From Burkholderiales bacterium (lineage in GTDB: Bacteria; Pseudomonadota; Gammaproteobacteria; Burkholderiales; Burkholderiaceae_C): 61,331 nt of DNA. Of the stretch, positions 1 to 61,331 are shown piece after piece; position 1 is the first letter of the stretch; every line of letters starts with the position of its first letter. The DNA is taken from positions 1 through 61,331 of the forward strand of contig RXJV01000038.1 of assembly GCA_003963075.1 (NCBI GenBank), in the 5' to 3' direction. The notes below the pieces were generated by a model that searched no databases, was not told the origin of the DNA, and saw only the letters and a program-made list of their open reading frames with translations. A program made the position numbers and the translations under genes.

Positions 1-86
1 CCGGTGTCGGCGGTGCGCAGCCGGCGGGTCAGGCTCTGCGCGCCGAGGGCGTGCAGCTTGGCCTGGAGGTGATCAAGCAAGGACAT
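1..86 (-). CDS. bioF: 8-amino-7-oxononanoate synthase, N-terminus only
   Basis: The first 28 codons of BioF run off the left edge of the window. The N-terminus (MSLLDHLQAKLHALGAQ...) has the usual short helical BioF start. BioF condenses pimeloyl-thioester with alanine to give KAPA, the first ring-forming precursor step of biotin synthesis, in the cytoplasm with PLP. The ATG at 84-86 lies inside the last codons of bioA, a 14-bp overlap, so the two are translationally coupled. Because only the N-terminus is seen, the call rests on that match plus the bioA neighbour. Confidence 0.8.
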   Translation of the reverse strand, partial: MSLLDHLQAKLHALGAQSLTRRLRTADT

Positions 87-1389
87 CGTTCAGGGTCTTC
101 GAGACAGCGTCGGCCAGGAAGGCCGCGGCCGCGTCGTCGATCAGGTAAGGGGGCATCAGGTAGACGGTGTGGCCTATCGGCCGGATCAGCAGCTCGTGGG
201 CGCGCGCCGCCAGGTGGAAGGCTTCCGCGAAGCGGGGCGGCGCGTCCGCCACGTCGAAGGCCAGGATCATGCCGCGTTGGCGCAGATGGGTGACGCGCGG
301 GCTGGATGCCGCCAGCGGCGCGAAGGCACGGGCAAGCCGCTCGGCCTGCGCCCGGTTGGCGTCGAGCTGGCCGGCGTCGAAGCGGTCCAGCACCGCGTTG
401 GCGGCGGCGCAGGCCAGCGGGTTGCCGGTGTAGCTGTGCGAGTGCAGGAAGCCGCGGGTGACGTCCTCGCTCCAGAAGGCGTTGAACACCTCGTCCGTGG
501 TCAGCACCAGCGACAGCGCCATCGTGCCGCCGGTGATGCCTTTGCTGAGCAGCAGGAAATCCGGCCAATCCGCACCGACTTGCTCCCACGCGAAGAAGGT
601 GCCGGTGCGCCCGCAGCCCACGGCAATCTCGTCGGCGATCAGGTGCACACCGAACTCGCGGGTCAGTGCGCGCAGGCCTTGGAGGTAGCTGGGCGCGTGC
701 ATCACCATGCCCGCCGCTCCCTGCACCAGCGGCTCGACGATCACGCAGGCGATCTGCTCATGCCGCTCGGCCAGCAGCGCGCGCATCGCGGCGAGTGCCT
801 CGGCCTCGTTGCCCAGACGCGCGTCGGGCGAGGCCACAATGTGGGCGCGCATCAGCAGCGGGTCGTAGGCGTCGCGGAAGACCTGCACGTCGGTCACGCT
901 GAGTGCGCCCAGGGTCTCGCCGTGGTAGCTGTGGCGCAGGCAGACGAACTCGCGCTTCTCGGGCTGGCCGCGGTTCTTCCAGCTGTGAAAGCTCTGCTTG
1001 AGCGCGATCTCGACCGCACTCGCACCGTCGCTGCCGAAGCAGGCGTGGCCCAAGGCGCCGCCGGTGCGGGCAGACAGGCGCTCGGCCAGCCGGACTGCGG
1101 GCTCGTGGGTGCAGCCGGCCAGCATCACATGGGGCAGGGTGTCGAGCTGGGCCTTGATCGCGTCATGCAGCGCGCGGTCGCTGTGGCCGAAAAGATTGAC
1201 CCACCACGACGAGTTGGCGTCGAAATACCTGTGGCCCTCGGTGTCGAACAGCCACGGGCCTTCGCCGCGGGCGATCGGCAGCGGCGGCACGTCGACGAGA
1301 CGCGCCATCTGCGTGCAGGGGTGCCAGACGGCGGCGCGGCTGCGGTCTTGGAGGGAGGCCATGCGGGTCGAGTCGGCGGCGAGTCTCAT
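73..1389 (-). CDS. bioA: adenosylmethionine-8-amino-7-oxononanoate transaminase
   Basis: BioA is a PLP class III aminotransferase that uses SAM as amino donor to convert KAPA to DAPA in biotin synthesis. Visible marks: the N-terminal WHPCTQM motif, SSWWVNLFGH substrate/PLP region, GSDGASAVEIALK, the DEI aspartate in IADEIAVGCGRTG, and the PLP lysine in LLSKGITGG. Length 438 residues from the ATG at 1389, which overlaps the upstream stop as ATGA; a second ATG at 1362 (MASLQDRS) would give 429 residues, closer to the usual family start. It lies between a membrane protein gene and bioF in the long operon starting at liuB. Confidence 0.95.
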   Translation of the reverse strand: MRLAADSTRMASLQDRSRAAVWHPCTQMARLVDVPPLPIARGEGPWLFDTEGHRYFDANSSWWVNLFGHSDRALHDAIKAQLDTLPHVMLAGCTHEPAVRLAERLSARTGGALGHACFGSDGASAVEIALKQSFHSWKNRGQPEKREFVCLRHSYHGETLGALSVTDVQVFRDAYDPLLMRAHIVASPDARLGNEAEALAAMRALLAERHEQIACVIVEPLVQGAAGMVMHAPSYLQGLRALTREFGVHLIADEIAVGCGRTGTFFAWEQVGADWPDFLLLSKGITGGTMALSLVLTTDEVFNAFWSEDVTRGFLHSHSYTGNPLACAAANAVLDRFDAGQLDANRAQAERLARAFAPLAASSPRVTHLRQRGMILAFDVADAPPRFAEAFHLAARAHELLIRPIGHTVYLMPPYLIDDAAAAFLADAVSKTLNDVLA

Positions 1390-1976
1390 CCCTCGCGGGG
1401 TGCCCGGCCCTGCGCCAGCAGCAGGGCGCCGAACAGGACTTCGATCAGGGTGCCGGTCACGGCGCCGAGGACGGGGGCGACCGCTTGCAGTTCGGCCGAG
1501 GGCTGGGCAAGCACGGCGCCCAGCACCAGGCCCGCGGTCGCCAGGCTGACGCCACAGACGGCGTAGAGCTTCAGGCCATAGACGCGGACGAAGGCCAGAT
1601 AGCGCAGGCCGATCACCAGCAGCATGGTCGGGAAGAACCACTCCAGCTTCTTGGTGGCCACGCCCAGCGCCAGCAAGCAGCCGGCCATCAGGCCCACCGT
1701 GCTGAGTGTCGCGAGCCGGCCGAGCGGGTTGGTCTTGGGGTGCAGGCCGGGGCGTCCTGCGAGCTTGGCCAGCAGCATGCTGACCGGGAAGATGAACATG
1801 CCGGCGATCAGCAGGGTCCAGACGGCCTGCTGGGGTCGGCCCCATGCGGCCGTGCCGGTCGCCAGGCCCCAGGCCATCGCGGAGGCCAGCACGCCAAAGG
1901 CGCCGTGCCAATAGGCCCAGCGCATCTCCGCCTGGGCCTGGGTCAGGTCGGGCATCGGAAGGGTCGGTGTGCTCAT
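1386..1976 (-). CDS. multi-pass membrane protein, possibly DUF7010-like
   Basis: A 196-residue protein with about six hydrophobic segments (for example around residues 27-45, 52-72, 90-108, 113-130, 138-158 and 170-188) and no recognised catalytic motif. The opening QAEMRWAYWHGAFGVLASA resembles small membrane proteins grouped as DUF7010, but I am not certain of that. Start and stop both overlap neighbours by 4 bp (ATGA with liuC at 1973-1976 and with bioA at 1386-1389), so it is embedded in the liu-bio operon. A role in transport of a biotin precursor or leucine catabolite would fit the location but nothing in the sequence shows it. Confidence 0.7.
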   Translation of the reverse strand: MSTPTLPMPDLTQAQAEMRWAYWHGAFGVLASAMAWGLATGTAAWGRPQQAVWTLLIAGMFIFPVSMLLAKLAGRPGLHPKTNPLGRLATLSTVGLMAGCLLALGVATKKLEWFFPTMLLVIGLRYLAFVRVYGLKLYAVCGVSLATAGLVLGAVLAQPSAELQAVAPVLGAVTGTLIEVLFGALLLAQGRAPREG

Positions 1977-2767
1977 GAGGCAGGCGGTTCCGTCCAGGGG
2001 GTGGGTGATTTGTTCAAAAAGCTCTGCACACCGGCGCGGCCCTCGTCGCTGGCGCGGATGTCGGCGATGCGGCGCGCGGTGTCGTCACGCAGGGCCGGCG
2101 TGATCTCGCGGCTGGCCACGTCCTTCACGAGCCGCTTGCAGGCGCGCACGGCCGCCGGGCCATTGGCCGTGATGGCGGCCAGCAGTGCTTCCACCTTCGC
2201 ATCCAGCGCGTCCGCAGCCACAAGCTCGTGCACCAGACCCAGCCGGTGCGCCTCGGCGGCGCTGAAGCGCTCGGCCGTCACAAAGTAGCGCCGCGAGGCC
2301 TGCTCGCCCAAAGCCTTGACGACGTAGGGCCCGATGGTGGCGGGCAGCAGGCCGAGCTTGGCTTCGCTGAGGCAGAAGCCGGCCGTGTCCACCGCGACGA
2401 CGATGTCGGCACAGGCCACCAGGCCCACGCCGCCGGCGTAGACGTCGCCCTGCACGCGGGCAATCACCGGCACCGGGCAGCTGTAGATCGCCCAGAGCAT
2501 GTCGGCCAGGCGCGTGGCGTCCGCGTGGTTCTCATCCCACGAGTAGCCGGCCATGGCCTTCATCCAGTTCAGGTCGGCGCCGGCGCAGAAGGCCTTGCCC
2601 TCGGCCGCGAGCACGATGGCGCGCAGGCCGGGGTTCTGGCCCAGCGCGGTGAACGTGGCCGCCAGTTCGGCGATCAGCACTTCGTTGAACGCGTTGCGGA
2701 CCTCGGGGCGGTTCAGCGTGACGCGGGCGACGGGGCCCTGGGTCGTGACGGTCAGGCAGGTGCTCAT
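1973..2767 (-). CDS. liuC: methylglutaconyl-CoA hydratase-like enoyl-CoA hydratase
   Basis: A 264-residue crotonase-fold protein. The oxyanion-hole segments GKAFCAGADLNWMKAMAGY and DVYAGGVGLVACADIVVA and the C-terminal trimerisation helix region are present. The ADLNWMK motif is typical of 3-methylglutaconyl-CoA hydratases of leucine breakdown, which hydrate methylglutaconyl-CoA to HMG-CoA. This fits its place in the same operon as the beta subunit of methylcrotonyl-CoA carboxylase, which makes the substrate. ATG at 2767 overlaps the upstream hydrolase stop (ATGA). Other crotonases are possible, but context favours LiuC. Confidence 0.88.
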   Translation of the reverse strand: MSTCLTVTTQGPVARVTLNRPEVRNAFNEVLIAELAATFTALGQNPGLRAIVLAAEGKAFCAGADLNWMKAMAGYSWDENHADATRLADMLWAIYSCPVPVIARVQGDVYAGGVGLVACADIVVAVDTAGFCLSEAKLGLLPATIGPYVVKALGEQASRRYFVTAERFSAAEAHRLGLVHELVAADALDAKVEALLAAITANGPAAVRACKRLVKDVASREITPALRDDTARRIADIRASDEGRAGVQSFLNKSPTPWTEPPAS

Positions 2768-3669
2768 CGGGGAGGCGTCGATGGGGTGGAGCGCGGGGAT
2801 TGTCCGCCCGCGCCGAGATGGGCGGCGAGGAACTCGGCCAGCCGGGCCTCGGCGGCGCGGGCGGCTTCGGGGTTGCCGCCCTGGTGCACGCCGCCGGCGT
2901 CGCGGCCGTTGGGCACGTCGGTGCGGAAGCGCACCGGCGCCGTGCCGTCGAAGCCGTGGTAGGCGCCGGGGTAGACGTCCAGCACCACGTCGCGGCCAGC
3001 GGCCTGCCAGCGCCGGGCCAGGCGGGCGCAGGGCTCGGGCGGGGTCCAGTCGTCGCTGCCGCCGAGCTGCATCAGCACGGCCCGCGCGGCGGGCTCGGCG
3101 GCCTGCAGCTGACCGCAGCCGGGGTAGAACAGCACGACCGCGGCCAGCGGCGGGGCGGCCGGGATGCGGCGAGCGTCCATGGTGCTGAGCGCGGTGGTGG
3201 CGCCATTGCTCCAGCCCAGCAGTGCGATGCGTTCGGCGTCCACGCCGGGCTGGCGGCGCAGCCAGTCCAGGGCGTCCAGCACATCGGCGCGGCGGTCGGC
3301 GATGCCGATGCTGCGCGTGGCATAACGCTGACTGCAGACGGAGCCCAGGCCGCGCGAGCCGAAGCTGTCGGGCAACAGCACGTGGTAGCCCTGGGCATGC
3401 AGGCGTTCGATATAGCTCGGGTAGCGCGCGTCCAGCGTGCGGCCATCGCGTTGGTACAGGCCGCCGCACCCGTGCAGCGCGACCACGGTGGGGTGGGGCG
3501 CGGCGTCATCCAGCGGTGCCCAGTGCATCGCCAGCGCCGGGCGGCGGGCGGTGGCGGGCAGGGTGACGAGGTCCACCGCGTGTGCGGCGGTGTTCAGCAG
3601 TGCCAGGGCGGCGCCGAGCTGCAGGGCGAGACGGCGCACGAGGCCAGGGGCGGGTGGGCGGCAGGTCAT
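2764..3669 (-). CDS. secreted dienelactone-hydrolase-family protein
   Basis: 301 residues. An N-terminal segment (residues about 10-31, LALQLGAALALLNTAAHA) looks like a Sec signal peptide with an AHA cleavage site, so the enzyme is probably periplasmic. The alpha/beta-hydrolase core shows the oxyanion stretch VALHGCGGLY, the nucleophile elbow GWSNG and a late histidine in YPGAYHGFDG, as in the DLH/prolyl oligopeptidase-like superfamily. The substrate is unknown. It overlaps both neighbours by 4 bp and sits between another hydrolase and liuC. Confidence 0.8.
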   Translation of the reverse strand: MTCRPPAPGLVRRLALQLGAALALLNTAAHAVDLVTLPATARRPALAMHWAPLDDAAPHPTVVALHGCGGLYQRDGRTLDARYPSYIERLHAQGYHVLLPDSFGSRGLGSVCSQRYATRSIGIADRRADVLDALDWLRRQPGVDAERIALLGWSNGATTALSTMDARRIPAAPPLAAVVLFYPGCGQLQAAEPAARAVLMQLGGSDDWTPPEPCARLARRWQAAGRDVVLDVYPGAYHGFDGTAPVRFRTDVPNGRDAGGVHQGGNPEAARAAEARLAEFLAAHLGAGGQSPRSTPSTPPR

Positions 3670-4871
3670 GGCGTGCTCTGGACGAGGGCGTCGTCCACCG
3701 CGTAGAGGCGGCAGGTGGGCGTGGGCGTGCCGTCGGGGGCCGGCTCGCGCGGCGGCAGGTAGCGCTGGCAGAAAGCCAGCGCCCGCGACAGCGCGTCGTC
3801 ACCGTTCGCATAGCCCCAGTGGCCAGCGTCGTCCCGGGCGAAGGCCCGCGGCGCTGAGGTGGCCAGGAATTTCTGGAATGCCGCGCGCTGCGTGGTGTTG
3901 GCCCCGGCCGGCGCGCTGGCCTCACCCGCCAGGGGCTGCAGCGCGGGCGGTGCGGTCAGGTGGCCCGGGTGGGTGAAGCCCAGCGTCGCGAGGAACTCGT
4001 CGACCAGGGGCTGCCACACGTCGTTGCCGTTGCTGAAGAGCTTGTGCCCGTCGGTGCCGAACGGCGGCAGCAGGCGCAGGTTCACCGTGCCGCCGCCCTC
4101 GGCATAGGCCTCGGCCCAGCGGCGGGCGTGGCGAGGGGCGAAGTAGCGGTCGTTCTCGGTGTAGACCCAGAGCGTGGGCGTGGGCGGCGCGGTGCGGGCG
4201 TTGGCCTCGCCGAAGCTGCGGTAGAGGCGGCGCAGCTGCTCGGCCTGGCAGGGATCGCCGGGGTGGGTCTCGGGGTTGCCGCCATGCCCACCGGCGAAGT
4301 TGATGGCCGCCACCTGGCCGGGAGCGTGGGCCGCCGTGGCGGCGATGGTGGAGATGCCCCCGACGGACTGCCCCACCAGCAGCGTGCGGCTGGCATCGAT
4401 GTCGGGCTGGCGCGCCATGAAGTCGCGCACGGCCAGGATCTGCCGGGCCGCGGCCAGCAGGGCGGGGCCGAAGCGCGGCATGTTGCAGGCCACGCTGTCC
4501 TCCGGGTCGCCCGCGGCGGCCAGTTCGCCGTAGCCCAGGCGCAGCGGCACCGCGACCGCAAAGCCCTTGCGGACGAAGAAGCGGGCCGCAGACTCGTAGC
4601 GGGGCCGCTTGTATTCGGCGCGCTTGTCGCTGTCGCGGCCGTGGCTGATGACGACCAGCGGGAAGGGCCCCGGGCCGGCCGGCCGGAAGGTGGTGACCAC
4701 CAGCTCGCCTTCGACGGCCTTGCCGAAGGCGTCCTCGACGCGTGCCGGCACGCGCACGATGACCTCGCGCAGGTCGGCGTGCAGGCGCTCGGGCTCGTCC
4801 GCATGGGCGAGCAGGGCGGCAGCCGCCGCAAGGCCGGCCAGCAGGCCATGTGTCAGGTGACGCAAGCTCAC
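3666..4871 (-). CDS. secreted alpha/beta hydrolase
   Basis: 401 residues with a signal peptide (hydrophobic residues about 8-23, cleavage near AHA). The hydrolase core has VISHGRDSDKR, a nucleophile elbow GQSVGG, and a probable acid/histidine pair late in the domain (TENDRYF; FGTDGHKLF). The C-terminal 100 residues are an extra region. It resembles platelet-activating-factor-acetylhydrolase/DLH-type enzymes; substrate unknown. Its stop overlaps the next hydrolase start (ATGA at 3666-3669), and only 34 bp separate it from liuB upstream, so it is probably co-transcribed. Confidence 0.78.
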   Translation of the reverse strand: MSLRHLTHGLLAGLAAAAALLAHADEPERLHADLREVIVRVPARVEDAFGKAVEGELVVTTFRPAGPGPFPLVVISHGRDSDKRAEYKRPRYESAARFFVRKGFAVAVPLRLGYGELAAAGDPEDSVACNMPRFGPALLAAARQILAVRDFMARQPDIDASRTLLVGQSVGGISTIAATAAHAPGQVAAINFAGGHGGNPETHPGDPCQAEQLRRLYRSFGEANARTAPPTPTLWVYTENDRYFAPRHARRWAEAYAEGGGTVNLRLLPPFGTDGHKLFSNGNDVWQPLVDEFLATLGFTHPGHLTAPPALQPLAGEASAPAGANTTQRAAFQKFLATSAPRAFARDDAGHWGYANGDDALSRALAFCQRYLPPREPAPDGTPTPTCRLYAVDDALVQSTP

Positions 4872-4905
4872 TCGGCAGCCTCGGCGTGCAGCGGTCGGTT
4901 GCCCA

Positions 4906-6513
<1,608 letters not shown>

Positions 6514-6534
6514 GGAGTCTCCTGGGAGCCCTGC

Positions 6535-6549
6535 CTGAGCACGGCTCAA
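6535..6549. promoter_or_regulatory. candidate TetR operator 1 (TTGAG-N5-CTCAG)
   Basis: On the minus strand this reads TTGAGCCGTGCTCAG, an inverted repeat sharing the pattern TTGAG-N3-TGCTCA with the site at 6625-6639. It lies between the predicted liuB start site and its ribosome site. Confidence 0.5.
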
Positions 6550-6588
6550 CTGATGTTTGGCAGCCTCGTGAGCGGCCCGAGGGTCGGC

Positions 6589-6617
6589 AGAATAATGCAG
6601 GGAGAACGCCGATGCAA
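6589..6617 (-). promoter_or_regulatory. sigma70-like promoter for liuB
   Basis: Reading leftward, TTGCAT (6612-6617) and TATTCT (6589-6594) are separated by 17 bp, close to the sigma70 consensus. Initiation would fall near 6582, about 70 bp upstream of the liuB ATG. One inverted repeat (6625-6639) lies just upstream of the -35 and another (6535-6549) lies in the leader. Confidence 0.6.
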
Positions 6618-6624
6618 TGCCGAC

Positions 6625-6639
6625 TTGAGTATTGCTCAA
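6625..6639. promoter_or_regulatory. candidate TetR operator 2 (TTGAG-N5-CTCAA)
   Basis: TTGAGTATTGCTCAA, a perfect 5-bp inverted repeat with 5-bp spacer, lies 3 bp before the first possible start codon of the TetR gene and 7 bp upstream of the liuB -35. The second copy at 6535-6549 makes this a likely binding site of the divergent regulator, giving autoregulation and control of liuB. Confidence 0.55.
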
Positions 6640-6642
6640 TAA

Positions 6643-7353
6643 ATGCCGAGAATGCGGCGCATGAACCCCGTTGCCGCCCCGCCCCAGCGCCGTGCGCCGG
6701 CCGGCCCCAAGGCCGAGCAGCGGGTGCGCGACATCCTGCGCGTCGGCCGCGAGGTGTTTGCCGAGCGCGGCTACGAGCGGGCCACGACGACTGAGGTGGC
6801 GCAGCGGCTGGGGGTGTCCGAGGCCACGGTCTTCACCTATTTCCGCAGCAAGCGCGAGCTGTGCATGCGGGTCATCCAGGACTGGTACGACGAGATCATC
6901 ACCGCGATCGAGGCCGGCCTGCCGCGCGAGAAGCCGGTGCGCGAGCAGCTGGAGTTCGTCGTGTTGACCCACCTGCGCCTGTTCCTGATCCAGGGCACCG
7001 GCCTGTGCGCGCTCGTGCTGTCCGAGGGGCGGACCAAGGGCCAGGACCTCGGCGAAGGCTTTGTCGAACTGCAGCGCCGCTACACCGCGCCGCTGATGGA
7101 CCTGCTCGCACGCGGCCAGGCCAGCGGCGAGGTGCGCCGCGACATCCCGCTGCGGCTGCTGCGCTCGCTGGTCTTCGGGCCGATGGAGCACATGCTGTGG
7201 GAGGTGGTGATCACCGGGCGCCAGCTCGATGTGGAGACCAGCGCCCGCGACCTGGTGGCCCTGCTGTGGCCGGCGCTGCAGGCACCCGGTGACGAGCTGC
7301 TGCGGCTGCGGCGGCTGCGTGCGCGGCTGCAGGACGTGCTGGCTAGCGACTGA
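6643..7353 (+). CDS. TetR-family regulator, probably of leucine catabolism (LiuQ type)
   Basis: 236 residues. An N-terminal TetR helix-turn-helix is clear (residues about 24-70: [19 protein letters not shown], then [18 protein letters not shown]), followed by an all-helical ligand domain. It is divergent from liuB with 129 bp between them. TetR proteins called LiuQ are known to control branched-chain amino acid degradation in betaproteobacteria; identity with LiuQ is an inference from position. Three in-frame ATGs (6643, 6652, 6661) have no strong ribosome site. The stop overlaps the end of the convergent small gene by 11 bp. Confidence 0.85.
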
Positions 7354-7624
7354 GCGCCTGCAGCAGCAGGGTTTCGCAGAGCTTGAACAGCAGCCAAGCG
7401 GCCATGGCCGCGATGCTGGTCACCAGCAGGCCGAGCAGTTGGCGCAGGCCGCCATCCAGCAGCCCCTCACGGCCGTGCTGCCACAGAAAGTTCGCATTGG
7501 CATCGACGACGCGCACCAGGTCCAGCGTCAGCAGCCCGAAGGCGATGAAGCTCAGCACCATCAGCCCGAAGCAGGCCACACGGTGCCGGCGCAGCCAACC
7601 GGCAAAGGCCGAGGACGTCTCCAT
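7343..7624 (-). CDS. small two-TM membrane protein
   Basis: 93 residues, [15 protein letters not shown] onwards. Two hydrophobic segments (about residues 16-34, [20 protein letters not shown], and 62-84, [18 protein letters not shown]) flank a polar loop with an N-terminal basic stretch. I do not recognise the family. It is convergent with the TetR gene (11-bp overlap) and separate from the HD-GYP gene by 80 bp. Start chosen at the ATG 7622-7624; no clear ribosome site. Confidence 0.6.
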
Positions 7625-7704
7625 CGCACACCCCTTGTTTGTGTGGACCGGATTTTGAGTGAGGTCGGTGGCCGCGGTGCCTTGCCGGCCCGACCCGCCC
7701 GGCC

Positions 7705-9018
7705 TCAGGCCGCGACCGGCAGGCTGCCCTTGAGCGCCGCGATCATGCTGTGCACCAGGGTCTGGTCGTCCGGGCTCATCTGGTGGGTGCGCAGCAGCAC
7801 CTCGCGCTCCATCTCGCCAATACGCCAATGGAACTCGCGGATCAGCGACAGCAGCTCCAGTTGCAGCGTGGGGCTCTCGTCGGCCAGCTCGTCGACCAGT
7901 TGTTCCGGGGCGCCGGCGTCCAGGCCGGCGCTGGTGAATGACGCCTGCAACTGCTGCAGCCGGTGGCGGCACAGCGCCACCAGGGCGCGGAGTTCCGGGC
8001 TGGCCAGCGCCAGCCTCACGTCGAAACTGCCGCGCACCATGCGCCAGCGCGTCAGCACCTCGGCCACGTGGATGACCTGGGGCAGGGCATCGGCCAGGGT
8101 GCCGGGCGTCTCGGTGAGGCGCGGTGGCGTGCCGCTGGCGCGTGCCGCTGCCCGCAGCAGCTCCAGCGCAGGCTCGCCGAATTCGCCGGGAATGAGCTTG
8201 GTGGCGATGCTGGCGTGGATGTTGGCCGCCGGCCCCTCGTCCATCAGCCCGGTCAGCCACTCGGCCACGGCCAGGGTCTGGGTCGCCACCGCGAACTGTT
8301 CGCCCTGCAGGCCACGCGGGTAGCCGAAGCCGTCGAGCCGCTCGTGATGGCCTAGCACCAGATCGGCCAGGTCGGCGGCGCCGCCGTCGAGGTCGCGCAG
8401 CACGCGGTGGCCGATGACCGGATGGCTGACGATCTGGCGCCACTGCTCGGCCTGCAGCGGCGCGCCGCGCTGCAGATGGGCGGGGTCGAGATAGAGCTCG
8501 CCCACGTCGTGGAGCAGGCCGGCCAGGCCGATGCGTCGATGCTGGTCCACATCGCCGGGCAGCAGCCGGCGCGCCAGCGCCTTGGCCACGAGGGCCACGC
8601 CGACCGCATGGTGCAGCCGGTCAGCCTGGCGCTGCGCATACAGGCGCAGCAGCGACTGCATGCCGGGGCTCAGCCTCAGCCGCGGCAGGGACCGCGGCAG
8701 CGGCAGGCCGCGATCTTCCGCGCAGAGGGCACGCAGCAGCGGCTGCTCGTCCAGCCAGCGCTCGGCCGCTTGGCCGATCTGCTCCGGCGTGACGCCGCCG
8801 CTGACGCCGACGCACTGTTCCAGCGGGCGCGACAGCTTGTGCGCCAGCAGCCGTTCGCGGGTGGAGGCGTCGATGCGTGCACCGCGTGCCAGCAGCTTGA
8901 CGCCGCTGCGCGTGACGATGTCCTCCGTCACCTCGACCTCATGGCTGGCGGAGGCGGCAACCAGGTGGTCGAGGTAATGGGGATTGACCTCGGCCTCGAG
9001 GGCGGCGGTTTCGGACAT
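7705..9018 (-). CDS. HD-GYP domain protein, candidate c-di-GMP phosphodiesterase
   Basis: 437 residues. The metal-binding HD motif appears as LLHDVGELYLDP, and the GYP region as GHHERLDGFGYPRGLQGEQ, in an HD-GYP domain spanning roughly residues 120-260. HD-GYP enzymes hydrolyse cyclic-di-GMP, but the family also includes inactive members. The N-terminal 110 residues resemble the PilZ-poor sensory regions seen in such proteins and the C-terminal 150 residues are helical and unassigned. No membrane segment is seen, so cytoplasmic. The start at 9018 leaves 55 bp to the divergent gluconokinase gene. Confidence 0.8.
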   Translation of the reverse strand: MSETAALEAEVNPHYLDHLVAASASHEVEVTEDIVTRSGVKLLARGARIDASTRERLLAHKLSRPLEQCVGVSGGVTPEQIGQAAERWLDEQPLLRALCAEDRGLPLPRSLPRLRLSPGMQSLLRLYAQRQADRLHHAVGVALVAKALARRLLPGDVDQHRRIGLAGLLHDVGELYLDPAHLQRGAPLQAEQWRQIVSHPVIGHRVLRDLDGGAADLADLVLGHHERLDGFGYPRGLQGEQFAVATQTLAVAEWLTGLMDEGPAANIHASIATKLIPGEFGEPALELLRAAARASGTPPRLTETPGTLADALPQVIHVAEVLTRWRMVRGSFDVRLALASPELRALVALCRHRLQQLQASFTSAGLDAGAPEQLVDELADESPTLQLELLSLIREFHWRIGEMEREVLLRTHQMSPDDQTLVHSMIAALKGSLPVAA

Positions 9019-9073
9019 GTCGTCGGCAGCAGCAGTGGGTGCAGATTGTCGATGGCCGGACAATCCTGCGCCT

Positions 9074-9619
9074 ATGGCGATGGCAGCAATACGTGAACGG
9101 GTGAGCCTCGTGGTGATGGGCGTGGCCGGCTGCGGCAAGTCGACGGTGGCGGCCCGCGCGGCGCAGCGCCTGGGCCTGCCGCTGGTGGAGGGCGACGACT
9201 ATCACAGCCCGGCCAGCGTCGCCAAGATGCGGGCCGGCGAGCCGCTGACCGACGCCGACCGCGCCGGCTGGCTGGCGCGGCTGGCCGGTGAGCTGGCCGC
9301 CCACCCGGCCGGTGTGGTGCTGAGCTGCTCGGCGCTGAAGCGGGCCTACCGCGACCGCCTGCGTGCCGCGTCGCCCGGCCTGCGCTTTGCCTACCTGGAA
9401 CTCAGCCCGGCGCTGGCGCGGGCCCGCGTGCAGGCGCGGCGTGCCCACTTCTTTCCGGACGCGCTGATTGAGAGCCAGTTTGCGACGCTGGAAGCGCCGG
9501 GCGGCGAGCCTGGTGTGCTGGTGTTGGATGCCCAAGGTACCCCGGAGGACCTGGCCGCCGCGATCGGCGCCTGGTGGGCCGGCACGGGCGCCCCTCAGCC
9601 CGCGGCGGCGGGCGGGTAG
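9074..9619 (+). CDS. gntK: gluconokinase
   Basis: 181 residues from ATG 9074. The P-loop VMGVAGCGKST, the EGDDYHSPASVAKM substrate loop, the LTDADRAGWL stretch and the LSCSALKRAYRDRLR motif are all characteristic of bacterial GntK, which phosphorylates D-gluconate to 6-phosphogluconate with ATP in the cytoplasm. No gluconate transporter or Entner-Doudoroff gene lies beside it. Its 3' end overlaps the convergent copper chaperone gene by 25 bp. Confidence 0.92.
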   Translation: MAMAAIRERVSLVVMGVAGCGKSTVAARAAQRLGLPLVEGDDYHSPASVAKMRAGEPLTDADRAGWLARLAGELAAHPAGVVLSCSALKRAYRDRLRAASPGLRFAYLELSPALARARVQARRAHFFPDALIESQFATLEAPGGEPGVLVLDAQGTPEDLAAAIGAWWAGTGAPQPAAAGG

Positions 9620-9795
9620 CCGGCTTGCGCCAATGCCGCGGCCAGGGTGTCGCGGGGCAGGCGGCTGTCAACGTCGGCCGTGCGGGCCTCGCGGTCGATG
9701 CGGACCTCGGCCTGGGCGTCGGCGGCCTGCAGCGCTTCGGTGATCGCGGCGACGCAGTGGCCGCAGCTCATGTCGGGGAGGAGGAAGTGGTGCAT
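9595..9795 (-). CDS. copZ: CopZ-type copper chaperone (HMA domain)
   Basis: 66 residues forming a single heavy-metal-associated domain. The metal-binding motif is [10 protein letters not shown] near residue 9, with the ferredoxin-like fold pattern after it. Such proteins carry Cu(I) in the cytoplasm to the exporting ATPase, whose gene starts 59 bp away on the other strand. Three residues (AAA) before the final glycine extend slightly past the usual end. Confidence 0.9.
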
Positions 9796-9854
9796 CGGGG
9801 TGGGGGCGGTGTCAGATCAGGGCCGGCAGAGATCCTAGTCCTGACAATCAGCCC

Positions 9855-12191
9855 ATGACGACCTTGAGCCTGTCCTTGAGCGGCCTGAGCTGCGCGAGCT
9901 GCGTCGCGCGTGTGGAGCGGGCGCTGCGCGCGGTGCCCGGCGTGAGCGAGGCGCGGGTCAATCTGGCCAGCGAGACGGCCCAGGTGGATGGGAACGCCCC
10001 GGCCGCACAACTCGCGGCGGCGGTGGAGCGCGTCGGCTATGGCGTGCGCCGCCAGGAGCTGCTGCTGAGGATCTCCGGCATGAGTTGCGCGAGCTGCGTC
10101 GGCCGCGTCGAGAAAGCGCTGCTGAAGCAGGCCGGCGTGCTGTCGGCCGAGGTCAACCTCGCCACCGAGACGGCGCGCGTGGTGCTGCTGCAGGGCACCG
10201 ATGCCGCTCCGATGCTGGCCGTGTTGGCCCGCGCCGGCTACCCCGCCACGCTGGACGCACCGCGCCGCAGCGAGGCGCGGGTTCCGTGGTCGCAATCCGG
10301 CTGGGCGGTTGCGGCCGGCGTGCTGCTGAGCCTGCCCCTGGCCGCGCCCATGTTGCTCGGCCATCAGGCGATGCTGCCAGGCGCGTGGCAGCTGGCCCTG
10401 GCCCTGCCGGTGCAGGCGCTGCTGGGCGCGCGCTTCTACGCGTCCGGCTGGCGGGCGCTGCGCGATGGCGCCGGCAATATGGACCTGTTGGTGGCCCTGG
10501 GCACGAGTGCCGCCTTCGGGCTGTCGCTGTTCGAGCTGTGGCGGGGGAACGAGCACGGGCTGTACTTCGAGTCGGCGGCCGTCCTCATCACGCTGGTGCT
10601 GCTCGGCAAATGGCTGGAGGCCCGGGCCAAGCGCGGCACCGGCGCGGCGATTCGCGCGCTGGCGGCCCTGCAGCCCGAGACCGCCCGGGTGCTGCGCGAT
10701 GGCGTCGAGGCCGAGCTGCCCCTCGCGGCGCTGCGTGTGGGCGACCTGGTGCGTGTGCGGCCCGGCGAGCGGCTGCCGGTGGATGGCCTCGTGACCGCCG
10801 GCCACAGCGCGGTCGACGAATCCCTGATCACCGGCGAGAGCCTGCCCGTGCCCAAGGGCGAGGGCGACACGGTCACCGGCGGTGCGGTCAACGGCGAGGG
10901 CCTGCTCACGCTGCGCTGCACCGCATTGGGCGCCGAGTCGCGGCTGGCGCGCATCGCGCGCCTGGTGGAGCAGGCCCAGGGCGCCAAGCCGCCGATCCAG
11001 CGCCTCGTGGACCGCGTCGCGGCCGTCTTCGTGCCGGTCGTCGTCGGCATTGCCGCGATCACGCTGCTGGGCTGGGGGCTGGCGCGGGGCGACTTGAGCC
11101 AGGCCCTGATCCACGCCGTGGCCGTGCTCGTCATCGCCTGCCCCTGCGCGCTGGGCCTGGCCACGCCGGCGGCGCTGATGGCCGGCATCGGCGCGGCCGC
11201 GCGGCGGGGCGTGCTCATCAAGGACACCGAGGCCCTGGAGCTGGCGCGCGGCCTGCAGGTGGTGGCCTTCGACAAGACCGGCACGTTGACCCAGGGCCGC
11301 CCCCGCCTGGTGGCCCACAGCGCGCCGCTGGCGCTGGCGGCGGCCTTGCAGGCGGGCAGCGAACACCCGCTGGCCCGCGCGGTGCGCGAGGCCGCGCCGG
11401 GCGTGGCGCCGGCCGGCGCGCTGCAGGCCCTGCCGGGGCGCGGCGTGCGCGGCGAGGTCGAGGGCGAGCCGCTGGCCCTGGGCAGCGCGGCCTGGATGCG
11501 CGAGCTGGGCCTGGCCCTGCCCGAGGACGCCGCGGCCCAGGCCCAGCAGGCCGAGGGCCATAGCCTGTCCTGGCTGGCCCGCCTGGGTGAGCGCCCCGAG
11601 CTGCTCGGCTGGCTGGCCTTTGGCGACGCGCTCAAGCCCGAGGCCGCCGAGGCGGTGGCGCGGCTGCACGCGCTGGGCCTGCGCACGGTGCTGATCAGCG
11701 GCGACCACCGCGCCGCGGCCGATGCCGTGGCCCGCCAGCTCGGCATCGACGAGGTCCATGCCGAGGTGCTGCCCGAGGACAAGGCGCGGCTCGTCGCCGG
11801 GCTGAAGGCCCAGGGCCGCGTCGGCATGGTGGGCGACGGCCTCAACGACGCGCCGGCACTGGCCGCGGCCGATGTGGGGCTGGCCATGTCCACCGGCACC
11901 GAGGTGGCGATGGCGGCCGCCGGCATCACGCTGATGCGCGGCGACCCGCGCCTGGTGGTCGAGGCCATTGAGCTGTCCCGGCGCACGGTGCGCAAGATCC
12001 GCCAGAACCTGTTCTGGGCCTTTGCCTACAACGTGGTCGGCATCCCGCTGGCTGCCTTCGGTGCGCTGAGCCCGGTGCTGGCCGGCGCGGCGATGGCGCT
12101 GTCCAGCGTCAGCGTCGTCAGCAATGCACTGCTGTTGGCGCGCTGGCGCCCTGGCATCATGGCCGGGTCATTGCCACGAGAAGCTTCATGA
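9855..12191 (+). CDS. copA: copper-exporting P1B-type ATPase
   Basis: 778 residues. Two N-terminal HMA domains (LSCASC near residue 11 and MSCASC near residue 76), eight predicted TM segments, the Cu-selective [10 protein letters not shown] motif, phosphorylation site DKTGTLTQG, and hinge [16 protein letters not shown] are all present. It pumps Cu(I) from the cytoplasm to the periplasm. Divergent from copZ; no CueR-like MerR operator could be read in the 59-bp gap. It is the first gene of an operon: its TGA overlaps the ATG of the FMN reductase gene. Confidence 0.96.
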
Positions 12192-12742
12192 AGATCATTG
12201 CGCTGAGCGGCGCGCTGCGCCGCGCCTCCTACAACACCGCCTTGCTGCACGCCGCTGCCGAACTGGCTCCCGCCGGCGCCGATGTGGCGGTGCGCACCCT
12301 GCATGGCATCCCGCTGTACGACGGCGACCTGGAGGACGAGGGCATTCCGGAGGCCGTCACGACGCTGCGCGAGGCCATCCGCAGCGCCGACGGCCTGCTG
12401 ATCGCAACGCCCGAGTACAACAACGGCATTCCCGGCGTGCTGAAGAACGGGCTGGACTGGCTGTCGCGGCCCAGCGGCGAGGGCGGCAAGCTCTTTGGCG
12501 GCAAGCCGACCGGCCTGGTCGGCGCGACGCCCGGCGGCTTCGGCACCGTGCAGTCGCAGGACGCGCTGCTGTCGGTGCTGCGGGCCTTTGGCAACGACTT
12601 CTGGATGGGCGGGCGGCTGATGGTGTCGCGCGCGCAAACCGCCTTCGATGCCCAGGGCCGGCTGGTCGACGACAGGCTGCGCGAGCAGCTCGCCCAGTTC
12701 ATGCAGGGCTTCGTGGACTTTGTCGGCGCGCGCCGCCCATGA
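12188..12742 (+). CDS. NADPH-dependent FMN reductase (chromate/quinone reductase type)
   Basis: 184 residues, flavodoxin-like fold. The FMN-binding stretches [14 protein letters not shown] near the N-terminus and [18 protein letters not shown] in the middle are the family signature (YieF/ChrR/AzoR2-like). Such enzymes reduce quinones, azo dyes or chromate with two electrons and limit oxidative stress, which suits a copper-export operon. The ATG overlaps the copA stop and the stop overlaps the pirin start (ATGA both times). Confidence 0.88.
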
Positions 12743-13635
12743 GCCTCGTCGTCGAACGCATCGGCAGCCATGTCAGCGATGTCGGCGGCCTGCCGATCCA
12801 GCGCGCGCTGCCGAGCAAGGCCCGGCGCAGCATCGGCGCCTGGTGTTTTGCCGACCATGCCGGCCCGGCCACCACGCTCAAGCGCATGAACGTCGGCCCG
12901 CATCCGCACACGGGGCTGTCGACCTTCAGCTGGATGATCGAGGGCGAGATCCTGCACCGCGACAGCCTGGGCTCCGAGCAGGTGCTGCGGCCCGGCCAGG
13001 TGAACCTGATGACCGCCGGCCACGGCATTTCGCACAGCGAGGAGTCGTTGAGCGACCGCATCCACCTCGCCCAGCTGTGGATCGCGCTGCCCGATGCCGA
13101 GCGCGAGCGGGCGCCGAGCTTCCAGCACTTCCCCGAGCTGCCACGCCTGGGCCTGGGCGGCTGGGACGGCACCCTGCTGGTGGGCGAACTGGACGGCTGC
13201 CGTTCACCGGTGCCCAGCTTCACGCCGCTGCTGGGGCTGGACCTGGCCTGCAGCGGCCCGGTCGATGCGGTGCTGAGGCTGCGCCGCGGCTTCGAGCATG
13301 GCGTGATGCTGCTGGAGGGCGAGGTCGAGGTTGCGCCGACCGGGCATGAGGCGGTCGAGAGCGTGGCGCCAGGCACGCTGCTCTATATCGGCCCGGGCTG
13401 CGAGGCGGTCGAGTTGCGCAGTGCCGGCCCGGCGCGGCTGCTGCTGCTCGGCGGCGAGCCCTGGGCCACGCCGCCCTTGCTGTGGTGGAACTTCGTCGGC
13501 CGCGAGCCGGCCGAGATGGGCGCCTGGGCCCAGGACTGGGCGCGCGAGGACGGCGGGCGCTTCGGTGTCGTGGCCGGCTACGTCGGCCCGCGCATCGCGG
13601 TGCCGCCGGTGCCGGCGCTGAAGCGGCCCGGCTGA
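12739..13635 (+). CDS. pirin-family bicupin protein
   Basis: 298 residues with the pirin N-terminal cupin: the metal-binding set [29 protein letters not shown] and [11 protein letters not shown] is intact, so a bound metal is expected. A C-terminal cupin follows. Some bacterial pirins are quercetin 2,3-dioxygenases; others are regulators, so the activity cannot be fixed here. It is the last gene of the copA operon by ATGA overlap and its 3' end abuts the convergent gene at 13637. Confidence 0.9.
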
Positions 13636-13636
13636 A

Positions 13637-14656
13637 TCAGCCGGCGCGGGCGCTGCGGATCAGCGCCTCGATCCGCGGCGTCATGTTCGTCGCCACCAGC
13701 TCGATGCCCGGGTTGGCCTTGGCGAACACGCGGAACAACTCATCCGTGAAGCCGTGGCCCACATCGACCACGCCGTCGAAGTCGATCTCGGCGCGCTTGA
13801 AGGTGGTCAGCCGCAGGCCCACGCGGCGGGCCGCGGCGCGCGAGTCCAGGGCCTGGCCCTCGGTGGTCAGCAGGCGCAGCTGCACCCGGGTCTGGTCGAA
13901 CTCGATGCCGTCGCCGGCGCGGCTCCAGGCATTCATCACGCCGTCCAGCGTGCGCGTGGTGTTCAGCGCGATCGCCATGTAGATGCTGCTGCCCTGGCGG
14001 GGCAGGGCGCGGCCCTTCCTCCAGCCGCTGCTCTCCCAGGCGCGGCGCTGGTAGGCGGTGTTGTTGGCGTGGATGTCGAACACGTCGGCCAGCTGGCTGC
14101 TGAAGAACAGGCCGCGGCCGGTGTGGGCATCGGGTGCGCTCGTGAGCCGGCCTTTGCTGAGCTCCAGCATCGCGTGCTGCGGGTCTTCGAGCTGGAAGGC
14201 GGTGCAGATCTTGTCGAACACGCCGATGCCGTCGTCGCTGACCAGCAGCTGCACATGGGTCGGCGTCTGGCGCAGCGAGACCGTCACGCTGGTGCCGCCG
14301 GAGTGGTCGGCGGCGTTGTTGACCAGCTCGGTGAAGCCGTGCTGGATCATGCGCTCGACATGCCGGGGCAGCGCGAAATGCGGCGCGAAGTCGCGCTGCC
14401 AGGGCAGGTCTTCCTGCAGGCCGAAGAGGGTGTAGCTGCGCACCACCTGGCGCAGCCCGCCGGGTGCGAACACCGGGCGGCGGCTGGTGCCGCTGCGCAC
14501 CAGCCAGCCGGCATCGACCAGGCGCTTGAGGGCGGACAGCACCGCGCGGTGGCTGGCGCCGGTGCGCTCCTCGACATGCGCCACCAGGTCGTGCGAATGC
14601 TCGCTGGCGGCGGCAGTGATCCAGTTGGTGAGGTGGTCGAAGACGAGCCGGGTCAT
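13637..14656 (-). CDS. HTH + histidine-kinase-like ATPase + STAS-like (DUF4325) protein
   Basis: 339 residues. An N-terminal winged-helix region (about residues 18-70, [20 protein letters not shown]), then a GHKL-type ATPase ([12 protein letters not shown] as N-box, [11 protein letters not shown] as G1, [16 protein letters not shown] as G2), then a C-terminal STAS-like domain ([20 protein letters not shown]) matching the DUF4325 pattern. There is no phospho-acceptor His domain, so it is not a classic sensor kinase; it resembles anti-sigma/serine-kinase-like regulators joined to a partner-binding domain. The role is unknown. It is monocistronic, convergent with pirin. Confidence 0.75.
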
Positions 14657-14812
14657 GGGTGGCTGATTGTGGCCTCCCCACGGTTCCAGGGGGCTGGGGC
14701 GCGCCCTGAGACGGGCAGCCTCCATAGAATCCCCAACCAGTTACGGCGCGGTTACCAACTAGGGTGGGGGCCGCAGTCGGCCCAGGTTTCTCAACTCCAC
14801 CGGGGAATTCCC

Positions 14813-15877
14813 ATGCCTCTCGTCTCCATGCGCCAGTTGCTGGACCACGCCGCTGAACACGGCTATGGCATCCCAGCCTTCAACGTCAACAACCTGGAAC
14901 AGGTGCAGGCCGTGATGTCTGCCGCCGATGAAGTCGGCGCGCCGGTCATCCTGCAGGCCAGCGCCGGTGCCCGCAAATATGCCGGCGAGCCCTTCATCAA
15001 GCACCTGATCCAGGCCGCGGCCGAGATGTACCCGCACATCCCGTTGGTGATGCACCAGGACCATGGCACCAGCCCCAAGGTCTGCGCCGGCGCCATTGAG
15101 CTGGGCTTCGGCTCGGTGATGATGGACGGCTCGCTGATGGAAGACGGCAAGACGCCCGCCAGCTTCGACTACAACGTCGACGTGACCCGCAAGGTCGTGC
15201 AGATGGCCCACGCCGTGGGCGTGACCGTCGAGGGTGAGCTCGGCTGCCTGGGCAACCTCGAGACCGGTGACGCCGGCGAGGAAGACGGCATCGGCGCCGC
15301 CGGCAAGCTCGACCACTCGCAGATGCTGACCGACCCCGAGGAGGCTGCCACCTTCGTCAAGGCCACCCAGCTCGACGCGCTGGCCATCGCCATCGGCACC
15401 AGCCACGGCGCCTACAAGTTCAGCCGCAAGCCCACGGGCGACATCCTGGCGATCAGCCGCGTGAAGGAGATCCACGCGCGCATCCCCAACACCCACCTCG
15501 TCATGCACGGCTCGTCCAGCGTGCCGCAGGAGCTGCTGGCCATCATCAACCAGTACGGCGGCCAGATGAAGGAGACCTTCGGCGTGCCGGTCGAGGAGAT
15601 CCAGGAGGCCATCAAGCACGGCGTGCGCAAGATCAACATCGACACCGACATCCGCCTGGCAATGACCGGTGCGGTGCGCAAGTTCATGGCCGAGAACCCG
15701 GACAAGTTCGACGCCCGCGAGTGGCTCAAGCCCGCCCGCGAGGCTGCCAAGGCGATCTGCAAGCAGCGCTACCTGGAGTTCGGCTGCGAAGGCCAGGCCG
15801 GCAAGATCAAGGCCCGCACGCTGGCCGACATCGCCGCCGCCTACGCCCGCGGCGAGCTGGCCCAGCAGGTGCAGTGA
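14813..15877 (+). CDS. fba: class II fructose-1,6-bisphosphate aldolase
   Basis: 354 residues of the Calvin-cycle/glycolysis subtype (CbbA/FbaA). Zinc-binding and catalytic stretches are visible: [45 protein letters not shown] and [11 protein letters not shown], followed by [15 protein letters not shown]. It cleaves fructose bisphosphate to DHAP and glyceraldehyde-3-phosphate, or the reverse. A TAGAAT at about 14730 may be the -10. The stop overlaps the GTG start of the next gene. Confidence 0.96.
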
Positions 15878-16296
15878 CGCATCACTGCTTCACCTACGGC
15901 TCGCTGATGTGGGCCGACATCATGGCCCGCGTCTGCGGGCGTGGGTTCGCGAGCGAGCCGGCCGTGCTGGCCGGCCACCGCCGCCACCCAGTGCGCGGCC
16001 AGGACTATCCCGGCCTGTGGCCGGCGCCGGGGCATGAGGTGCCCGGGCGGCTCTACCTCGATGTGGATGCCGCCGCCTGGGCGCGGCTCGATGCCTTCGA
16101 GGGGGATGAGTACGAGCGGGTCGAGGTGCAGGTGCGGCTCGCGGACGGCCGGTGCGCCGCGGCGCAGGCCTACCGCTTCCGTGCGGCCTGCCGGGATCGC
16201 CTGCTGCCCGGCGACTGGGATGCCGACGCGTTCGCGCGCGAGGGCCGGCAGCGTTTCGAGGCGCGCTATCTGGGGTTCGACGCGCTGGACGCCTGA
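15874..16296 (+). CDS. gamma-glutamylcyclotransferase (AIG2-like) protein
   Basis: 140 residues starting with GTG at 15874, overlapping the aldolase TGA (GTGA). The family opening [12 protein letters not shown] and the catalytic-glutamate stretch [14 protein letters not shown] are present. Members remove 5-oxoproline from gamma-glutamyl amines or glutathione, or trim related bonds; the exact substrate cannot be read. Coupling to fba suggests co-expression only. Confidence 0.8.
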
Positions 16297-16315
16297 GGGC
16301 GCGCGCGGCGCGGCT

Positions 16316-16321
16316 TCTAGA
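16316..16321 (+). promoter_or_regulatory. possible -10 box of purC
   Basis: TAGAAT occurs 32 bp before the purC ATG, preceded by GGCTTC. The same GGCTTCTANAAT string precedes purE (TACAAT at 21196). No convincing -35 accompanies either. Confidence 0.35.
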
Positions 16322-16353
16322 ATCCGGGGCCCCGCCAGCCTGCCGTCGCCGTC

Positions 16354-17250
16354 ATGACCCACGCCCTCTACGAATCCACGCTGACCTCCCTCCCGCTGCT
16401 CGGCCGCGGCAAGGTGCGCGAGAACTACGCGGTGGGCGACGACCGCCTGCTGATGGTGGCCAGCGACCGCCTCTCGGCCTTCGACGTGATCATGGGCGAG
16501 CCCATCCCCGGCAAGGGCGCGCTGCTGACGAAGATGGCGCTGTTCTGGTTCGACAAGCTGCAGGGCATCGTCCCCAACCACCTGACCGGCGAGAACCCGC
16601 TGGCCGTGCTGGAACCGCTGGAGCGCGAGCAGGTGCGGGACCGCGCGATGCTCGTCAAGCGGCTCAAGCCCCTGCCCATCGAGGCCGTGGTGCGCGGCTA
16701 TCTGGCCGGCAGCGGCTGGGCCGAGTACCAGAAGACCCAGAGCGTCTGCGGCGTGGCGCTGCCGCCGGGCCTGCGCAATGCCGACAAGCTGCCCGCGCCG
16801 ATCTTCACGCCGGCCACCAAGGCCGAGATGGGCGATCACGACGAGAACATCAGCTTCGAGCGCGCGGCCGAAATCATCGGGCCCGACCTCGCCGCCCGCG
16901 TGCGCGACATCTCCATCCAGCTCTACCAGCGCGCGGCCGATTTCGCGCTGACCAAGGGCATCATCATTGCCGACACCAAGTTCGAGTTCGGCCTCGATGC
17001 CGACGGCACGCTGACGCTGATGGACGAGGTGCTGACGCCCGATTCCTCGCGCTACTGGCCGGTCGAGAGCTACGCCCCGGGCAGCAACCCGCCCAGCTAC
17101 GACAAGCAGTTCGTGCGCGACTGGCTGGAGCAGGCCACCGTCAACGGCCAGCCCTGGGGCAAGACCGCGCCAGCGCCCAAGCTGCCGGCCGAGGTCATTG
17201 CCCGCACCGTGCAGAAGTACGAGGAAGCACTGCAGCGGCTGACGGCATGA
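16354..17250 (+). CDS. purC: SAICAR synthase (purine synthesis)
   Basis: 298 residues, the length of the betaproteobacterial/eukaryote-like class. Motifs seen: [11 protein letters not shown] near the N-terminus, [40 protein letters not shown] and DTKFEFGLD. The enzyme joins CAIR and aspartate with ATP to give SAICAR. purE and purK, which supply CAIR, lie 4 kb downstream on the same strand but in another transcription unit. A separate gene begins 22 bp after the stop. Confidence 0.96.
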
Positions 17251-17272
17251 GCGCCTGGCGCAAGAGGGTGTC

Positions 17273-18409
17273 ATGAGCCTGAAATTGCGCAGCCGGCTGG
17301 CCCTGCGGCTCGACGCCGAGATCGCCGCCGCGTCCGCGGTGCCGGCGCGGGCGGCCGTGCTGCAGGCGCAGCGCGCCATCCTGTGGCTGCGCCATGGCCG
17401 TGATGCCGAGGCCCGCGAGGAACTGGACCGCCTGCACGCCGGCGCACTCCTGCACCCGCGCGTCGAACTGGCCGCCTGGCTGCATCTGGCCCAGGGCCTG
17501 ATGGCCTATTTCGGCGCGTTCTCGGGCTTTGGCGGTGGCGCGCGTGAGCGGGTCCGTCGCGCCCGTGTGATGGCTGCAGCGGCGCGGCTGCGGCCGCTGC
17601 AGGCCCTGGCCGACGCCTGGCTGGCGCAGATGGACTTCGTCGGCCGCGACATCGACAGCCTGATCGCCCACGCCCAGGCCGCGCTGGCCATGCTGGGCCC
17701 GGACGACCATGGCGCCGGCTACCGGGTGGCCACGGCGCTGGCCTCGGCCTGGAGCCTGGCTGGCGGCGAGGCGGCGGCATCGCCCTGGTATGCCTGGGCC
17801 CGCCAGCACGCGATCGCCGAGGGCGATGACGCGGGTCTGGCCGCGCTGCTCTACAACCAGACCCAGATGCGTGCACTGCGCATCCGCCACGCCGCGCTGG
17901 CCGGCGAGCCCGGCGAGGCGCCCGCGGTGCTGCTGGGTGTCGCGTCCGTCGGCCACTACGACGATGCCGTCGGCGGCTCGGCCCGCGGCGACCTGACGCC
18001 GGTGCTGCGCGCCCAGTTGATGACCGTGCAGGGCGACTATGCCGAGGCGGCCGCGCTGCTGGAGGCCCAGTTGCCGGTCGCGATGGCGGCCGGGCTGGCG
18101 CGCCTCGGCGGCAGCCTGCTGGCCGACCTGGCCTGGTGCTGGGCCAACACCGGCGAGCCCCAGCGGGCCCGAGCGCTGGCCGACCAGGCCGCGATCGAGG
18201 TGCTGGCCGAGGACCAGCCCAGCTGTGACATCGACGAATGCGCCGCCTTGCACGCCCGGCTGGCGCAGGTCTATGCCAAGCTGCACGAAGACGCTCTGGC
18301 GGCCGTGCAGGCCGATGCCGCCGCTGCGGCCTGGGCGCGTGACGCCGCCCAGCGTCAGGATTGGGCCCGGCGCCTCAATGCTGCCGGGCTGACCAGCCCG
18401 CCGCGCTGA
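17273..18409 (+). CDS. TPR/helical-repeat protein of unknown function
   Basis: 378 residues, alanine/leucine/arginine-rich and almost all helical, with successive helix pairs such as LEAQLPVAMAAGLARLGGSL and HARLAQVYAKLHEDALAAVQ that read like degenerate tetratricopeptide repeats. No catalytic motif, signal peptide or TM. ATG at 17273 follows a GAGGGTGTC stretch 22 bp after purC, so it may be read through from purC. The next gene, 73 bp on, is a Ser/Thr kinase, and a scaffold or sensor role with it is conceivable but only inferred. Confidence 0.6.
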   Translation: MSLKLRSRLALRLDAEIAAASAVPARAAVLQAQRAILWLRHGRDAEAREELDRLHAGALLHPRVELAAWLHLAQGLMAYFGAFSGFGGGARERVRRARVMAAAARLRPLQALADAWLAQMDFVGRDIDSLIAHAQAALAMLGPDDHGAGYRVATALASAWSLAGGEAAASPWYAWARQHAIAEGDDAGLAALLYNQTQMRALRIRHAALAGEPGEAPAVLLGVASVGHYDDAVGGSARGDLTPVLRAQLMTVQGDYAEAAALLEAQLPVAMAAGLARLGGSLLADLAWCWANTGEPQRARALADQAAIEVLAEDQPSCDIDECAALHARLAQVYAKLHEDALAAVQADAAAAAWARDAAQRQDWARRLNAAGLTSPPR

Positions 18410-18481
18410 ACCCATTCCAGGGGCATTAAGGGCTTTTGCGAGGGGGAGCCGTCGCCCCGGCTGGGTTACCCTCGTCGGCCT

Positions 18482-20200
18482 ATGACCGCCGATGCCCGCG
18501 ACGACGACAGCACCAATGCCCTGCCGGCCGGCACGCGCTTTGGCGAGCTGGAGATCCTGGGCACTCTGGGCGTGGGCGGCTTCGGCATCGTCTACCTGGC
18601 GCGCGACCATGCGCTGGAGCGCGAGGTGGCGATCAAGGAGTACATGCCGAGCCAGTTCGCGCAGCGGGATGGCCAGTCGCAGGTCTCGGTGCGCTCGATC
18701 TCGATGCGCGAGACCTTCGAGCTGGGGCGGCGCAGCTTCGTCAACGAGGCCCGGCTGCTGGCGCGCTTTGACCACCCGTCTTTGCTCAAGGTCTACCGCT
18801 TCTGGGAGGCGAACGGCACGGCCTATATGGTGATGCCGCGCCTGGTGGGCCAGAACCTGCGCGAGGCCCGCCGCGGCCAGCCCACGCCGCCCCCCGAGGC
18901 CTGGGTGCGGCGCATTTTCGATGCGGTGCTGGGTGGCCTGGCGGTGCTGCATGCGCAGCAGGTCTGGCACCGCGACGTCGCACCCGACAACATCTTCCTG
19001 CCGGCCGATGGCGGCCCGCCCATCCTGCTGGACTTCGGCGCCGCCCGCCAGGCCATCGGCGACCGCACCCAGGTCTTCACCGCCATCCTGAAGCCGAGCT
19101 ACGCGCCCATCGAGCAATACGCCGAGGCCACCAGCCTGAAGCAGGGCCCCTGGACCGACTTCTATGCGCTGGCCGCGGCCATGCATGACCTGCTCACCGG
19201 CCGGCCGCCGCCGCCCTGCACGGCGCGTGCGATGGGCGACGAGCTGGCGCCGCTGGCCGTGCCGGGTTATTCACCGGTGTTCCTTGCGGCGCTGGACTGG
19301 GCGCTGCGCGTGCCGCCGCATCAGCGCCCACAGAGCGCCGCCGCCTGGCGCGAGGTGCTGGAAGGCCGTGCCAGCGTGCCCGCCGCCCAGCCCGCGCCGG
19401 CGCGCAGCGCACCGGCGCCGCAGCCGCTTGACGTCGAGTTTGCCGACACCGTGCAATCGCCGGACACCACCATCCTCACGGTGCCGCCCGCCACGCCGAA
19501 GCCGGCGCCGCAGCCGGCAGCGACACCGCCGGCTCCGCAGCGCGGCCGTGCGCTGCTGCTCGTGGCGGTCGTTGCGGGCGCCCTGCTGCTGCTTGGCCGC
19601 TTGGCGCTGCAGGGGCGCAGCGCGCCGGATGCGCCCGTCCAGCCACCGGCCCCGGCCGAAGCAGCCTCGGCGCCAGCTTCGGTGCCGGCCGGCGAGCAGG
19701 CGGCTTCGGTGGCTTCTTCGGTGTCGGGTGCGGCGTCAGGGGCGGCTGCGCCCTTGCCCGTGCCGCCGGCCCCGGCCGTGTCGGCGCCTCTGCCTCTCGC
19801 GGGGGCCAAGGCGCCGGCCGCGGCCAGTGCGGCCAGCCGCCCCGCCGTGTCTTCAGCGGCGTCGGCGCCAGTGCCGCCACGCCGTGATGGCGCGCTCAGG
19901 CCGCTGCCGGCCGACAAGGGCGCCGAGCCGCGCGCGATGCCGCGCAGCCCGGTGCTCGCGGCGCCCGAGCCCGTGGCCTCCGCGCCGGCCGTGCCTCCCG
20001 AAAGGACGGCAACGCTTCCCGGCGCCGGGGCGGCGGCCGCTGCCGAGCCGGAACCGCGCAGCCCGACCGAGGCCTGCGGGCGCCGCGTGCTGCTGGCGCT
20101 GGCCTGGTGCATCGACCGGCAATGCGAGCGGCCGGTGTTCCAGAATCATCCGGAGTGCGTGAAGCTGCGCGAGATCCGCAACAGCCAGCGGTCGAACTGA
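18482..20200 (+). CDS. membrane-anchored serine/threonine protein kinase
   Basis: 572 residues. The N-terminal kinase domain (about 20-290) has the glycine loop LGVGGFGIVYLA, the ATP lysine in VAIKEYMP, the catalytic loop WHRDVAPDNIFL (HRD present, LKPEN replaced by VAPDN as in many bacterial kinases) and DFGAARQ. An Ala/Pro-rich linker contains one TM segment (ALLLVAVVAGALLLLGRLAL, about 360-379), then a long low-complexity periplasmic part ending in a Cys-containing tail (EACGRRVLLALAWCIDRQCE...) that may be disulphide-bonded. Ligand and targets are unknown. Monocistronic or linked to the TPR gene before it. Confidence 0.9.
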   Translation: MTADARDDDSTNALPAGTRFGELEILGTLGVGGFGIVYLARDHALEREVAIKEYMPSQFAQRDGQSQVSVRSISMRETFELGRRSFVNEARLLARFDHPSLLKVYRFWEANGTAYMVMPRLVGQNLREARRGQPTPPPEAWVRRIFDAVLGGLAVLHAQQVWHRDVAPDNIFLPADGGPPILLDFGAARQAIGDRTQVFTAILKPSYAPIEQYAEATSLKQGPWTDFYALAAAMHDLLTGRPPPPCTARAMGDELAPLAVPGYSPVFLAALDWALRVPPHQRPQSAAAWREVLEGRASVPAAQPAPARSAPAPQPLDVEFADTVQSPDTTILTVPPATPKPAPQPAATPPAPQRGRALLLVAVVAGALLLLGRLALQGRSAPDAPVQPPAPAEAASAPASVPAGEQAASVASSVSGAASGAAAPLPVPPAPAVSAPLPLAGAKAPAAASAASRPAVSSAASAPVPPRRDGALRPLPADKGAEPRAMPRSPVLAAPEPVASAPAVPPERTATLPGAGAAAAAEPEPRSPTEACGRRVLLALAWCIDRQCERPVFQNHPECVKLREIRNSQRSN

Positions 20201-20216
20201 GGGCGGGGCCGGCGCT

Positions 20217-21167
20217 TCAGAACAGCGCCATCGACAGCTTGCGGCGGTACTGGTCGATCAGCGGGTCGCTGTGCACGACCGCGGCCTTGCCGGCAATCTC
20301 GAGCGTGCCGGTCTTGGCCTCGGCGGCCGGCTTCGGCGCCGGCTTGGCCAGCAGCTCCAGGATGGCCACATAGGCCTTGCGCGCGGCCTCGCCGTTCCAG
20401 GCCTTGTCGCGCATGATGATTTCAAGCAGCTCGTCCATGGCCTCGGTGAAGCGCTGGCCGGCGAGATGGACTTGCGCCCACGCATAGCGCGCCTCGAAGT
20501 CGCGCTTGTTGGCGGCGATGGCCGCCTGCAGGGCGGCCGGGTCGGCGCTGGCGGCGGCCTCGCAGGCCTTCAGCCAGACGGCCAGGGCCGCCAGGCGCGG
20601 CGCGGGCACCAGCGCGTCGGCTGCCTTGGCCGCGACCGGGGCGAAGGCTTCGCGCGCCTCGCCCACCAGGCCCAGCTCCAGCAGGGCCTTGACGTAGTCG
20701 AAGCGGGCGTTGTCGTTGACGGGATCGGTCTGCACCGCATGGGCCAGCTTGCCGAGCGCAGCCTCAAGGTCGCCATCGGCCAGCAGGCCCTCGGCTTCGG
20801 CCAGATCCGCCTCGGCCTCCAGGGCCTCACCGGCCGGGACATGCTTGTCCAGGAACTCGCGGATCTGGGCCTCGGGAATGGCGCCGACAAAGCCGTCCAC
20901 CGGCTGGCCGCCGGCGAACATCACGCAGAACGGAATGGAGCGCACGCCGAACATCTGGCTGAGCTGGGTGGCGATCTCGGGCACCTCGTCGCTGTTGAGC
21001 TTGGCCAGCGTGAAGCGGCCCGCATAGGCCGTCTCCAGCTTTTCCAGCACCGGGCCGAGGGTGCGGCAGGGACCGCACCACGGCGCCCAGATGTCCAGCA
21101 GCACCGGGCGCTGCTGGGAGGCGATGATGAGTTCGGCTTCGAAGTTCTGGAGGGTGATGTCGATCAT
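20217..21167 (-). CDS. cnoX: thioredoxin-TPR co-chaperone (CnoX/YbbN family)
   Basis: 316 residues: an N-terminal thioredoxin domain with active site [10 protein letters not shown] (residues about 29-38) and a C-terminal TPR region (from about 120) with [20 protein letters not shown]. coli CnoX lost the first cysteine (SQHC), but here CGPC is intact, so redox activity is expected. The family protects chaperone clients from oxidation and hands them to GroEL/DnaK. Convergent with the kinase, divergent from purE (65 bp apart). Confidence 0.9.
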
Positions 21168-21195
21168 GGCGGGGAGGAGGTGGAGCCTCGGCTTC

Positions 21196-21201
21196 TACAA
21201 T
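21196..21201 (+). promoter_or_regulatory. possible -10 box of purE
   Basis: TACAAT lies 31 bp before the purE TTG and follows GGCTTC, like the TAGAAT before purC. No clear -35 is seen. Confidence 0.35.
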
Positions 21202-21232
21202 TCAAGGCTTTCCTGAGCTTTGGAGCGCGACC

Positions 21233-21745
21233 TTGTCCACCCCAGCCCCCCAGAACCCGGATGCCGTCATCGGCATCGTGATGGGCTCCAGCAGTGATTG
21301 GGAGACGATGAAGCAGGCGGCCGAGATTCTGACCGAGTTCGGCATCGCCTTCGAGGCGCGCGTCGTGTCGGCCCACCGCATGCCCGACGAGATGTTCGCC
21401 TATGCCGAAGCGGCCGCCGGCCGGGGGCTGAAGGCCATCATCGCCGGCGCCGGTGGTGCGGCCCATCTGCCCGGCATGCTGGCGGCCAAGACGACGGTGC
21501 CGGTGCTGGGCGTGCCGGTGGCCAGCCGCCACCTGCAGGGCGTCGATTCCCTGCACTCCATCGTGCAGATGCCCAAGGGCATCCCGGTCGCGACGTTTGC
21601 CATCGGCAACGCCGGCGCGGCCAACGCCGCGCTGTTCGCGGTGGCCATGCTCGCCACCGGCGAGGCCGGCCTGCTCGAGCGGCTGAACGCCTTCCGCGCC
21701 CGCCAGACGGCCGCCGCGCGGGCCATGAGCGAGGAATTGCGCTGA
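21233..21745 (+). CDS. purE: N5-CAIR mutase
   Basis: 170 residues. The class I PurE motifs [33 protein letters not shown] and [21 protein letters not shown] are present. It isomerises N5-CAIR to CAIR in purine synthesis, paired with PurK. The start is a TTG at 21233; no in-frame ATG precedes the conserved region at the right distance. The stop and the purK ATG share one base (TGATG), so the pair is coupled. Confidence 0.95.
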
Positions 21746-22908
21746 TGCCGGCCCTGCTCCCCGGCACGGCGACGCTTGGCGTCCTGGGCGGCGGCCAGTT
21801 GGGCCGCATGTTCGTGCATGCCGCGCAGGCCCTGGGCTACCGCTGCATCGTGCTCGATCCCGACGCGATCAGTCCCGCCGGGGCCGTGGCCGAGAAGCAT
21901 CTGAAGGCCGACTATCTCGATCCGCTGGGCCTGGCCCAGCTCGCGCGTGACTGCGATGCGATCACCACCGAGTTCGAGAATGTGCCGGCCGTGGCGCTGG
22001 AGACGCTGGCCGGCATGCGCACCGTGGCGCCGGCCGCGGCGGCCGTGGCGGTCTGCCAGGACCGTGCCGTCGAGAAGGCCCACTTCCAGGCCGCTGGCGT
22101 GCCCTGCGCCCCCCATGCCGTCATCCGCGACGAGATCGAACTTGCCGCGGTCGACCCGGCCCTGCTGCCCGGCATTCTGAAGACCAGCCGCATGGGCTAT
22201 GACGGCAAGGGTCAGGTGCGGGTCGGCAGCCGCGAAGAACTGGCCACGGCCTGGCAGGACCTGCAGCGCGTGCCCTGCGTGCTGGAGCAGCTGCTGCCGC
22301 TGCGGGCCGAGCTGAGCGTGCTGGTCGCCCGTGGCGCGGACGGTCAGCTGGTGCATTACCCGGTGCAGCAGAACCTGCACCGCGGCGGCATCCTGGCCGT
22401 CACGGAGGTGCCCGCGCCTGACGTGCCGGCCGAGGTGCAGGCGCGTGCCGTCGCCGCTGCCCGCCAGGTGGCCGAGGCGCTGGCCTATGTGGGCGTGTTG
22501 TGCATCGAGTTCTTCTGGCTTGAAGACGGCCGCCTGGTCGTCAACGAGATGGCGCCGCGCCCGCACAACTCCGGGCACTGGACGATGAACGGCGCGGACG
22601 TGTCGCAGTTCGAGCTGCAGGTGCGGGCACTGGCCGGCCTGCCGCTGCCGCAGCCGCGCCAGCATTCAGCGTCCCTCATGCTCAACCTGCTCGGCGATCT
22701 GTGGTTCAGCACCGCGGGCGGCCCAACGCCGCCGGCCTGGGACCGTGTGCTGGCCCTGCCGGGCACCCATCTGCACCTGTACGGCAAGAGCGATGCCCGT
22801 CACGGCCGCAAGATGGGCCACCTCAACATCACCGCCGACACGCCGGATGCGGCCCATGCGGTGGCCGTGCAGGCGGCCGCGTTGCTCGGCCTGCCCACCG
22901 ACTTCTGA
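21745..22908 (+). CDS. purK: N5-carboxyaminoimidazole ribonucleotide synthase
   Basis: 387 residues, ATP-grasp fold. The Rossmann start LGVLGGGQLGRM, the TTEFENVPA stretch, ILKTSRMGYDGKGQVR and the substrate motif EMAPRPHNSGHWTMNG are clear. It carboxylates AIR with ATP and bicarbonate. Coupled to purE upstream (TGATG) and to the Sua5 gene downstream by the same one-base overlap. Confidence 0.96.
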   Translation: MPALLPGTATLGVLGGGQLGRMFVHAAQALGYRCIVLDPDAISPAGAVAEKHLKADYLDPLGLAQLARDCDAITTEFENVPAVALETLAGMRTVAPAAAAVAVCQDRAVEKAHFQAAGVPCAPHAVIRDEIELAAVDPALLPGILKTSRMGYDGKGQVRVGSREELATAWQDLQRVPCVLEQLLPLRAELSVLVARGADGQLVHYPVQQNLHRGGILAVTEVPAPDVPAEVQARAVAAARQVAEALAYVGVLCIEFFWLEDGRLVVNEMAPRPHNSGHWTMNGADVSQFELQVRALAGLPLPQPRQHSASLMLNLLGDLWFSTAGGPTPPAWDRVLALPGTHLHLYGKSDARHGRKMGHLNITADTPDAAHAVAVQAAALLGLPTDF

Positions 22909-23900
22909 TGCTGCTGCCGGGCCACGACGCCGATGCCGTCCAGGCCGCCGCCCGCGGCCTGGCGGACGGCGAGCTGCTCGGCCTGCCGACCGAGACGGTC
23001 TATGGGCTCGCGGCCCGTGCCGACCGCGATGAGGCGGTGGCCAAGATCTTTGCCGCCAAGGGGCGGCCCAGCGACCACCCGCTCATCGTCCATGTGCTGG
23101 ACGCGGCCGGTGCCGAGCCCTTTGCCGACCATCTGCCGGCTGCCGCACGCCGTTTGATGGAGGCGTTCTGGCCCGGGCCGCTGACGGTCATCGTGCCTCG
23201 GGCGCGCGGCGTCGCCAGTTCGGCTGCCGGCGGGCAGGCCACGGTCGCGCTGCGGGCGCCGGCCCACCCGGTCGCGCGGGCCGTGCTGGCGGCCGCGCTG
23301 GAGCTGGGCGTGCTGGGAGTGGCCGCGCCCAGCGCCAACCGTTTCGGCCGTGTCAGCCCCACACGTGCGGCCCATGTGGTCGAGGAGTTCGGGCCCGGGC
23401 TTCTGGTGCTCGATGGCGGCGCCTGCGAGGTGGGCATCGAGTCGAGCATCGTCGACTGCAGCCGTGAGCGGCCGGCGCTGCTGCGCCCCGGCCTCATCGG
23501 CCGTGCCCGCATCGAGGCCGCGCTGGGCGAGCCGCTGGTGGCGCCGGACGCGCAGGCGCCCAAGGCCTCGGGCACCCTCGCGGCCCACTATGCCCCGGCG
23601 GCGCGGCTGCGCCTGCTGGACGCGGATCGGCTGGCTTTACTTTTGGCGACCGGCGCCGCCAGCGCTGGGCTGGAGGGCGTGGCGGTATATTCACGCGCCC
23701 AACCGCCTGCCGGATTGGCCTGGAAATGGCAGGCCCAGCCGGGCGACCCAGCGGCTGCCGCCCACGAATTGTTCGCGGTGCTGCGTGCCCTGGATGCGGC
23801 GGGCGCCCGTGAGATCTGGGTCGAGGCGCCTCCGCGCGACCCGGCCTGGGATGGCGTGCGGGACCGGCTCAGCCGGGCTGCCGCCGCCTTCACCGAATGA
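22908..23900 (+). CDS. L-threonylcarbamoyladenylate synthase (Sua5 type)
   Basis: 330 residues. The YrdC domain is seen with GLPTETVYGLAA, KGRPSDHPLIVHV and APSANRFGRVSPT, followed by the shorter Sua5 C-terminal domain (APKASGTLAAHYAP onwards). It makes threonylcarbamoyl-AMP from threonine, bicarbonate and ATP for the t6A37 tRNA modification. Translationally coupled to purK; purE-purK-sua5 is a common Burkholderiales arrangement. Confidence 0.92.
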   Translation: MLLPGHDADAVQAAARGLADGELLGLPTETVYGLAARADRDEAVAKIFAAKGRPSDHPLIVHVLDAAGAEPFADHLPAAARRLMEAFWPGPLTVIVPRARGVASSAAGGQATVALRAPAHPVARAVLAAALELGVLGVAAPSANRFGRVSPTRAAHVVEEFGPGLLVLDGGACEVGIESSIVDCSRERPALLRPGLIGRARIEAALGEPLVAPDAQAPKASGTLAAHYAPAARLRLLDADRLALLLATGAASAGLEGVAVYSRAQPPAGLAWKWQAQPGDPAAAAHELFAVLRALDAAGAREIWVEAPPRDPAWDGVRDRLSRAAAAFTE

Positions 23901-23924
23901 GTTCTTGTCCCTGAGTTGATCGTC

Positions 23925-24884
23925 ATGCAACGTGTTCTCTCCCAGAAACTGAAACGCGGCCTCGGTGGGGCCGTGGTCGCAGCCGCCGCGCTGATCGCGG
24001 GCTGCGGTGGCGGAGGCACCTCGCAGATCGATCCGTTCAAGCCAAATCGCGTGATCGCCTTCGGCGACCAGAGCGGCGCGGTGCTGCAAAACGGCAAGAA
24101 GTTCACCATCAATGGCCTGAGTGCCGACACCCAGCAGATCGACTGCCGGCTCAACCCGGTCTGGAGCCAGATCCTGGCGGCCGGCTTCAGCCTGGTCTAC
24201 CCGCAGTGCAATGCCGACTTCGTCGCGCTGCCTCAGGGCATCATGTATGCGGCCTCCGGCGACAAGGTGGCCGATGTCCAGGCCAAGATCGACGCCCATC
24301 TGAGCAACGACGGCTTCGGTCCCAAGGACCTGGTGGCCATCTTCGTCGGCGTCAACGACATTCTGGAGCTCTACCGGCAGTTCCCGGCCGTCAGCCGCGA
24401 CTCGCTGATCAACGAGGCCAAGTCGCGCGGCAGGCTGCTGGCCGACCAGGCCAATCGCATCGCCAACGCCAACGGCCGTGTGCTCGTGGCGACGATCTTC
24501 GATGTGGGCCTGACGCCTTTCGGGCAGAACGAGAAGCAGCAGCAGACGGACATCGACCGCGCCATCTTCCTGGATGACCTGAGTGCGGCGTTCAACACCG
24601 CGATGCGCCTGAAGCTGATCAACGACGGCCGCCGGATCGGCCTCGTGCTCGTCGATGAGACGGTTCAGCAGATCACGCGCTTCCCGGGCGCCTTCGGCTT
24701 CAGCAATGTGACCCAGTCGGCCTGCCGGGCCGACATCGCGATCACGGATTGCACGGTCAACACGCTGAAGCCCGACGCCAGTGCCACCTCATGGCTGTGG
24801 GCCGGCGACACCCAGCTGGGGCCGACCGCGCAGCAGCGCATCGGCACGGCCGCCCTGACCCGGGCGCGCAACAACCCCTTCTGA
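23925..24884 (+). CDS. SGNH/GDSL-esterase-like lipoprotein, probably catalytically degenerate
   Basis: 319 residues from ATG 23925. A lipobox (AALIAGCG, Cys about residue 27) predicts an anchored lipoprotein. The SGNH layout is recognisable: block I AFGDQSGAVLQ, block III FVGVNDILELY, and a C-terminal LWAGDTQLGPTAQ where active members have WADxxHLT. Both the GDS serine (GDQ here) and the catalytic histidine (Q here) appear replaced, so hydrolase activity is doubtful. It follows sua5 by 24 bp without overlap. Confidence 0.7.
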   Translation: MQRVLSQKLKRGLGGAVVAAAALIAGCGGGGTSQIDPFKPNRVIAFGDQSGAVLQNGKKFTINGLSADTQQIDCRLNPVWSQILAAGFSLVYPQCNADFVALPQGIMYAASGDKVADVQAKIDAHLSNDGFGPKDLVAIFVGVNDILELYRQFPAVSRDSLINEAKSRGRLLADQANRIANANGRVLVATIFDVGLTPFGQNEKQQQTDIDRAIFLDDLSAAFNTAMRLKLINDGRRIGLVLVDETVQQITRFPGAFGFSNVTQSACRADIAITDCTVNTLKPDASATSWLWAGDTQLGPTAQQRIGTAALTRARNNPF

Positions 24885-24913
24885 CCCCGACCTGACCCCG
24901 ACGGGGCGCCGCT

Positions 24914-26656
24914 TCAGGCGCCTTCGGAGCGGAGTTCCCGGCGCAGGATCTTGCCCACGTTGGTCTTGGGCAGGTCGGCGCGGAATTCGATGTACCTGGG
25001 GCGCTTGTAGGCCGTCAACTGCTGGGCGCAGTAGCTCATCAGGTCTTCCTCGGCCAGGGCCGGATCGCTTTTCACGACGAAGAGCTTGACCGCCTCGCCG
25101 GATTTGGCATCCGGCACGCCGACCGCGGCGCACTCCAGCACGCCAGGGTGCAGGCTGACGACCTGCTCGATCTCGGTCGGGTAGACGTTGAAGCCGCTGA
25201 CCAGGATCATGTCCTTCTTGCGGTCGACGATGCGCACAAAGCCGCGCTCGTCCATGATGCCGATGTCGCCGCTCTTGAAGAAGCCGTCGGCGTACATGAC
25301 GTTGGCGGTCTCGTCGGGCCGCTTCCAGTAGCCGGCCATGACCTGCGGGCCACGGATGCAGATCTCGCCGCGCTCGCCCAGGGCCAGGTCGCGGCCGTCG
25401 TCGTCCCGAATCGCGATTTCGGTGCCGGGGATGGGCAGGCCGATGCTGCCATTGAAGGCGCGCAGGTCCAGCGGATTGATGGTTGCGGCCGGGGCCGTCT
25501 CGGACAGGCCATAGCCCTCGACCACCGGGCAGCCGGTGACCTTGAGCCATTTCTCGGCGGTGGCCTGCTGCACGGCCATGCCGCCGCCGTTGGAGATCAC
25601 GAGTTCGGAGAAGTCGAGCCTCGCGAAACCGGGCTCGTTGGCCAGCGCGTTGAACAGCGTGTTGACGGCCGGGAAGATGTGGATCTTGTGGCCGCGCAAG
25701 GTGTCGATGAAGCCGGGAATGTCGCGCGGGTTGGGCACCAGGATGTTGAGATGGCCCATGCGGGCGCCCAGCATGTAGCAGGCCGTCAGAGCGAAGATGT
25801 GATACAGCGGCAGCGCGCACACATTGGTCAGCTGCATGCCCTGGGGCAGCTTGGCCAGCATGGGCTGGAACCAGGCCTCGACCTGCAGGATGTTGGCCAC
25901 CACATTGCGGTGCAGCAGCGTGGCGCCCTTGGACAGGCCGGTGGTGCCGCCGGTGTACTGCAGAAACGCCACATCGTCGGGGCCGAGCGCGGGCTTCTTC
26001 AGGTGCAGCCGTTCGCCGTGACCGAGCGCTTCGTTGAAGCGGACGACGGTGCGGCCCTCGCCGACCCGCAGCCGGAACTCCGGCACCAGCTTCTTGACGT
26101 GGCGCACCGCGAAATTGATCAGCGGCCCCTTCCACCAGTTCAGCAGATCGCCCATCGACGCGAGGACGACATGATGGACCTCGGTCGCATCGATCACCTC
26201 GGCCAGCGTGTGCGCGAAGTTCTCGAGCACGATGATGGCGCGGGCGCCCGAGTCCTTGAGCTGATGCTGCAGCTCGCGCGGCGTGTAGAGCGGGTTCACG
26301 TTCACGACGACGAAGCCGGCACGCAGGATGGCCGCGATCGCCACGCCGTATTGCAGCAGGTTGGGCATCATGATGGCGACGCGGTCGCCCTGCTTGAGGC
26401 CCTGGGCCTGCAGCCAGGCCCCCAGCTGCTCGGACAACCGGTCGATCTCGCGGAAGCTGATGCGCTGGCCCATGCAGATGGCCGCGTCGCGCTGCGCATG
26501 CTTGCGGAAGGCTTCGTTCAGCAGGTCCACCAGTGAGCCGTAGACGCCGGTATCGATCTGCGCCGGCACGCCGGCCGGATAGCTGGCCAGCCAGGGCTTG
26601 CTGCGCGCGGTCGCGACGGGAACTACGGCGGCTTCTTCGGCAAGGACGGCGGTCAT
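24914..26656 (-). CDS. fadD: long-chain fatty acid-CoA ligase
   Basis: 580 residues from ATG 26656. The adenylate-forming signature YTGGTTGLSKGATL, the VEGYGLSETAPA motif, the hinge region SGDIGIMDERGFVRIVDRKK and the C-terminal catalytic lysine in KTNVGKILRREL are all present. It activates fatty acids to acyl-CoA with ATP for beta-oxidation at the inner membrane. It is transcribed alone; its divergent/upstream neighbour at 26720 is on the same strand with a 63-bp gap. Confidence 0.95.
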   Translation of the reverse strand: MTAVLAEEAAVVPVATARSKPWLASYPAGVPAQIDTGVYGSLVDLLNEAFRKHAQRDAAICMGQRISFREIDRLSEQLGAWLQAQGLKQGDRVAIMMPNLLQYGVAIAAILRAGFVVVNVNPLYTPRELQHQLKDSGARAIIVLENFAHTLAEVIDATEVHHVVLASMGDLLNWWKGPLINFAVRHVKKLVPEFRLRVGEGRTVVRFNEALGHGERLHLKKPALGPDDVAFLQYTGGTTGLSKGATLLHRNVVANILQVEAWFQPMLAKLPQGMQLTNVCALPLYHIFALTACYMLGARMGHLNILVPNPRDIPGFIDTLRGHKIHIFPAVNTLFNALANEPGFARLDFSELVISNGGGMAVQQATAEKWLKVTGCPVVEGYGLSETAPAATINPLDLRAFNGSIGLPIPGTEIAIRDDDGRDLALGERGEICIRGPQVMAGYWKRPDETANVMYADGFFKSGDIGIMDERGFVRIVDRKKDMILVSGFNVYPTEIEQVVSLHPGVLECAAVGVPDAKSGEAVKLFVVKSDPALAEEDLMSYCAQQLTAYKRPRYIEFRADLPKTNVGKILRRELRSEGA

Positions 26657-26719
26657 CGGCGGGCCCCCAGGCATGCTTCGCGTGAAGCCGCCGATGGTGG
26701 TTGTGCCGACGACTTCAAG

Positions 26720-27421
26720 CTAGGGGAGTTGCCCTAGGGTGGCGGCATCCGCTTGAAACAATCCGCGTGCAAGCCGGTCCTCGCGCTGTCGCACGGTGGA
26801 CAGGAACTCGGTCGCGCCGCGCATCGCACGGAAGGTGTCGAAGCCGGTTTCCAGGAAGGTCTGCAGCGCGCCCAGCCCGGCCATCTGCGCCGGCCCGCGC
26901 ATCAGCCTCAGCGACTGGCGCAGCAGCGGTTTGCGGGTCAGCCGGTCGAGCGACTCCCCCACGGCCATCGTCAGCTCGATCTGCTGCTGGCGCGCTGCCG
27001 GTTCACCGCAGGCACGCCAGGCAAGCGCATAGTCCGTCACGCTGATGTCGGGCGACGGCAGCAGTTCGGCCATGCGCGTGTCCAGCCGCTCGGACAGCGC
27101 ATGCAGCCGGGCGAGCTTGGCCACGGTGTCGACGACCTCGTTGGGAAAGAGCCGCGTGAGCGTCGGGATCACGCGCGCGAACTGCGCGTCGCGCTGACGG
27201 TAGTCGCCGGGGCCGTAGAGCTCGTACAGAAAGAAACGTGTGGCGGCCTCGTAGCGCGGGTGGGCGAGCAGGTCGGCGTAGGTGTGGGCGAAGCGGCGCT
27301 GCTGCCAGGCCTTCAGGGCCTGGACCCGCGCTGCGAGCCCGGGGTCGGTGGCGCGGCGGGCGCGTTCGGCGTCGACGGCGCGCAGTTCCTTCAGCAGGGA
27401 TTCGGCACTCAGCTCATCCAT
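26720..27421 (-). CDS. conserved-looking cytoplasmic protein, unknown function
   Basis: 233 residues, helical, with no signal peptide or TM. A central motif YEAATRFFLYELYGPGDYRQRD and DVVDTVAKLARLHALSERLD-like helix (written VVDTVAKLARLHALSERL here) recall a Burkholderiales family annotated only as hypothetical (FFLEELYG proteins). The ATG at 27421 starts MDELSAESLLKEL. Convergent orientation with nothing; it is 35 bp from the divergent alpha/beta hydrolase gene at 27457, so the two probably share a bidirectional promoter region. Confidence 0.65.
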   Translation of the reverse strand: MDELSAESLLKELRAVDAERARRATDPGLAARVQALKAWQQRRFAHTYADLLAHPRYEAATRFFLYELYGPGDYRQRDAQFARVIPTLTRLFPNEVVDTVAKLARLHALSERLDTRMAELLPSPDISVTDYALAWRACGEPAARQQQIELTMAVGESLDRLTRKPLLRQSLRLMRGPAQMAGLGALQTFLETGFDTFRAMRGATEFLSTVRQREDRLARGLFQADAATLGQLP

Positions 27422-27456
27422 GGGGAGCCCGATTTTCGCCTTCCTACACTGCGGCG

Positions 27457-28332
27457 ATGAATGCAAGACTGCAAAGGGCCTGGTTTGTCGTCCGCTGGCT
27501 GATCGCGATCATCCTGGGCTGGCGCTGCGGCTGGGGTTGGGGGCTGGCGGCCGCGTTCGTGTACCCGCTGTTGCTGCTGCCGGTGTTTGCGGCGCTGCGC
27601 CTGATCAATCGTGGGCCACTCCAACCGCGTTGGGGCGACCTGCTGCAGGCCTGGCTGCGCGAAGTGGTGGCCACCGAGCTGAGCTTTGGCTGGCGCCAAC
27701 CCTGGCGCACCGAGGCCGAACCCGACCACCTGCCGGCCGGCGCCGACACCGGCGTGCTGCTGGTGCATGGCTTCAGCTGCAACCGCGCGTTCTGGAACCG
27801 CTGGATGGCGCGGCTGCGGCGCGAGCCCGGCGTGGCCTTCATCGCGCCCAGCCTGGAGCCGGCCTTCGGCAGCATCGACGCCTACGCCGAGACGATCGAG
27901 GCGGCCGTGCAGCGCCTGCGCGGGCTGACCGGGCGGATGCCGCTGATCGTCTGCCACAGCATGGGCGGCCTGGCGGTGCGCGCATGGTGGCAGCGCTTCG
28001 GCGGGCCGGAGTTGCCCGCGGTGATCACGCTGGGCACGCCCCATGGCGGCACGCTGCCGGCATCCTTGTCACCGGCCACCAATTCCCAGCAGATGCGCTG
28101 GCAGGGCGAGTGGATCCGGGCCCTGCCGCCGCTGCCGCGGCTCACCGCCGTCTGGACGCCCTGCGACCAGCTGGTCATGCCGGCGTCCACGGCGGCGCCG
28201 GCGGGCGCGGCAGCCCACCGCATCGACGCGGTAGGCCATGTGGGCCTGGTCAGCGATGCCCGCGTCTGGGCGCTCTTTCAGACGGTCTTGGACTCGTCGC
28301 GGGTATCGGCCAGCACGCCACGGCGGATCTGA
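27457..28332 (+). CDS. membrane-anchored alpha/beta hydrolase (lipase/PGAP1-like)
   Basis: 291 residues. Two N-terminal TM segments (about 10-25 and 27-48) precede a hydrolase domain with VLLVHGFSCNRAFWNRW (oxyanion), nucleophile elbow VCHSMGG, the acid in WTPCDQLV and a catalytic histidine in DAVGHVGLV. Substrate unknown; the membrane anchor suggests lipids. Its last 55 bp overlap the 3' end of hpd on the opposite strand. Confidence 0.8.
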   Translation: MNARLQRAWFVVRWLIAIILGWRCGWGWGLAAAFVYPLLLLPVFAALRLINRGPLQPRWGDLLQAWLREVVATELSFGWRQPWRTEAEPDHLPAGADTGVLLVHGFSCNRAFWNRWMARLRREPGVAFIAPSLEPAFGSIDAYAETIEAAVQRLRGLTGRMPLIVCHSMGGLAVRAWWQRFGGPELPAVITLGTPHGGTLPASLSPATNSQQMRWQGEWIRALPPLPRLTAVWTPCDQLVMPASTAAPAGAAAHRIDAVGHVGLVSDARVWALFQTVLDSSRVSASTPRRI

Positions 28333-29423
28333 TCGAGCTCGATGCTCTCGAACAGGGCCTTGAAGTTGCCCTCGCCGAAGCCCTCGTTGCCCTTGCGCTG
28401 GATCAGCTCGAAGAAGATCGGTCCGATCACTTCCTTGGTGAAGATCTGCAGCAGCAGCTCGTTGTCGGCGCCGAGGTGGGTGGCGCCGTCGATCAGGATG
28501 CGCAGCCGGCGCAGCTCGGCGACGTTCTCGCCGTGGTTGGGCAGGCGCTTGTCGATCAGGTCGAAATAGGTGTCGATGGTGTCCTGGAACACCACGCCAC
28601 CGGCCTTCATGCCCTCGACGGTGGCGTAGATGTCGGTCGTGCCGAGCGCGACGTGCTGGATGCCCTCGCCGCGGTAGAGGTCCAGGTATTCCGCGATCTG
28701 ACTCTTGTCGTCGCTGCTCTCGTTGATCGGGATGCGGATCTTGCCGCAGGGGCTGGTCATGGCCTTGGACTTGAGGCCGGTCAGCTTGCCTTCGATGTCG
28801 AAATAGCGCACCTCGCGGAAGTTGAAGAAGCGCTCGTAGAACTCCGACCACTCCTTCATGCGGCCGCGGAAGACGTTGTGCGTCAGGTGGTCGATCTCGG
28901 TCAGGCCGTGGCCGACCGGGTTCGGGTCCACCGGCTGGCCGGCTGCGTCCAGCAGCGGCACGAAGTCGACGTCGTAGATGCTGATATTGCCGATGGCGCC
29001 GGCCTTGGCGCCGCCCTTGCCCTGCCAGCGGTCAACGAAATAGATCAGCGAGTCGCCAATGCCCTTGATCGCCGGGATGTTCAGCTCCATCGGGCCGGCC
29101 TTGTTGTCGAAGCCCCAGGCGCCCAGCTCCAGCGCGCGCTGGTAGGCATGGGCGGCGTTCTCCACGCGGAAGGCGATGGCGCAGATCGACGGGCCATGCA
29201 GCCGCGCAAAACGCTGCGCGAAGGAGTCGCTCTCGGCGTTGATGATGAAGTTCACGCCGCCCTGGCGATACAGCGTCACATGCTTGTGGCGGTGCTTGGC
29301 GACGGCCTTGAAGCCCATCGTCTCGAACAGCGCGCCGAGGGCGGCCGGGTCGGGGGCGGCGAATTCGATGAACTCGAACCCGTTGGTGCCCATCGGGTTG
29401 TCCCAGGGGGTGAACTTGGCCAT
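28278..29423 (-). CDS. hpd: 4-hydroxyphenylpyruvate dioxygenase
   Basis: 381 residues, two vicinal-oxygen-chelate halves. The iron ligands are visible: His in EIDHLTHNVFRG, His in GEGIQHVALGTTD, Glu in GPIFFELIQRKG, with the C-terminal gate helix NFKALFESIELDQ. The enzyme turns 4-hydroxyphenylpyruvate into homogentisate in tyrosine breakdown. ATG at 29423 has a GGAG ribosome site. It is divergent from an Lrp-type gene that probably regulates it; homogentisate dioxygenase is not in the window. Confidence 0.95.
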   Translation of the reverse strand: MAKFTPWDNPMGTNGFEFIEFAAPDPAALGALFETMGFKAVAKHRHKHVTLYRQGGVNFIINAESDSFAQRFARLHGPSICAIAFRVENAAHAYQRALELGAWGFDNKAGPMELNIPAIKGIGDSLIYFVDRWQGKGGAKAGAIGNISIYDVDFVPLLDAAGQPVDPNPVGHGLTEIDHLTHNVFRGRMKEWSEFYERFFNFREVRYFDIEGKLTGLKSKAMTSPCGKIRIPINESSDDKSQIAEYLDLYRGEGIQHVALGTTDIYATVEGMKAGGVVFQDTIDTYFDLIDKRLPNHGENVAELRRLRILIDGATHLGADNELLLQIFTKEVIGPIFFELIQRKGNEGFGEGNFKALFESIELDQIRRGVLADTRDESKTV

Positions 29424-29445
29424 GAAGGTCTCCAGCAGCAAGGCG

Positions 29446-29487
29446 ATGAAACCCAAAATTCTGCGGCGCGGTTCGCGCAGGTTTCAT
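29446..29487. promoter_or_regulatory. inverted repeat in the hpd/Lrp intergenic region
   Basis: ATGAAACC (29446-29453) and GGTTTCAT (29480-29487) form perfect 8-bp arms 26 bp apart in the hpd leader. A second repeated element, TGCATT, occurs twice at 29487 and 29506. Lrp-type proteins bind several spaced sites, so this is a candidate operator region. Confidence 0.4.
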
Positions 29488-29533
29488 GCATTGTTCGGCG
29501 TGTGGTGCATTCAAGGCGCAAGAAAACTGCAAA

Positions 29534-30025
29534 ATGACGGGTATGGAAGCCTCGATCGAGCTCGATACCATCGACCGCCGCATCCTGCGCGCGCTGCAGC
29601 AGGACGGCCGGGTCACCTATGACGCGCTGGCCGGCGAGGCCGGCCTGTCGTCCTCGGCCGTGCTGCGCCGGGTGCGCCGGCTGGAGGAGGCCGGCGTGAT
29701 TGCGTCCTATGTGGCCCTGGTGGCGCCCGAGCGTGTCGGGCTGGGCCTGACGGCCTACCTGAATGTGCGGCTGGAAAAGCAGACCGACAACCCGCTGCGC
29801 AACCCGCGCGACCTGTTCCGTGCCGCGGTGCAGACCTGGCCCGAAGTGGTGGAGTGTGCGGCCATGACCGGCGAGATGGACTATCTGCTGCGCGTGCTGG
29901 TGCAGGACATGCAGCACTACGCCCGCTTCATCAGCGACACCCTGCTCAAGCATCCGAGCGTGCAGGACTGCAAGACCAGCTTTGTGCTGGAGCGGCTCAA
30001 GAACACCACCGCTGTGCCGGTTTGA
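29534..30025 (+). CDS. Lrp/AsnC-family regulator, likely of hpd
   Basis: 163 residues. N-terminal HTH (DTIDRRILRALQQDGRVTYD, then AGEAGLSSSAVLRRVRRLEE) and a C-terminal RAM/AsnC ligand domain (VVECAAMTGEMDYLLRVLV). It is divergent from hpd with 110 bp between starts, the typical setting for an amino-acid-responsive activator of tyrosine breakdown. An alternative ATG at 29543 gives 160 residues. The ligand is not shown by the sequence. Confidence 0.88.
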   Translation: MTGMEASIELDTIDRRILRALQQDGRVTYDALAGEAGLSSSAVLRRVRRLEEAGVIASYVALVAPERVGLGLTAYLNVRLEKQTDNPLRNPRDLFRAAVQTWPEVVECAAMTGEMDYLLRVLVQDMQHYARFISDTLLKHPSVQDCKTSFVLERLKNTTAVPV

Positions 30026-30083
30026 ACGGCGGGGCGCGCCCCGCGCTCCGTTGGCAGGCGGCCGTCAGGCCGGAGCTGGCGGG

Positions 30084-30917
30084 TCAATCAAATTCGTGCA
30101 GCAGCTTGAGCGTATGCGCTTCACTGAGGTTGAGCAGATCAGCGATGTCGTGCAGGTCGTCCGGCACGGCCGCGTCATCCCAGCCGCGCGCGGTGTGCCG
30201 GGCCAGACGCACGGCCAGGTGCACGCAGCGCACCTGCGGGTCGCGCTCGTGCAGGTTGCCGGTGATGCGGGTCAGCAGCTCGGGCAGATGCCAGTGCTTC
30301 ATCAGTGCCTGTTCGAGTTCCGCCAGCTCGATGCCCAGCACCTGGCGCTGCGCGATCGCGCTGCGCAGATGGCGGTCGGCCTCCTGCAGCCCGGCAATCC
30401 GCAGGGCGAGGTCGGGCGCATGAACCCACAACAGCATTTCAGCGAAGTCATGCAGCAGAGCCGCGCTGTGGATGACGGCGGCATCGGGGTCGGCGCGGTG
30501 GGCCGCGAAGCCCAGCGCATAGCGGGACGCCCGTTCGGCGCGCTGCATCACCCGCGAAAGGCCGAGCAGCGCCTCTTCATGGTCGGCCAGCACGGCGTCC
30601 AGCGTGGGCTGTGGCCCGAAGTCCCGGAAGAAGGGAGTGATGCCCATCAGCACCAGAGCGGCCGTCACGGTCTCGGGGTCGGCCATCAGCCGCCCACGCC
30701 TGAGTTCGTTGGCATGGGCCAGCACCTTGAGCGTCATCAGCGGGTCGGTCGAGATCATCTCGGCCAGGCCGTGGGCATCGACGTCATCCTCGGTCGCGCG
30801 CATCAACTCCAGCGACTCGGCGGTCTCGGCCAGCACCGGGATTTCCGCCCCGGCGAACGCCGCGACCCAGGCGTCAAGGCCGGGCAGCGGAGCGGTCAGG
30901 CGCAGTGAGGTCGGCAT
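30084..30917 (-). CDS. HDOD-domain protein
   Basis: 277 residues. The HDOD pattern is visible: AEMISTDPLMTLKVLAHANE, then ALVLMGITPFFRDFG, HSAALLHDFAEMLLWVHAP and a final helix. The HD pair is in LLHDFAE, but HDOD proteins generally lack hydrolase activity and act as signalling adaptors. No output domain is attached. The stop is about 60 bp from the convergent Lrp gene. Upstream lies an 80-residue basic protein gene on the same strand. Confidence 0.82.
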   Translation of the reverse strand: MPTSLRLTAPLPGLDAWVAAFAGAEIPVLAETAESLELMRATEDDVDAHGLAEMISTDPLMTLKVLAHANELRRGRLMADPETVTAALVLMGITPFFRDFGPQPTLDAVLADHEEALLGLSRVMQRAERASRYALGFAAHRADPDAAVIHSAALLHDFAEMLLWVHAPDLALRIAGLQEADRHLRSAIAQRQVLGIELAELEQALMKHWHLPELLTRITGNLHERDPQVRCVHLAVRLARHTARGWDDAAVPDDLHDIADLLNLSEAHTLKLLHEFD

Positions 30918-30984
30918 GATGTCTCGATGCTATGCGGTCGCGGGGCCGCATGCTTGCGTCATGCGGCCCCTTTTGCGGCTCAGT

Positions 30985-31227
30985 TCACAGCCTGGGCACG
31001 CCATCGAGCCGGGCGGTCAGCTGGCCGTCGACATAGAGCGCCCCTTCGGGCGCGCCCGCCTCAGCGTAGAACTCGAGCCGGCTTTGGGTGCGGCGGCGGC
31101 GCCTGCGGTAGGCCGGCGAGAACACCAGCCGGACCGCGCGGGCCGCGCGCTTGATGCGGACCCAGCGGCGGGCCCAGGCGTCGTGGGTTTCGGCGGCGTC
31201 GGGGCCGCGCAGTTCTATCCATCTCAT
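30985..31227 (-). CDS. small basic protein, unknown function
   Basis: 80 residues, MRWIELRGPDAAETHDAWAR onwards, with a run of arginines in the middle (AYRRRRRRTQS) and a C-terminal LYVDGQLTARLDGVPRL. The ATG at 31227 has an AGGAGA ribosome site 6 bp upstream, which decides the start over an upstream in-frame MIHVMRAG extension. No TM, no known motif. It precedes the HDOD gene by 67 bp. Confidence 0.6.
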   Translation of the reverse strand: MRWIELRGPDAAETHDAWARRWVRIKRAARAVRLVFSPAYRRRRRRTQSRLEFYAEAGAPEGALYVDGQLTARLDGVPRL

Positions 31228-31293
31228 GAGGGTCTCCTTGGGCGCCAGGCCGGCCCTCATGACATGGATCATGGGGCGGGTGGCGCGCGCGGT

Positions 31294-31485
31294 TCAGGGG
31301 CTGTCGTCGGGGAAGCGGTCTCGCAGCAGGCGTCGCAGTTCGAGGCGGGCCTGCTGGCGCTGGGCCTGGGCGTCGTGCGGGCTCTGGTGCCGGCCGGCCT
31401 GGCGTTTCAGGGCCGGCGCGACGAGCGGATTGCGCGGCTTGCGCAGCGTCAGTTGCAGGGGGCGGGGCGAAGTGAACTGGGGCAT
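31294..31485 (-). CDS. small basic protein, unknown function
   Basis: 63 residues, MPQFTSPRPLQLTLRKPRNP onwards, rich in Arg/Gln and ending in a helical ARLELRRLLRDRFPDD. The ATG at 31485 has a CCGGAG ribosome site. I recall similar short proteins in Burkholderiales annotated hypothetical, but cannot name a family. It lies 66 bp upstream of the other tiny gene and downstream of the palindromic region at 31667-31706. Confidence 0.5.
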   Translation of the reverse strand: MPQFTSPRPLQLTLRKPRNPLVAPALKRQAGRHQSPHDAQAQRQQARLELRRLLRDRFPDDSP

Positions 31486-31769
31486 GGTGGGCTCCGGTGG
31501 GTGCCGCGCGCGGGCGGCGGGCAATGCAGCGGCTCGACCCCGTAAGGGCCTGCGTTTGCGCGAAAGGATCGGTTGCCCAGGGTTCGCGCTCGAGGCGAAC
31601 GGGCCGGGCGGTCAAGGGGTGAGGGTGGGCGACCTCGCCGTGCTGCTGGAGGACTTCTGCATCACGACTTGCGCAAATGATAAACAAACGTTGATCTTGC
31701 GCAAGTGCTTTTTATCGGCACCCCTGAGCTGGAGGGCGCCGGCCGTCCAATGACGGATGCGCTGAACGA
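31486..31769. other. non-coding stretch with palindromes
   Basis: No gene is supported in these 284 bp. It holds the double TTGCGCAA palindrome and the site shared with the start of the gene at 32351. The left part is GC-rich without obvious structure. Confidence 0.5.
31667..31706. promoter_or_regulatory. paired TTGCGCAA palindromes and shared site A
   Basis: ACTTGCGCAA (31667-31676) and TTGCGCAAGT (31697-31706) are 10-bp inverted arms, each containing the self-complementary 8-mer TTGCGCAA, centres 28 bp apart. The AT-rich middle carries (minus strand) AGATCAA-N6-TTTATCATTTGCGC at 31671-31697, matching a second copy at 32355-32380. A TATCAT in it could be a -10 for the leftward small genes. 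Confidence 0.55.
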
Positions 31770-32351
31770 TCAGCGCTTTTTGCTTTTGAGCGGCGCCACG
31801 CCCGACTGCAGCTTGCGCCACGCGTCGAGCTCGGCCTGCGGGCTGGGCGCAGCCGGTTTGGGCGCGGCGCGCGGCGCCGGGCCGGGCTCGGGCGTGAGCA
31901 CCTCGCCCAGCAGGTCGAGCAGCCGCGTGCGGGCCCGCTGCGGGTGGCGCCGGTAGTAGGTCAGCACCAGGCCGATGATGAAGCGCTCGTCATCGTCCTG
32001 CGGCGCGCTGGCCGGGCTCTCGGCCGGCGCAGCCACCGGCGCGAGGGCCGTGGCCATGCGGGTCAGCGGCGCGGCCGCGGCGGCCTGGCCATGCTCGATG
32101 TCCATCCAGCCCGGCGGCTTGTGGCAGAGCTGCTCGAACTGCCGCGCCAGCCGCTCACCGATCTGGCGCGAACGGCCCTTGAGCTGGCTCCAGTAGCTGG
32201 GCTGGATCTGCAAGCGCTCCGCAAAACGCCGCTCCAGGCCGCGCAGCGTGGCGGCATCGGGGTGTTTGACGGTGGCGCTGACGAATTCCTCGAACAGCCG
32301 CATCGCGTTGTCCAACCGGATCTGCGCGACGTCGCGGGGGGCGCTGGGCAT
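31770..32351 (-). CDS. small DNA-binding-type (phage-repressor-like HTH) protein
   Basis: 193 residues. The N-terminal 90 residues follow the Cro/CI-like pattern: RFAERLQIQPSYWSQLKGRS and RQIGERLARQFEQLCHKPPG, with the PPGWMD ending typical of such domains. After a Pro/Ala linker a second helical region, DDDERFIIGLVLTYYRRHPQ, resembles a partner or oligomer domain, and the tail is basic (LKSKKR). The ATG at 32351 sits only 4 bp from a site that recurs 670 bp away, suggesting autoregulation and possibly leaderless translation. Target genes unknown. Confidence 0.6.
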   Translation of the reverse strand: MPSAPRDVAQIRLDNAMRLFEEFVSATVKHPDAATLRGLERRFAERLQIQPSYWSQLKGRSRQIGERLARQFEQLCHKPPGWMDIEHGQAAAAAPLTRMATALAPVAAPAESPASAPQDDDERFIIGLVLTYYRRHPQRARTRLLDLLGEVLTPEPGPAPRAAPKPAAPSPQAELDAWRKLQSGVAPLKSKKR

Positions 32352-32354
32352 GGG

Positions 32355-32380
32355 GCGCAATGATAAATGAGCCTTGATCT
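32355..32380. promoter_or_regulatory. shared site B over the start of the HTH gene
   Basis: Minus strand AGATCAA-N6-TTTATCATT-GCGC, the same arrangement as site A at 31671-31697 apart from one base. TATCAT would be a -10 placing the transcript start close to the ATG at 32351. Confidence 0.55.
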
Positions 32381-32405
32381 GCCCACGGCGCCCCGGCCCT
32401 CCGGT

Positions 32406-34463
32406 TCAGTCGGGTTCGTCGCCCGCGCGGTAGGCCCCCACCAGCGCTGCCTGCGTGTTCGGCGGCACCGGCTCGTAGTGGGACAGCAGCAGCGTGTAGC
32501 GTCCCTGACCGGCCGTCATCGCGTTCAGCCGCGTCTGGTAGCTGGTGAGCTCGGCCAGCGGCGCGAGGCCCTGGACGACCAGGCTGCCGGGCACGGCGGC
32601 CCGGGTGCCGTTGACCTGGCCGCGGCGCGATGCGAGGTCGCCGGTGATGTCGCCGATGCCGTGCTCGGGCGCGGTGATCTCGACCTGCACGATGGGCTCC
32701 AGCACCAGCGGCCGGGCCTCGCGCACGGCGGCGATCAGCGCGCGGCGGCCGGCAGTGACGAAGGCGATCTCCTTGCTGTCCACCGAGTGGTGCTTGCCGT
32801 CGTAGACGACCACGCGCAGGTCCACCAGCGGATAGCCGGCGATGACGCCGCTGGCCAGGGCCGAGCGCACGCCCTTCTCGACCGCCGGCATGAAGGGGCC
32901 CGGGATGGTGCCGCCCTTGACCGCGTCGACAAACTCGAAGCCCGCGCCGCGCGCCAGCGGCTCGACGCGCAGATAGACCTCGCCGAACTGGCCGGCGCCG
33001 CCGCTCTGCTTCTTGTGGCGGTGGTGGCCTTCGGCGGGTGCCGAGATGGTCTCGCGGTAGGCGATGCGCGGCGGCTCGGTGAGCACGTCGCCCTTGTAGA
33101 GCTCGCGCACCCGCTCCAGCAGCAGGCGCAGGTGCAGCTCGCCGAGGCCATAGACCAGGGTCTGGTGGGTCTCACCCGCCTGCTCGATGCGCAGGCAGGG
33201 ATCTTCGTCCACCAGCCGCGCCAGCACCTCCCAGAGCTTCTGTTCGTCGCCGCGGCGTGCGGGGCTGAGGGCCAGACCATGCACCGGGGTCGGGAAGTCC
33301 AGTGGCTTGAGGAAGATGTGTTCGTCCTCCTGAGCGTCGTGCAGCACCGCGTCGAAGCTGAGGTCGTCCACCTTGGCGATGGCGCACAGGTCGCCCGGCA
33401 GGGCTTCGTCGACATCGATGTGCTTGCCGCCCTGCAGCATGAACAGGTGGCCAACACGGATGGGCTTGCGCGCATGGCCCACGAACAGCAGGCCGCCCTT
33501 GGCGACCCGGCCCTGGTGCACTCTAAGCACGCCCATCTTGCCGAGGTAGGGGTCGGCCACGACCTTGAACACATGGGCCAGCACGTGGGCCGCCGGGTCG
33601 GGCCGGGCGGGGTAGGGCGTGGGCTCGGCGCCCTTGCCCTCGAGGAAGGGCGGCGGGTTGCCCTCGGCCGGGTTGGGCATCAGCGCCTCGATGGCGGCGA
33701 GCAGTTCGCCGATGCCTGCGCCCGTCTTGGCCGACGTGAAGCAGACCGGGACCAGGTGGCCCTCGCGCAGCGCCTGCTCCAGCGGCGCGTGCAGCTCGCG
33801 CGGGTCGACGTCGCCCTCGGTCAGGTAGCGGTCGACGAAGGCCGCGTCGACCTCGACCACCTGCTCCACCAGCGCCCGGTGGGCGTCGGCGACCGACGAG
33901 AAATCGGCCTCGCCCGCCGCTGCGAAGAAGCAGTCGGCCACGCGCCGGGCGCCATCGGCGGGCAGGTTGAGCGGCAGACACTCGCGGCCGAAGACCTCGC
34001 GAATCTGCGCGAGCAGCCCGGGCAGGTCCACGCCGGGCGCGTCGATCTTGTTGACGACGATCAGCCGCGCCAGGCCGCGCTCGCCCGCCGCGGTCAGCAG
34101 GCGCTGGGCCATCAGCTCGATGCCGTTCTGCGCGTTGATGACGACCAGCGCGGTGTCGGCGGCTTCGAGCGCCGGCAGGGCCTGGCCGATGAAGTCCGGC
34201 GCGCCCGGCGTGTCGATGGCATGCACCCGGATGCCGCCGTGCGTGAAGTGCGCGAGGCTGGACTGCAGCGAATGGCCAAGCCGCTTCTCCAGCGCGTCGT
34301 GGTCGCCGACCGTGCTGCCGCGCTCGATGCTGCCGGGCTGGGCGATGGCGCCGGCATGGGCCAGCAGCGCGTCCAGCAGCAGCGTCTTGCCGGCCGCGGC
34401 CGGCCCCACCAACGCAACCGTGCGGATGCGGCTGACCCGCAAGTCCAGGCTTGTCTCGCTCAT
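32406..34463 (-). CDS. elongation factor G paralogue (EF-G-like GTPase)
   Basis: 685 residues with all EF-G domains. GTPase motifs: P-loop GPAAAGKT, DTPGAPDF, NKID and SAKTG. Domain IV (ETISAPAEGHHRHKKQSGGAGQ region) and domain V (LEPIVQVEITAPE) follow. It lacks the ribosomal-protein-operon context and departs from FusA at several switch positions (for instance GERGSTVGD-like SIERGSTVGD), so it is the widespread second EF-G type whose role is unclear, perhaps stress or ribosome recycling. Start ATG 34463. Confidence 0.88.
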   Translation of the reverse strand: MSETSLDLRVSRIRTVALVGPAAAGKTLLLDALLAHAGAIAQPGSIERGSTVGDHDALEKRLGHSLQSSLAHFTHGGIRVHAIDTPGAPDFIGQALPALEAADTALVVINAQNGIELMAQRLLTAAGERGLARLIVVNKIDAPGVDLPGLLAQIREVFGRECLPLNLPADGARRVADCFFAAAGEADFSSVADAHRALVEQVVEVDAAFVDRYLTEGDVDPRELHAPLEQALREGHLVPVCFTSAKTGAGIGELLAAIEALMPNPAEGNPPPFLEGKGAEPTPYPARPDPAAHVLAHVFKVVADPYLGKMGVLRVHQGRVAKGGLLFVGHARKPIRVGHLFMLQGGKHIDVDEALPGDLCAIAKVDDLSFDAVLHDAQEDEHIFLKPLDFPTPVHGLALSPARRGDEQKLWEVLARLVDEDPCLRIEQAGETHQTLVYGLGELHLRLLLERVRELYKGDVLTEPPRIAYRETISAPAEGHHRHKKQSGGAGQFGEVYLRVEPLARGAGFEFVDAVKGGTIPGPFMPAVEKGVRSALASGVIAGYPLVDLRVVVYDGKHHSVDSKEIAFVTAGRRALIAAVREARPLVLEPIVQVEITAPEHGIGDITGDLASRRGQVNGTRAAVPGSLVVQGLAPLAELTSYQTRLNAMTAGQGRYTLLLSHYEPVPPNTQAALVGAYRAGDEPD

Positions 34464-34589
34464 CGGGGACTCCTTCGCGACGCGGCCAGCGTAGAAGAAG
34501 CCGGCGGCGGGGGCAAGCGAGGAATCTTGCGGGGGCAGGACTGGGTCAAACGGCCACGTCGCCCCGGCGCCATGGCCTCGGGCCTGCCC

Positions 34590-34638
34590 TCACCGCTGGC
34601 CCGCGCGAGCGCGCAGCGCCGCAGCCTTGTCCGTCTTT
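34590..34638 (-). repeat. degenerate metK 3'-end copy 2
   Basis: Read on the minus strand in the metK frame this gives [15 protein letters not shown]-stop. 29 bases (34610-34638) are identical to metK bases 34861-34889; downstream the copy drifts. The stop is TGA, not TAA. Confidence 0.8.
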
Positions 34639-34647
34639 GGCTCTCCT

Positions 34648-34670
34648 CTCACGTCGCTGCGCGACATGAG
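34648..34670. repeat. hairpin of the repeat unit (imperfect)
   Basis: Arms CTCACGTCGC and GCGACATGAG, one mismatch, loop TGC. It matches the hairpin at 34782-34802 in position relative to the metK-end copies and in its CGC-TGC-GCG core. Confidence 0.6.
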
Positions 34671-34688
34671 CGTCGCCCGCGCACCGAA

Positions 34689-34704
34689 CCGCGCCTTGGC
34701 GCGG
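34689..34704 (-). terminator. possible hairpin terminator between metK-end copies
   Basis: CCGCGCC-TT-GGCGCGG forms a perfect stem next to the stop of copy 1. No T-run follows, so Rho-independent action is uncertain. Confidence 0.35.
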
Positions 34705-34709
34705 CGGCC

Positions 34710-34751
34710 TTACAGGCCGGCTGCCGCCCGCAGGGCAGCAGCTTTATCGGT
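34710..34751 (-). repeat. degenerate metK 3'-end copy 1
   Basis: 14 in-frame codons read [13 protein letters not shown]-stop, identical in protein to the true metK end at 34844-34885 but different at many third bases (for example GAT, AAA, GCT, GCC, GCA). The copy lies 134 bp from the true end. Confidence 0.85.
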
Positions 34752-34781
34752 GCGTTGGCTACGGCCGGGCCTTGCGGCCCT

Positions 34782-34802
34782 TCACTTCGCTGCGCGAAGT
34801 GA
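34782..34802. repeat. hairpin of the repeat unit (perfect)
   Basis: TCACTTCGC-TGC-GCGAAGTGA, 9-bp perfect stem, between the two copies nearest metK. Confidence 0.65.
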
Positions 34803-34843
34803 GCCTGCGCCGACAGCCGGCCAAGCTCGCTTCGCTCGGGGCC

Positions 34844-36025
<1,182 letters not shown>

Positions 36026-36099
36026 TTTTAAACTCCGGTTGGCGGTGGGTCGGCGTTGCCTAGCCTCGGAGCTGCGGCGAACGCTTTAGCAGGATTTGT

Positions 36100-36136
36100 G
36101 AATCGCCCCGCAAGTAGTTCATTAACTCGGCGATTC
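36100..36136. promoter_or_regulatory. inverted repeat between metK and the acyltransferase gene
   Basis: GAATCGCC (36100-36107) and GGCGATTC (36129-36136), perfect 8-bp arms with a 21-bp AT-richer spacer, in the middle of the 128-bp divergent region. A possible -10 TATAGG (36143) precedes the acyltransferase. Confidence 0.4.
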
Positions 36137-36153
36137 GCACAGTATAGGGAAAC

Positions 36154-37029
36154 ATGGGTCTGGTCTTTCGCTGCTTGTCCCGCCTGCCGCTGGCGGTTTT
36201 GCACGCTTTGGGCGCGTTGCTGGGCTGGCTGGTCTACTGCGGCTCGGCCACCTACCGCCAGCGTTTTCGGGCCAATGTGGCCCAGGCCGGCATCGGCTGG
36301 GCCGCGGCCAGGCCCGCGATTGCCGCGGCCGGACGGATGACGGCCGAGCTGCCGTGGCTGTGGTTCGGCAACCGCCACCGGCCGCGCGGCTCGGCCTTGC
36401 GCTGGGAGGGTGAAGAGCTGATCGCGCAGGCCCTGGCGCAGAAGCGAGGCCTGGTCGTCATGACGCCGCACATGGGCTGTTTCGAGATCTGCGCTCAGGC
36501 TATCGCCGAGCGCTTCATGACGCCCGAGTCGCCCATCACCGTGCTCTACCGCCCGGCCCGCCAGGCGGCGCTGCGCGAGGTGATGGCCGGCTCACGCGAG
36601 CGCCCGGGCCTGGCCACGGCGCCGGCCTCACTGGCCGGCGTGCGCCAGATGATTCGGGGGCTGCGCCGTGGCGAGGCGGTTGGCCTGCTGCCCGACCAGG
36701 TGCCGCCCGACGGCCTCGGGGTCTGGGCGCCGTTCTTCGGCCGGCCGGCCTACACGATGACGCTCGCGGCCCGCCTGGTGCAGCAGACCGGCGCGGCCCT
36801 GCTGCTGATCTGGGGCGAACGGCTGCCACGCGGCCGGGGCTTCGTCGTGCACGTGTTGCCGGCCCCCGAGATCGCCCCCGGCGCGTCCGCCGAGGCCGCT
36901 GCGGCGACCATCAATGCGGCGATGGAGAGCGTGATCCGGCGTGCGCCGGGCCAATACCTGTGGGGCTACCACCGCTACAAGCAGCCGCGCGGCCTGGACA
37001 TCGGTGCGGCGCCTATGCAGGAAGGCTGA
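36154..37029 (+). CDS. lauroyl/myristoyl acyltransferase, LpxL/HtrB family
   Basis: 291 residues with an N-terminal TM segment (about 8-30), the catalytic HX4E motif in TPHMGCFEICAQ, the LPDQVP stretch and YLWGYHRYK near the end, all of the LpxL/LpxM lysophospholipid acyltransferase family. It adds a secondary acyl chain to Kdo2-lipid A at the inner membrane. Which acyl acceptor position is used cannot be read. Its 3' end overlaps the convergent kinase gene by 17 bp. Confidence 0.9.
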   Translation: MGLVFRCLSRLPLAVLHALGALLGWLVYCGSATYRQRFRANVAQAGIGWAAARPAIAAAGRMTAELPWLWFGNRHRPRGSALRWEGEELIAQALAQKRGLVVMTPHMGCFEICAQAIAERFMTPESPITVLYRPARQAALREVMAGSRERPGLATAPASLAGVRQMIRGLRRGEAVGLLPDQVPPDGLGVWAPFFGRPAYTMTLAARLVQQTGAALLLIWGERLPRGRGFVVHVLPAPEIAPGASAEAAAATINAAMESVIRRAPGQYLWGYHRYKQPRGLDIGAAPMQEG

Positions 37030-38284
37030 GCCTGGCTTCCAGGCCGCCGCCTGCGCGCAACCGCAGCTCCAGCGTCGCGCCCAGCGCCTGCGCCAGCCGC
37101 TGCGCGATGGCAAGGCCCAGTCCGGTGCCGCCGCTGTCGCGGTTGCGCGAGGTTTCCAGTCGCACATAGGGCTGCAGCACCGCCTGCAGCTGCTCGGCAG
37201 GAATGCCTGGGCCGCGGTCGAGCACGGCGATGAGCACGTGGTCGTTGCCCGGTCTGACGACCAGCTCGGCGCCGCCTGCAAACTTGACCGCGTTGTCGAG
37301 CAGGTTGCCGACGATGCGGCGCAGCGCCCGCGGCTTCGTCCTGAACGCCGAGATTACAGCGGGCGCGTCAAGGCGGACGGCATGGCCGGCATCCTGGGCG
37401 TCGCAGACCAGGCCGTCCAGCAGTGCGGCCAGATCCACGGGTTGGGCCGCCTCCTCGGCGGCGTGGGCGCTGGCGGCGTAGCTCAGGCCCTCGGCGACGA
37501 GGCTGTGCATCTCGTCGATGTCGGCCAGCAGCTTTTCGCGCGCCTGGGCTTCGGCCAGCAGCTCGCTGCGCAGGCGCATGCGGGTCAGCGGCGTTTGCAG
37601 GTCGTGCGTGATGGCCGCCAGGATCTGCGAGCGCTCGCGCAGATGCGCCTGGATGCGCGCCTGCATGGTGTTGAAGGCCCGCGCGGCCGATGCCAGCTCG
37701 CGCGGGCCGGCTTCGGGCAGCGGTGCGGCATCGGGGTCTGCGCCAAGGCGCTCGGCCGCGTCGGCCAGACGGCGCAGCGGTCGCGTGGCCAGGCGCGCAG
37801 CGGCTGCGCCGCACAGCGCCAGCACGGCGATCTGCGCGGCCAGCAGGCCCAGCGTGGCCGGCGAGAGCAGCAGCAGCGGCGGCCGCACACGCAGGGTCAG
37901 CGGCGAGCCGTCGGCCAGCGTCAGCGCAAAGGCCAGTTCGCCGTCGGGGCGCACGCCATAGGTTTTGATGCGCCCGGCGCCGACCTCGCCGGCCAGGGTG
38001 TGCGCGAGGGCCATGGCCGATTCGGTCGATGCCAGGTCGGCGGGCGGCGCGGCGAGTTCGTAGCGGTAGTTGGGCCGTGCGAGCCGCGCCAGCCAGGCGG
38101 CGCGCTCGGCGGCGGGCAGGCGGTCCAGCACGGCGAGGGCCGTCGCCGCGTCGCGGCCAACGTAGGCATGCATCATGCGGCCCATCGCGTCGAGGCGGTC
38201 GTCCAGCCAGGCCAGGCTGGCCAGGCCATAGGCCAGCAGCAGTGCGGCGCCTAACAGGCCCGCGATGCGACTGGCCAGGCTCAT
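37013..38284 (-). CDS. membrane sensor histidine kinase
   Basis: 423 residues. Two TM segments (about 8-28 and 155-178) bracket a periplasmic region, then HAMP, the phospho-acceptor ITHDLQTPLTRMRLRSE (H-box), N-box GNLLDNAVKFAGG, G1 DRGPGIP and G2 GGTGLGLAIAQRL. Signal unknown. It is coupled to the response regulator by an ATGA overlap (38281-38284). Confidence 0.92.
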   Translation of the reverse strand: MSLASRIAGLLGAALLLAYGLASLAWLDDRLDAMGRMMHAYVGRDAATALAVLDRLPAAERAAWLARLARPNYRYELAAPPADLASTESAMALAHTLAGEVGAGRIKTYGVRPDGELAFALTLADGSPLTLRVRPPLLLLSPATLGLLAAQIAVLALCGAAAARLATRPLRRLADAAERLGADPDAAPLPEAGPRELASAARAFNTMQARIQAHLRERSQILAAITHDLQTPLTRMRLRSELLAEAQAREKLLADIDEMHSLVAEGLSYAASAHAAEEAAQPVDLAALLDGLVCDAQDAGHAVRLDAPAVISAFRTKPRALRRIVGNLLDNAVKFAGGAELVVRPGNDHVLIAVLDRGPGIPAEQLQAVLQPYVRLETSRNRDSGGTGLGLAIAQRLAQALGATLELRLRAGGGLEARLSLPA

Positions 38285-39015
38285 TCGAGCGCCTCGACGG
38301 CTGCGCAGAATACATAGCCTTCGTTGCGCACCGTTTTCACGAGGTGGGCCTCCTTGGCGTTGTCGCGCAGGCGGCGGCGCAGCCGGCTGACGAGCAGGTC
38401 GATGGAGCGGTCGAAAGGCTCGGCCTCGCGGCTCTGCGTCAGGTTCAGCAGCTGGTCGCGGCTGAGCACGCGCTGCGGATGGTCGAGCAGGGTGCGTAGC
38501 AGGCGGTATTCGCCGCCGGTCAGCGGCACCAGCGTGCCGGCGGGGTCCAGCAGATGGCGGCCGGTGGTGTCCAGCACCCAGTTGGCGAAACCCAGGCGCC
38601 GCGCCTGGCGCTGCGGGGCCAGGCGCGGTGGCAGCTGGCGGGTGCGGCGCAGCACGGCGCGGATGCGAGCCAGCAGCTCGCGCGTCGCGAAGGGCTTGGC
38701 GAGGTAGTCGTCGGCACCCATCTCGAGGCCGAGGACGCGGTCGGCTTCGTCGCCCCGGGCGGTCAGCATCAGGATGGGCAGGGGTTCAACCTCGCGGCTG
38801 CGCAGGTCGCGGCACAGCATCAGGCCATCCTCGCCGGGCAGCATCAGGTCAAGCACGACGAGGTCGATGGCCTCGGTGGCCAGCACGGCCCGCATCTCGC
38901 GGCCTTGCGTGGCCGTGCTGATGCGGTAGCCGGCCGCGCGCAAATAGTCGGCCAGCAGCGCGAGCAGCTGCCGGTCGTCGTCCACCAGCAGCAGATGGTC
39001 GGGGCGTGGGTCCAT
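38281..39015 (-). CDS. OmpR-family response regulator
   Basis: 244 residues: receiver domain (VDDDRQLLALLADY, phospho-Asp in VVLDLMLPGEDGL, Lys in YLAKPFAT) and winged-helix C-terminal domain (RLLRTLLDHPQRVLSRDQLL, SRLRRRLRD). Start ATG 39015; a GTG at 39024 is an alternative. It heads the pair, upstream of its kinase. The divergent DUF2147 gene is 146 bp away and is a likely target, though this is inference. Confidence 0.93.
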   Translation of the reverse strand: MDPRPDHLLLVDDDRQLLALLADYLRAAGYRISTATQGREMRAVLATEAIDLVVLDLMLPGEDGLMLCRDLRSREVEPLPILMLTARGDEADRVLGLEMGADDYLAKPFATRELLARIRAVLRRTRQLPPRLAPQRQARRLGFANWVLDTTGRHLLDPAGTLVPLTGGEYRLLRTLLDHPQRVLSRDQLLNLTQSREAEPFDRSIDLLVSRLRRRLRDNAKEAHLVKTVRNEGYVFCAAVEALE

Positions 39016-39161
39016 GGCGGCCACGATAGCCGAGCAGGGCGGGAGTTTTGTATCGCTCTTTGTCTGCGCGGCCAGGGCGTGTCCGCCCGAGACAAGTCGA
39101 CATCGCCGCGATACCGGCGCCGCCTGGAATGGCAGCTCCTTCCACTCGAACCAGGTGCCTC

Positions 39162-39626
39162 ATGCGAACCACCCTCCTGCTCATCACCGCCGTGCTGGCT
39201 TCCGGCGCGGCCCGCGCCGACCAGGCGCCCGACCCGCGCGGCCTGTGGCTGACGGCCAGCGGCAACCTGGAGGTGCGCATCGCGCCCTGCGGCGCCGCGC
39301 TGTGCGGCAAGGTTGCGCGCGTCATCGACAACCAATCCATGAGCCGGCCCGGCGAGGTCATGGCGGCCGACGCCCAGCCGGCCCGCGAAGGCATGGACAT
39401 CCTCAGCGACTTCGTGCCCCTGTCCAGCGAAACCACGCCCGACGGCCGCTCGATCACCACCGAATGGCGCGGACACATTTTCAATCGCGAGAACGGCAAG
39501 ACCTATGACTGCCTGATGTCGCTGGGCGGAGCCGGCGAGCTGAAGCTGCGTGCCTACGCTGGCCTGCCGCTGTTCGGCAAGAGCCAGGCCTGGCGGCGCG
39601 TGGCCGGGCAGGAGGCGCAGCGATGA
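39162..39626 (+). CDS. secreted DUF2147 protein
   Basis: 154 residues with a signal peptide (LLLITAVLASGAARA, cleavage near residue 19). The DUF2147 stretches PRGLWLTASGNLEVRIAPCG, LCGKVARVID and GKTYDCLMSLGGAGELKLRAY are recognisable; members form a small periplasmic beta-barrel domain of unknown role. It overlaps the CcdA-thioredoxin gene by ATGA, implying a shared envelope-stress or redox role. Confidence 0.83.
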   Translation: MRTTLLLITAVLASGAARADQAPDPRGLWLTASGNLEVRIAPCGAALCGKVARVIDNQSMSRPGEVMAADAQPAREGMDILSDFVPLSSETTPDGRSITTEWRGHIFNRENGKTYDCLMSLGGAGELKLRAYAGLPLFGKSQAWRRVAGQEAQR

Positions 39627-40759
39627 GCACTGTGCTGCCGCTGGCAGCGGCCTTCGGCGCCGGGCTCGCCACCATCGCCAGCCCCTGCGTGCTGCCGCTG
39701 CTGCCGCCCCTGCTCGGCAGCGCCTGGGGCCGGCCCGACCCGTGGCGGCCGCCGCTGATCGTGCTGGGCTTCATCGCGGCCTTCAGCGCGCTGGCCCTGG
39801 CCTTCGGCGCGTCGGCCACCGCGCTGGGTCTGTCCGCCGGTGCAGTGCGCAACGCGGCAGCTTTGCTGCTGCTCGCCATGGGCCTGATGCTGTTGTGGCC
39901 GGCACTGTGGGAGCAGCTCTCCCTGCCGCTGGGCCGCGTGGCGGACTGGTCGCAGCGCTTCGGCCACGGCAGCGGGCGGCTGGGAGCGCTGACCCTCGGC
40001 GCCAGCCTGGGCGCGCTTTGGACGCCCTGTGCCGGGCCGGCGCTGGCCAGCATCCTGGCCCTGGTGGCGAGCGCCGGGGACCGCGGCCAAACGGCGGCCC
40101 TGATGCTGGCCTATGCAACCGGTGCCGGCGGCCCGATGCTGGCCGTGGCCTACGGCGGCCAGGGGCTCGCGCGGCGGCTGAGTGCCTGGGCCGGCGCCGC
40201 GGCATGGTTGCGCCAGGGGTTGGGCCTGCTGGTCATGGTGATGGCGGGGGCCAGTCTGGCCGACGTCAGCGCGGCCTGGGTGGCGGCGCTGGGCGGGCCG
40301 CCAGAGTTCGGGCCGGGGCAGGGGGGCGGGCGCCCCGCGCCCGAGCTGACCGGCACAGGCGCCTGGCTCAACAGCCCGCCGCTGACGCTGCAGGGACTGC
40401 GTGGCCGGCCAGTGCTGGTCGATTTCTGGACCCGGGACTGCGTGAACTGCCTGCGCAACCTGCCGGTGATCGTGCGCCTGCATGAGCGCTACGCGGCACG
40501 GGGCCTGGTCGTCATCGGCGTGCACACGCCGGAGTTCGCGCACGAGCGGTCGCTGGACGGCCTGCGCACCGCGGTGCAGCGCCTGGGCCTGCCCTATGCC
40601 GTCGTGCAAGACAACGACTACCGTGTCTGGCAGGCCTTCGGCAACCGCTACTGGCCGGCGGCCTGGCTCATCGATGGCGAGGGCCGCATCGTCTACCGCC
40701 ACGAGGGCGAAGGCGGCGAGGCGGAACTCGCCGCCGCCATAGAGGGGGTGTTGCGATAA
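39623..40759 (+). CDS. CcdA-like membrane protein fused to a TlpA-type thioredoxin
   Basis: 378 residues. About six TM segments carry the CcdA/DsbD cysteine motifs SPCVLPLLPP and TPCAGPALAS, and a C-terminal periplasmic thioredoxin-like domain (about 250-378) has WTRDCVNCLRNLP with a CxxC. This is a DipZ-like layout: electrons move from cytoplasmic thioredoxin through the TM cysteine pair to the attached domain. The partner may be a protein of the same operon. Confidence 0.87.
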   Translation: MSTVLPLAAAFGAGLATIASPCVLPLLPPLLGSAWGRPDPWRPPLIVLGFIAAFSALALAFGASATALGLSAGAVRNAAALLLLAMGLMLLWPALWEQLSLPLGRVADWSQRFGHGSGRLGALTLGASLGALWTPCAGPALASILALVASAGDRGQTAALMLAYATGAGGPMLAVAYGGQGLARRLSAWAGAAAWLRQGLGLLVMVMAGASLADVSAAWVAALGGPPEFGPGQGGGRPAPELTGTGAWLNSPPLTLQGLRGRPVLVDFWTRDCVNCLRNLPVIVRLHERYAARGLVVIGVHTPEFAHERSLDGLRTAVQRLGLPYAVVQDNDYRVWQAFGNRYWPAAWLIDGEGRIVYRHEGEGGEAELAAAIEGVLR

Positions 40760-40768
40760 TCGTGCCCC

Positions 40769-41608
40769 ATGAAATTGCGCTTCACCAAGATGCAGGGTGC
40801 CGGCAATGACTTTGTCGTCATCGACGCGACGAAGCAGCCCCTGAGCCTCGCGCCGGAGCAGATGCGGCGCCTCGGCGACCGCCGCTTCGGTGTCGGCTGC
40901 GACCAGATCCTGGTGATCGAGCCCGGCAGCGACGCCGGCGCGGATTTCCGCTACCGCATCTTCAACAACACCGGCGACGAGGTCGAACACTGCGGCAACG
41001 GTGCGCGCTGCTTCGTGCGCTATGTCGTCGATGCCGGTCTGACGAGCAAGCGCGAGATCCAGGTCGACACGATGAACCGGCGCCTGCGGCTCGCGCTGCA
41101 GGACGATGGCCGCGTCACGGTGGACATGGGCGCACCGGTGTTCGAGCACGCGGCCCTGCCTTTCGACGCCCACGGGCTGACGCCGCGGCGCGTGAATGGC
41201 TTCGAGCTCTGGCCCATCGACGGGCTGGAGCTGGCGGTGCTGTCGATGGGCAATCCGCATGCGGTGCAGCGCGTCGACGATGTTCAGGCCGCGCCGGTCG
41301 CCACGCAGGGCCCGCTGATCGAAGGGCATGCCCGTTTCGCCCGGCGCGTCAATGTCGGCTTCATGCAGGTGCTGGCCCGCGACCGCATCGCGCTGCGCGT
41401 GTTCGAGCGCGACGCCGGCGAGACGCTGGCCTGCGGCACCGGCGCCTGCGCCGCCGTCGTCGCCGGCATCCGCTTGGGCTGGCTGGACGCGGTAGTCGAG
41501 GTGCAGACCCGCGGCGGCCAGCTGAAGATTGAATGGGCGGGCGGCCAGAGTTCGGTGCTGATGACCGGGCCTGCCACGAGAGTTTTTGACGGAGAAATCG
41601 AGCTGTGA
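40769..41608 (+). CDS. dapF: diaminopimelate epimerase
   Basis: 279 residues with both catalytic cysteines: [13 protein letters not shown] and [12 protein letters not shown], plus the opening [13 protein letters not shown]. It interconverts LL- and meso-diaminopimelate for lysine and peptidoglycan. It heads dapF-DUF484-xerC, with an ATG-GTG overlap at 41605-41608. Confidence 0.97.
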
Positions 41609-42318
41609 GTTCCAACCCTGCCGCGGACGCGGTGCAAGGCATCACCGAAACCGACATCGCCAACTATCTGGCGGCCACCCCCGGTTTCTTCGAGCGCCAT
41701 GCGGCGCTGCTGGCCAGCGTGCAGCTGCAGCATCCGCACGGCACCCGCGCCGTGTCGTTGCAGGAGCGCCAGGCCGAGATGCTGCGCGACAAGATCAAGG
41801 GCCTGGAGCTGCGGATCATCGAGATGATCCGCAATGGCCAGGACAACGTCGCGATCGCCGACCGGCTGCACCGCTGGACGCTGGCCGTCATGCGCGCTGC
41901 CGGCAAGCCGGCGGCGCTGCCCGAGGTGCTGCTGGCCGAGCTGCGCCATCAGTTCATGATTCCTCAGGCCGGCCTGCGGCTGTGGGGCGTGGCCCCCGAG
42001 CATGAGGCCCTGGAGTTTGCCGCCTCGGTCAGTGCCGACGTGAAGAGCTTCGCTGCCAGCCTCAGCCAGCCCTATTGCGGCGTGAACTCGGGCTTCGAGG
42101 CGGCGCGCTGGCTGGGCCTGAGCGAGAGCGGCGGCACCGCGACTTCACTCGCCCTGATTCCGTTGTCGCTGGCCCAGGTCCACGCGGGCAAGCCCTTTGG
42201 CCTGCTGGTGCTCGGTTCACCCGACCCGACGCGTTACACCGCCGAGATGGGCACCGACTTCCTGACCCGCGTCGGCGAGATCGCCAGCGCCGGGCTGGCC
42301 GGGCTGCTCGCGGCATGA
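41605..42318 (+). CDS. DUF484 family protein
   Basis: 237 residues beginning with GTG 41605, which overlaps the dapF stop. The N-terminal [20 protein letters not shown] and the [14 protein letters not shown] helix are standard for DUF484, a GAF-like family of unknown role found between dapF and xerC in many proteobacteria. The stop overlaps xerC (ATGA). Confidence 0.9.
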
Positions 42319-43238
42319 CCGAGCTGTGCGCCGACTACCAGGAGTTTCTGCAGCATGCCCGCGTGCAGCAACGCCTGAGTCCGCGCACGCTGCGTCTGTA
42401 CACCGACGGCCTGGCCAGGCTGCAGGCCCTGCTGGCCGCGGCGTCGATCGATGCGCGCCAGCTCAGCCTGGCGCAGGCACGCCGGCTCGCGGCGGCGCTG
42501 CACCGCGAGGGCCTGGCGCCGCGGTCGATCGCGCTGCTGCTGTCGGTCTGGCGCAGCGCCTACCGCTGGCTGGGCCTGCAGGGTCGCGTCGCGCTCAACC
42601 CTTTTGACGGGCTGAAGGCGCCCAGGGCGCCCAAGCCCCTGCCCAAGGCCCTCGGCGTGGACGACGCGGTGCAGCTCGCCAGCCATGTGCCCAATCAGAT
42701 CGCCGACTCGCGCCTGGAGGCGCGCGACCGCGCCCTGGTCGAGCTGCTCTACGGCGCCGGCCTGCGCGCGGCCGAGCTGATCGGCCTGGACGCCCAGGCC
42801 AGTGGCCATGCGGCCGGCTGGGTCGATCTGCAGGCCGGCGAAGTCCATGTGCTCGGCAAGGGCGGCAAGCGCCGCAGCACGCCGCTGGGCCGGGCCGCAG
42901 CCGAGGCGCTACAGGCCTGGCTGGCCGTGCGCGAGCAGCTCGCCGCGCCGGGCGAGCCGGCGCTGTTCGTCGGCGCGCGCGGCCACCGCATCGCCGGCTC
43001 CACGCTGCGGGTCATGCTGTCGGCGCGTGCCGTCAGCGCCGGCAGCCCGGCCCATGTTCACCCGCACATGCTGCGCCACAGCTTTGCCTCCCATCTGCTG
43101 CAGTCCAGCGGCGACCTGCGGGCGGTGCAGGAGCTGCTGGGCCATGCCCACATCACGACGACCCAGGTCTACACCCAGCTGGACCACCAGCACCTGGCTC
43201 GCATCTACGACGCCGCCCATCCGCGCGCAAAAAAATGA
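42315..43238 (+). CDS. xerC: site-specific tyrosine recombinase XerC
   Basis: 307 residues. The SAM-like N-terminal domain is followed by the catalytic set: Arg in GAGLRAAELIGL, Lys in GKGGKRRSTPLG, HxxR in HPHMLRHSFAS, His in LGHAHITTTQVY and the Tyr in TQVYTQLD. It resolves chromosome dimers at dif with XerD. Its DUF484 and dapF neighbours confirm the identity. A run of hairpins follows the stop at once. Confidence 0.96.
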   Translation: MTELCADYQEFLQHARVQQRLSPRTLRLYTDGLARLQALLAAASIDARQLSLAQARRLAAALHREGLAPRSIALLLSVWRSAYRWLGLQGRVALNPFDGLKAPRAPKPLPKALGVDDAVQLASHVPNQIADSRLEARDRALVELLYGAGLRAAELIGLDAQASGHAAGWVDLQAGEVHVLGKGGKRRSTPLGRAAAEALQAWLAVREQLAAPGEPALFVGARGHRIAGSTLRVMLSARAVSAGSPAHVHPHMLRHSFASHLLQSSGDLRAVQELLGHAHITTTQVYTQLDHQHLARIYDAAHPRAKK

Positions 43239-44893
43239 CCCACCCCCCAGCGGCTTCGCCATGCCGAAGCCAGAGGCTTCTTCCCTCGGCAGTCACAAAG
43301 AGTCCTCAGGGCTCTTTGTGCCTGGCCTCAGCCCCCGCAAGGGGGCGCCGCCAGCAGCCCGGCAAAGCCGGCTCTGCGGCAGCCGCGCGAAGTGTCGTGG
43401 CGCTTGCAGCGCTCGCTCCCTGCCTCGTCATGGCAGCCCCTGATGAAGCGCCCTTCGCGCGCCTGAACACGGTGCGGCCCGGCGCGGTGGAAAGCAACTG
43501 GACGGCCATCAAGATGCCCGACGGCGGCCGCGCTGGCTTTGCGTCGCTGAGCTATCTGATGGCCTTTGACGACGACTGGGGCTTCGGCCCGGGCTTTTAC
43601 GGTGCGGCCAAGGGCAACTACGGCGGCATCTTCACGGCGGGCTTTACCGGCCAGCGGCGCTGGCGCCTGAGCAGCAACACCCACCTGGCCACCAGCCTCT
43701 ACGTCGGCGCCGGCGGTGGCGTGTCGAGCGCGCAGCTGCGCTTTGGCGGCGGGCTGATGCTCAGGCCCGAGATTTCGCTGCGCACGCAGACCGGCCCCTG
43801 GTACAGCGGCATCGGGCTGTCGCAGATCCGCTTCCCGAGTGGCAACGTGAAGAGCGGCGTGGGCCTGGGCTTCACGCTCGGCCGGGCCATGGATTTCGCC
43901 AGCTTCTCGCCGGACGACGCCGGCAAGCCAGGACGTGCCGGCCGCCGTACCGGGCTGGGTTTCGACGAGATCGCGCTGACCGGCGGCTTCGAGAAACCCC
44001 GCGCCTCCAGCCGTGACCGCAGTGGCAACCCGCGCACGCTGAAGGTCGGCAAGGCTGGCGCCGAGCTGCGCCAGTACATCGCCGACGGCAGCTGGTGGGG
44101 CGTCGAAGCCTCGGGCGCGGCCAAGGGTGGCGCCGACGGCTATATGGAAGTGCTGGGCCAGATCGGCCAGGACTGGGCGCTGTTCGGGTCGCCACGCCTG
44201 CGCCTGGGCGGCCAGCTCGGCGCGGGCCTGGGCGGCGGAGGCAACCTGAACACCGGCAACGGCTGGCTGCTGCGCGCGGGGCCGACACTGCGCTGGATCA
44301 CGCCCTGGGGCCCCAGCCTGCGCTTCGACGCCGGCTACACCCATGCCCCGAGCGGTGCTTACGGCGGCACCTATGGCCGCCTGGTGCTGGCGATGCCGCT
44401 GGACCGCACGCCCACATTGGTCGGCGATGACCCCGGTGGCACGGTGCGGGTGCAGCAGCTCGGCGCCAGCGTCATGCACCTGCCGCGCGTGAAGTTCAAG
44501 GATGGCCGGGAGGAGGCGGTCAGCCACCTCGCGGTCAGCATGTCGCGCGAGTTCTCGCCACTCCTCTACGGCACGGCCCAGGCCGGCAGTGCGGCCGCGG
44601 GCAGCGCCGGCGCCTATTCCTTTGGTCTGTTCGGCCTGGGCGTGCAGAGCGAGCCAGTGTGGGGGCAACTGCGCGTGGGTGCCGAATGGCTGGTGGGCGC
44701 GGCCGGTGGCGGTGGCGTGAGGGTCGGCGGCGGGGCGGTGACCCAGGCCGAGGCCTGGGCGCAATGGGCCGTGAGCGAGCGGCTGCGCTTGCGCGCCGGC
44801 GTCGGCGGCTTCCGCACGATACGCGGGCATGACCAGTCCACGCCCCTCGCCCACCTGCAGCTCAGCTACGCCTTTGGCAGCCTGCAGCGATGA
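43235..44893 (+). CDS. predicted surface/outer-membrane beta-structure protein, start uncertain
   Basis: The open frame begins at 43235 (overlapping the xerC stop as ATGA), but codons 6-55 lie in the hairpin cluster and are unlikely to be natural N-terminus. A hydrophobic stretch SVVALAALAPCLVMAA just before APDEAPF reads like a signal peptide; GTG 43397 or ATG 43430 are other starts. The mature part is glycine-rich with alternating beta-strand segments and a C-terminal strand ending LQLSYAFGSLQR, as in outer-membrane barrels. The family is not recognised. Spans roughly 490 residues from GTG 43397. Confidence 0.55.
   Translation: MTHPPAASPCRSQRLLPSAVTKSPQGSLCLASAPARGRRQQPGKAGSAAAARSVVALAALAPCLVMAAPDEAPFARLNTVRPGAVESNWTAIKMPDGGRAGFASLSYLMAFDDDWGFGPGFYGAAKGNYGGIFTAGFTGQRRWRLSSNTHLATSLYVGAGGGVSSAQLRFGGGLMLRPEISLRTQTGPWYSGIGLSQIRFPSGNVKSGVGLGFTLGRAMDFASFSPDDAGKPGRAGRRTGLGFDEIALTGGFEKPRASSRDRSGNPRTLKVGKAGAELRQYIADGSWWGVEASGAAKGGADGYMEVLGQIGQDWALFGSPRLRLGGQLGAGLGGGGNLNTGNGWLLRAGPTLRWITPWGPSLRFDAGYTHAPSGAYGGTYGRLVLAMPLDRTPTLVGDDPGGTVRVQQLGASVMHLPRVKFKDGREEAVSHLAVSMSREFSPLLYGTAQAGSAAAGSAGAYSFGLFGLGVQSEPVWGQLRVGAEWLVGAAGGGGVRVGGGAVTQAEAWAQWAVSERLRLRAGVGGFRTIRGHDQSTPLAHLQLSYAFGSLQR
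43252..43346. repeat. cluster of REP-like hairpins after xerC
   Basis: Three stems follow each other: GGCTTCG / CGAAGCC (43252-43271, with a competing GAAGCC-AGA-GGCTTC), CACAAAGAG...CTCTTTGTG (43294-43320, loop TCA, extendable by GU and two GC pairs), and GCCCCC-GCAA-GGGGGC (43331-43346). The GCCCCCGCAAGGGGGC string is a familiar intergenic motif in Comamonadaceae-like genomes. It probably ends the dapF-DUF484-xerC transcript. Confidence 0.65.
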
Positions 44894-44939
44894 GACACGC
44901 CATCCGCCACACGGCGCCAGGCCCTCGGGCGGCCGAGCG

Positions 44940-46121
44940 ATGAAGAGGATCATCCTTCGCGCCGGCAAGGAGCGCGCCCTGCTCAAGCGCCACCCCTGGG
45001 TGTTCGAAAGCTCGATCGCGCGCGGCGGCGGCGACTCGGGCGAGACGGTGCGGGTCGAGTCCGCCGACGGCGCCTTCCTGTGCTGGGCCGCGTTCAGCCC
45101 GCAATCCCAGATCCGGCTGCGGGCCTGGAGCTTCGACGAGGCCGAGCGCATCGATGCCGCCTTTTTCCAGCGCCGCATCGAGCAGGCGATCGCGATGCGC
45201 ACGCGGCTGGCGATCGCGTCGGACGCCTGGCGGCTGATCCATGGCGAGGCCGACGGCCTGCCCGGCCTGGTCGTGGACCGGTATGGCGACACACTCGTGG
45301 CGCAGTTCGGCAGCGCCGGCGCCGAGCGCTGGAAGGCGGTGATCGCCGACGCGCTGCTGGCGGCCACCGGCCTGACGCGGCTCTACGAGCGTTCCGATGC
45401 CCAGGCCCGCGAGTGGGAAGGGCTGCCGGTGCAGACCGGCTGGCTGCGCGGCGAGGGCGCCACCGCACTGACGATCCGCGAGCACGACTGGCAGCTGACG
45501 CTGGACGTGGCCGAGGGCCACAAGACCGGCTACTACCTCGACCAGCGCGACAGCCGCAGGCGCTTTGCCGACGCGGTGAGGCAGTACCGCGTGAAGACGG
45601 TGCTGAACTGCTTCAGCTACACCGGCGGCTTCTCGGTGGCAGCGCTCGCCGGCGGCGCGGAGCGGGTCATCAGCGTGGATTCATCCGGCCCGGCGCTGCA
45701 GCGGGCGACTGCGCATGTGGCACTGAATGGTTTCGAGGCGGCCCGCCACGAGGCCTGGGATGCCGACGTGAATGCGACGCTGCGCCGCTGCCTGGCCGAG
45801 GGCCGGCGCTTCGACGCCATCGTGCTCGACCCGCCGAAGTTCGCGCCCACCGTGGCCCATGCCGAGCGCGCGGCGCGTGCCTACAAGGACATCAACCGGC
45901 TGGCCTTCATGCTGTTGAACGATGGCGGCCTGCTCTACACCTTCTCATGCTCGGGCGGCATCGCGCCCGACCTGTTCCACAAGATCGTCGCCGGCGCGGG
46001 CCTGGACGCCGGCGTGGACGGCTATATCGTCGAGCGCCTGTCGGCCGCGGCCGACCATCCGCAGACGGTGTGCTTCCCTGAGGGCGACTACCTCAAGGGC
46101 CTGGGGCTGCTGCGGCGCTGA
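44940..46121 (+). CDS. rlmI: class I rRNA cytosine methyltransferase (RlmI-like)
   Basis: 393 residues. An N-terminal PUA-like region (residues about 1-65, LRAGKERALLKRHPWVFE) precedes a Rossmann methyltransferase with EGHKTGYYLDQRDSRR, LNCFSYTGGFSVAAL, and the catalytic cysteine region DPPKFAPT. The family methylates C1962 of 23S rRNA, though paralogues with other targets exist. The ATG at 44940 follows the previous stop by 46 bp; the small upstream text GCCCTCGGGC may be a weak hairpin. Confidence 0.85.
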   Translation: MKRIILRAGKERALLKRHPWVFESSIARGGGDSGETVRVESADGAFLCWAAFSPQSQIRLRAWSFDEAERIDAAFFQRRIEQAIAMRTRLAIASDAWRLIHGEADGLPGLVVDRYGDTLVAQFGSAGAERWKAVIADALLAATGLTRLYERSDAQAREWEGLPVQTGWLRGEGATALTIREHDWQLTLDVAEGHKTGYYLDQRDSRRRFADAVRQYRVKTVLNCFSYTGGFSVAALAGGAERVISVDSSGPALQRATAHVALNGFEAARHEAWDADVNATLRRCLAEGRRFDAIVLDPPKFAPTVAHAERAARAYKDINRLAFMLLNDGGLLYTFSCSGGIAPDLFHKIVAGAGLDAGVDGYIVERLSAAADHPQTVCFPEGDYLKGLGLLRR

Positions 46122-46146
46122 GGGCTGCCGCCATCCGCGCGCGCTG

Positions 46147-47214
46147 TCAGCGCCGGCGGCGCAGCCAGCCGATCGCCGCCAGGCCGCTGAGCAACAGCGC
46201 ATAGACCTTAGGCTCGGGCACCGCGGCGGCGCTGACATCCCAGCCGATCGCGTCCAGCGCCATCAGGTCGGACGCGGTCGCGTCGTAGGACTGCCCCGCG
46301 CTGACGAAGGGCCGCATCAGCGTCGTCGCCTGGGTGCCGAAATGGCTGGCCTGCCAGCCGTTGCCGTGATAGTCGCCCGTCGAGAAGGGCTGGATCGAGG
46401 TGGCGCCGCCGTCGACCGAGAAGTAGGGGCTGCCGCCCACCGCGACGTTCAGCACGCCAGGGGCCGAGTAGCGGAACAGGTCCAGCGGGGTGTACCAGGG
46501 CGCGTTCTCGAAGCGGCCGACGGTGTTGCCGAGGCCGCACTGTGCTGAGTTGTCGATGCAGAAGTCGATGTCATCGACGCCGGACACGAAGCCAAGTGCG
46601 TGGCCGATCTCATGCTCGGCCACGGTGATGAAGTCGGTCTTGTTGCCCGGCACCTGGCCGTTGACGCGCGAGTAGGCGAAGCTGTTGGCGAAGGCATTCG
46701 CAAAGCTGATGCGGGCATCCGGCGTGCCGGCGTTGTTGACCGTGGTCAGGCCCAGGGCCTTGGCATTGGCCGTCGTCAGCACGAGCTTGGTGTTGTTGAG
46801 CGAGCCGTCGTTGTCGAGCCGGGTCGTCAGGTCTCCCTGGGTGGCCAGGAAGCTCAGCGCCGGGCCCGTCTGCAGATGGCTGACGGCGCTGAAGTCGGTG
46901 GCCGAGCGGGCGTCGGTGGTCAGCCGACTGCGCAGCGTGCTGTAGTCGATCGTCGTCTTGTCGGTGGTGGTCGAGCCCAGCACGTTGGCGCCGAGGTCGC
47001 TGAAGGAGATGTTGACGTAGACCGTGACCTTGTCGGTCAGGCGACCGGACCAGAAATTGGCCGCTGCCTGAAAGCCGGCGTATTGCTGGGCGCTCATCGG
47101 GGTCTTGCCGACATCGGTCAGCACGAAATCGACGGCCTGGGCCTGGGGCGCGGCGGCCACGAGGGCCAGGGCAAGCGCGAGCGCTGCGGAATCACGGGTA
47201 CTGCGGGTGGGCAT
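46147..47214 (-). CDS. PEP-CTERM zinc metalloprotease (NF038122-like)
   Basis: 355 residues. A signal peptide (ALALALALVAAAPQAQA) ends near residue 27. The zinc motif HEIGHALGF is clear, with a distal aspartate-containing loop after it. The C-terminus has the PEP-CTERM sorting tail VPEPKVYALLLSGLAAIGW then RRRR, so the protein is expected to be cut and processed by an exosortase, of which none lies in the window. Convergent with the RlmI-like gene, 25 bp away. Confidence 0.85.
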   Translation of the reverse strand: MPTRSTRDSAALALALALVAAAPQAQAVDFVLTDVGKTPMSAQQYAGFQAAANFWSGRLTDKVTVYVNISFSDLGANVLGSTTTDKTTIDYSTLRSRLTTDARSATDFSAVSHLQTGPALSFLATQGDLTTRLDNDGSLNNTKLVLTTANAKALGLTTVNNAGTPDARISFANAFANSFAYSRVNGQVPGNKTDFITVAEHEIGHALGFVSGVDDIDFCIDNSAQCGLGNTVGRFENAPWYTPLDLFRYSAPGVLNVAVGGSPYFSVDGGATSIQPFSTGDYHGNGWQASHFGTQATTLMRPFVSAGQSYDATASDLMALDAIGWDVSAAAVPEPKVYALLLSGLAAIGWLRRRR

Positions 47215-47296
47215 GTCGGGCCTCGGAACGGCAAAGCGGTGGCGGGATTGTCGGCACCGCCCGTGACGGCTTGCGCCACGCAATTGCAACTGTTCT

Positions 47297-47800
47297 TTAC
47301 CGCCGGGCCGCAGGCAGGCCCACGCGGGTGTCGAACTTGGCCCGCTTGACGCTGAAGAACGCCTTGATGTTGCGCACATTGGCGTCCTGCGTCAGCAGCC
47401 GCTGCGTGAAGGCCTGGTAGGCCGGCATGTCGGCCAGCTGCACCACCAGCACAAAGTCCGGCCCCGGCGATACGCGCCAGCACTGCTGTACGGCAGCCTC
47501 CTGCACCGCGCGGGCCTCGAAGGCGTCCAGGTGCTCGGCACCCTGGCGGTCGAGCGTGATCTCCAGCAGCGCCTGCAGGCCGGCGCCGAGCTTGTCGGGC
47601 GCCAGCAGGGCCACGCGCCGCTCGATGAAGCCGGCGTCCACCAGGCGCTTCACGCGGCGCAGGCAGGTGGCTGGTGACACCGCGCAGCGTGCAGCGAGGT
47701 CCTGGTTGCTCAGAGAGCAATCAGCCTGCAGGGCGTCCAGCAGGCGCAAATCGATGGCGTCCAGCTCCAAATTCAATCCATTCACGCAAGAAAATTTCAC
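47297..47800 (-). CDS. Lrp/AsnC-family regulator
   Basis: The HTH (DAIDLRLLDALQADCSLSNQ and CAVSPATCLRRVKRLVD) and RAM domain (VSPGPDFVLVVQLADMPAYQ) are clear. The start is unsure: GTG 47800 gives 167 residues, GTG 47785 gives 162. It is divergent from glmS (102 bp). An inverted repeat (47794-47819) sits across the GTG 47800 start, suggesting self-repression. Ligand unknown; control of the neighbouring glmS is possible but not shown. Confidence 0.85.
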   Translation of the reverse strand: MKFSCVNGLNLELDAIDLRLLDALQADCSLSNQDLAARCAVSPATCLRRVKRLVDAGFIERRVALLAPDKLGAGLQALLEITLDRQGAEHLDAFEARAVQEAAVQQCWRVSPGPDFVLVVQLADMPAYQAFTQRLLTQDANVRNIKAFFSVKRAKFDTRVGLPAARR

Positions 47801-47819
47801 GAGGACTGCTGCGTGAAAT
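47794..47819. promoter_or_regulatory. inverted repeat at the Lrp start
   Basis: ATTTCACG (47794-47801) and CGTGAAAT (47812-47819), perfect 8-bp arms with a 10-bp spacer. A related half site TTCACG also occurs at 47781. Typical of Lrp-type operators. Confidence 0.5.
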
Positions 47820-47902
47820 CATCGTTCAAAAGCGGATGAATTTTGCATGCATTTGCCGATTCCTCTTGCCTAGGATGCCGCATCACTCAACGGAGAGTCC
47901 CC

Positions 47903-49762
47903 ATGTGCGGCATCGTCGGCGCGGTCAGTCAGCGCAATATCGTTCCCATCCTGGTCGAAGGCCTGAAGCGGCTGGAGTACCGCGGCTATGACTCCTGCGG
48001 CGTCGCCGTGCATCAGGCTGGCGGCCTGCGCCGGGCGCGCAGCACGTCCCGCGTGGCCGAGCTGCAGGCCCAGGCCGAGCAGGACGGCATCAGCGCAGGC
48101 ACCGGCATCGCCCACACCCGTTGGGCCACGCACGGCGCGCCGGCGGTGCACAACGCCCACCCGCATTTCTCGGCCGGGCCGAGTGCCGGCGAGGCCAGCG
48201 TGGGCCGCATTGCGCTGGTGCACAACGGCATCATCGAGAACCACGACGAACTGCGTGCCGAACTCAAGGCCCGGGGCTATGTGTTCGCCAGCCAGACCGA
48301 CACCGAGGTCATCGCCCATCTGGTCGACCACCTCTACAGCGGCGACCTGCTGGATGCCGTGCAGCAGGCGCTGCCGCGGCTGAAGGGTGCCTACGCGGTG
48401 GCCGTGTTCTGCCGCGATGAGCCCCACCGCGTGGTGGCCGCCCGCGAGGGCTCGCCGCTGGTGCTGGGCGTGGGCGAGGGCGAAAACTTCGTCGCCTCCG
48501 ACGCCATGGCCCTGGCCGGCGTGACCGACCAGATCGTCTACCTCGAAGAAGGCGACGTGGTAGACCTGCAGCTGGGCCGCTACTGGCTCAGCCGCCTGGA
48601 TACGACCACCGGCCGCTACCTGGCCGTGCAGCGCGAGGTCAAGACCGTGCACGCCCACAGCGGCGCCGCCGAGCTCGGCCCCTACCGCCACTACATGCAG
48701 AAGGAAATCTTCGAGCAACCCACCGCCATCGCCAACACGCTCGAAGCCATCACGGGCATCGCGCCGGAACTCTTCGGTGACGGCGCCTATCGCATCTTCA
48801 AGGAGGTCGACAAGGTCCTCATCCTGGCCTGCGGCACCAGCTACTACTCGGGCTCCACGGCCAAGTACTGGCTGGAGAGCATCGCCAAGATCCCCACCAG
48901 CGTGGAGATTGCCAGCGAGTACCGCTACCGCGACAGCGTGCCCGACCCCAAGACCCTAGTCGTCACGATCAGTCAGAGCGGCGAGACGGCCGACACCATC
49001 GCCGCCCTCAAGCACGCCCGCGCGCAGGGCATGAAGCACACGCTGACGGTTTGCAATGTGTCCACCAGCGCGATGGTGCGCGAGTGCGAGCTGGCTTACA
49101 TCACCCGTGCCGGCGCCGAGATCGGCGTGGCCTCCACCAAGGCCTTCACGACCCAGCTCGTCGGCCTGTTCCTGCTGACGCTGGCGCTGGCCCAGACCCG
49201 CGGCCACCTCAGCGACGAGGCCGAGGCCCAGCACCTGAAGGACCTGCGCCACCTGCCGGTGGCCGTACAGGCCGTGCTGGCGCTGGAGCCCCAGGTCATC
49301 GCCTGGAGCGAGGAGTTTGCCCGCAAGGAAAACGCGCTCTTCCTCGGCCGCGGCCTGCACTACCCGATCGCGCTGGAAGGCGCGCTCAAGCTTAAGGAAA
49401 TCAGCTACATCCACGCCGAGGCCTACCCGGCCGGTGAGCTCAAGCACGGCCCGCTGGCCCTCGTCACCGCCGAGATGCCCGTGGTGACCGTGGCACCGAA
49501 CGACGCGCTGCTGGAGAAGCTCAAGAGCAATATGCAGGAAGTCCGCGCCCGCGGCGGCCAGCTCTACGTGTTTGCCGATGGCGACACCGCCATCGAGAGC
49601 GAAGCCGGCCTGCACGTCATCCGCATGCCCGAGCACTACGGCGCGCTGTCGCCCATCCTGCACGTGGTGCCGCTGCAGCTGCTGGCCTACCACACGGCCT
49701 GCGCGCGCGGCACGGACGTCGACAAGCCGCGCAATCTGGCCAAGAGCGTCACTGTGGAGTGA
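47903..49762 (+). CDS. glmS: glutamine-fructose-6-phosphate aminotransferase (isomerising)
   Basis: 619 residues from ATG 47903. The N-terminal nucleophile Cys2 (MCGIVGAVS), the [10 protein letters not shown] glutaminase motif, two SIS domains ([32 protein letters not shown]) and the C-terminal LAKSVTVE tail are present. It makes glucosamine-6-phosphate for peptidoglycan and LPS. It stands alone, divergent from the Lrp gene; no glmS ribozyme features are seen in the short leader. Confidence 0.97.
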
Positions 49763-49791
49763 GCCGCGAAGTGGCTCTGTGTCGGGACGTC

Positions 49792-50346
49792 CTAGTCGCT
49801 TGCCACGAGATCGCGCAGGTTGAATGCTGCGAGGGCGATCAGCGCTAGCCCCAGCGCAATCAGACCGCGGCTTGTCATGACTTGATCGTCGACCAGGTAA
49901 TTGACGCAGAGCTGGAGCATGTTGTCGCCGTAGATCACGCCGGCCGTTAGCATCATCCAGGCCGCATTGAAGAGGAAAAACGCGGCGATCACGGGCTCGA
50001 AGCGAATCCTGCTACTGCTCAGCATGCCGCCCACGGTCATCCAGCTGGCGTATTTGATGGCGGCGACGACCGGGTTCAGCAACGAGAGGTCCAGGGCTGC
50101 TGGAATCATCCACACCGCAAGGACGCAGGAGGTCACCGTTCCGCACAGCAGACCATGTGCATCCACCGCGCTGAGCAGCCGGCCTGCGCATGGGGATGGA
50201 ACGGCCATCCACCCCGCAGCGACGAGGGCCGGGAACTGAACCAGCATGTGAAGGCTCATATGGCCTTCCAGAATCGACTTGAGCGGGGTGGCCGTCACAG
50301 CCAGCATGGTCAACACCGCTGCAAAACGGCTGTGGAGCTGCGTCAA
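49792..50346 (-). CDS. CtaG-like/DUF1404-like multi-pass membrane protein
   Basis: 184 residues with about five TM segments. A His-rich stretch ILEGHMSLHMLVQFPALVAA resembles the HMxxH core of CtaG (caa3-type) copper-assembly proteins; the DUF1404 family looks similar. It overlaps the SCO gene by ATGA and ends the operon. Role in delivering copper to the haem-copper oxidase encoded upstream is inferred from motif and position. Confidence 0.6.
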   Translation of the reverse strand: MTQLHSRFAAVLTMLAVTATPLKSILEGHMSLHMLVQFPALVAAGWMAVPSPCAGRLLSAVDAHGLLCGTVTSCVLAVWMIPAALDLSLLNPVVAAIKYASWMTVGGMLSSSRIRFEPVIAAFFLFNAAWMMLTAGVIYGDNMLQLCVNYLVDDQVMTSRGLIALGLALIALAAFNLRDLVASD

Positions 50347-50990
50347 CGCTGCTCTCCGTCTGCCAGGGTGACTGCAGTTCTCAGGGCGGTCTGCCAGTCC
50401 GCAAAGTCAAGCACCTGCCGGACCTGGCCGTGGCGGTCGACCACATGGATAGCGCCGTTGTGAACATAGCCCCCCAGACCGTCAGGAACAGCGACGACGC
50501 CCAGGCGGCGCATCAGCGCCCGACCCTGTTCCGGGCTGACCGGCGCGGCCACTTTCCAGACCTGTGCATCAGCGCGATGCCGGCCTGCGTAGTTCTTCAG
50601 CCCCAGTGGGTCGTCGTGGCTGGGGTCAATCGAGATTGAAATCAGCCGGATGTTTCCTCTACCGCTTGCCTTGAGCTGCTCCTGAATCTGGAAGTACTCT
50701 GAACCGAGGCTCTGGCAGACCGACGGGCAGCTCGCATAGAAGAAGTCCACCAGATAGATTTGCCCCTCGGGCGGTGAACTCTCAAGCAAGGGGAATTGCC
50801 GCGCGTCCTGATCCCGAAGCTGGATAGCGCTCATCTGGAGCTCGCCATGTTGAGCTGATTGGCGCCTCAGCGCTTCGAAGGTCCAGTATTCGAAGTTTGA
50901 GGTCAGCTTGTAGACAACGGCAAAGAATGCAGCCAGCACGAGTAGGCAGCAAACGAGGGTGCGTATTTGCGCTGACGTGGCAGGTCCCAT
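50343..50990 (-). CDS. SCO1/SenC-family copper chaperone
   Basis: 215 residues. An N-terminal TM (about 12-27), then a thioredoxin fold with the copper motif YASCPSVCQSL (CxxxC) and the distal copper ligand His in VHNGAIHVVD. SCO proteins insert copper into CuA or CuB sites. It follows the haemoglobin gene by 6 bp and overlaps the CtaG-like gene, so it is part of the NO-cluster operon. Confidence 0.85.
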   Translation of the reverse strand: MGPATSAQIRTLVCCLLVLAAFFAVVYKLTSNFEYWTFEALRRQSAQHGELQMSAIQLRDQDARQFPLLESSPPEGQIYLVDFFYASCPSVCQSLGSEYFQIQEQLKASGRGNIRLISISIDPSHDDPLGLKNYAGRHRADAQVWKVAAPVSPEQGRALMRRLGVVAVPDGLGGYVHNGAIHVVDRHGQVRQVLDFADWQTALRTAVTLADGEQR

Positions 50991-50996
50991 GTCGGC

Positions 50997-51440
50997 TCAG
51001 ACGCTGACGTAGTCCACGGCGACACCGTCTTGCATGACGAAGTGCGCGAACTGCTGGAAGAAGCCGTAGAACAGGTTGCGACCAATCCCGGCAGCCGTTG
51101 CCTGCAGCTCCTCGGCCGCGGGTGCTGGCAGCAGGGCCGCGGTGTGCTTGTGCCAGAGCGTGATCCATCGCAGGAAGTGTTCGGGCACAACGTCATGCTG
51201 CTCGGACAGCTCGACATGCTTTTGGTAAACGTTGCCCTTGAAGGTGCGCGTTCCAAGGGCAACAGTGCTCCAGAACTCGGTCATGCGCTCGAGGTGAGGC
51301 CCCCACCCATCGCCAACGGCGCTGGCAAAGACGGGGCCCAGCCGTTCGTCCTGACGCACTTCTGCATAGAAGGAGTCGACGACCTTGCGGAGGTCTTCGC
51401 GCGTTACCCCCGCCATGGCCGGATTTTCTGCGCGCGCCAT
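50997..51440 (-). CDS. group III truncated haemoglobin
   Basis: 147 residues of the 2/2 globin fold (PF01152-type), with FYAEVRQDERLGPVFASAV, HLERMTEFWSTVALG and the proximal-region GNVYQKHVELSEQH characteristic of class III. These bind O2/NO and often occur with NO and respiratory genes. The start ATG 51440 is followed by MAGVTREDL at 51416 as an alternative. It starts only 3 bp after the 36-residue peptide gene. Confidence 0.85.
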   Translation of the reverse strand: MARAENPAMAGVTREDLRKVVDSFYAEVRQDERLGPVFASAVGDGWGPHLERMTEFWSTVALGTRTFKGNVYQKHVELSEQHDVVPEHFLRWITLWHKHTAALLPAPAAEELQATAAGIGRNLFYGFFQQFAHFVMQDGVAVDYVSV

Positions 51441-51443
51441 GTG

Positions 51444-51554
51444 TCAACCCAGCCACGCCAGGGCAGCAACGCTCAACAAGGCCAGGGCGAGCACCACGCC
51501 CACGAGGGCCTCGCCCGGGCCACCGACATCCGTCTCAAGGTTCCACTTGTCCAC
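51444..51554 (-). CDS. 36-residue single-TM peptide, candidate oxidase small subunit
   Basis: Starting at GTG 51554: (M)DKWNLETDVGGPGEALVG then a hydrophobic VVLALALLSVAALAWLG ending at the stop 51444-51446. One TM spans nearly the whole second half. It falls below usual length cut-offs. The stop is 3 bp from the haemoglobin ATG, and the gene follows the cytochrome c gene by 82 bp. In size and topology it resembles CcoM, a tiny cbb3 subunit; this is inference. A TTG at 51569 is an alternative start. No strong ribosome site. Confidence 0.5.
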   Translation of the reverse strand: MDKWNLETDVGGPGEALVGVVLALALLSVAALAWLG

Positions 51555-51636
51555 AGCTCGGCATTCCAAACGGTTTAAATAAGGTATGTGCGATGCATGA
51601 TATTGCGTCTAGGGAGAGCCGGCAAGTGCAAGCGGT

Positions 51637-52242
51637 TCAATCGTGCGGCGGAAGCTCCTTGTCGCCGCCGAACGGGCCCGTCCGGTCTTTGTGTGCCTCA
51701 CGGGCTTGAGCGACCGTGACAGCATCTACGGCAGCTGCCGTGTTGCCCCATTGGGAACGGATATAGGTCAAGACGCCGGCGATCTGCTCATCGGTCAGCT
51801 GTTGGCCAAACGCTGGCATGTTGCCGTTGTAGGTGCTTGCTTTGACGGTGACGGATCCGCTGATGCCGTGCAACAGGATGGCGGACGCTGTGCCAGCCTT
51901 GCCCAGCACCCACTCGCTGCCAGCGAGCGGCGGGAACACGCCGGGAAGGCCCTGGCCGCTCGTCTGGTGACAGGCGACGCACAGGGACGCATAGATGGCC
52001 GCACCATCCACTTTGCCAGCAGCGTTCTTCTTGGTGCCTGACAGCTCCGCTGCCTGGCGCCCATCACCCCAGGATGCCGGGCTCTCGATGTCTGCCTGGC
52101 TGATGTAGACGACGCCAAACGCAAACATCAGCCCGACAACTGAAATCAGCGGCCATGGAATCGGGTTCGTCTTTTCATGCGGGTCCGGGTTCTCGCGCTG
52201 CTGCTGAGGCGAGGCTTGTGGACGCATCTCTTGTTCACTCAC
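51637..52242 (-). CDS. membrane-anchored monohaem cytochrome c
   Basis: 201 residues. A hydrophilic N-terminus precedes one TM (about 31-48, PLISVVGLMFAFGVVYIS), then a class I cytochrome c with CVACH (Cys88, Cys91, His92) and a distal Met in NGNMPAFGQQLTDEQI. It may replace the missing dihaem CcoP as electron donor to the CcoNO pair. It is 15 bp from the ccoO gene and 82 bp from the small peptide gene. Confidence 0.88.
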   Translation of the reverse strand: MSEQEMRPQASPQQQRENPDPHEKTNPIPWPLISVVGLMFAFGVVYISQADIESPASWGDGRQAAELSGTKKNAAGKVDGAAIYASLCVACHQTSGQGLPGVFPPLAGSEWVLGKAGTASAILLHGISGSVTVKASTYNGNMPAFGQQLTDEQIAGVLTYIRSQWGNTAAAVDAVTVAQAREAHKDRTGPFGGDKELPPHD

Positions 52243-52257
52243 GATGGAACTCCTGCT

Positions 52258-52866
52258 TCAACGGGCCACAGCAGACGCGGGCGCGGCGGCCGACTCCAGG
52301 ATCGGGTAGGTGTGGTTCAGCGCCTTCAGGTAGGCCACGAGGTCCAGAGCCTCCTGCTTCGCCACCACAAGTTGTCCGGGCGGCGCATAGCCCGGAGGAA
52401 GCTTCACCTCGATGTCGCCACTCTCGAGCTGGGGCTTGGTCTCGAACAGGAACGGATAGCTGGGCATGATGCTGGCCGACACATAGGCTCGTGGCTGGTA
52501 GAGGTGCCCCAGATGCCACTGGTCGCTCGGCTGGCGGGCGCCGATATTGAACAGGTCGGGCCCCGTTCGCATGGTGCCGAGCAGGTGCGGTGAGTCGTAG
52601 GCATAGTCAGCAGCGACGCTGGCGCGCCCCCACCCCCGCTGCGTGTCGGGCGCGAAGCTCTTCGCTCGCGGCTGCTGGGAGTGGCAGTAGATGCAGCCGT
52701 TCGCAATGTATTGCTGTCGGCCGCGAAGCTCGGCGCTGGTGTAGGGCTTGAGTGATTCGGGTGCCTTGATGTCTCTCACCGTGATGTAGGGAATCACGAC
52801 CAGCGCGCTGGTGGCGATACTGAGCATCGTCATGCCGCCGGCAAGCAGTTTGGTTTCGCTATGCAT
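52258..52866 (-). CDS. ccoO: cbb3-type oxidase subunit II
   Basis: 202 residues with an N-terminal TM (about 9-29) and haem motif CIYCH (Cys58, Cys61, His62). Surrounding stretches GCIYCHSQQPRAKSFAPD, GTMRTGPDLFNIGARQ, WHLGHLYQPRAY and SIMPSYPFLF (distal Met) follow the CcoO pattern closely. It is the electron-transfer subunit to the CcoN core. The gene begins 10 bp after ccoN. Confidence 0.93.
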   Translation of the reverse strand: MHSETKLLAGGMTMLSIATSALVVIPYITVRDIKAPESLKPYTSAELRGRQQYIANGCIYCHSQQPRAKSFAPDTQRGWGRASVAADYAYDSPHLLGTMRTGPDLFNIGARQPSDQWHLGHLYQPRAYVSASIMPSYPFLFETKPQLESGDIEVKLPPGYAPPGQLVVAKQEALDLVAYLKALNHTYPILESAAAPASAVAR

Positions 52867-52876
52867 TGCAGGTCCT

Positions 52877-54451
52877 TCAGAGCGTCTTCAGCAACGTCGG
52901 CTGGTTGCGCCCCACCGAGCGCCCGAGCAACAGCATCGCGAAGTGGACGATGAACACGATGTGGCCGGCTGCCATCAAACCGCCTCCGAGCGTTCTCGCC
53001 TTCAGGTAGGGGAGGGTCAGCGTCACGGAGTCGATGAAGGGCCGGGTCTCATCGAGCATGGCTTCACCCTGCAGCCATCCACCGATCGTCAGCGACACGA
53101 AGTAGATGGTGATCCCGGCCGCCGCGAGCCAGAAGTGCGCAACGATGAGGCCTTGGTAAGGCCACTCCCTCCCGGAGACCCGCGGCACGACGAAGTAGAT
53201 CGCGCCGAAGAAGACCATCGTGACAAAGCCGTACAAGCCCAGGTGGGCGTGGGCCACCGTGAAGTGGGTGAAATGGGTCACCACGTTCACGCTGCGCAGG
53301 GCTTCGAAGCTGCCTTGAATCGAGCTGGCGGTGTACATCAGTCCGCCGAAGCCGATGAACCTTAGAGTGGGTGAGCTTTTCAGGGCCGATAGATGGCCTT
53401 TGAGGGTCTGCTGCTGGTTCACTGTGAACGACAGCACCGGGATGATCATCATCATGCTCTGCACGATGGACAGCGTGATCAGCCAACCCGGGACCGGCCC
53501 ACCGACAAGGTGGTGCCCGCCCACTTGGCCATAGAAGAACGCGAGGCCCCAGAACCCCAGCAGGGAGAGGTTGTAGCTCTGGACCGGGCGACCGATGACC
53601 TTGGGCAAGAAGTAGTAGACGGAAGCCAGCGCGAGGGGTGTGTAGAAGAGACCCAGTACGTTGTGGCCAAACCACCAGTTCGTTGCGGCTTGCTGTACGC
53701 CCTTGTGCAGGTCAGGCAGGTTGCCCACGAGGAAAAGCACGGGGAACCAGAACAGCGCGCATCCCATGTACCAGACCGACACATAAAGGTGGTCAACCCT
53801 GCGGTTCAGCAAGGTGAGCACCAGAGGAATGCCGATCAACGCGCCGCCGATCACGAACAGGATGTCAACTTGCCAAGGTATTTCCAGCCATTCCATGCCG
53901 TCGCTCAGACCGACAGCGATCGCGCCCAAGCCGGCGATCAGCGCAGCGTTCCAAAGCGCTGCACCCAGGAAGGCGAAAGGGGCGCCGACGAGCTCGGTCT
54001 TGAGCAGCCGAGGAATGACGAACAGTGCGATGCCAAGCCCCGCCATGGGGGCCCATCCATAGGCCACGGCATTGAGGTGAATCGTCCGAATCCGTCCAAA
54101 GGTCAACCAAGGCTGTGCCGTGAGCCAGTCGGGCTCATGCAGCTTGATGGAGGCCGTGAGTCCGGCGGCGGATGCGACGAGCAACCACGCGAAGGCGCAG
54201 CAAAGGAAGAAGAACACCAGAGGTGCAGTCGAGGCGTCCGCTCGTGCTCGAAGCACCAGCTCCTCGTTTCGGATCGGTGGCACCGTCCCCGCGGCCGGGT
54301 CCTCGCCGCTGCCGATTTCACCGGGGGCAAAGATGACTTCGGCCGCCTTGCTGTTCTTCGTCAACATCCCGCTGCGCTGTGACCATATGAAGACCAGCAG
54401 CGCGACGACCGACAGGATGAATGCCGACATCAGGATGGCAATCGTGCTCAT
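52877..54451 (-). CDS. cbb3-type (C-family) haem-copper subunit I with CcoS-like N-terminus
   Basis: 524 residues, ATG 54451 with a GGGAGATC ribosome site. The first ~45 residues carry one TM then FIWSQRSGML and a polar stretch, like CcoS. The core starts about 75. Proposed ligands: haem b His125 (RTIHLNAVAYGW), CuB His263 (WWFGHNVLG) and His313/314 (GGHHL), Tyr373 in LMYTASSIQG (aligned with the cross-linked Tyr of cbb3), and His401/His403 (TVAHAHLG). A Gln (379) replaces the Glu seen in TFEGP of cbb3 enzymes. Function as O2 or NO reductase is not settled. Confidence 0.85.
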   Translation of the reverse strand: MSTIAILMSAFILSVVALLVFIWSQRSGMLTKNSKAAEVIFAPGEIGSGEDPAAGTVPPIRNEELVLRARADASTAPLVFFFLCCAFAWLLVASAAGLTASIKLHEPDWLTAQPWLTFGRIRTIHLNAVAYGWAPMAGLGIALFVIPRLLKTELVGAPFAFLGAALWNAALIAGLGAIAVGLSDGMEWLEIPWQVDILFVIGGALIGIPLVLTLLNRRVDHLYVSVWYMGCALFWFPVLFLVGNLPDLHKGVQQAATNWWFGHNVLGLFYTPLALASVYYFLPKVIGRPVQSYNLSLLGFWGLAFFYGQVGGHHLVGGPVPGWLITLSIVQSMMMIIPVLSFTVNQQQTLKGHLSALKSSPTLRFIGFGGLMYTASSIQGSFEALRSVNVVTHFTHFTVAHAHLGLYGFVTMVFFGAIYFVVPRVSGREWPYQGLIVAHFWLAAAGITIYFVSLTIGGWLQGEAMLDETRPFIDSVTLTLPYLKARTLGGGLMAAGHIVFIVHFAMLLLGRSVGRNQPTLLKTL

Positions 54452-54678
54452 GGGTGATCTCCCGAATGGGCTCGCGTGAGCGAAGTCCGAGGTTTGAGGT
54501 GGCCCGGTACGCCCAGGGTGCAGAGTGGTTTGGTGGCGCCACGCGGAACAAGCGCTGTGGTGCTGGCGAATCGCATCCGCGCCTGGGCGGGTTGAGCGAT
54601 GGCCGAAATGCCGATCAGGTTCCCCAGTGCAATCCGGGGCAGGAAGTCGCTATCGCTGCGAAGGCTCATGGCTCGGCC
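54452..54678. other. 227-bp gap between nnrS and ccoN, no gene supported
   Basis: A 73-codon open frame (54448-54669, MSLRSDSDFL...) spans this gap and overlaps the ccoN start by ATGA, but its codon choice and lack of any TM or motif make it doubtful. No NsrR or FNR-type palindrome is seen in the gap. Transcript from the nnrS promoter probably reads through. Confidence 0.5.
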
Positions 54679-55884
54679 TCAACCGTCTTGTCCGTCGACG
54701 CGGGGCATGCAAAGCATCGGCGTGTAAGCCACCAAATAGACGCAGCAGGCCAGTGCAAAGCAGGCGCCTGCCAGACCAATGCCGCAGGCGTACAGGCTCG
54801 GCACCAGCAGCGGAACGCCGACACGCAGAACCGCGGCGATTGCGATCAGGGCGTAGGCCAGTGTCTCCATGGGGCCCGCGATGAGGGGGCGGCCGGTGTG
54901 GCCACGTGCGGTGCGGGTCATCATGGCCAGAACGAGGCCGCCGGTGGCGCCGACGGTGAACGCGTGCAGCGCCGGTGATGCACTTCCTCCAACAGCTTGC
55001 TGCACCGCCAGCAAAGCGAAGCCGACCGGCAGCCACGCATAGGCCAGGTGCAGCGACCAGAGGATGGGTCTGCCCAGCGTGACGGCGGGGCGCCAGCTGT
55101 GGAGGCGCCATGCATGCAGCACGGCCGCCACTGCAAGCAGGGTGGCGGTCAGGAATGGGTTGAGCTGAAGAAGCCAAGCTGTCAAGGAGCTGAGGGTGGC
55201 CACCATGACTACCCGCTCGCGGGATGCCGAGACGGTGTTCTGCAGCCCTGGTGTCACGTTCCGTGTGAAGAAGGGAATGACCCGGCCCGCGATGACGGTC
55301 TCGAGCACGACGAAAAGCGCAACGGCTGCATGGAGCGGCCGGGCCGGGTCCAAGGGCAGCGCGTGCCCGGCGCCCAGATGGAACCAATGATTGGCGGCAC
55401 CGAGGAGCCCCAGCACTGCCGCGACACCGAGGTTTCGGAAGTTCCGTGCCCGCACCACAAGATCTGCAAACAGTGCGGCTACGAGCGGCAGGAACGCGAC
55501 ATCGAGCGTGAAAAACACGTCGTAAGGCGCCACGATGGCTGCAATGCGTGCCGCCAGCCATAGCAAGGCGAAGAAGGCGAGTTGACCTCCTCTTGGGGTC
55601 GGCAGACCCGTCCATGTCTTGCCCGCGGTGAACAGGAAACCCACGACGACCGCGGCGACCATGCCAAACAGCATTTCATGCGCATGCCAGGAGACCGGCT
55701 CCAGCCCTGACGCTGGCGCCAGCCGGCCCGTGAAGACAGCCCACCAGAGCGGCATGAGCAGGGCTCCTGCAAGTGCAGCGAGGAGGTAGAACGGTCGGAA
55801 GCCCAGCCTCAACAGCGGAACCCCGTGCGGTTCGAGGCTTGGTGCTTGACCCAGCAGCGGAAGCGACTTCATCGGAGACGCCAT
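54679..55884 (-). CDS. nnrS: NnrS family haem/copper membrane protein
   Basis: About 400 residues with roughly 12 TM segments. The family stretches LRLGFRPFYLLAALAGALLM, WHAHEMLFGMVAAVVVGFL and FTAGKTWTGLP are present. NnrS proteins protect against NO and occur with NsrR. The ATG at 55914 lies inside the NsrR-type box and probably is upstream of the transcript start, so ATG 55884 (MASPMKSL) or 55872 (MKSLPLL) is likelier. First gene of the NO-responsive operon. Confidence 0.9.
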   Translation of the reverse strand: MASPMKSLPLLGQAPSLEPHGVPLLRLGFRPFYLLAALAGALLMPLWWAVFTGRLAPASGLEPVSWHAHEMLFGMVAAVVVGFLFTAGKTWTGLPTPRGGQLAFFALLWLAARIAAIVAPYDVFFTLDVAFLPLVAALFADLVVRARNFRNLGVAAVLGLLGAANHWFHLGAGHALPLDPARPLHAAVALFVVLETVIAGRVIPFFTRNVTPGLQNTVSASRERVVMVATLSSLTAWLLQLNPFLTATLLAVAAVLHAWRLHSWRPAVTLGRPILWSLHLAYAWLPVGFALLAVQQAVGGSASPALHAFTVGATGGLVLAMMTRTARGHTGRPLIAGPMETLAYALIAIAAVLRVGVPLLVPSLYACGIGLAGACFALACCVYLVAYTPMLCMPRVDGQDG

Positions 55885-55894
55885 GGACGGCTTA

Positions 55895-55917
55895 AACATG
55901 TAAACGTCGCGCATGTT
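55895..55917. promoter_or_regulatory. NsrR-type operator
   Basis: AACATG (55895-55900), 11-bp spacer, CATGTT (55912-55917): a 23-bp inverted repeat in NsrR-box spacing, overlapping the -10 of the nnrS promoter. Confidence 0.75.
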
Positions 55918-55942
55918 ATAGCAAGGGTGTTCTTCTTGGCAA
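55915..55942 (-). promoter_or_regulatory. sigma70-like promoter for nnrS
   Basis: Reading leftward, TTGCCA (55937-55942) and TATAAC (55915-55920) are 16 bp apart. The operator covers the -10/+1 region, as expected for a repressor. Confidence 0.6.
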
Positions 55943-55978
55943 CTGGAAGTGCAACCGCGCTAAAGTAGATTCATTGAT

Positions 55979-56500
55979 ATGTCATTCAGCGACACCGCGA
56001 TGCGCCTGACCGTCTACACCGACTACACCCTTCGAGTGATGATGTACCTGGCGGTCAAGCACCGCGACGGGTCGTTGGCCACCATCGACGGAATCGCGCA
56101 AGCCTATGCAATTTCGCGCAACCATTTGATGAAGATCGTCAACGAACTGGCTCAGAACGGGTTCATCGAGACCGTCCGGGGCCGTACCGGAGGCGCGCGC
56201 CTGGCTCGGCCGCCCGGTGAGATTTCGATCGGCAGTTTGGTTCGGATGGCGGAGGAAGACTTCACCCTTGTGGCGTGCCACGACACGGTGAACCCGCATC
56301 ACTGCGCGATCTTCGAAGCCTGCAACCTGAAGCGTCGCCTGGCTCGCGCCCTGGACGCCTTCATGGCGGAACTCGATGGCATGACTTTGGAAGAGGCGAT
56401 CTCAGCGCCAACGGTTGCCGCCTCATTGCTTGGGTTCGAGGTCCGACCCGTCAAGATGCCGGTGTCAAGACGGAAGCGAGCGCCGTCCGAGTCGATGTGA
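55979..56500 (+). CDS. nsrR: Rrf2-family NO-sensing repressor (NsrR)
   Basis: 173 residues from ATG 55979; ATG 56000 (MRLTVYTDYTLRV, 166 residues) matches the usual NsrR start better. The winged helix ISRNHLMKIVNELAQNGFIE and the Fe-S cysteines Cys100, Cys109, Cys115 (C-x8-C-x5-C) are present. NsrR carries an Fe-S cluster that NO destroys, releasing repression. Divergent from nnrS with the operator between them. Confidence 0.9.
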   Translation: MSFSDTAMRLTVYTDYTLRVMMYLAVKHRDGSLATIDGIAQAYAISRNHLMKIVNELAQNGFIETVRGRTGGARLARPPGEISIGSLVRMAEEDFTLVACHDTVNPHHCAIFEACNLKRRLARALDAFMAELDGMTLEEAISAPTVAASLLGFEVRPVKMPVSRRKRAPSESM

Positions 56501-56503
56501 CTC

Positions 56504-57118
56504 AGGCTGGCGAGTCCGTCGCGCTGATATTGCGCTGACTGTCGTCGCACGTGACGGTCCGGTGCGTGGTCGGTGTGGGTCGGCATTGAGTTGAGGGCGG
56601 TGCCCTGAACATGCGGCACCCTTGGCGTTGCGCATGGCGCCGCAGCGGCGCCGTGGAATCCTTCAGCGCAACACCGGACCACCCCAGATTGGCTTGGGCA
56701 CTCGCGTCGGCGCGCCTGTCGCCGGGCTGCGCACCCCGGAAGCGAGTGACGGCGTCGAGCGGATGAGCGGACGTCATGTCTGCAGTGGGGAGCGTGTCGG
56801 CCAAGCGGTGCGCAACGTCAAGGCCGCAGTGGTCGATGTTGGCTGGCGCGTCCGGATGGTGGTGGGCGGCCGCCAGGTGGTCCGGTGCTGGGCCCACACC
56901 GCTGTGCAGGCGGAAGGCCGGTCCAACGAAGGACGGCGCCAACGCTAACGGCGCCAACAGATGGTGTGCGCACATGCGCCGTTGTGGTCGAATGGACCAA
57001 GAACATGCACGTAACGTGCATTGTTATCGCGTCGGGATGGCGTCTGCATTCCTTTGATAGGCTGTGCTTTCAATCACATATGGCAGGGAATCAAGCTTTA
57101 AAGAGGTATAGTCGGCGC
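56504..57118. other. 615-bp stretch without a supported gene, with nested palindromes
   Basis: Open frames here on either strand look like chance. It holds a direct repeat ACGGCGCCAAC (56933 and 56948), nested inverted repeats AACGGCGC/GCGCCGTT (56947-56983) with a self-complementary TGTGCGCACA inside (56965-56974), and an NsrR-like palindrome (57002-57025). Confidence 0.55.
57002..57025. promoter_or_regulatory. NsrR-like palindrome upstream of the catalase gene
   Basis: AACATGCACG-TAA-CGTGCATTGTT: 7+3+7 perfect core ATGCACG-TAA-CGTGCAT, with AACATG matching the nnrS box on the left and TTGTT one base displaced on the right. A TATAGT at 57107-57112 could be a -10 downstream. Confidence 0.4.
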
Positions 57119-57292
57119 ATGCATAAACGGCCTGATTCAGAAGTTCGAATGTTCCGAGGTCAGACCGTTGATGGGGCGAGGCTGGGTAGGTTTGCCGCCG
57201 CTGCCCTCCTTGCAGCCGTCCTTGCAGGCGATGCGTTGGCCGCGACGGCTGTCGCGGCCGTTGCCAGTGCGTCCAGAAGATCTGGTCTCTGA
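57119..57292 (+). CDS. 57-residue hydrophobic peptide
   Basis: MHKRPDSEVRMFRGQTVDGAR then a hydrophobic RFAAAALLAAVLAGDALAATAV segment near the C-terminus. It could be a short membrane peptide or a mis-started signal-containing gene. The ATG at 57119 is just after a TATAGT and 49 bp separate its stop from the catalase ATG. No homologue is recognised. Confidence 0.35.
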   Translation: MHKRPDSEVRMFRGQTVDGARLGRFAAAALLAAVLAGDALAATAVAAVASASRRSGL

Positions 57293-57341
57293 ACGCCGCT
57301 CGCACCTGTTTCTTGTCTCCCGTCGTTGAAAGAGATTTGTA

Positions 57342-58370
57342 ATGAACCCTCGCTCCCGATTCGCGTCCCGCCTGGCTCGCGTTGCTTCTGTCACCGTTCT
57401 TTTTGGAGGTCTTGCCATGACTACCACTGCCCAATCGCAAGATGTTGGCCCCGCAGCCAAACCAACCCCCGCCGATCTGGTGGATGCGCTGAAGACCATG
57501 GCCGGCAACCCACCCAATGCACGCGCCAACTTCGCCAAGGGCGTATGCGTCAAGGGCGCCTACACACCGTCAGCGTTTGCGCCTCTTGTGACCAAGTCGC
57601 AGAGCTTCACCCGCCCATCGGAAGTGCTGGGCCGCTTCGCCGTCAGCAGCGGCAATCCGCATGTGGCCGACACGAACAAGGGCGCGCTGAAGGGCTTCTC
57701 TTTCCGTGTCGGTCCGGCAGGCCATCAATCGGACATCGTGACGGAAAACGCGCCGGTGCACTTCGCCCGTGACTTGACCCAGATGCTGGCGTCGCTGAAA
57801 GCGCGCACTGCTGGCCCGGATGGCAAGGTGGACCCCGAAAAGTTCAAGGCTTTCGGCGCTGCCAACCCAGAGGCGCTCAACCAAGCCCACCTTGTCGGCG
57901 CCAAGCCGCTGCCGGGCAGTTGGGCCGGCACCATCTACTGGGGCGTCCATGCCTTCCCGGCCACCGACGCCAAGGGCCAGACGCGCCATATCAAGTTCAA
58001 GGTCGTGCCGCACATCGCCGAAGTGACGCTGAGCGAGGACGAGGCCAAGGCCAGGCCGGCCGATTTTTTGAAGGGCGACCTCGAGCAGCGGCTGGCAGGT
58101 GGTCCCGTGCGGTTTGATGTGCTGGCCATCCTGGGTCAGCCCGACGATCAAGTGCTGGACACCACCCAACGCTGGGTCAATGAAGACCACCGCGAGACCA
58201 TTCGACTGGGCACGATCAGCATCACCAGCTTGGCGCCCGAGGACAGCTGTGACGCCGGCATCTTCAACCCGGCCGCGCTGGCGGATGGCATCGCGGCACC
58301 GCCGGACGAAATCTTTGCGGCACGCGCACCGGCCTATGCCATCTCACTGGGCAGGCGCCGCGGCGGCTGA
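57342..58370 (+). CDS. periplasmic catalase-family (mini-catalase/SrpA-like) protein
   Basis: 342 residues with a signal peptide (LARVASVTVLFGGLAMTTTA). The small catalase-like fold is recognisable by ANFAKGVCVKGAYTPSAF, LGRFAVSSGNPHVADTNKG, and the C-terminal AYAISLGRR with a Tyr. In this family the first motif usually reads HAKG, with a distal catalytic His; here it is FAKG, so peroxidase activity is doubtful or altered. A hairpin (58377-58401) follows. Confidence 0.8.
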   Translation: MNPRSRFASRLARVASVTVLFGGLAMTTTAQSQDVGPAAKPTPADLVDALKTMAGNPPNARANFAKGVCVKGAYTPSAFAPLVTKSQSFTRPSEVLGRFAVSSGNPHVADTNKGALKGFSFRVGPAGHQSDIVTENAPVHFARDLTQMLASLKARTAGPDGKVDPEKFKAFGAANPEALNQAHLVGAKPLPGSWAGTIYWGVHAFPATDAKGQTRHIKFKVVPHIAEVTLSEDEAKARPADFLKGDLEQRLAGGPVRFDVLAILGQPDDQVLDTTQRWVNEDHRETIRLGTISITSLAPEDSCDAGIFNPAALADGIAAPPDEIFAARAPAYAISLGRRRGG

Positions 58371-58376
58371 CCGAAG

Positions 58377-58401
58377 GCGGCTTGCGTGCGACGCAAGCCG
58401 C
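58377..58401. terminator. hairpin after the catalase-family gene
   Basis: GCGGCTTGCGT-GCG-ACGCAAGCCGC: an 11-bp perfect stem, 6 bp after the stop. No T-run, so it may be Rho-assisted. It could also serve the convergent cyanophycinase gene, which ends at 58556. Confidence 0.6.
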
Positions 58402-58555
58402 GCAAGCTGGCCGAGCCAGTGACCGTGGCGTGAGCGGCGGAGCAGCCCACGGCCCTCGCGCCACGCCGGCCGCTAGGCACGCGGGGCTGGGTGGATGGCA
58501 GCGCGCGCATCGCCGCAGATGAGCAGCAGGCCGCAGCGGCAGCAGCAGCGGCGGC

Positions 58556-60418
58556 TCAGCGGCCGATGCGCTCGCCGGGCTCGTAGACATCCAGCAGCAC
58601 ATTGAAGGCGCCGAGCGCGCCGTTGTCGCCGGTCAGGAAGCTGGCGCTGCGGGCGTCCAGGGTCACCACGGGGTTCTGGCCGAGCACCTGGGCCAGCCCG
58701 GCATGCATGACGATGGCGCTGGCCTCGCTGATGCCAACCACCGCCAGCTGCCGGGCCCGGGCGCCAATGCCGTACAGCCGCCCCCAGCGCTTGTCGGCTT
58801 GCAGCCGCGGCTCGAAGGCGGCGCCCTGAACCAGGCCGAGGCCGGGCCTGAGGACGGCGTTGTTCGCCTTGAACGCCGCGATGGCGTCGTCCTCCGAGGC
58901 CGGCTCGTCGATGGCGTTGAAGGCTTCGCCGGCCGCCGCGGTCATCGCGCGCTCCGTCATCACGACCCGCGCCGATCGGCCCGCGTGGCGGACGAAGTCG
59001 CGGAACCTGACATCCGTCAGCGCGGACTTCAGCAGGGCTTGGCTGCCGCCGAGCAGCAGCACGCCGCTGGCGTCGCGGGCCTGGGCCGGGTCGATGAAGC
59101 TCTGCCCCTGGATCAGGGTGCGCGTCTGGCCACGCCAGCCGGCCTGGCTCAGCGCGCGGCTGTAGCGACCCAGGTCGGTCTGCGCGTCGGCCGGCGTGCC
59201 ATAGCCGGCCGCCACCACCCACAGCGTGCCCAGCGGCTGGCGATTGGCCTGGCGGACGAACTCGCCCAGCACCGGCCCGCCCAGGTCGTCGGAGATGTCA
59301 CCGCTCAGGATCAGGCTGGCCGACTGGCGCGAGAACCACTGCGGCGCATCCCAGCCCCGGCCCGTCCACGGCAGTCGCCGGCCCGAGACCGTCGGCATGC
59401 GCGCCTCCAGGTCGAAGCCCACCGCCGAACTCGGCGGCAGCACATGGGTCAGGATCTGGCGTGCCGACAAGGCCTCCTTGGGGCCCACCCAGCGATGCCG
59501 GGCGCCGGCGCTGCGGAAGTCCACCACGATGCCCGATGACACGCCCGACACCGGGCCGAGCCAGCTGTCGTTGTGGATGGACACGCCGGTGTCGTAGTCC
59601 ATGCCCAGGCCCAGCAGCCCGCCCTGACCCAGGCGGTCCACCGTCTGCGCGCCGGCATTCAGCATGCGCCCGAGCCGGCCGCGCGAATACACATGGGCGT
59701 CGACCACGAGCTTGCGCGAGCCGAACACCAGCCCGCGCTTGTTCGGGTCTGGATGCCCGAGCCACAGGTCGATGGCGCCCTTCTGCAGGCCGGTCGTGGA
59801 GTCGCCGGCATCGGTGTAGCCGGCATTCATCGCCAGCGACTGCACCGCGCCGCCCGCGCTGGTCCCGCCGAACACGACGCCGCGCTTCGCCGCGAGCTTC
59901 ATGGCCGCCTCGGACTCGGTGTTGGCCAGGATCTTCATGGCATAGCCCTGGTCACCGCCGGTGAAGAAGATGCCGTCCAGGCGCTGATCGTTCAGCCCGC
60001 GCAGCACCTCGGGCGCATGGGCGTCCGCGGCCACATACAGCGGCACCGAGCCCACCACGCAGCCCTGCGGGAACTGGGTGCGGTTGACGACGGCCTCGCA
60101 GGCCTGGCGCAGCAGCTCCACATCCTCGGCCAGGATGGCCGGGTCCTCCGGCAGCACGGGGTCATCGGCGAAGGCCGCCGGCACCATCAGCATGCGCACC
60201 GCAGTGCCGCGGGCCTGCTTGATGACCTCGCGCGAGAACCCCTTCAGGGCCTCCTCGTAACCGCCACCGATGGGGTACAGGGTTCTTTGTGGCTGCCATT
60301 GCGGTGCGCTCTCGGCGCTGGCCAACAGGCAGCCCAGGCTCAGCAGGGCAGGCAATGCCCAGCGCAGCGGCGCGGGCAGGCGAAGCGGCGCAGGCGCCGT
60401 CAGACGGTTGGTGTCCAT
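58556..60418 (-). CDS. secreted two-domain cyanophycinase-like protein
   Basis: 620 residues from ATG 60418 (GAGAGA ribosome site). A signal peptide (ALPALLSLGCLLASAES) ends near residue 38. The first domain has the peptidase S51 core with FFTGGDQGY and the nucleophile FGGTSAGG (Ser about 187), and AHVYSRGRLGRM. A second, S51-like half (residues about 400-620) carries GISEASAIVM in place of the GTSAGG, so it is probably inactive. Cyanophycinases cut cyanophycin into beta-Asp-Arg dipeptides; extracellular forms degrade external polymer. Confidence 0.87.
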   Translation of the reverse strand: MDTNRLTAPAPLRLPAPLRWALPALLSLGCLLASAESAPQWQPQRTLYPIGGGYEEALKGFSREVIKQARGTAVRMLMVPAAFADDPVLPEDPAILAEDVELLRQACEAVVNRTQFPQGCVVGSVPLYVAADAHAPEVLRGLNDQRLDGIFFTGGDQGYAMKILANTESEAAMKLAAKRGVVFGGTSAGGAVQSLAMNAGYTDAGDSTTGLQKGAIDLWLGHPDPNKRGLVFGSRKLVVDAHVYSRGRLGRMLNAGAQTVDRLGQGGLLGLGMDYDTGVSIHNDSWLGPVSGVSSGIVVDFRSAGARHRWVGPKEALSARQILTHVLPPSSAVGFDLEARMPTVSGRRLPWTGRGWDAPQWFSRQSASLILSGDISDDLGGPVLGEFVRQANRQPLGTLWVVAAGYGTPADAQTDLGRYSRALSQAGWRGQTRTLIQGQSFIDPAQARDASGVLLLGGSQALLKSALTDVRFRDFVRHAGRSARVVMTERAMTAAAGEAFNAIDEPASEDDAIAAFKANNAVLRPGLGLVQGAAFEPRLQADKRWGRLYGIGARARQLAVVGISEASAIVMHAGLAQVLGQNPVVTLDARSASFLTGDNGALGAFNVLLDVYEPGERIGR

Positions 60419-60504
60419 GGTCTCTCGGGTTGAAGCCCCATCGAAGCGGGGCGTGGTGTGGAAATGCTGGGGTGGGGTCGCGTCCAGGGTGCCGCTGGCG
60501 GTGG

Positions 60505-61020
60505 TCAAGCCCGCGGTGGCCGCCGCCGCAGGCAGGCCACCAGCACCAGCCCCGCCATCAGCAGCGCATAACTGCTGGGCTCGGGGACGACGCTGACATT
60601 GCGGATGCTCAGCAGGCTGGGGCCTTCGTCGTCCATCCCGTTGCGGACGCCGAACTGCAGCGTGCCGCTGAACGGGTTGCGGAAGGCATAGGTCTGCCAG
60701 CCGGACGAGCCGAAATTGCCCACCGTGCCCACCGATGCCAGCAGCGTGATCTCGCGGCCGTTCAGCAGCAGGTAGGCGAAGTCATCGTGGGGCAGGTAGT
60801 CGTTGGCGTCGAACTTCCACTCGAACGACCTGACCTCGCCGAGCGAGCCCTCCAGCCAGGCATTGCCGCCCAGCACCGCCAGGTCGCGCGTCGCGTCGAC
60901 CCAGCCGCCCTGCGACGTGTATGCCTTCAGGTCGGCCAGGTCCACCGAGGCTGCCTGGGCGGGGCTTGCAGCCACAGCGCAGATCGCCAGCAAAGGCCCG
61001 CAGGCCAGTTTCAACTTCAT
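60505..61020 (-). CDS. PEP-CTERM exported protein
   Basis: 171 residues. ATG 61020 has an AAGGAG ribosome site (the ATG 61035 inside it is an alternative). A signal peptide (ACGPLLAICAVAASPAQA) ends near residue 25, and the tail VVPEPSSYALLMAGLVLVAC then RRRP is the PEP-CTERM sorting signal. The body is beta-rich with no recognised domain. Exported and processed by an exosortase elsewhere. Confidence 0.85.
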   Translation of the reverse strand: MKLKLACGPLLAICAVAASPAQAASVDLADLKAYTSQGGWVDATRDLAVLGGNAWLEGSLGEVRSFEWKFDANDYLPHDDFAYLLLNGREITLLASVGTVGNFGSSGWQTYAFRNPFSGTLQFGVRNGMDDEGPSLLSIRNVSVVPEPSSYALLMAGLVLVACLRRRPPRA

Positions 61021-61119
61021 CTTGAACTCCTTCATGAAACACCCGGCCGGCGCCGGGGCGGGCCGAGGGCCTCGCCCCGCGGCGGCGGGTGTGGGGTGCA
61101 GGGTGTGAACGGTTGCGGC

Positions 61120-61331
61120 TCAGTCGCGCCGCGGGCGGCGCAGCGCCACCAGGCCGGCGCCGGCCAGCATCAGGGCCCAGGTGCCGGGCTCCGGCACCGC
61201 CTGCACCGAGACCGTGCCGTCCAGATACAGCCGCGCGGTGTCCAGCCGGGTGCCGGCGGCCAGCTGCAGGCCGCTGAAGTCGATGCTGCTGAAGCTGCCG
61301 TCGCTGCTGCCCCAGCTGAACAGCGCAAAGC
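61120..61331 (-). CDS. PEP-CTERM exported protein, C-terminus only
   Basis: The last ~70 codons of a protein that continues past the right edge. The frame reads a beta-rich FALFSWGSSDGSFSSIDF then VPEPGTWALMLAGAGLVALR and RPRRD-stop, a PEP-CTERM tail. It lies upstream of the other PEP-CTERM gene on the same strand, with a GC-rich hairpin-like stretch between them. Confidence 0.8.
   Translation of the reverse strand, partial: FALFSWGSSDGSFSSIDFSGLQLAAGTRLDTARLYLDGTVSVQAVPEPGTWALMLAGAGLVALRRPRRD

Follow-up and report, generated by a model that had tools for sequence, protein, structure and literature searches.

Bacteria under NO need a working oxidase although NO binds haem-copper centres. The locus at positions 49792..56500 of the window (the whole stretch of DNA analysed here, 61,331 nucleotides of a Burkholderiales bacterium) places a cbb3-like haem-copper subunit I among genes for an NsrR-type regulator, NnrS and a truncated haemoglobin. 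It raises the question whether the enzyme is an oxidase keeping respiration going in NO or an NO reductase of the C family, the two readings offered by the earlier note. We lean towards the first: with a little better than even confidence, the locus encodes a compact C-family (cbb3) terminal oxidase which is induced by NO and sustains electron flow under it. No description of this operon was found in the searchable literature, which mostly lacks subscription papers, and older work may exist.

The gene positions given in the earlier note were confirmed, and the Rrf2 regulator, NnrS, COX1 subunit I, FixO/CcoO, Cytochrom_C and SCO1/SenC were all matched by Pfam profiles. The features are as follows.

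55979..56500, + strand: Rrf2-family regulator, read as NsrR (Pfam Rrf2, 112.8 bits)
55895..55917, - strand: candidate NsrR box 1, palindrome AACATG-N11-CATGTT over the nnrS promoter
54679..55914, - strand: nnrS (Pfam NnrS, 353 bits)
52877..54451, - strand: ccoSN, C-family haem-copper subunit I with CcoS at its N-terminus (Pfam COX1, 286 bits)
52258..52866, - strand: ccoO (FixO), membrane-anchored monohaem cytochrome c, CIYCH (Pfam FixO, 129.8 bits)
51637..52242, - strand: third subunit, membrane-anchored monohaem cytochrome c, CVACH (Pfam Cytochrom_C, 50 bits)
51582..51598, - strand: candidate NsrR box 2, 1 mismatch to ATGYATNNNNNATRCAT, overlapping a promoter
51444..51569, - strand: 41-aa peptide with one TM helix by hydropathy, uncertain gene
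50997..51440, - strand: group III truncated haemoglobin (matches 2ig3_A, 1.2e-10)
50343..50990, - strand: SCO copper chaperone, CPSVC (Pfam SCO1-SenC, 47.6 bits)
49792..50346, - strand: orf1, helical membrane protein of DUF1404/Caa3_CtaG type (family-level Pfam matches)

The genes had been described as one leftward set; this applies to all of them except nsrR, which is divergent on the + strand. The nnrS gene is the sole NnrS gene in its own genome. The 41-aa peptide has no family match in Pfam, and Rfam gave 0 matches in the window. The truncated haemoglobin likewise has no match in Pfam, and its assignment to group III holds by comparison with 2ig3_A (44.6 bits), the next best matches being cyanoglobins at 19 bits.

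The regulator scores 123.2 bits with the NCBIfam model of RirA and 121.9 bits with that of NsrR, both under the cut-offs, so it is called NsrR on the strength of its context; its three cysteines are at positions 100, 109 and 115. Where a single NsrR-type box had been proposed, two promoter/box pairs were found, and the locus probably consists of two NsrR-type units with a palindromic box over the promoter of each. The sole promoter-like site of the region 55800-56060 ends at 55913 and overlaps box 1, and the sole one of 49500-54800 (51625-51597, with 0.8 expected) overlaps box 2. The palindrome AACATG-N11-CATGTT, a pattern chosen after sight of the sequence, matches once in the window vs 0.05 expected. 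Since the box and the -10 element overlap the first ATG of nnrS, the true start of this gene is probably 55884 or later. Compared with the pattern applied to the relatives, box 1 differs at 3 positions, and a search of the window with this shared pattern gave no excess at ≤3 mismatches (19 matches vs 19.6 expected).

The relatives are represented by 80 named loci, the 80 best-ranking in similarity to the window out of at least 568 candidates; these loci are mutually related. Two genomes contribute two loci apiece (L033/L036 and L061/L110); L110 was left out of the alignments, and the N-terminal set also lacks L078 and L087. Forty loci drawn from the canonical ccoN matches of the relatives serve as controls (L205 covers only 11.7 kb). 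The core of the gene order recurs in other genomes, as the earlier note had suggested checking: subunit I, ccoO, the cytochrome c gene, SCO and orf1 are colinear in 74/80 loci, which exceeds chance, and the full gene order of the window was seen only in L034 and L037. A ccoO gene is present in 79/80 loci, SCO in 77/80 and orf1 in 76/80; the latter two occur at 0/40 ordinary ccoN loci, of which 38/40 have CcoI near by. This company of copper factors fits a CuB centre in the subunit I family. Four relatives with no SCO/orf1 matches (L180-L183) carry a P-type ATPase in their stead.

The linkage to NO genes distinguishes these loci from the ordinary ones. Within the flanks, nsrR (≥40% identity) was found at 32/80 family loci, nnrS at 16/80, the truncated haemoglobin at 19/80 and DUF2249 at 12/80, vs 0/40 ordinary ccoN loci for each of them. 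An NsrR-type box lies upstream in 6/79 family loci (~0.2 expected) vs 0/40 of the ordinary ones; in Rhizobacter sp. Root1238 (L042) a box stands immediately in front of ccoSN. Control of the subunit I family by FNR/ANR was considered and rejected, the FNR box being present in 4/79 upstream regions vs 32/40 for ordinary ccoN. No nsrR was found in the flanks of the other 48/80 loci, and the box occurs there in 1/48 at ≤1 mismatch and in 5/48 at ≤2 mismatches (1.9 expected); NO control is therefore lineage-limited or acts in trans.

Plasmid relatives from Paraburkholderia, Paracoccus and Indioceanicola (49-55% identity) belong to the same clade as the window and share its fused CcoS, CcoO and cytochrome c, but a P-type ATPase replaces SCO/orf1. 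A TDT/SLAC1 transporter was observed near by in the Paraburkholderia plasmid relatives. In two Paraburkholderia records (~54%) the genes that come next encode a P-type ATPase, a molybdoprotein of the sulfite-oxidase type and a cytochrome c, and in Azoarcus KH32C msrB-msrA come after the copy. Together with the 48 loci lacking nsrR, these neighbourhoods speak for an auxiliary or generally poison-tolerant cytochrome c oxidase, for which the NO linkage would be one recruitment among several, sulfite oxidation being another example. In the window, however, the regulator, NnrS, the haemoglobin and the two boxes all indicate NO, and we regard this explanation as unlikely, albeit the most serious of the alternatives.

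The active site bears on the choice between oxidase and NO reductase. The haem and CuB ligands H125, H263, H313, H314, H401 and H403 are present in 80/80 subunit I sequences, as are Tyr307, which aligns with CcoN Tyr251 (3mk7 numbering), and the equivalents of Ser240, Tyr223 and Tyr317. The position of the cNorB glutamate (helix VI His+4) is occupied by Gly267 in 80/80 sequences, whereas 5/5 NorB rows of the comparison have Glu at His+4 and no catalytic Tyr; we take Tyr251 to be the catalytic tyrosine and the NorB glutamate to be the FeB ligand. Among PDB chains the nearest are those of CcoN (223 bits), with NorB reaching just 40 bits, and the score with the ccoN equivalog TIGR00780 is 261.9 bits, under its cut-off of 583. 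A Foldseek search with the model of subunit I also placed CcoN first (E ~1e-18) and cNOR later (1e-10); the pLDDT of this model is 73.6 and falls <50 in the active-site stretches 309-320 and 388-401, so it serves for fold ranking only and not for geometry. Judged by the six His, the Tyr and CcoO, the enzyme would be a C-family (cbb3) haem-copper oxygen reductase, and these residues together with the copper-chaperone genes point to CuB at the active site and to O2 as its main substrate. A cNOR or cNOR-like enzyme was rejected on the residues and the subunit I tree. Two positions depart from CcoN: His243 is replaced by Gly in 80/80 sequences and Glu323 by Gln in 71/80, with a conserved Glu one turn on from the latter, so that protons may be taken up or pumped in another way than in CcoN.

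It is nevertheless conceivable that the enzyme acts mainly as a respiratory or detoxifying C-family NO reductase, with CuB in place of FeB, which clears NO once NsrR is relieved. The NsrR linkage is consistent with it, and so is the genome of origin (95.65% complete), where no cNorB/qNorB was found at E ≤1e-20, with no match for Hmp or Hcp and no other NO remover found; the lack of Hmp, NOR and Hcp matches counts equally for the NO-induced oxidase. Moreover, cbb3 enzymes can reduce NO, and one paper reports conversion of NO into N2O by that of P. stutzeri (PMC8780969). By profile, the haem domain of the third subunit comes closest to that of the cytochrome part of copper nitrite reductases and to cytochrome c-552, and G023, a nirS genome carrying the operon, gave no NOR match. 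Against this stand the kept catalytic Tyr, the absent FeB glutamate and the lack of complementarity with NOR or nir in the genome samples. NOR was found in 9/15 genomes with the operon and in 19/40 without it, the latter being a hand-picked part of the operon-negative genomes seen; nir was found in 7/15 and 21/40, and nir without NOR in 1/7 and 4/21 nir genomes, respectively. Of 50 operon-bearing genomes from the named loci (picked from 72 before the results and partly shared with the 15-genome sample), 31 have NOR, namely 17/25 nsrR-linked and 14/25 unlinked ones. In the genomes sampled the operon thus goes with neither denitrification genes nor a missing NO reductase, and its role as a NOR stand-in in nitrite-reducing genomes was dropped. 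The proposal of a C-family NO reductase finds no support in residues or co-occurrence, and we hold it to be improbable, slightly more so than the auxiliary oxidase. More doubtful again is an NsrR-controlled CuB enzyme of oxidase ancestry which conserves energy while reducing mainly NO to N2O, or O2 and NO together. For the NO-induced oxidase that we prefer, with its tyrosine kept throughout, CcoN nearest and nsrR linked, NO reduction is possible as a side activity.

In the subunit I tree the family stands as a clade separate from both CcoN and NorB (support 100/99), with no tight grouping with ordinary CcoN; the trees carry long-branch warnings, neither L008 nor L114 is placed with certainty, and one of the two trees left out NorB, L008 and L114. 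A scan of 299 genomes gave a discrete score gap between the family and the rest, from 900 bits to 345 bits. FixS had been reported absent, but FixS/CcoS is present, forming the N-terminal part (~residues 1-50) of a fusion with subunit I. The FixS profile matches 74/78 family N-termini at E ≤0.1 (best 7.2e-6), the match of the window itself being weak (E 0.019, 15.1 bits, cut-off 23.1), and G355 has a separate FixS gene, above the cut-off, directly upstream of ccoN. CcoS is needed for cbb3 maturation; elsewhere a separate maturation factor, it is here built into the catalytic subunit.

CcoP and FixGHI, also noted as absent, are missing only from the locus, since an ordinary cco operon sits elsewhere in the same genome (G000:C111) with a P-ATPase, CcoS-like, ccoN, ccoO, dihaem CcoP and a CcoG-like frame. 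The third subunit has a single CxxCH, and a half-CcoP was dropped as an explanation of it on the grounds of FixP_N (0/16) and of the haem-domain search. As the locus has no dihaem CcoP, only the C family is claimed and not a canonical four-subunit cbb3 (ccoNOQP); 2 haems c would be expected in the complex, vs 3 in cbb3. The description of orf1 as CtaG-like is weak: the protein of the window matches nothing, and its relatives match in part (DUF1404 in 18/47 and Caa3_CtaG in 4/47, at E ≤0.1). The AlphaFold2 model of orf1 is all helical with pLDDT 92.9 and has no PDB match at E ≤0.001, which is no sign of a new fold; it is possible that orf1 is a copper-loading factor. An ordinary cbb3 paralogue standing by chance beside NO genes would explain why all core C-family residues are kept, but is very improbable given the separate clade, the score gap and the differing third subunit, CcoS fusion, copper genes and regulation.

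For the NO-induced oxidase the following course of events may be envisaged. NsrR would bind at both boxes and repress the two adjacent units nnrS-ccoSN-ccoO-cytC and trHb-sco-orf1; NO would disable it, and both units would be made. While NO blocks the constitutive oxidases, the ccoSN enzyme, if NO-tolerant, could carry electron flow from cytochrome c via the anchored monohaem cytochrome c and CcoO to haem b and the haem b3-CuB centre of the CcoS-CcoN fusion, where O2 would be reduced. SCO and orf1 would load CuB, and the truncated haemoglobin and NnrS would limit NO binding or damage.

The norSY-senC-orf1 cluster of ammonia oxidisers also combines a haem-copper enzyme, which is not known to be of the C family, with SenC/SCO and a membrane orf1, which may or may not be homologous to that of the window. 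The cbb3 system ccoNOQP with ccoGHIS (3mk7) has in common with the window the subunit I fold, the active-site residues and CcoO. It differs in subunit I sequence (~31% identity), in the CcoS fusion, in CcoP, to which the monohaem third subunit is unrelated by profile, in having CcoI where the window has SCO and orf1, and in FNR instead of NsrR-type control. cNOR (NorBC; 4xyd, 3o0r) belongs to the same haem-copper superfamily, but subunit I lacks its FeB glutamate and has the Tyr; NO-related regulation of cNOR in some bacteria is described in Rodionov 2005 (PMC1274295). The orphan isoforms CcoN3 and CcoN4 of P. aeruginosa are reported to be cbb3 variants made in response to nitrite and cyanide (PMC5697931, PMC10790758), and the cyanide-driven ccoN4 (PMC10790758) is a precedent for a poison-induced cbb3 isoform. 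These variants answer a respiratory poison as is proposed for the window enzyme, but they are extra CcoN subunits joining ordinary CcoO/CcoP, whereas the window clusters a whole enzyme with its copper genes.

The family is a cbb3-class complex that has evolved separately and is widespread; it departs from the textbook enzyme in its regulator linkage, its copper genes and its third subunit. Automatic annotation labels its subunit I as plain "cbb3-type cytochrome c oxidase subunit I", and genomes may therefore be misread for microaerobic respiration. The operon bears on whether C-family enzymes serve as NO reductases in cells. With it one could also test directly what makes a haem-copper centre NO-tolerant, the candidate changes being the Gly at the His243 position, the mostly Gln at that of Glu323 and the conserved Glu one turn on.

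The locus at 49792–56500 holds nine open frames, examined by profile and solved-structure matches. From right to left these are:

Rrf2 regulator (nsrR), rightmost of the set, + strand, divergent
nnrS, next to the left, leftward
subunit I of the COX1 family (ccoSN), 524 residues, leftward
ccoO, leftward
monohaem cytochrome c with one helix (cytC), leftward
41-residue transmembrane frame, leftward
group III truncated haemoglobin, leftward
SCO protein (sco), leftward
orf1, small helical membrane protein, leftmost of the set, leftward

All frames named in the earlier note are thus present. Its single leftward set holds from nnrS to orf1; the regulator, however, is divergent, and the window has two overlaps of a candidate box with a promoter-like site. 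The Rrf2 regulator carries three cysteines (positions 100, 109 and 115). The RirA and NsrR models fit it equally, at just over 120 bits and both below their cut-offs, and we call it NsrR because of its neighbour genes. A catalase-family protein (57342–58370; Pfam 72.7 bits) adjoins nsrR on the far side, and two proteins bearing PEP-CTERM sorting motifs are found at 46147–47379 and 60505–61035. The genome comprises 4.65 Mb in 173 contigs.

Sequence, tree and modelled fold agree in pointing to the C family for subunit I. The nearest solved chain is CcoN (223 bits; NorB, 40 bits), and Foldseek also ranks CcoN first with cNOR behind. In a 40-row tree with NorB and CcoN sets, a comparison proposed in the earlier note, the family (19 rows, 100/99), ordinary CcoN (9 rows, 100/99) and NorB (5 rows, 100/100) each occupy one side of a branch, the family being apart from both others. 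The named-genome scan gave at least 568 relatives. In the best 80 of these, which were retained, the six metal-ligand histidines, Tyr307 (CcoN Tyr251), Ser296, Tyr279 and Tyr373 are invariant. Gly299 takes the place of CcoN His243 throughout the same 80, and Gln379 that of CcoN Glu323 in 71 (Glu in 9), while Glu383, one turn past Gln379, is kept in 79. The helix VI position is glutamate in 5/5 NorB rows and Gly267 in the family. The roles of these residues, including the histidines as metal ligands, are presumed.

FixS had been listed as absent, but residues 1–50 of subunit I correspond to CcoS: 74 of 78 family N-termini match FixS at E ≤ 0.1. In a sister lineage (genome G355) FixS is a gene of its own, immediately upstream of ccoN, and scores above the Pfam cut-off; among the frames called in genome G397 none was seen. 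Other C-family branches carry fusions as well. Locus L147 (6580–9684, genome G059) encodes a fused cbb3-like complex of a different branch, a single 1034-residue protein that unites COX1 and FixO with two cytochrome c domains; the 75-aa frame after it matches FixP_N. Locus L153 (7529–10966, genome G169) is another divergent branch, with subunit I followed by CcoO fused to two cytochrome c domains.

The third subunit is no truncated CcoP: FixP_N is matched in 0 of 16 members and the haem domain fits other cytochromes better (copper nitrite reductase cytochrome domain 118 bits, cytochrome c-552 103, CcoP at most 64). Of the best 80 of at least 568 loci, 77 have SCO and 76 have orf1; neither is found in the flanks of 40 ordinary ccoN loci, 38 of which contain CcoI. 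In four relatives on plasmids, where SCO and orf1 gave no match, a P-type ATPase is found instead. From this exchange it may be inferred that both sets load CuB, a point in favour of a copper enzyme.

Of 60 relatives sampled, 5 have close orthologues (60–85%), one of them in two copies. The order-level scan (230 genomes) found such orthologues in 9 besides the own genome, plus two at ~510 bits; the phylum-level scan (299 genomes) found one besides the own, the next score dropping from 900 to 345 bits. The best 80 of at least 568 include Roseateles, Rhizobacter, Cupriavidus, Massilia, Duganella, Castellaniella, Alcaligenes, Azoarcus, Steroidobacter and others. Further relatives come from plasmid records of C. 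metallidurans CH34 (71.6%), Azoarcus KH32C (64.8%), Paraburkholderia (three, 54–55%), Indioceanicola (52%) and Paracoccus (two, 49%). The gene-order survey that the earlier note had called for shows a colinear core: ccoSN-ccoO-cytC-sco-orf1 lie on one strand in 74 of these best 80 loci, the exceptions being sco-orf1 reversed (two), sco and orf1 missing (two), orf1 missing (one) and a contig end inside ccoN (one). Only 2 of the 80 (L034, L037) repeat the whole order of the window, in which nsrR, nnrS and the haemoglobin gene are included. Roseateles cellulosilyticus P8 has the operon twice (L033, L036), the L033 copy without a sco or orf1 match. In L045, L049, L052, L054, L058 and L095 an FdxA-type ferredoxin lies between nsrR or nnrS and ccoN; in L066 and L071 it is placed within the operon and separates ccoO from cytC.

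Among the best 80 of at least 568 loci, nsrR (≥40% identity) flanks 32, nnrS 16, haemoglobin 19, DUF2249 12 and fdxA 12, each against none of the 40 controls; at least one of nsrR, nnrS, DUF2249 and haemoglobin is found in 35/80 versus 0/40. The position and strand of nsrR differ between loci, which would fit a link that was gained or retained repeatedly. Within 350 bp upstream of ccoN, an FNR box (at most one mismatch) occurs in 32 of 40 ordinary loci versus 4 of 79 family regions, and a candidate NsrR-type box (same threshold) in 6/79 (~0.2 in shuffles) and 0/40, being perfect in Rhizobacter L041. A longer pattern with up to 6 mismatches gives 16/79 versus 0.5, and a scan of the nsrR side, done without shuffles, gives a box at ≤1 mismatch in 10 of 32 loci. 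In L034 one and the same palindrome, ATTCAT..ATGAAT, precedes both nnrS and the haemoglobin gene. Two stretches scanned in the window each contain a single promoter-like site (TTGCCA-18-TAACAT; TTGCCG-17-TATCAT), and in both cases a palindromic candidate box overlaps it in the same register. Weighing against this, box 1 (55895–55917), whose pattern was described after looking at the sequence, has 3 mismatches to the pattern of relatives, and over the whole window the latter shows no excess (19 versus 19.6). Besides that of box 2 (51582–51598), a second one-mismatch ATGYATNNNNNATRCAT site is found at 47836–47852, between glmS and the gene of an Lrp-type regulator; it could have arisen by chance.

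Between the two functions offered earlier, an oxidase working in NO and an NO reductase, we favour an NO-induced, NO-tolerant oxygen reductase, on co-occurrence counts and on precedents of poison-driven cbb3 isoforms. The proposed induction resembles that of P. aeruginosa ccoN3Q3, driven by nitrite, (PMC5697931), and ccoN4, driven by cyanide (PMC10790758). NO reduction is likely as a side activity, by analogy with P. stutzeri cbb3, which converts NO to N2O according to a review (PMC8780969). No NOR, nirK, nirS, Hmp or Hcp match was found in the own genome, which has one NnrS, and this leaves room for an NO-removing role there. On the genomes compared, the operon is no substitute for NOR, nor does it track with denitrification: at order level NOR matches occur in 9/15 operon-positive and 19/40 operon-negative genomes, nirS or nirK in 7/15 and 21/40, and nir without NOR in 1/7 and 4/21, while 31 of 50 named-locus genomes have NOR (17/25 nsrR-linked, 14/25 unlinked).

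The family belongs to a wider group: its 19 rows fall in a single clade with all ten relatives that were added (support 96/99; the tree carries a long-branch warning). On two Paraburkholderia plasmids (L180, L181) a 54% relative is clustered with a P-type ATPase, a sulfite-oxidase-type molybdoprotein, a cytochrome c and a TDT/SLAC1 transporter, possibly as a sulfite-respiring electron outlet. Speculatively, the whole clade perhaps serves respiration while oxidase poisons are present, or on such poisons themselves.
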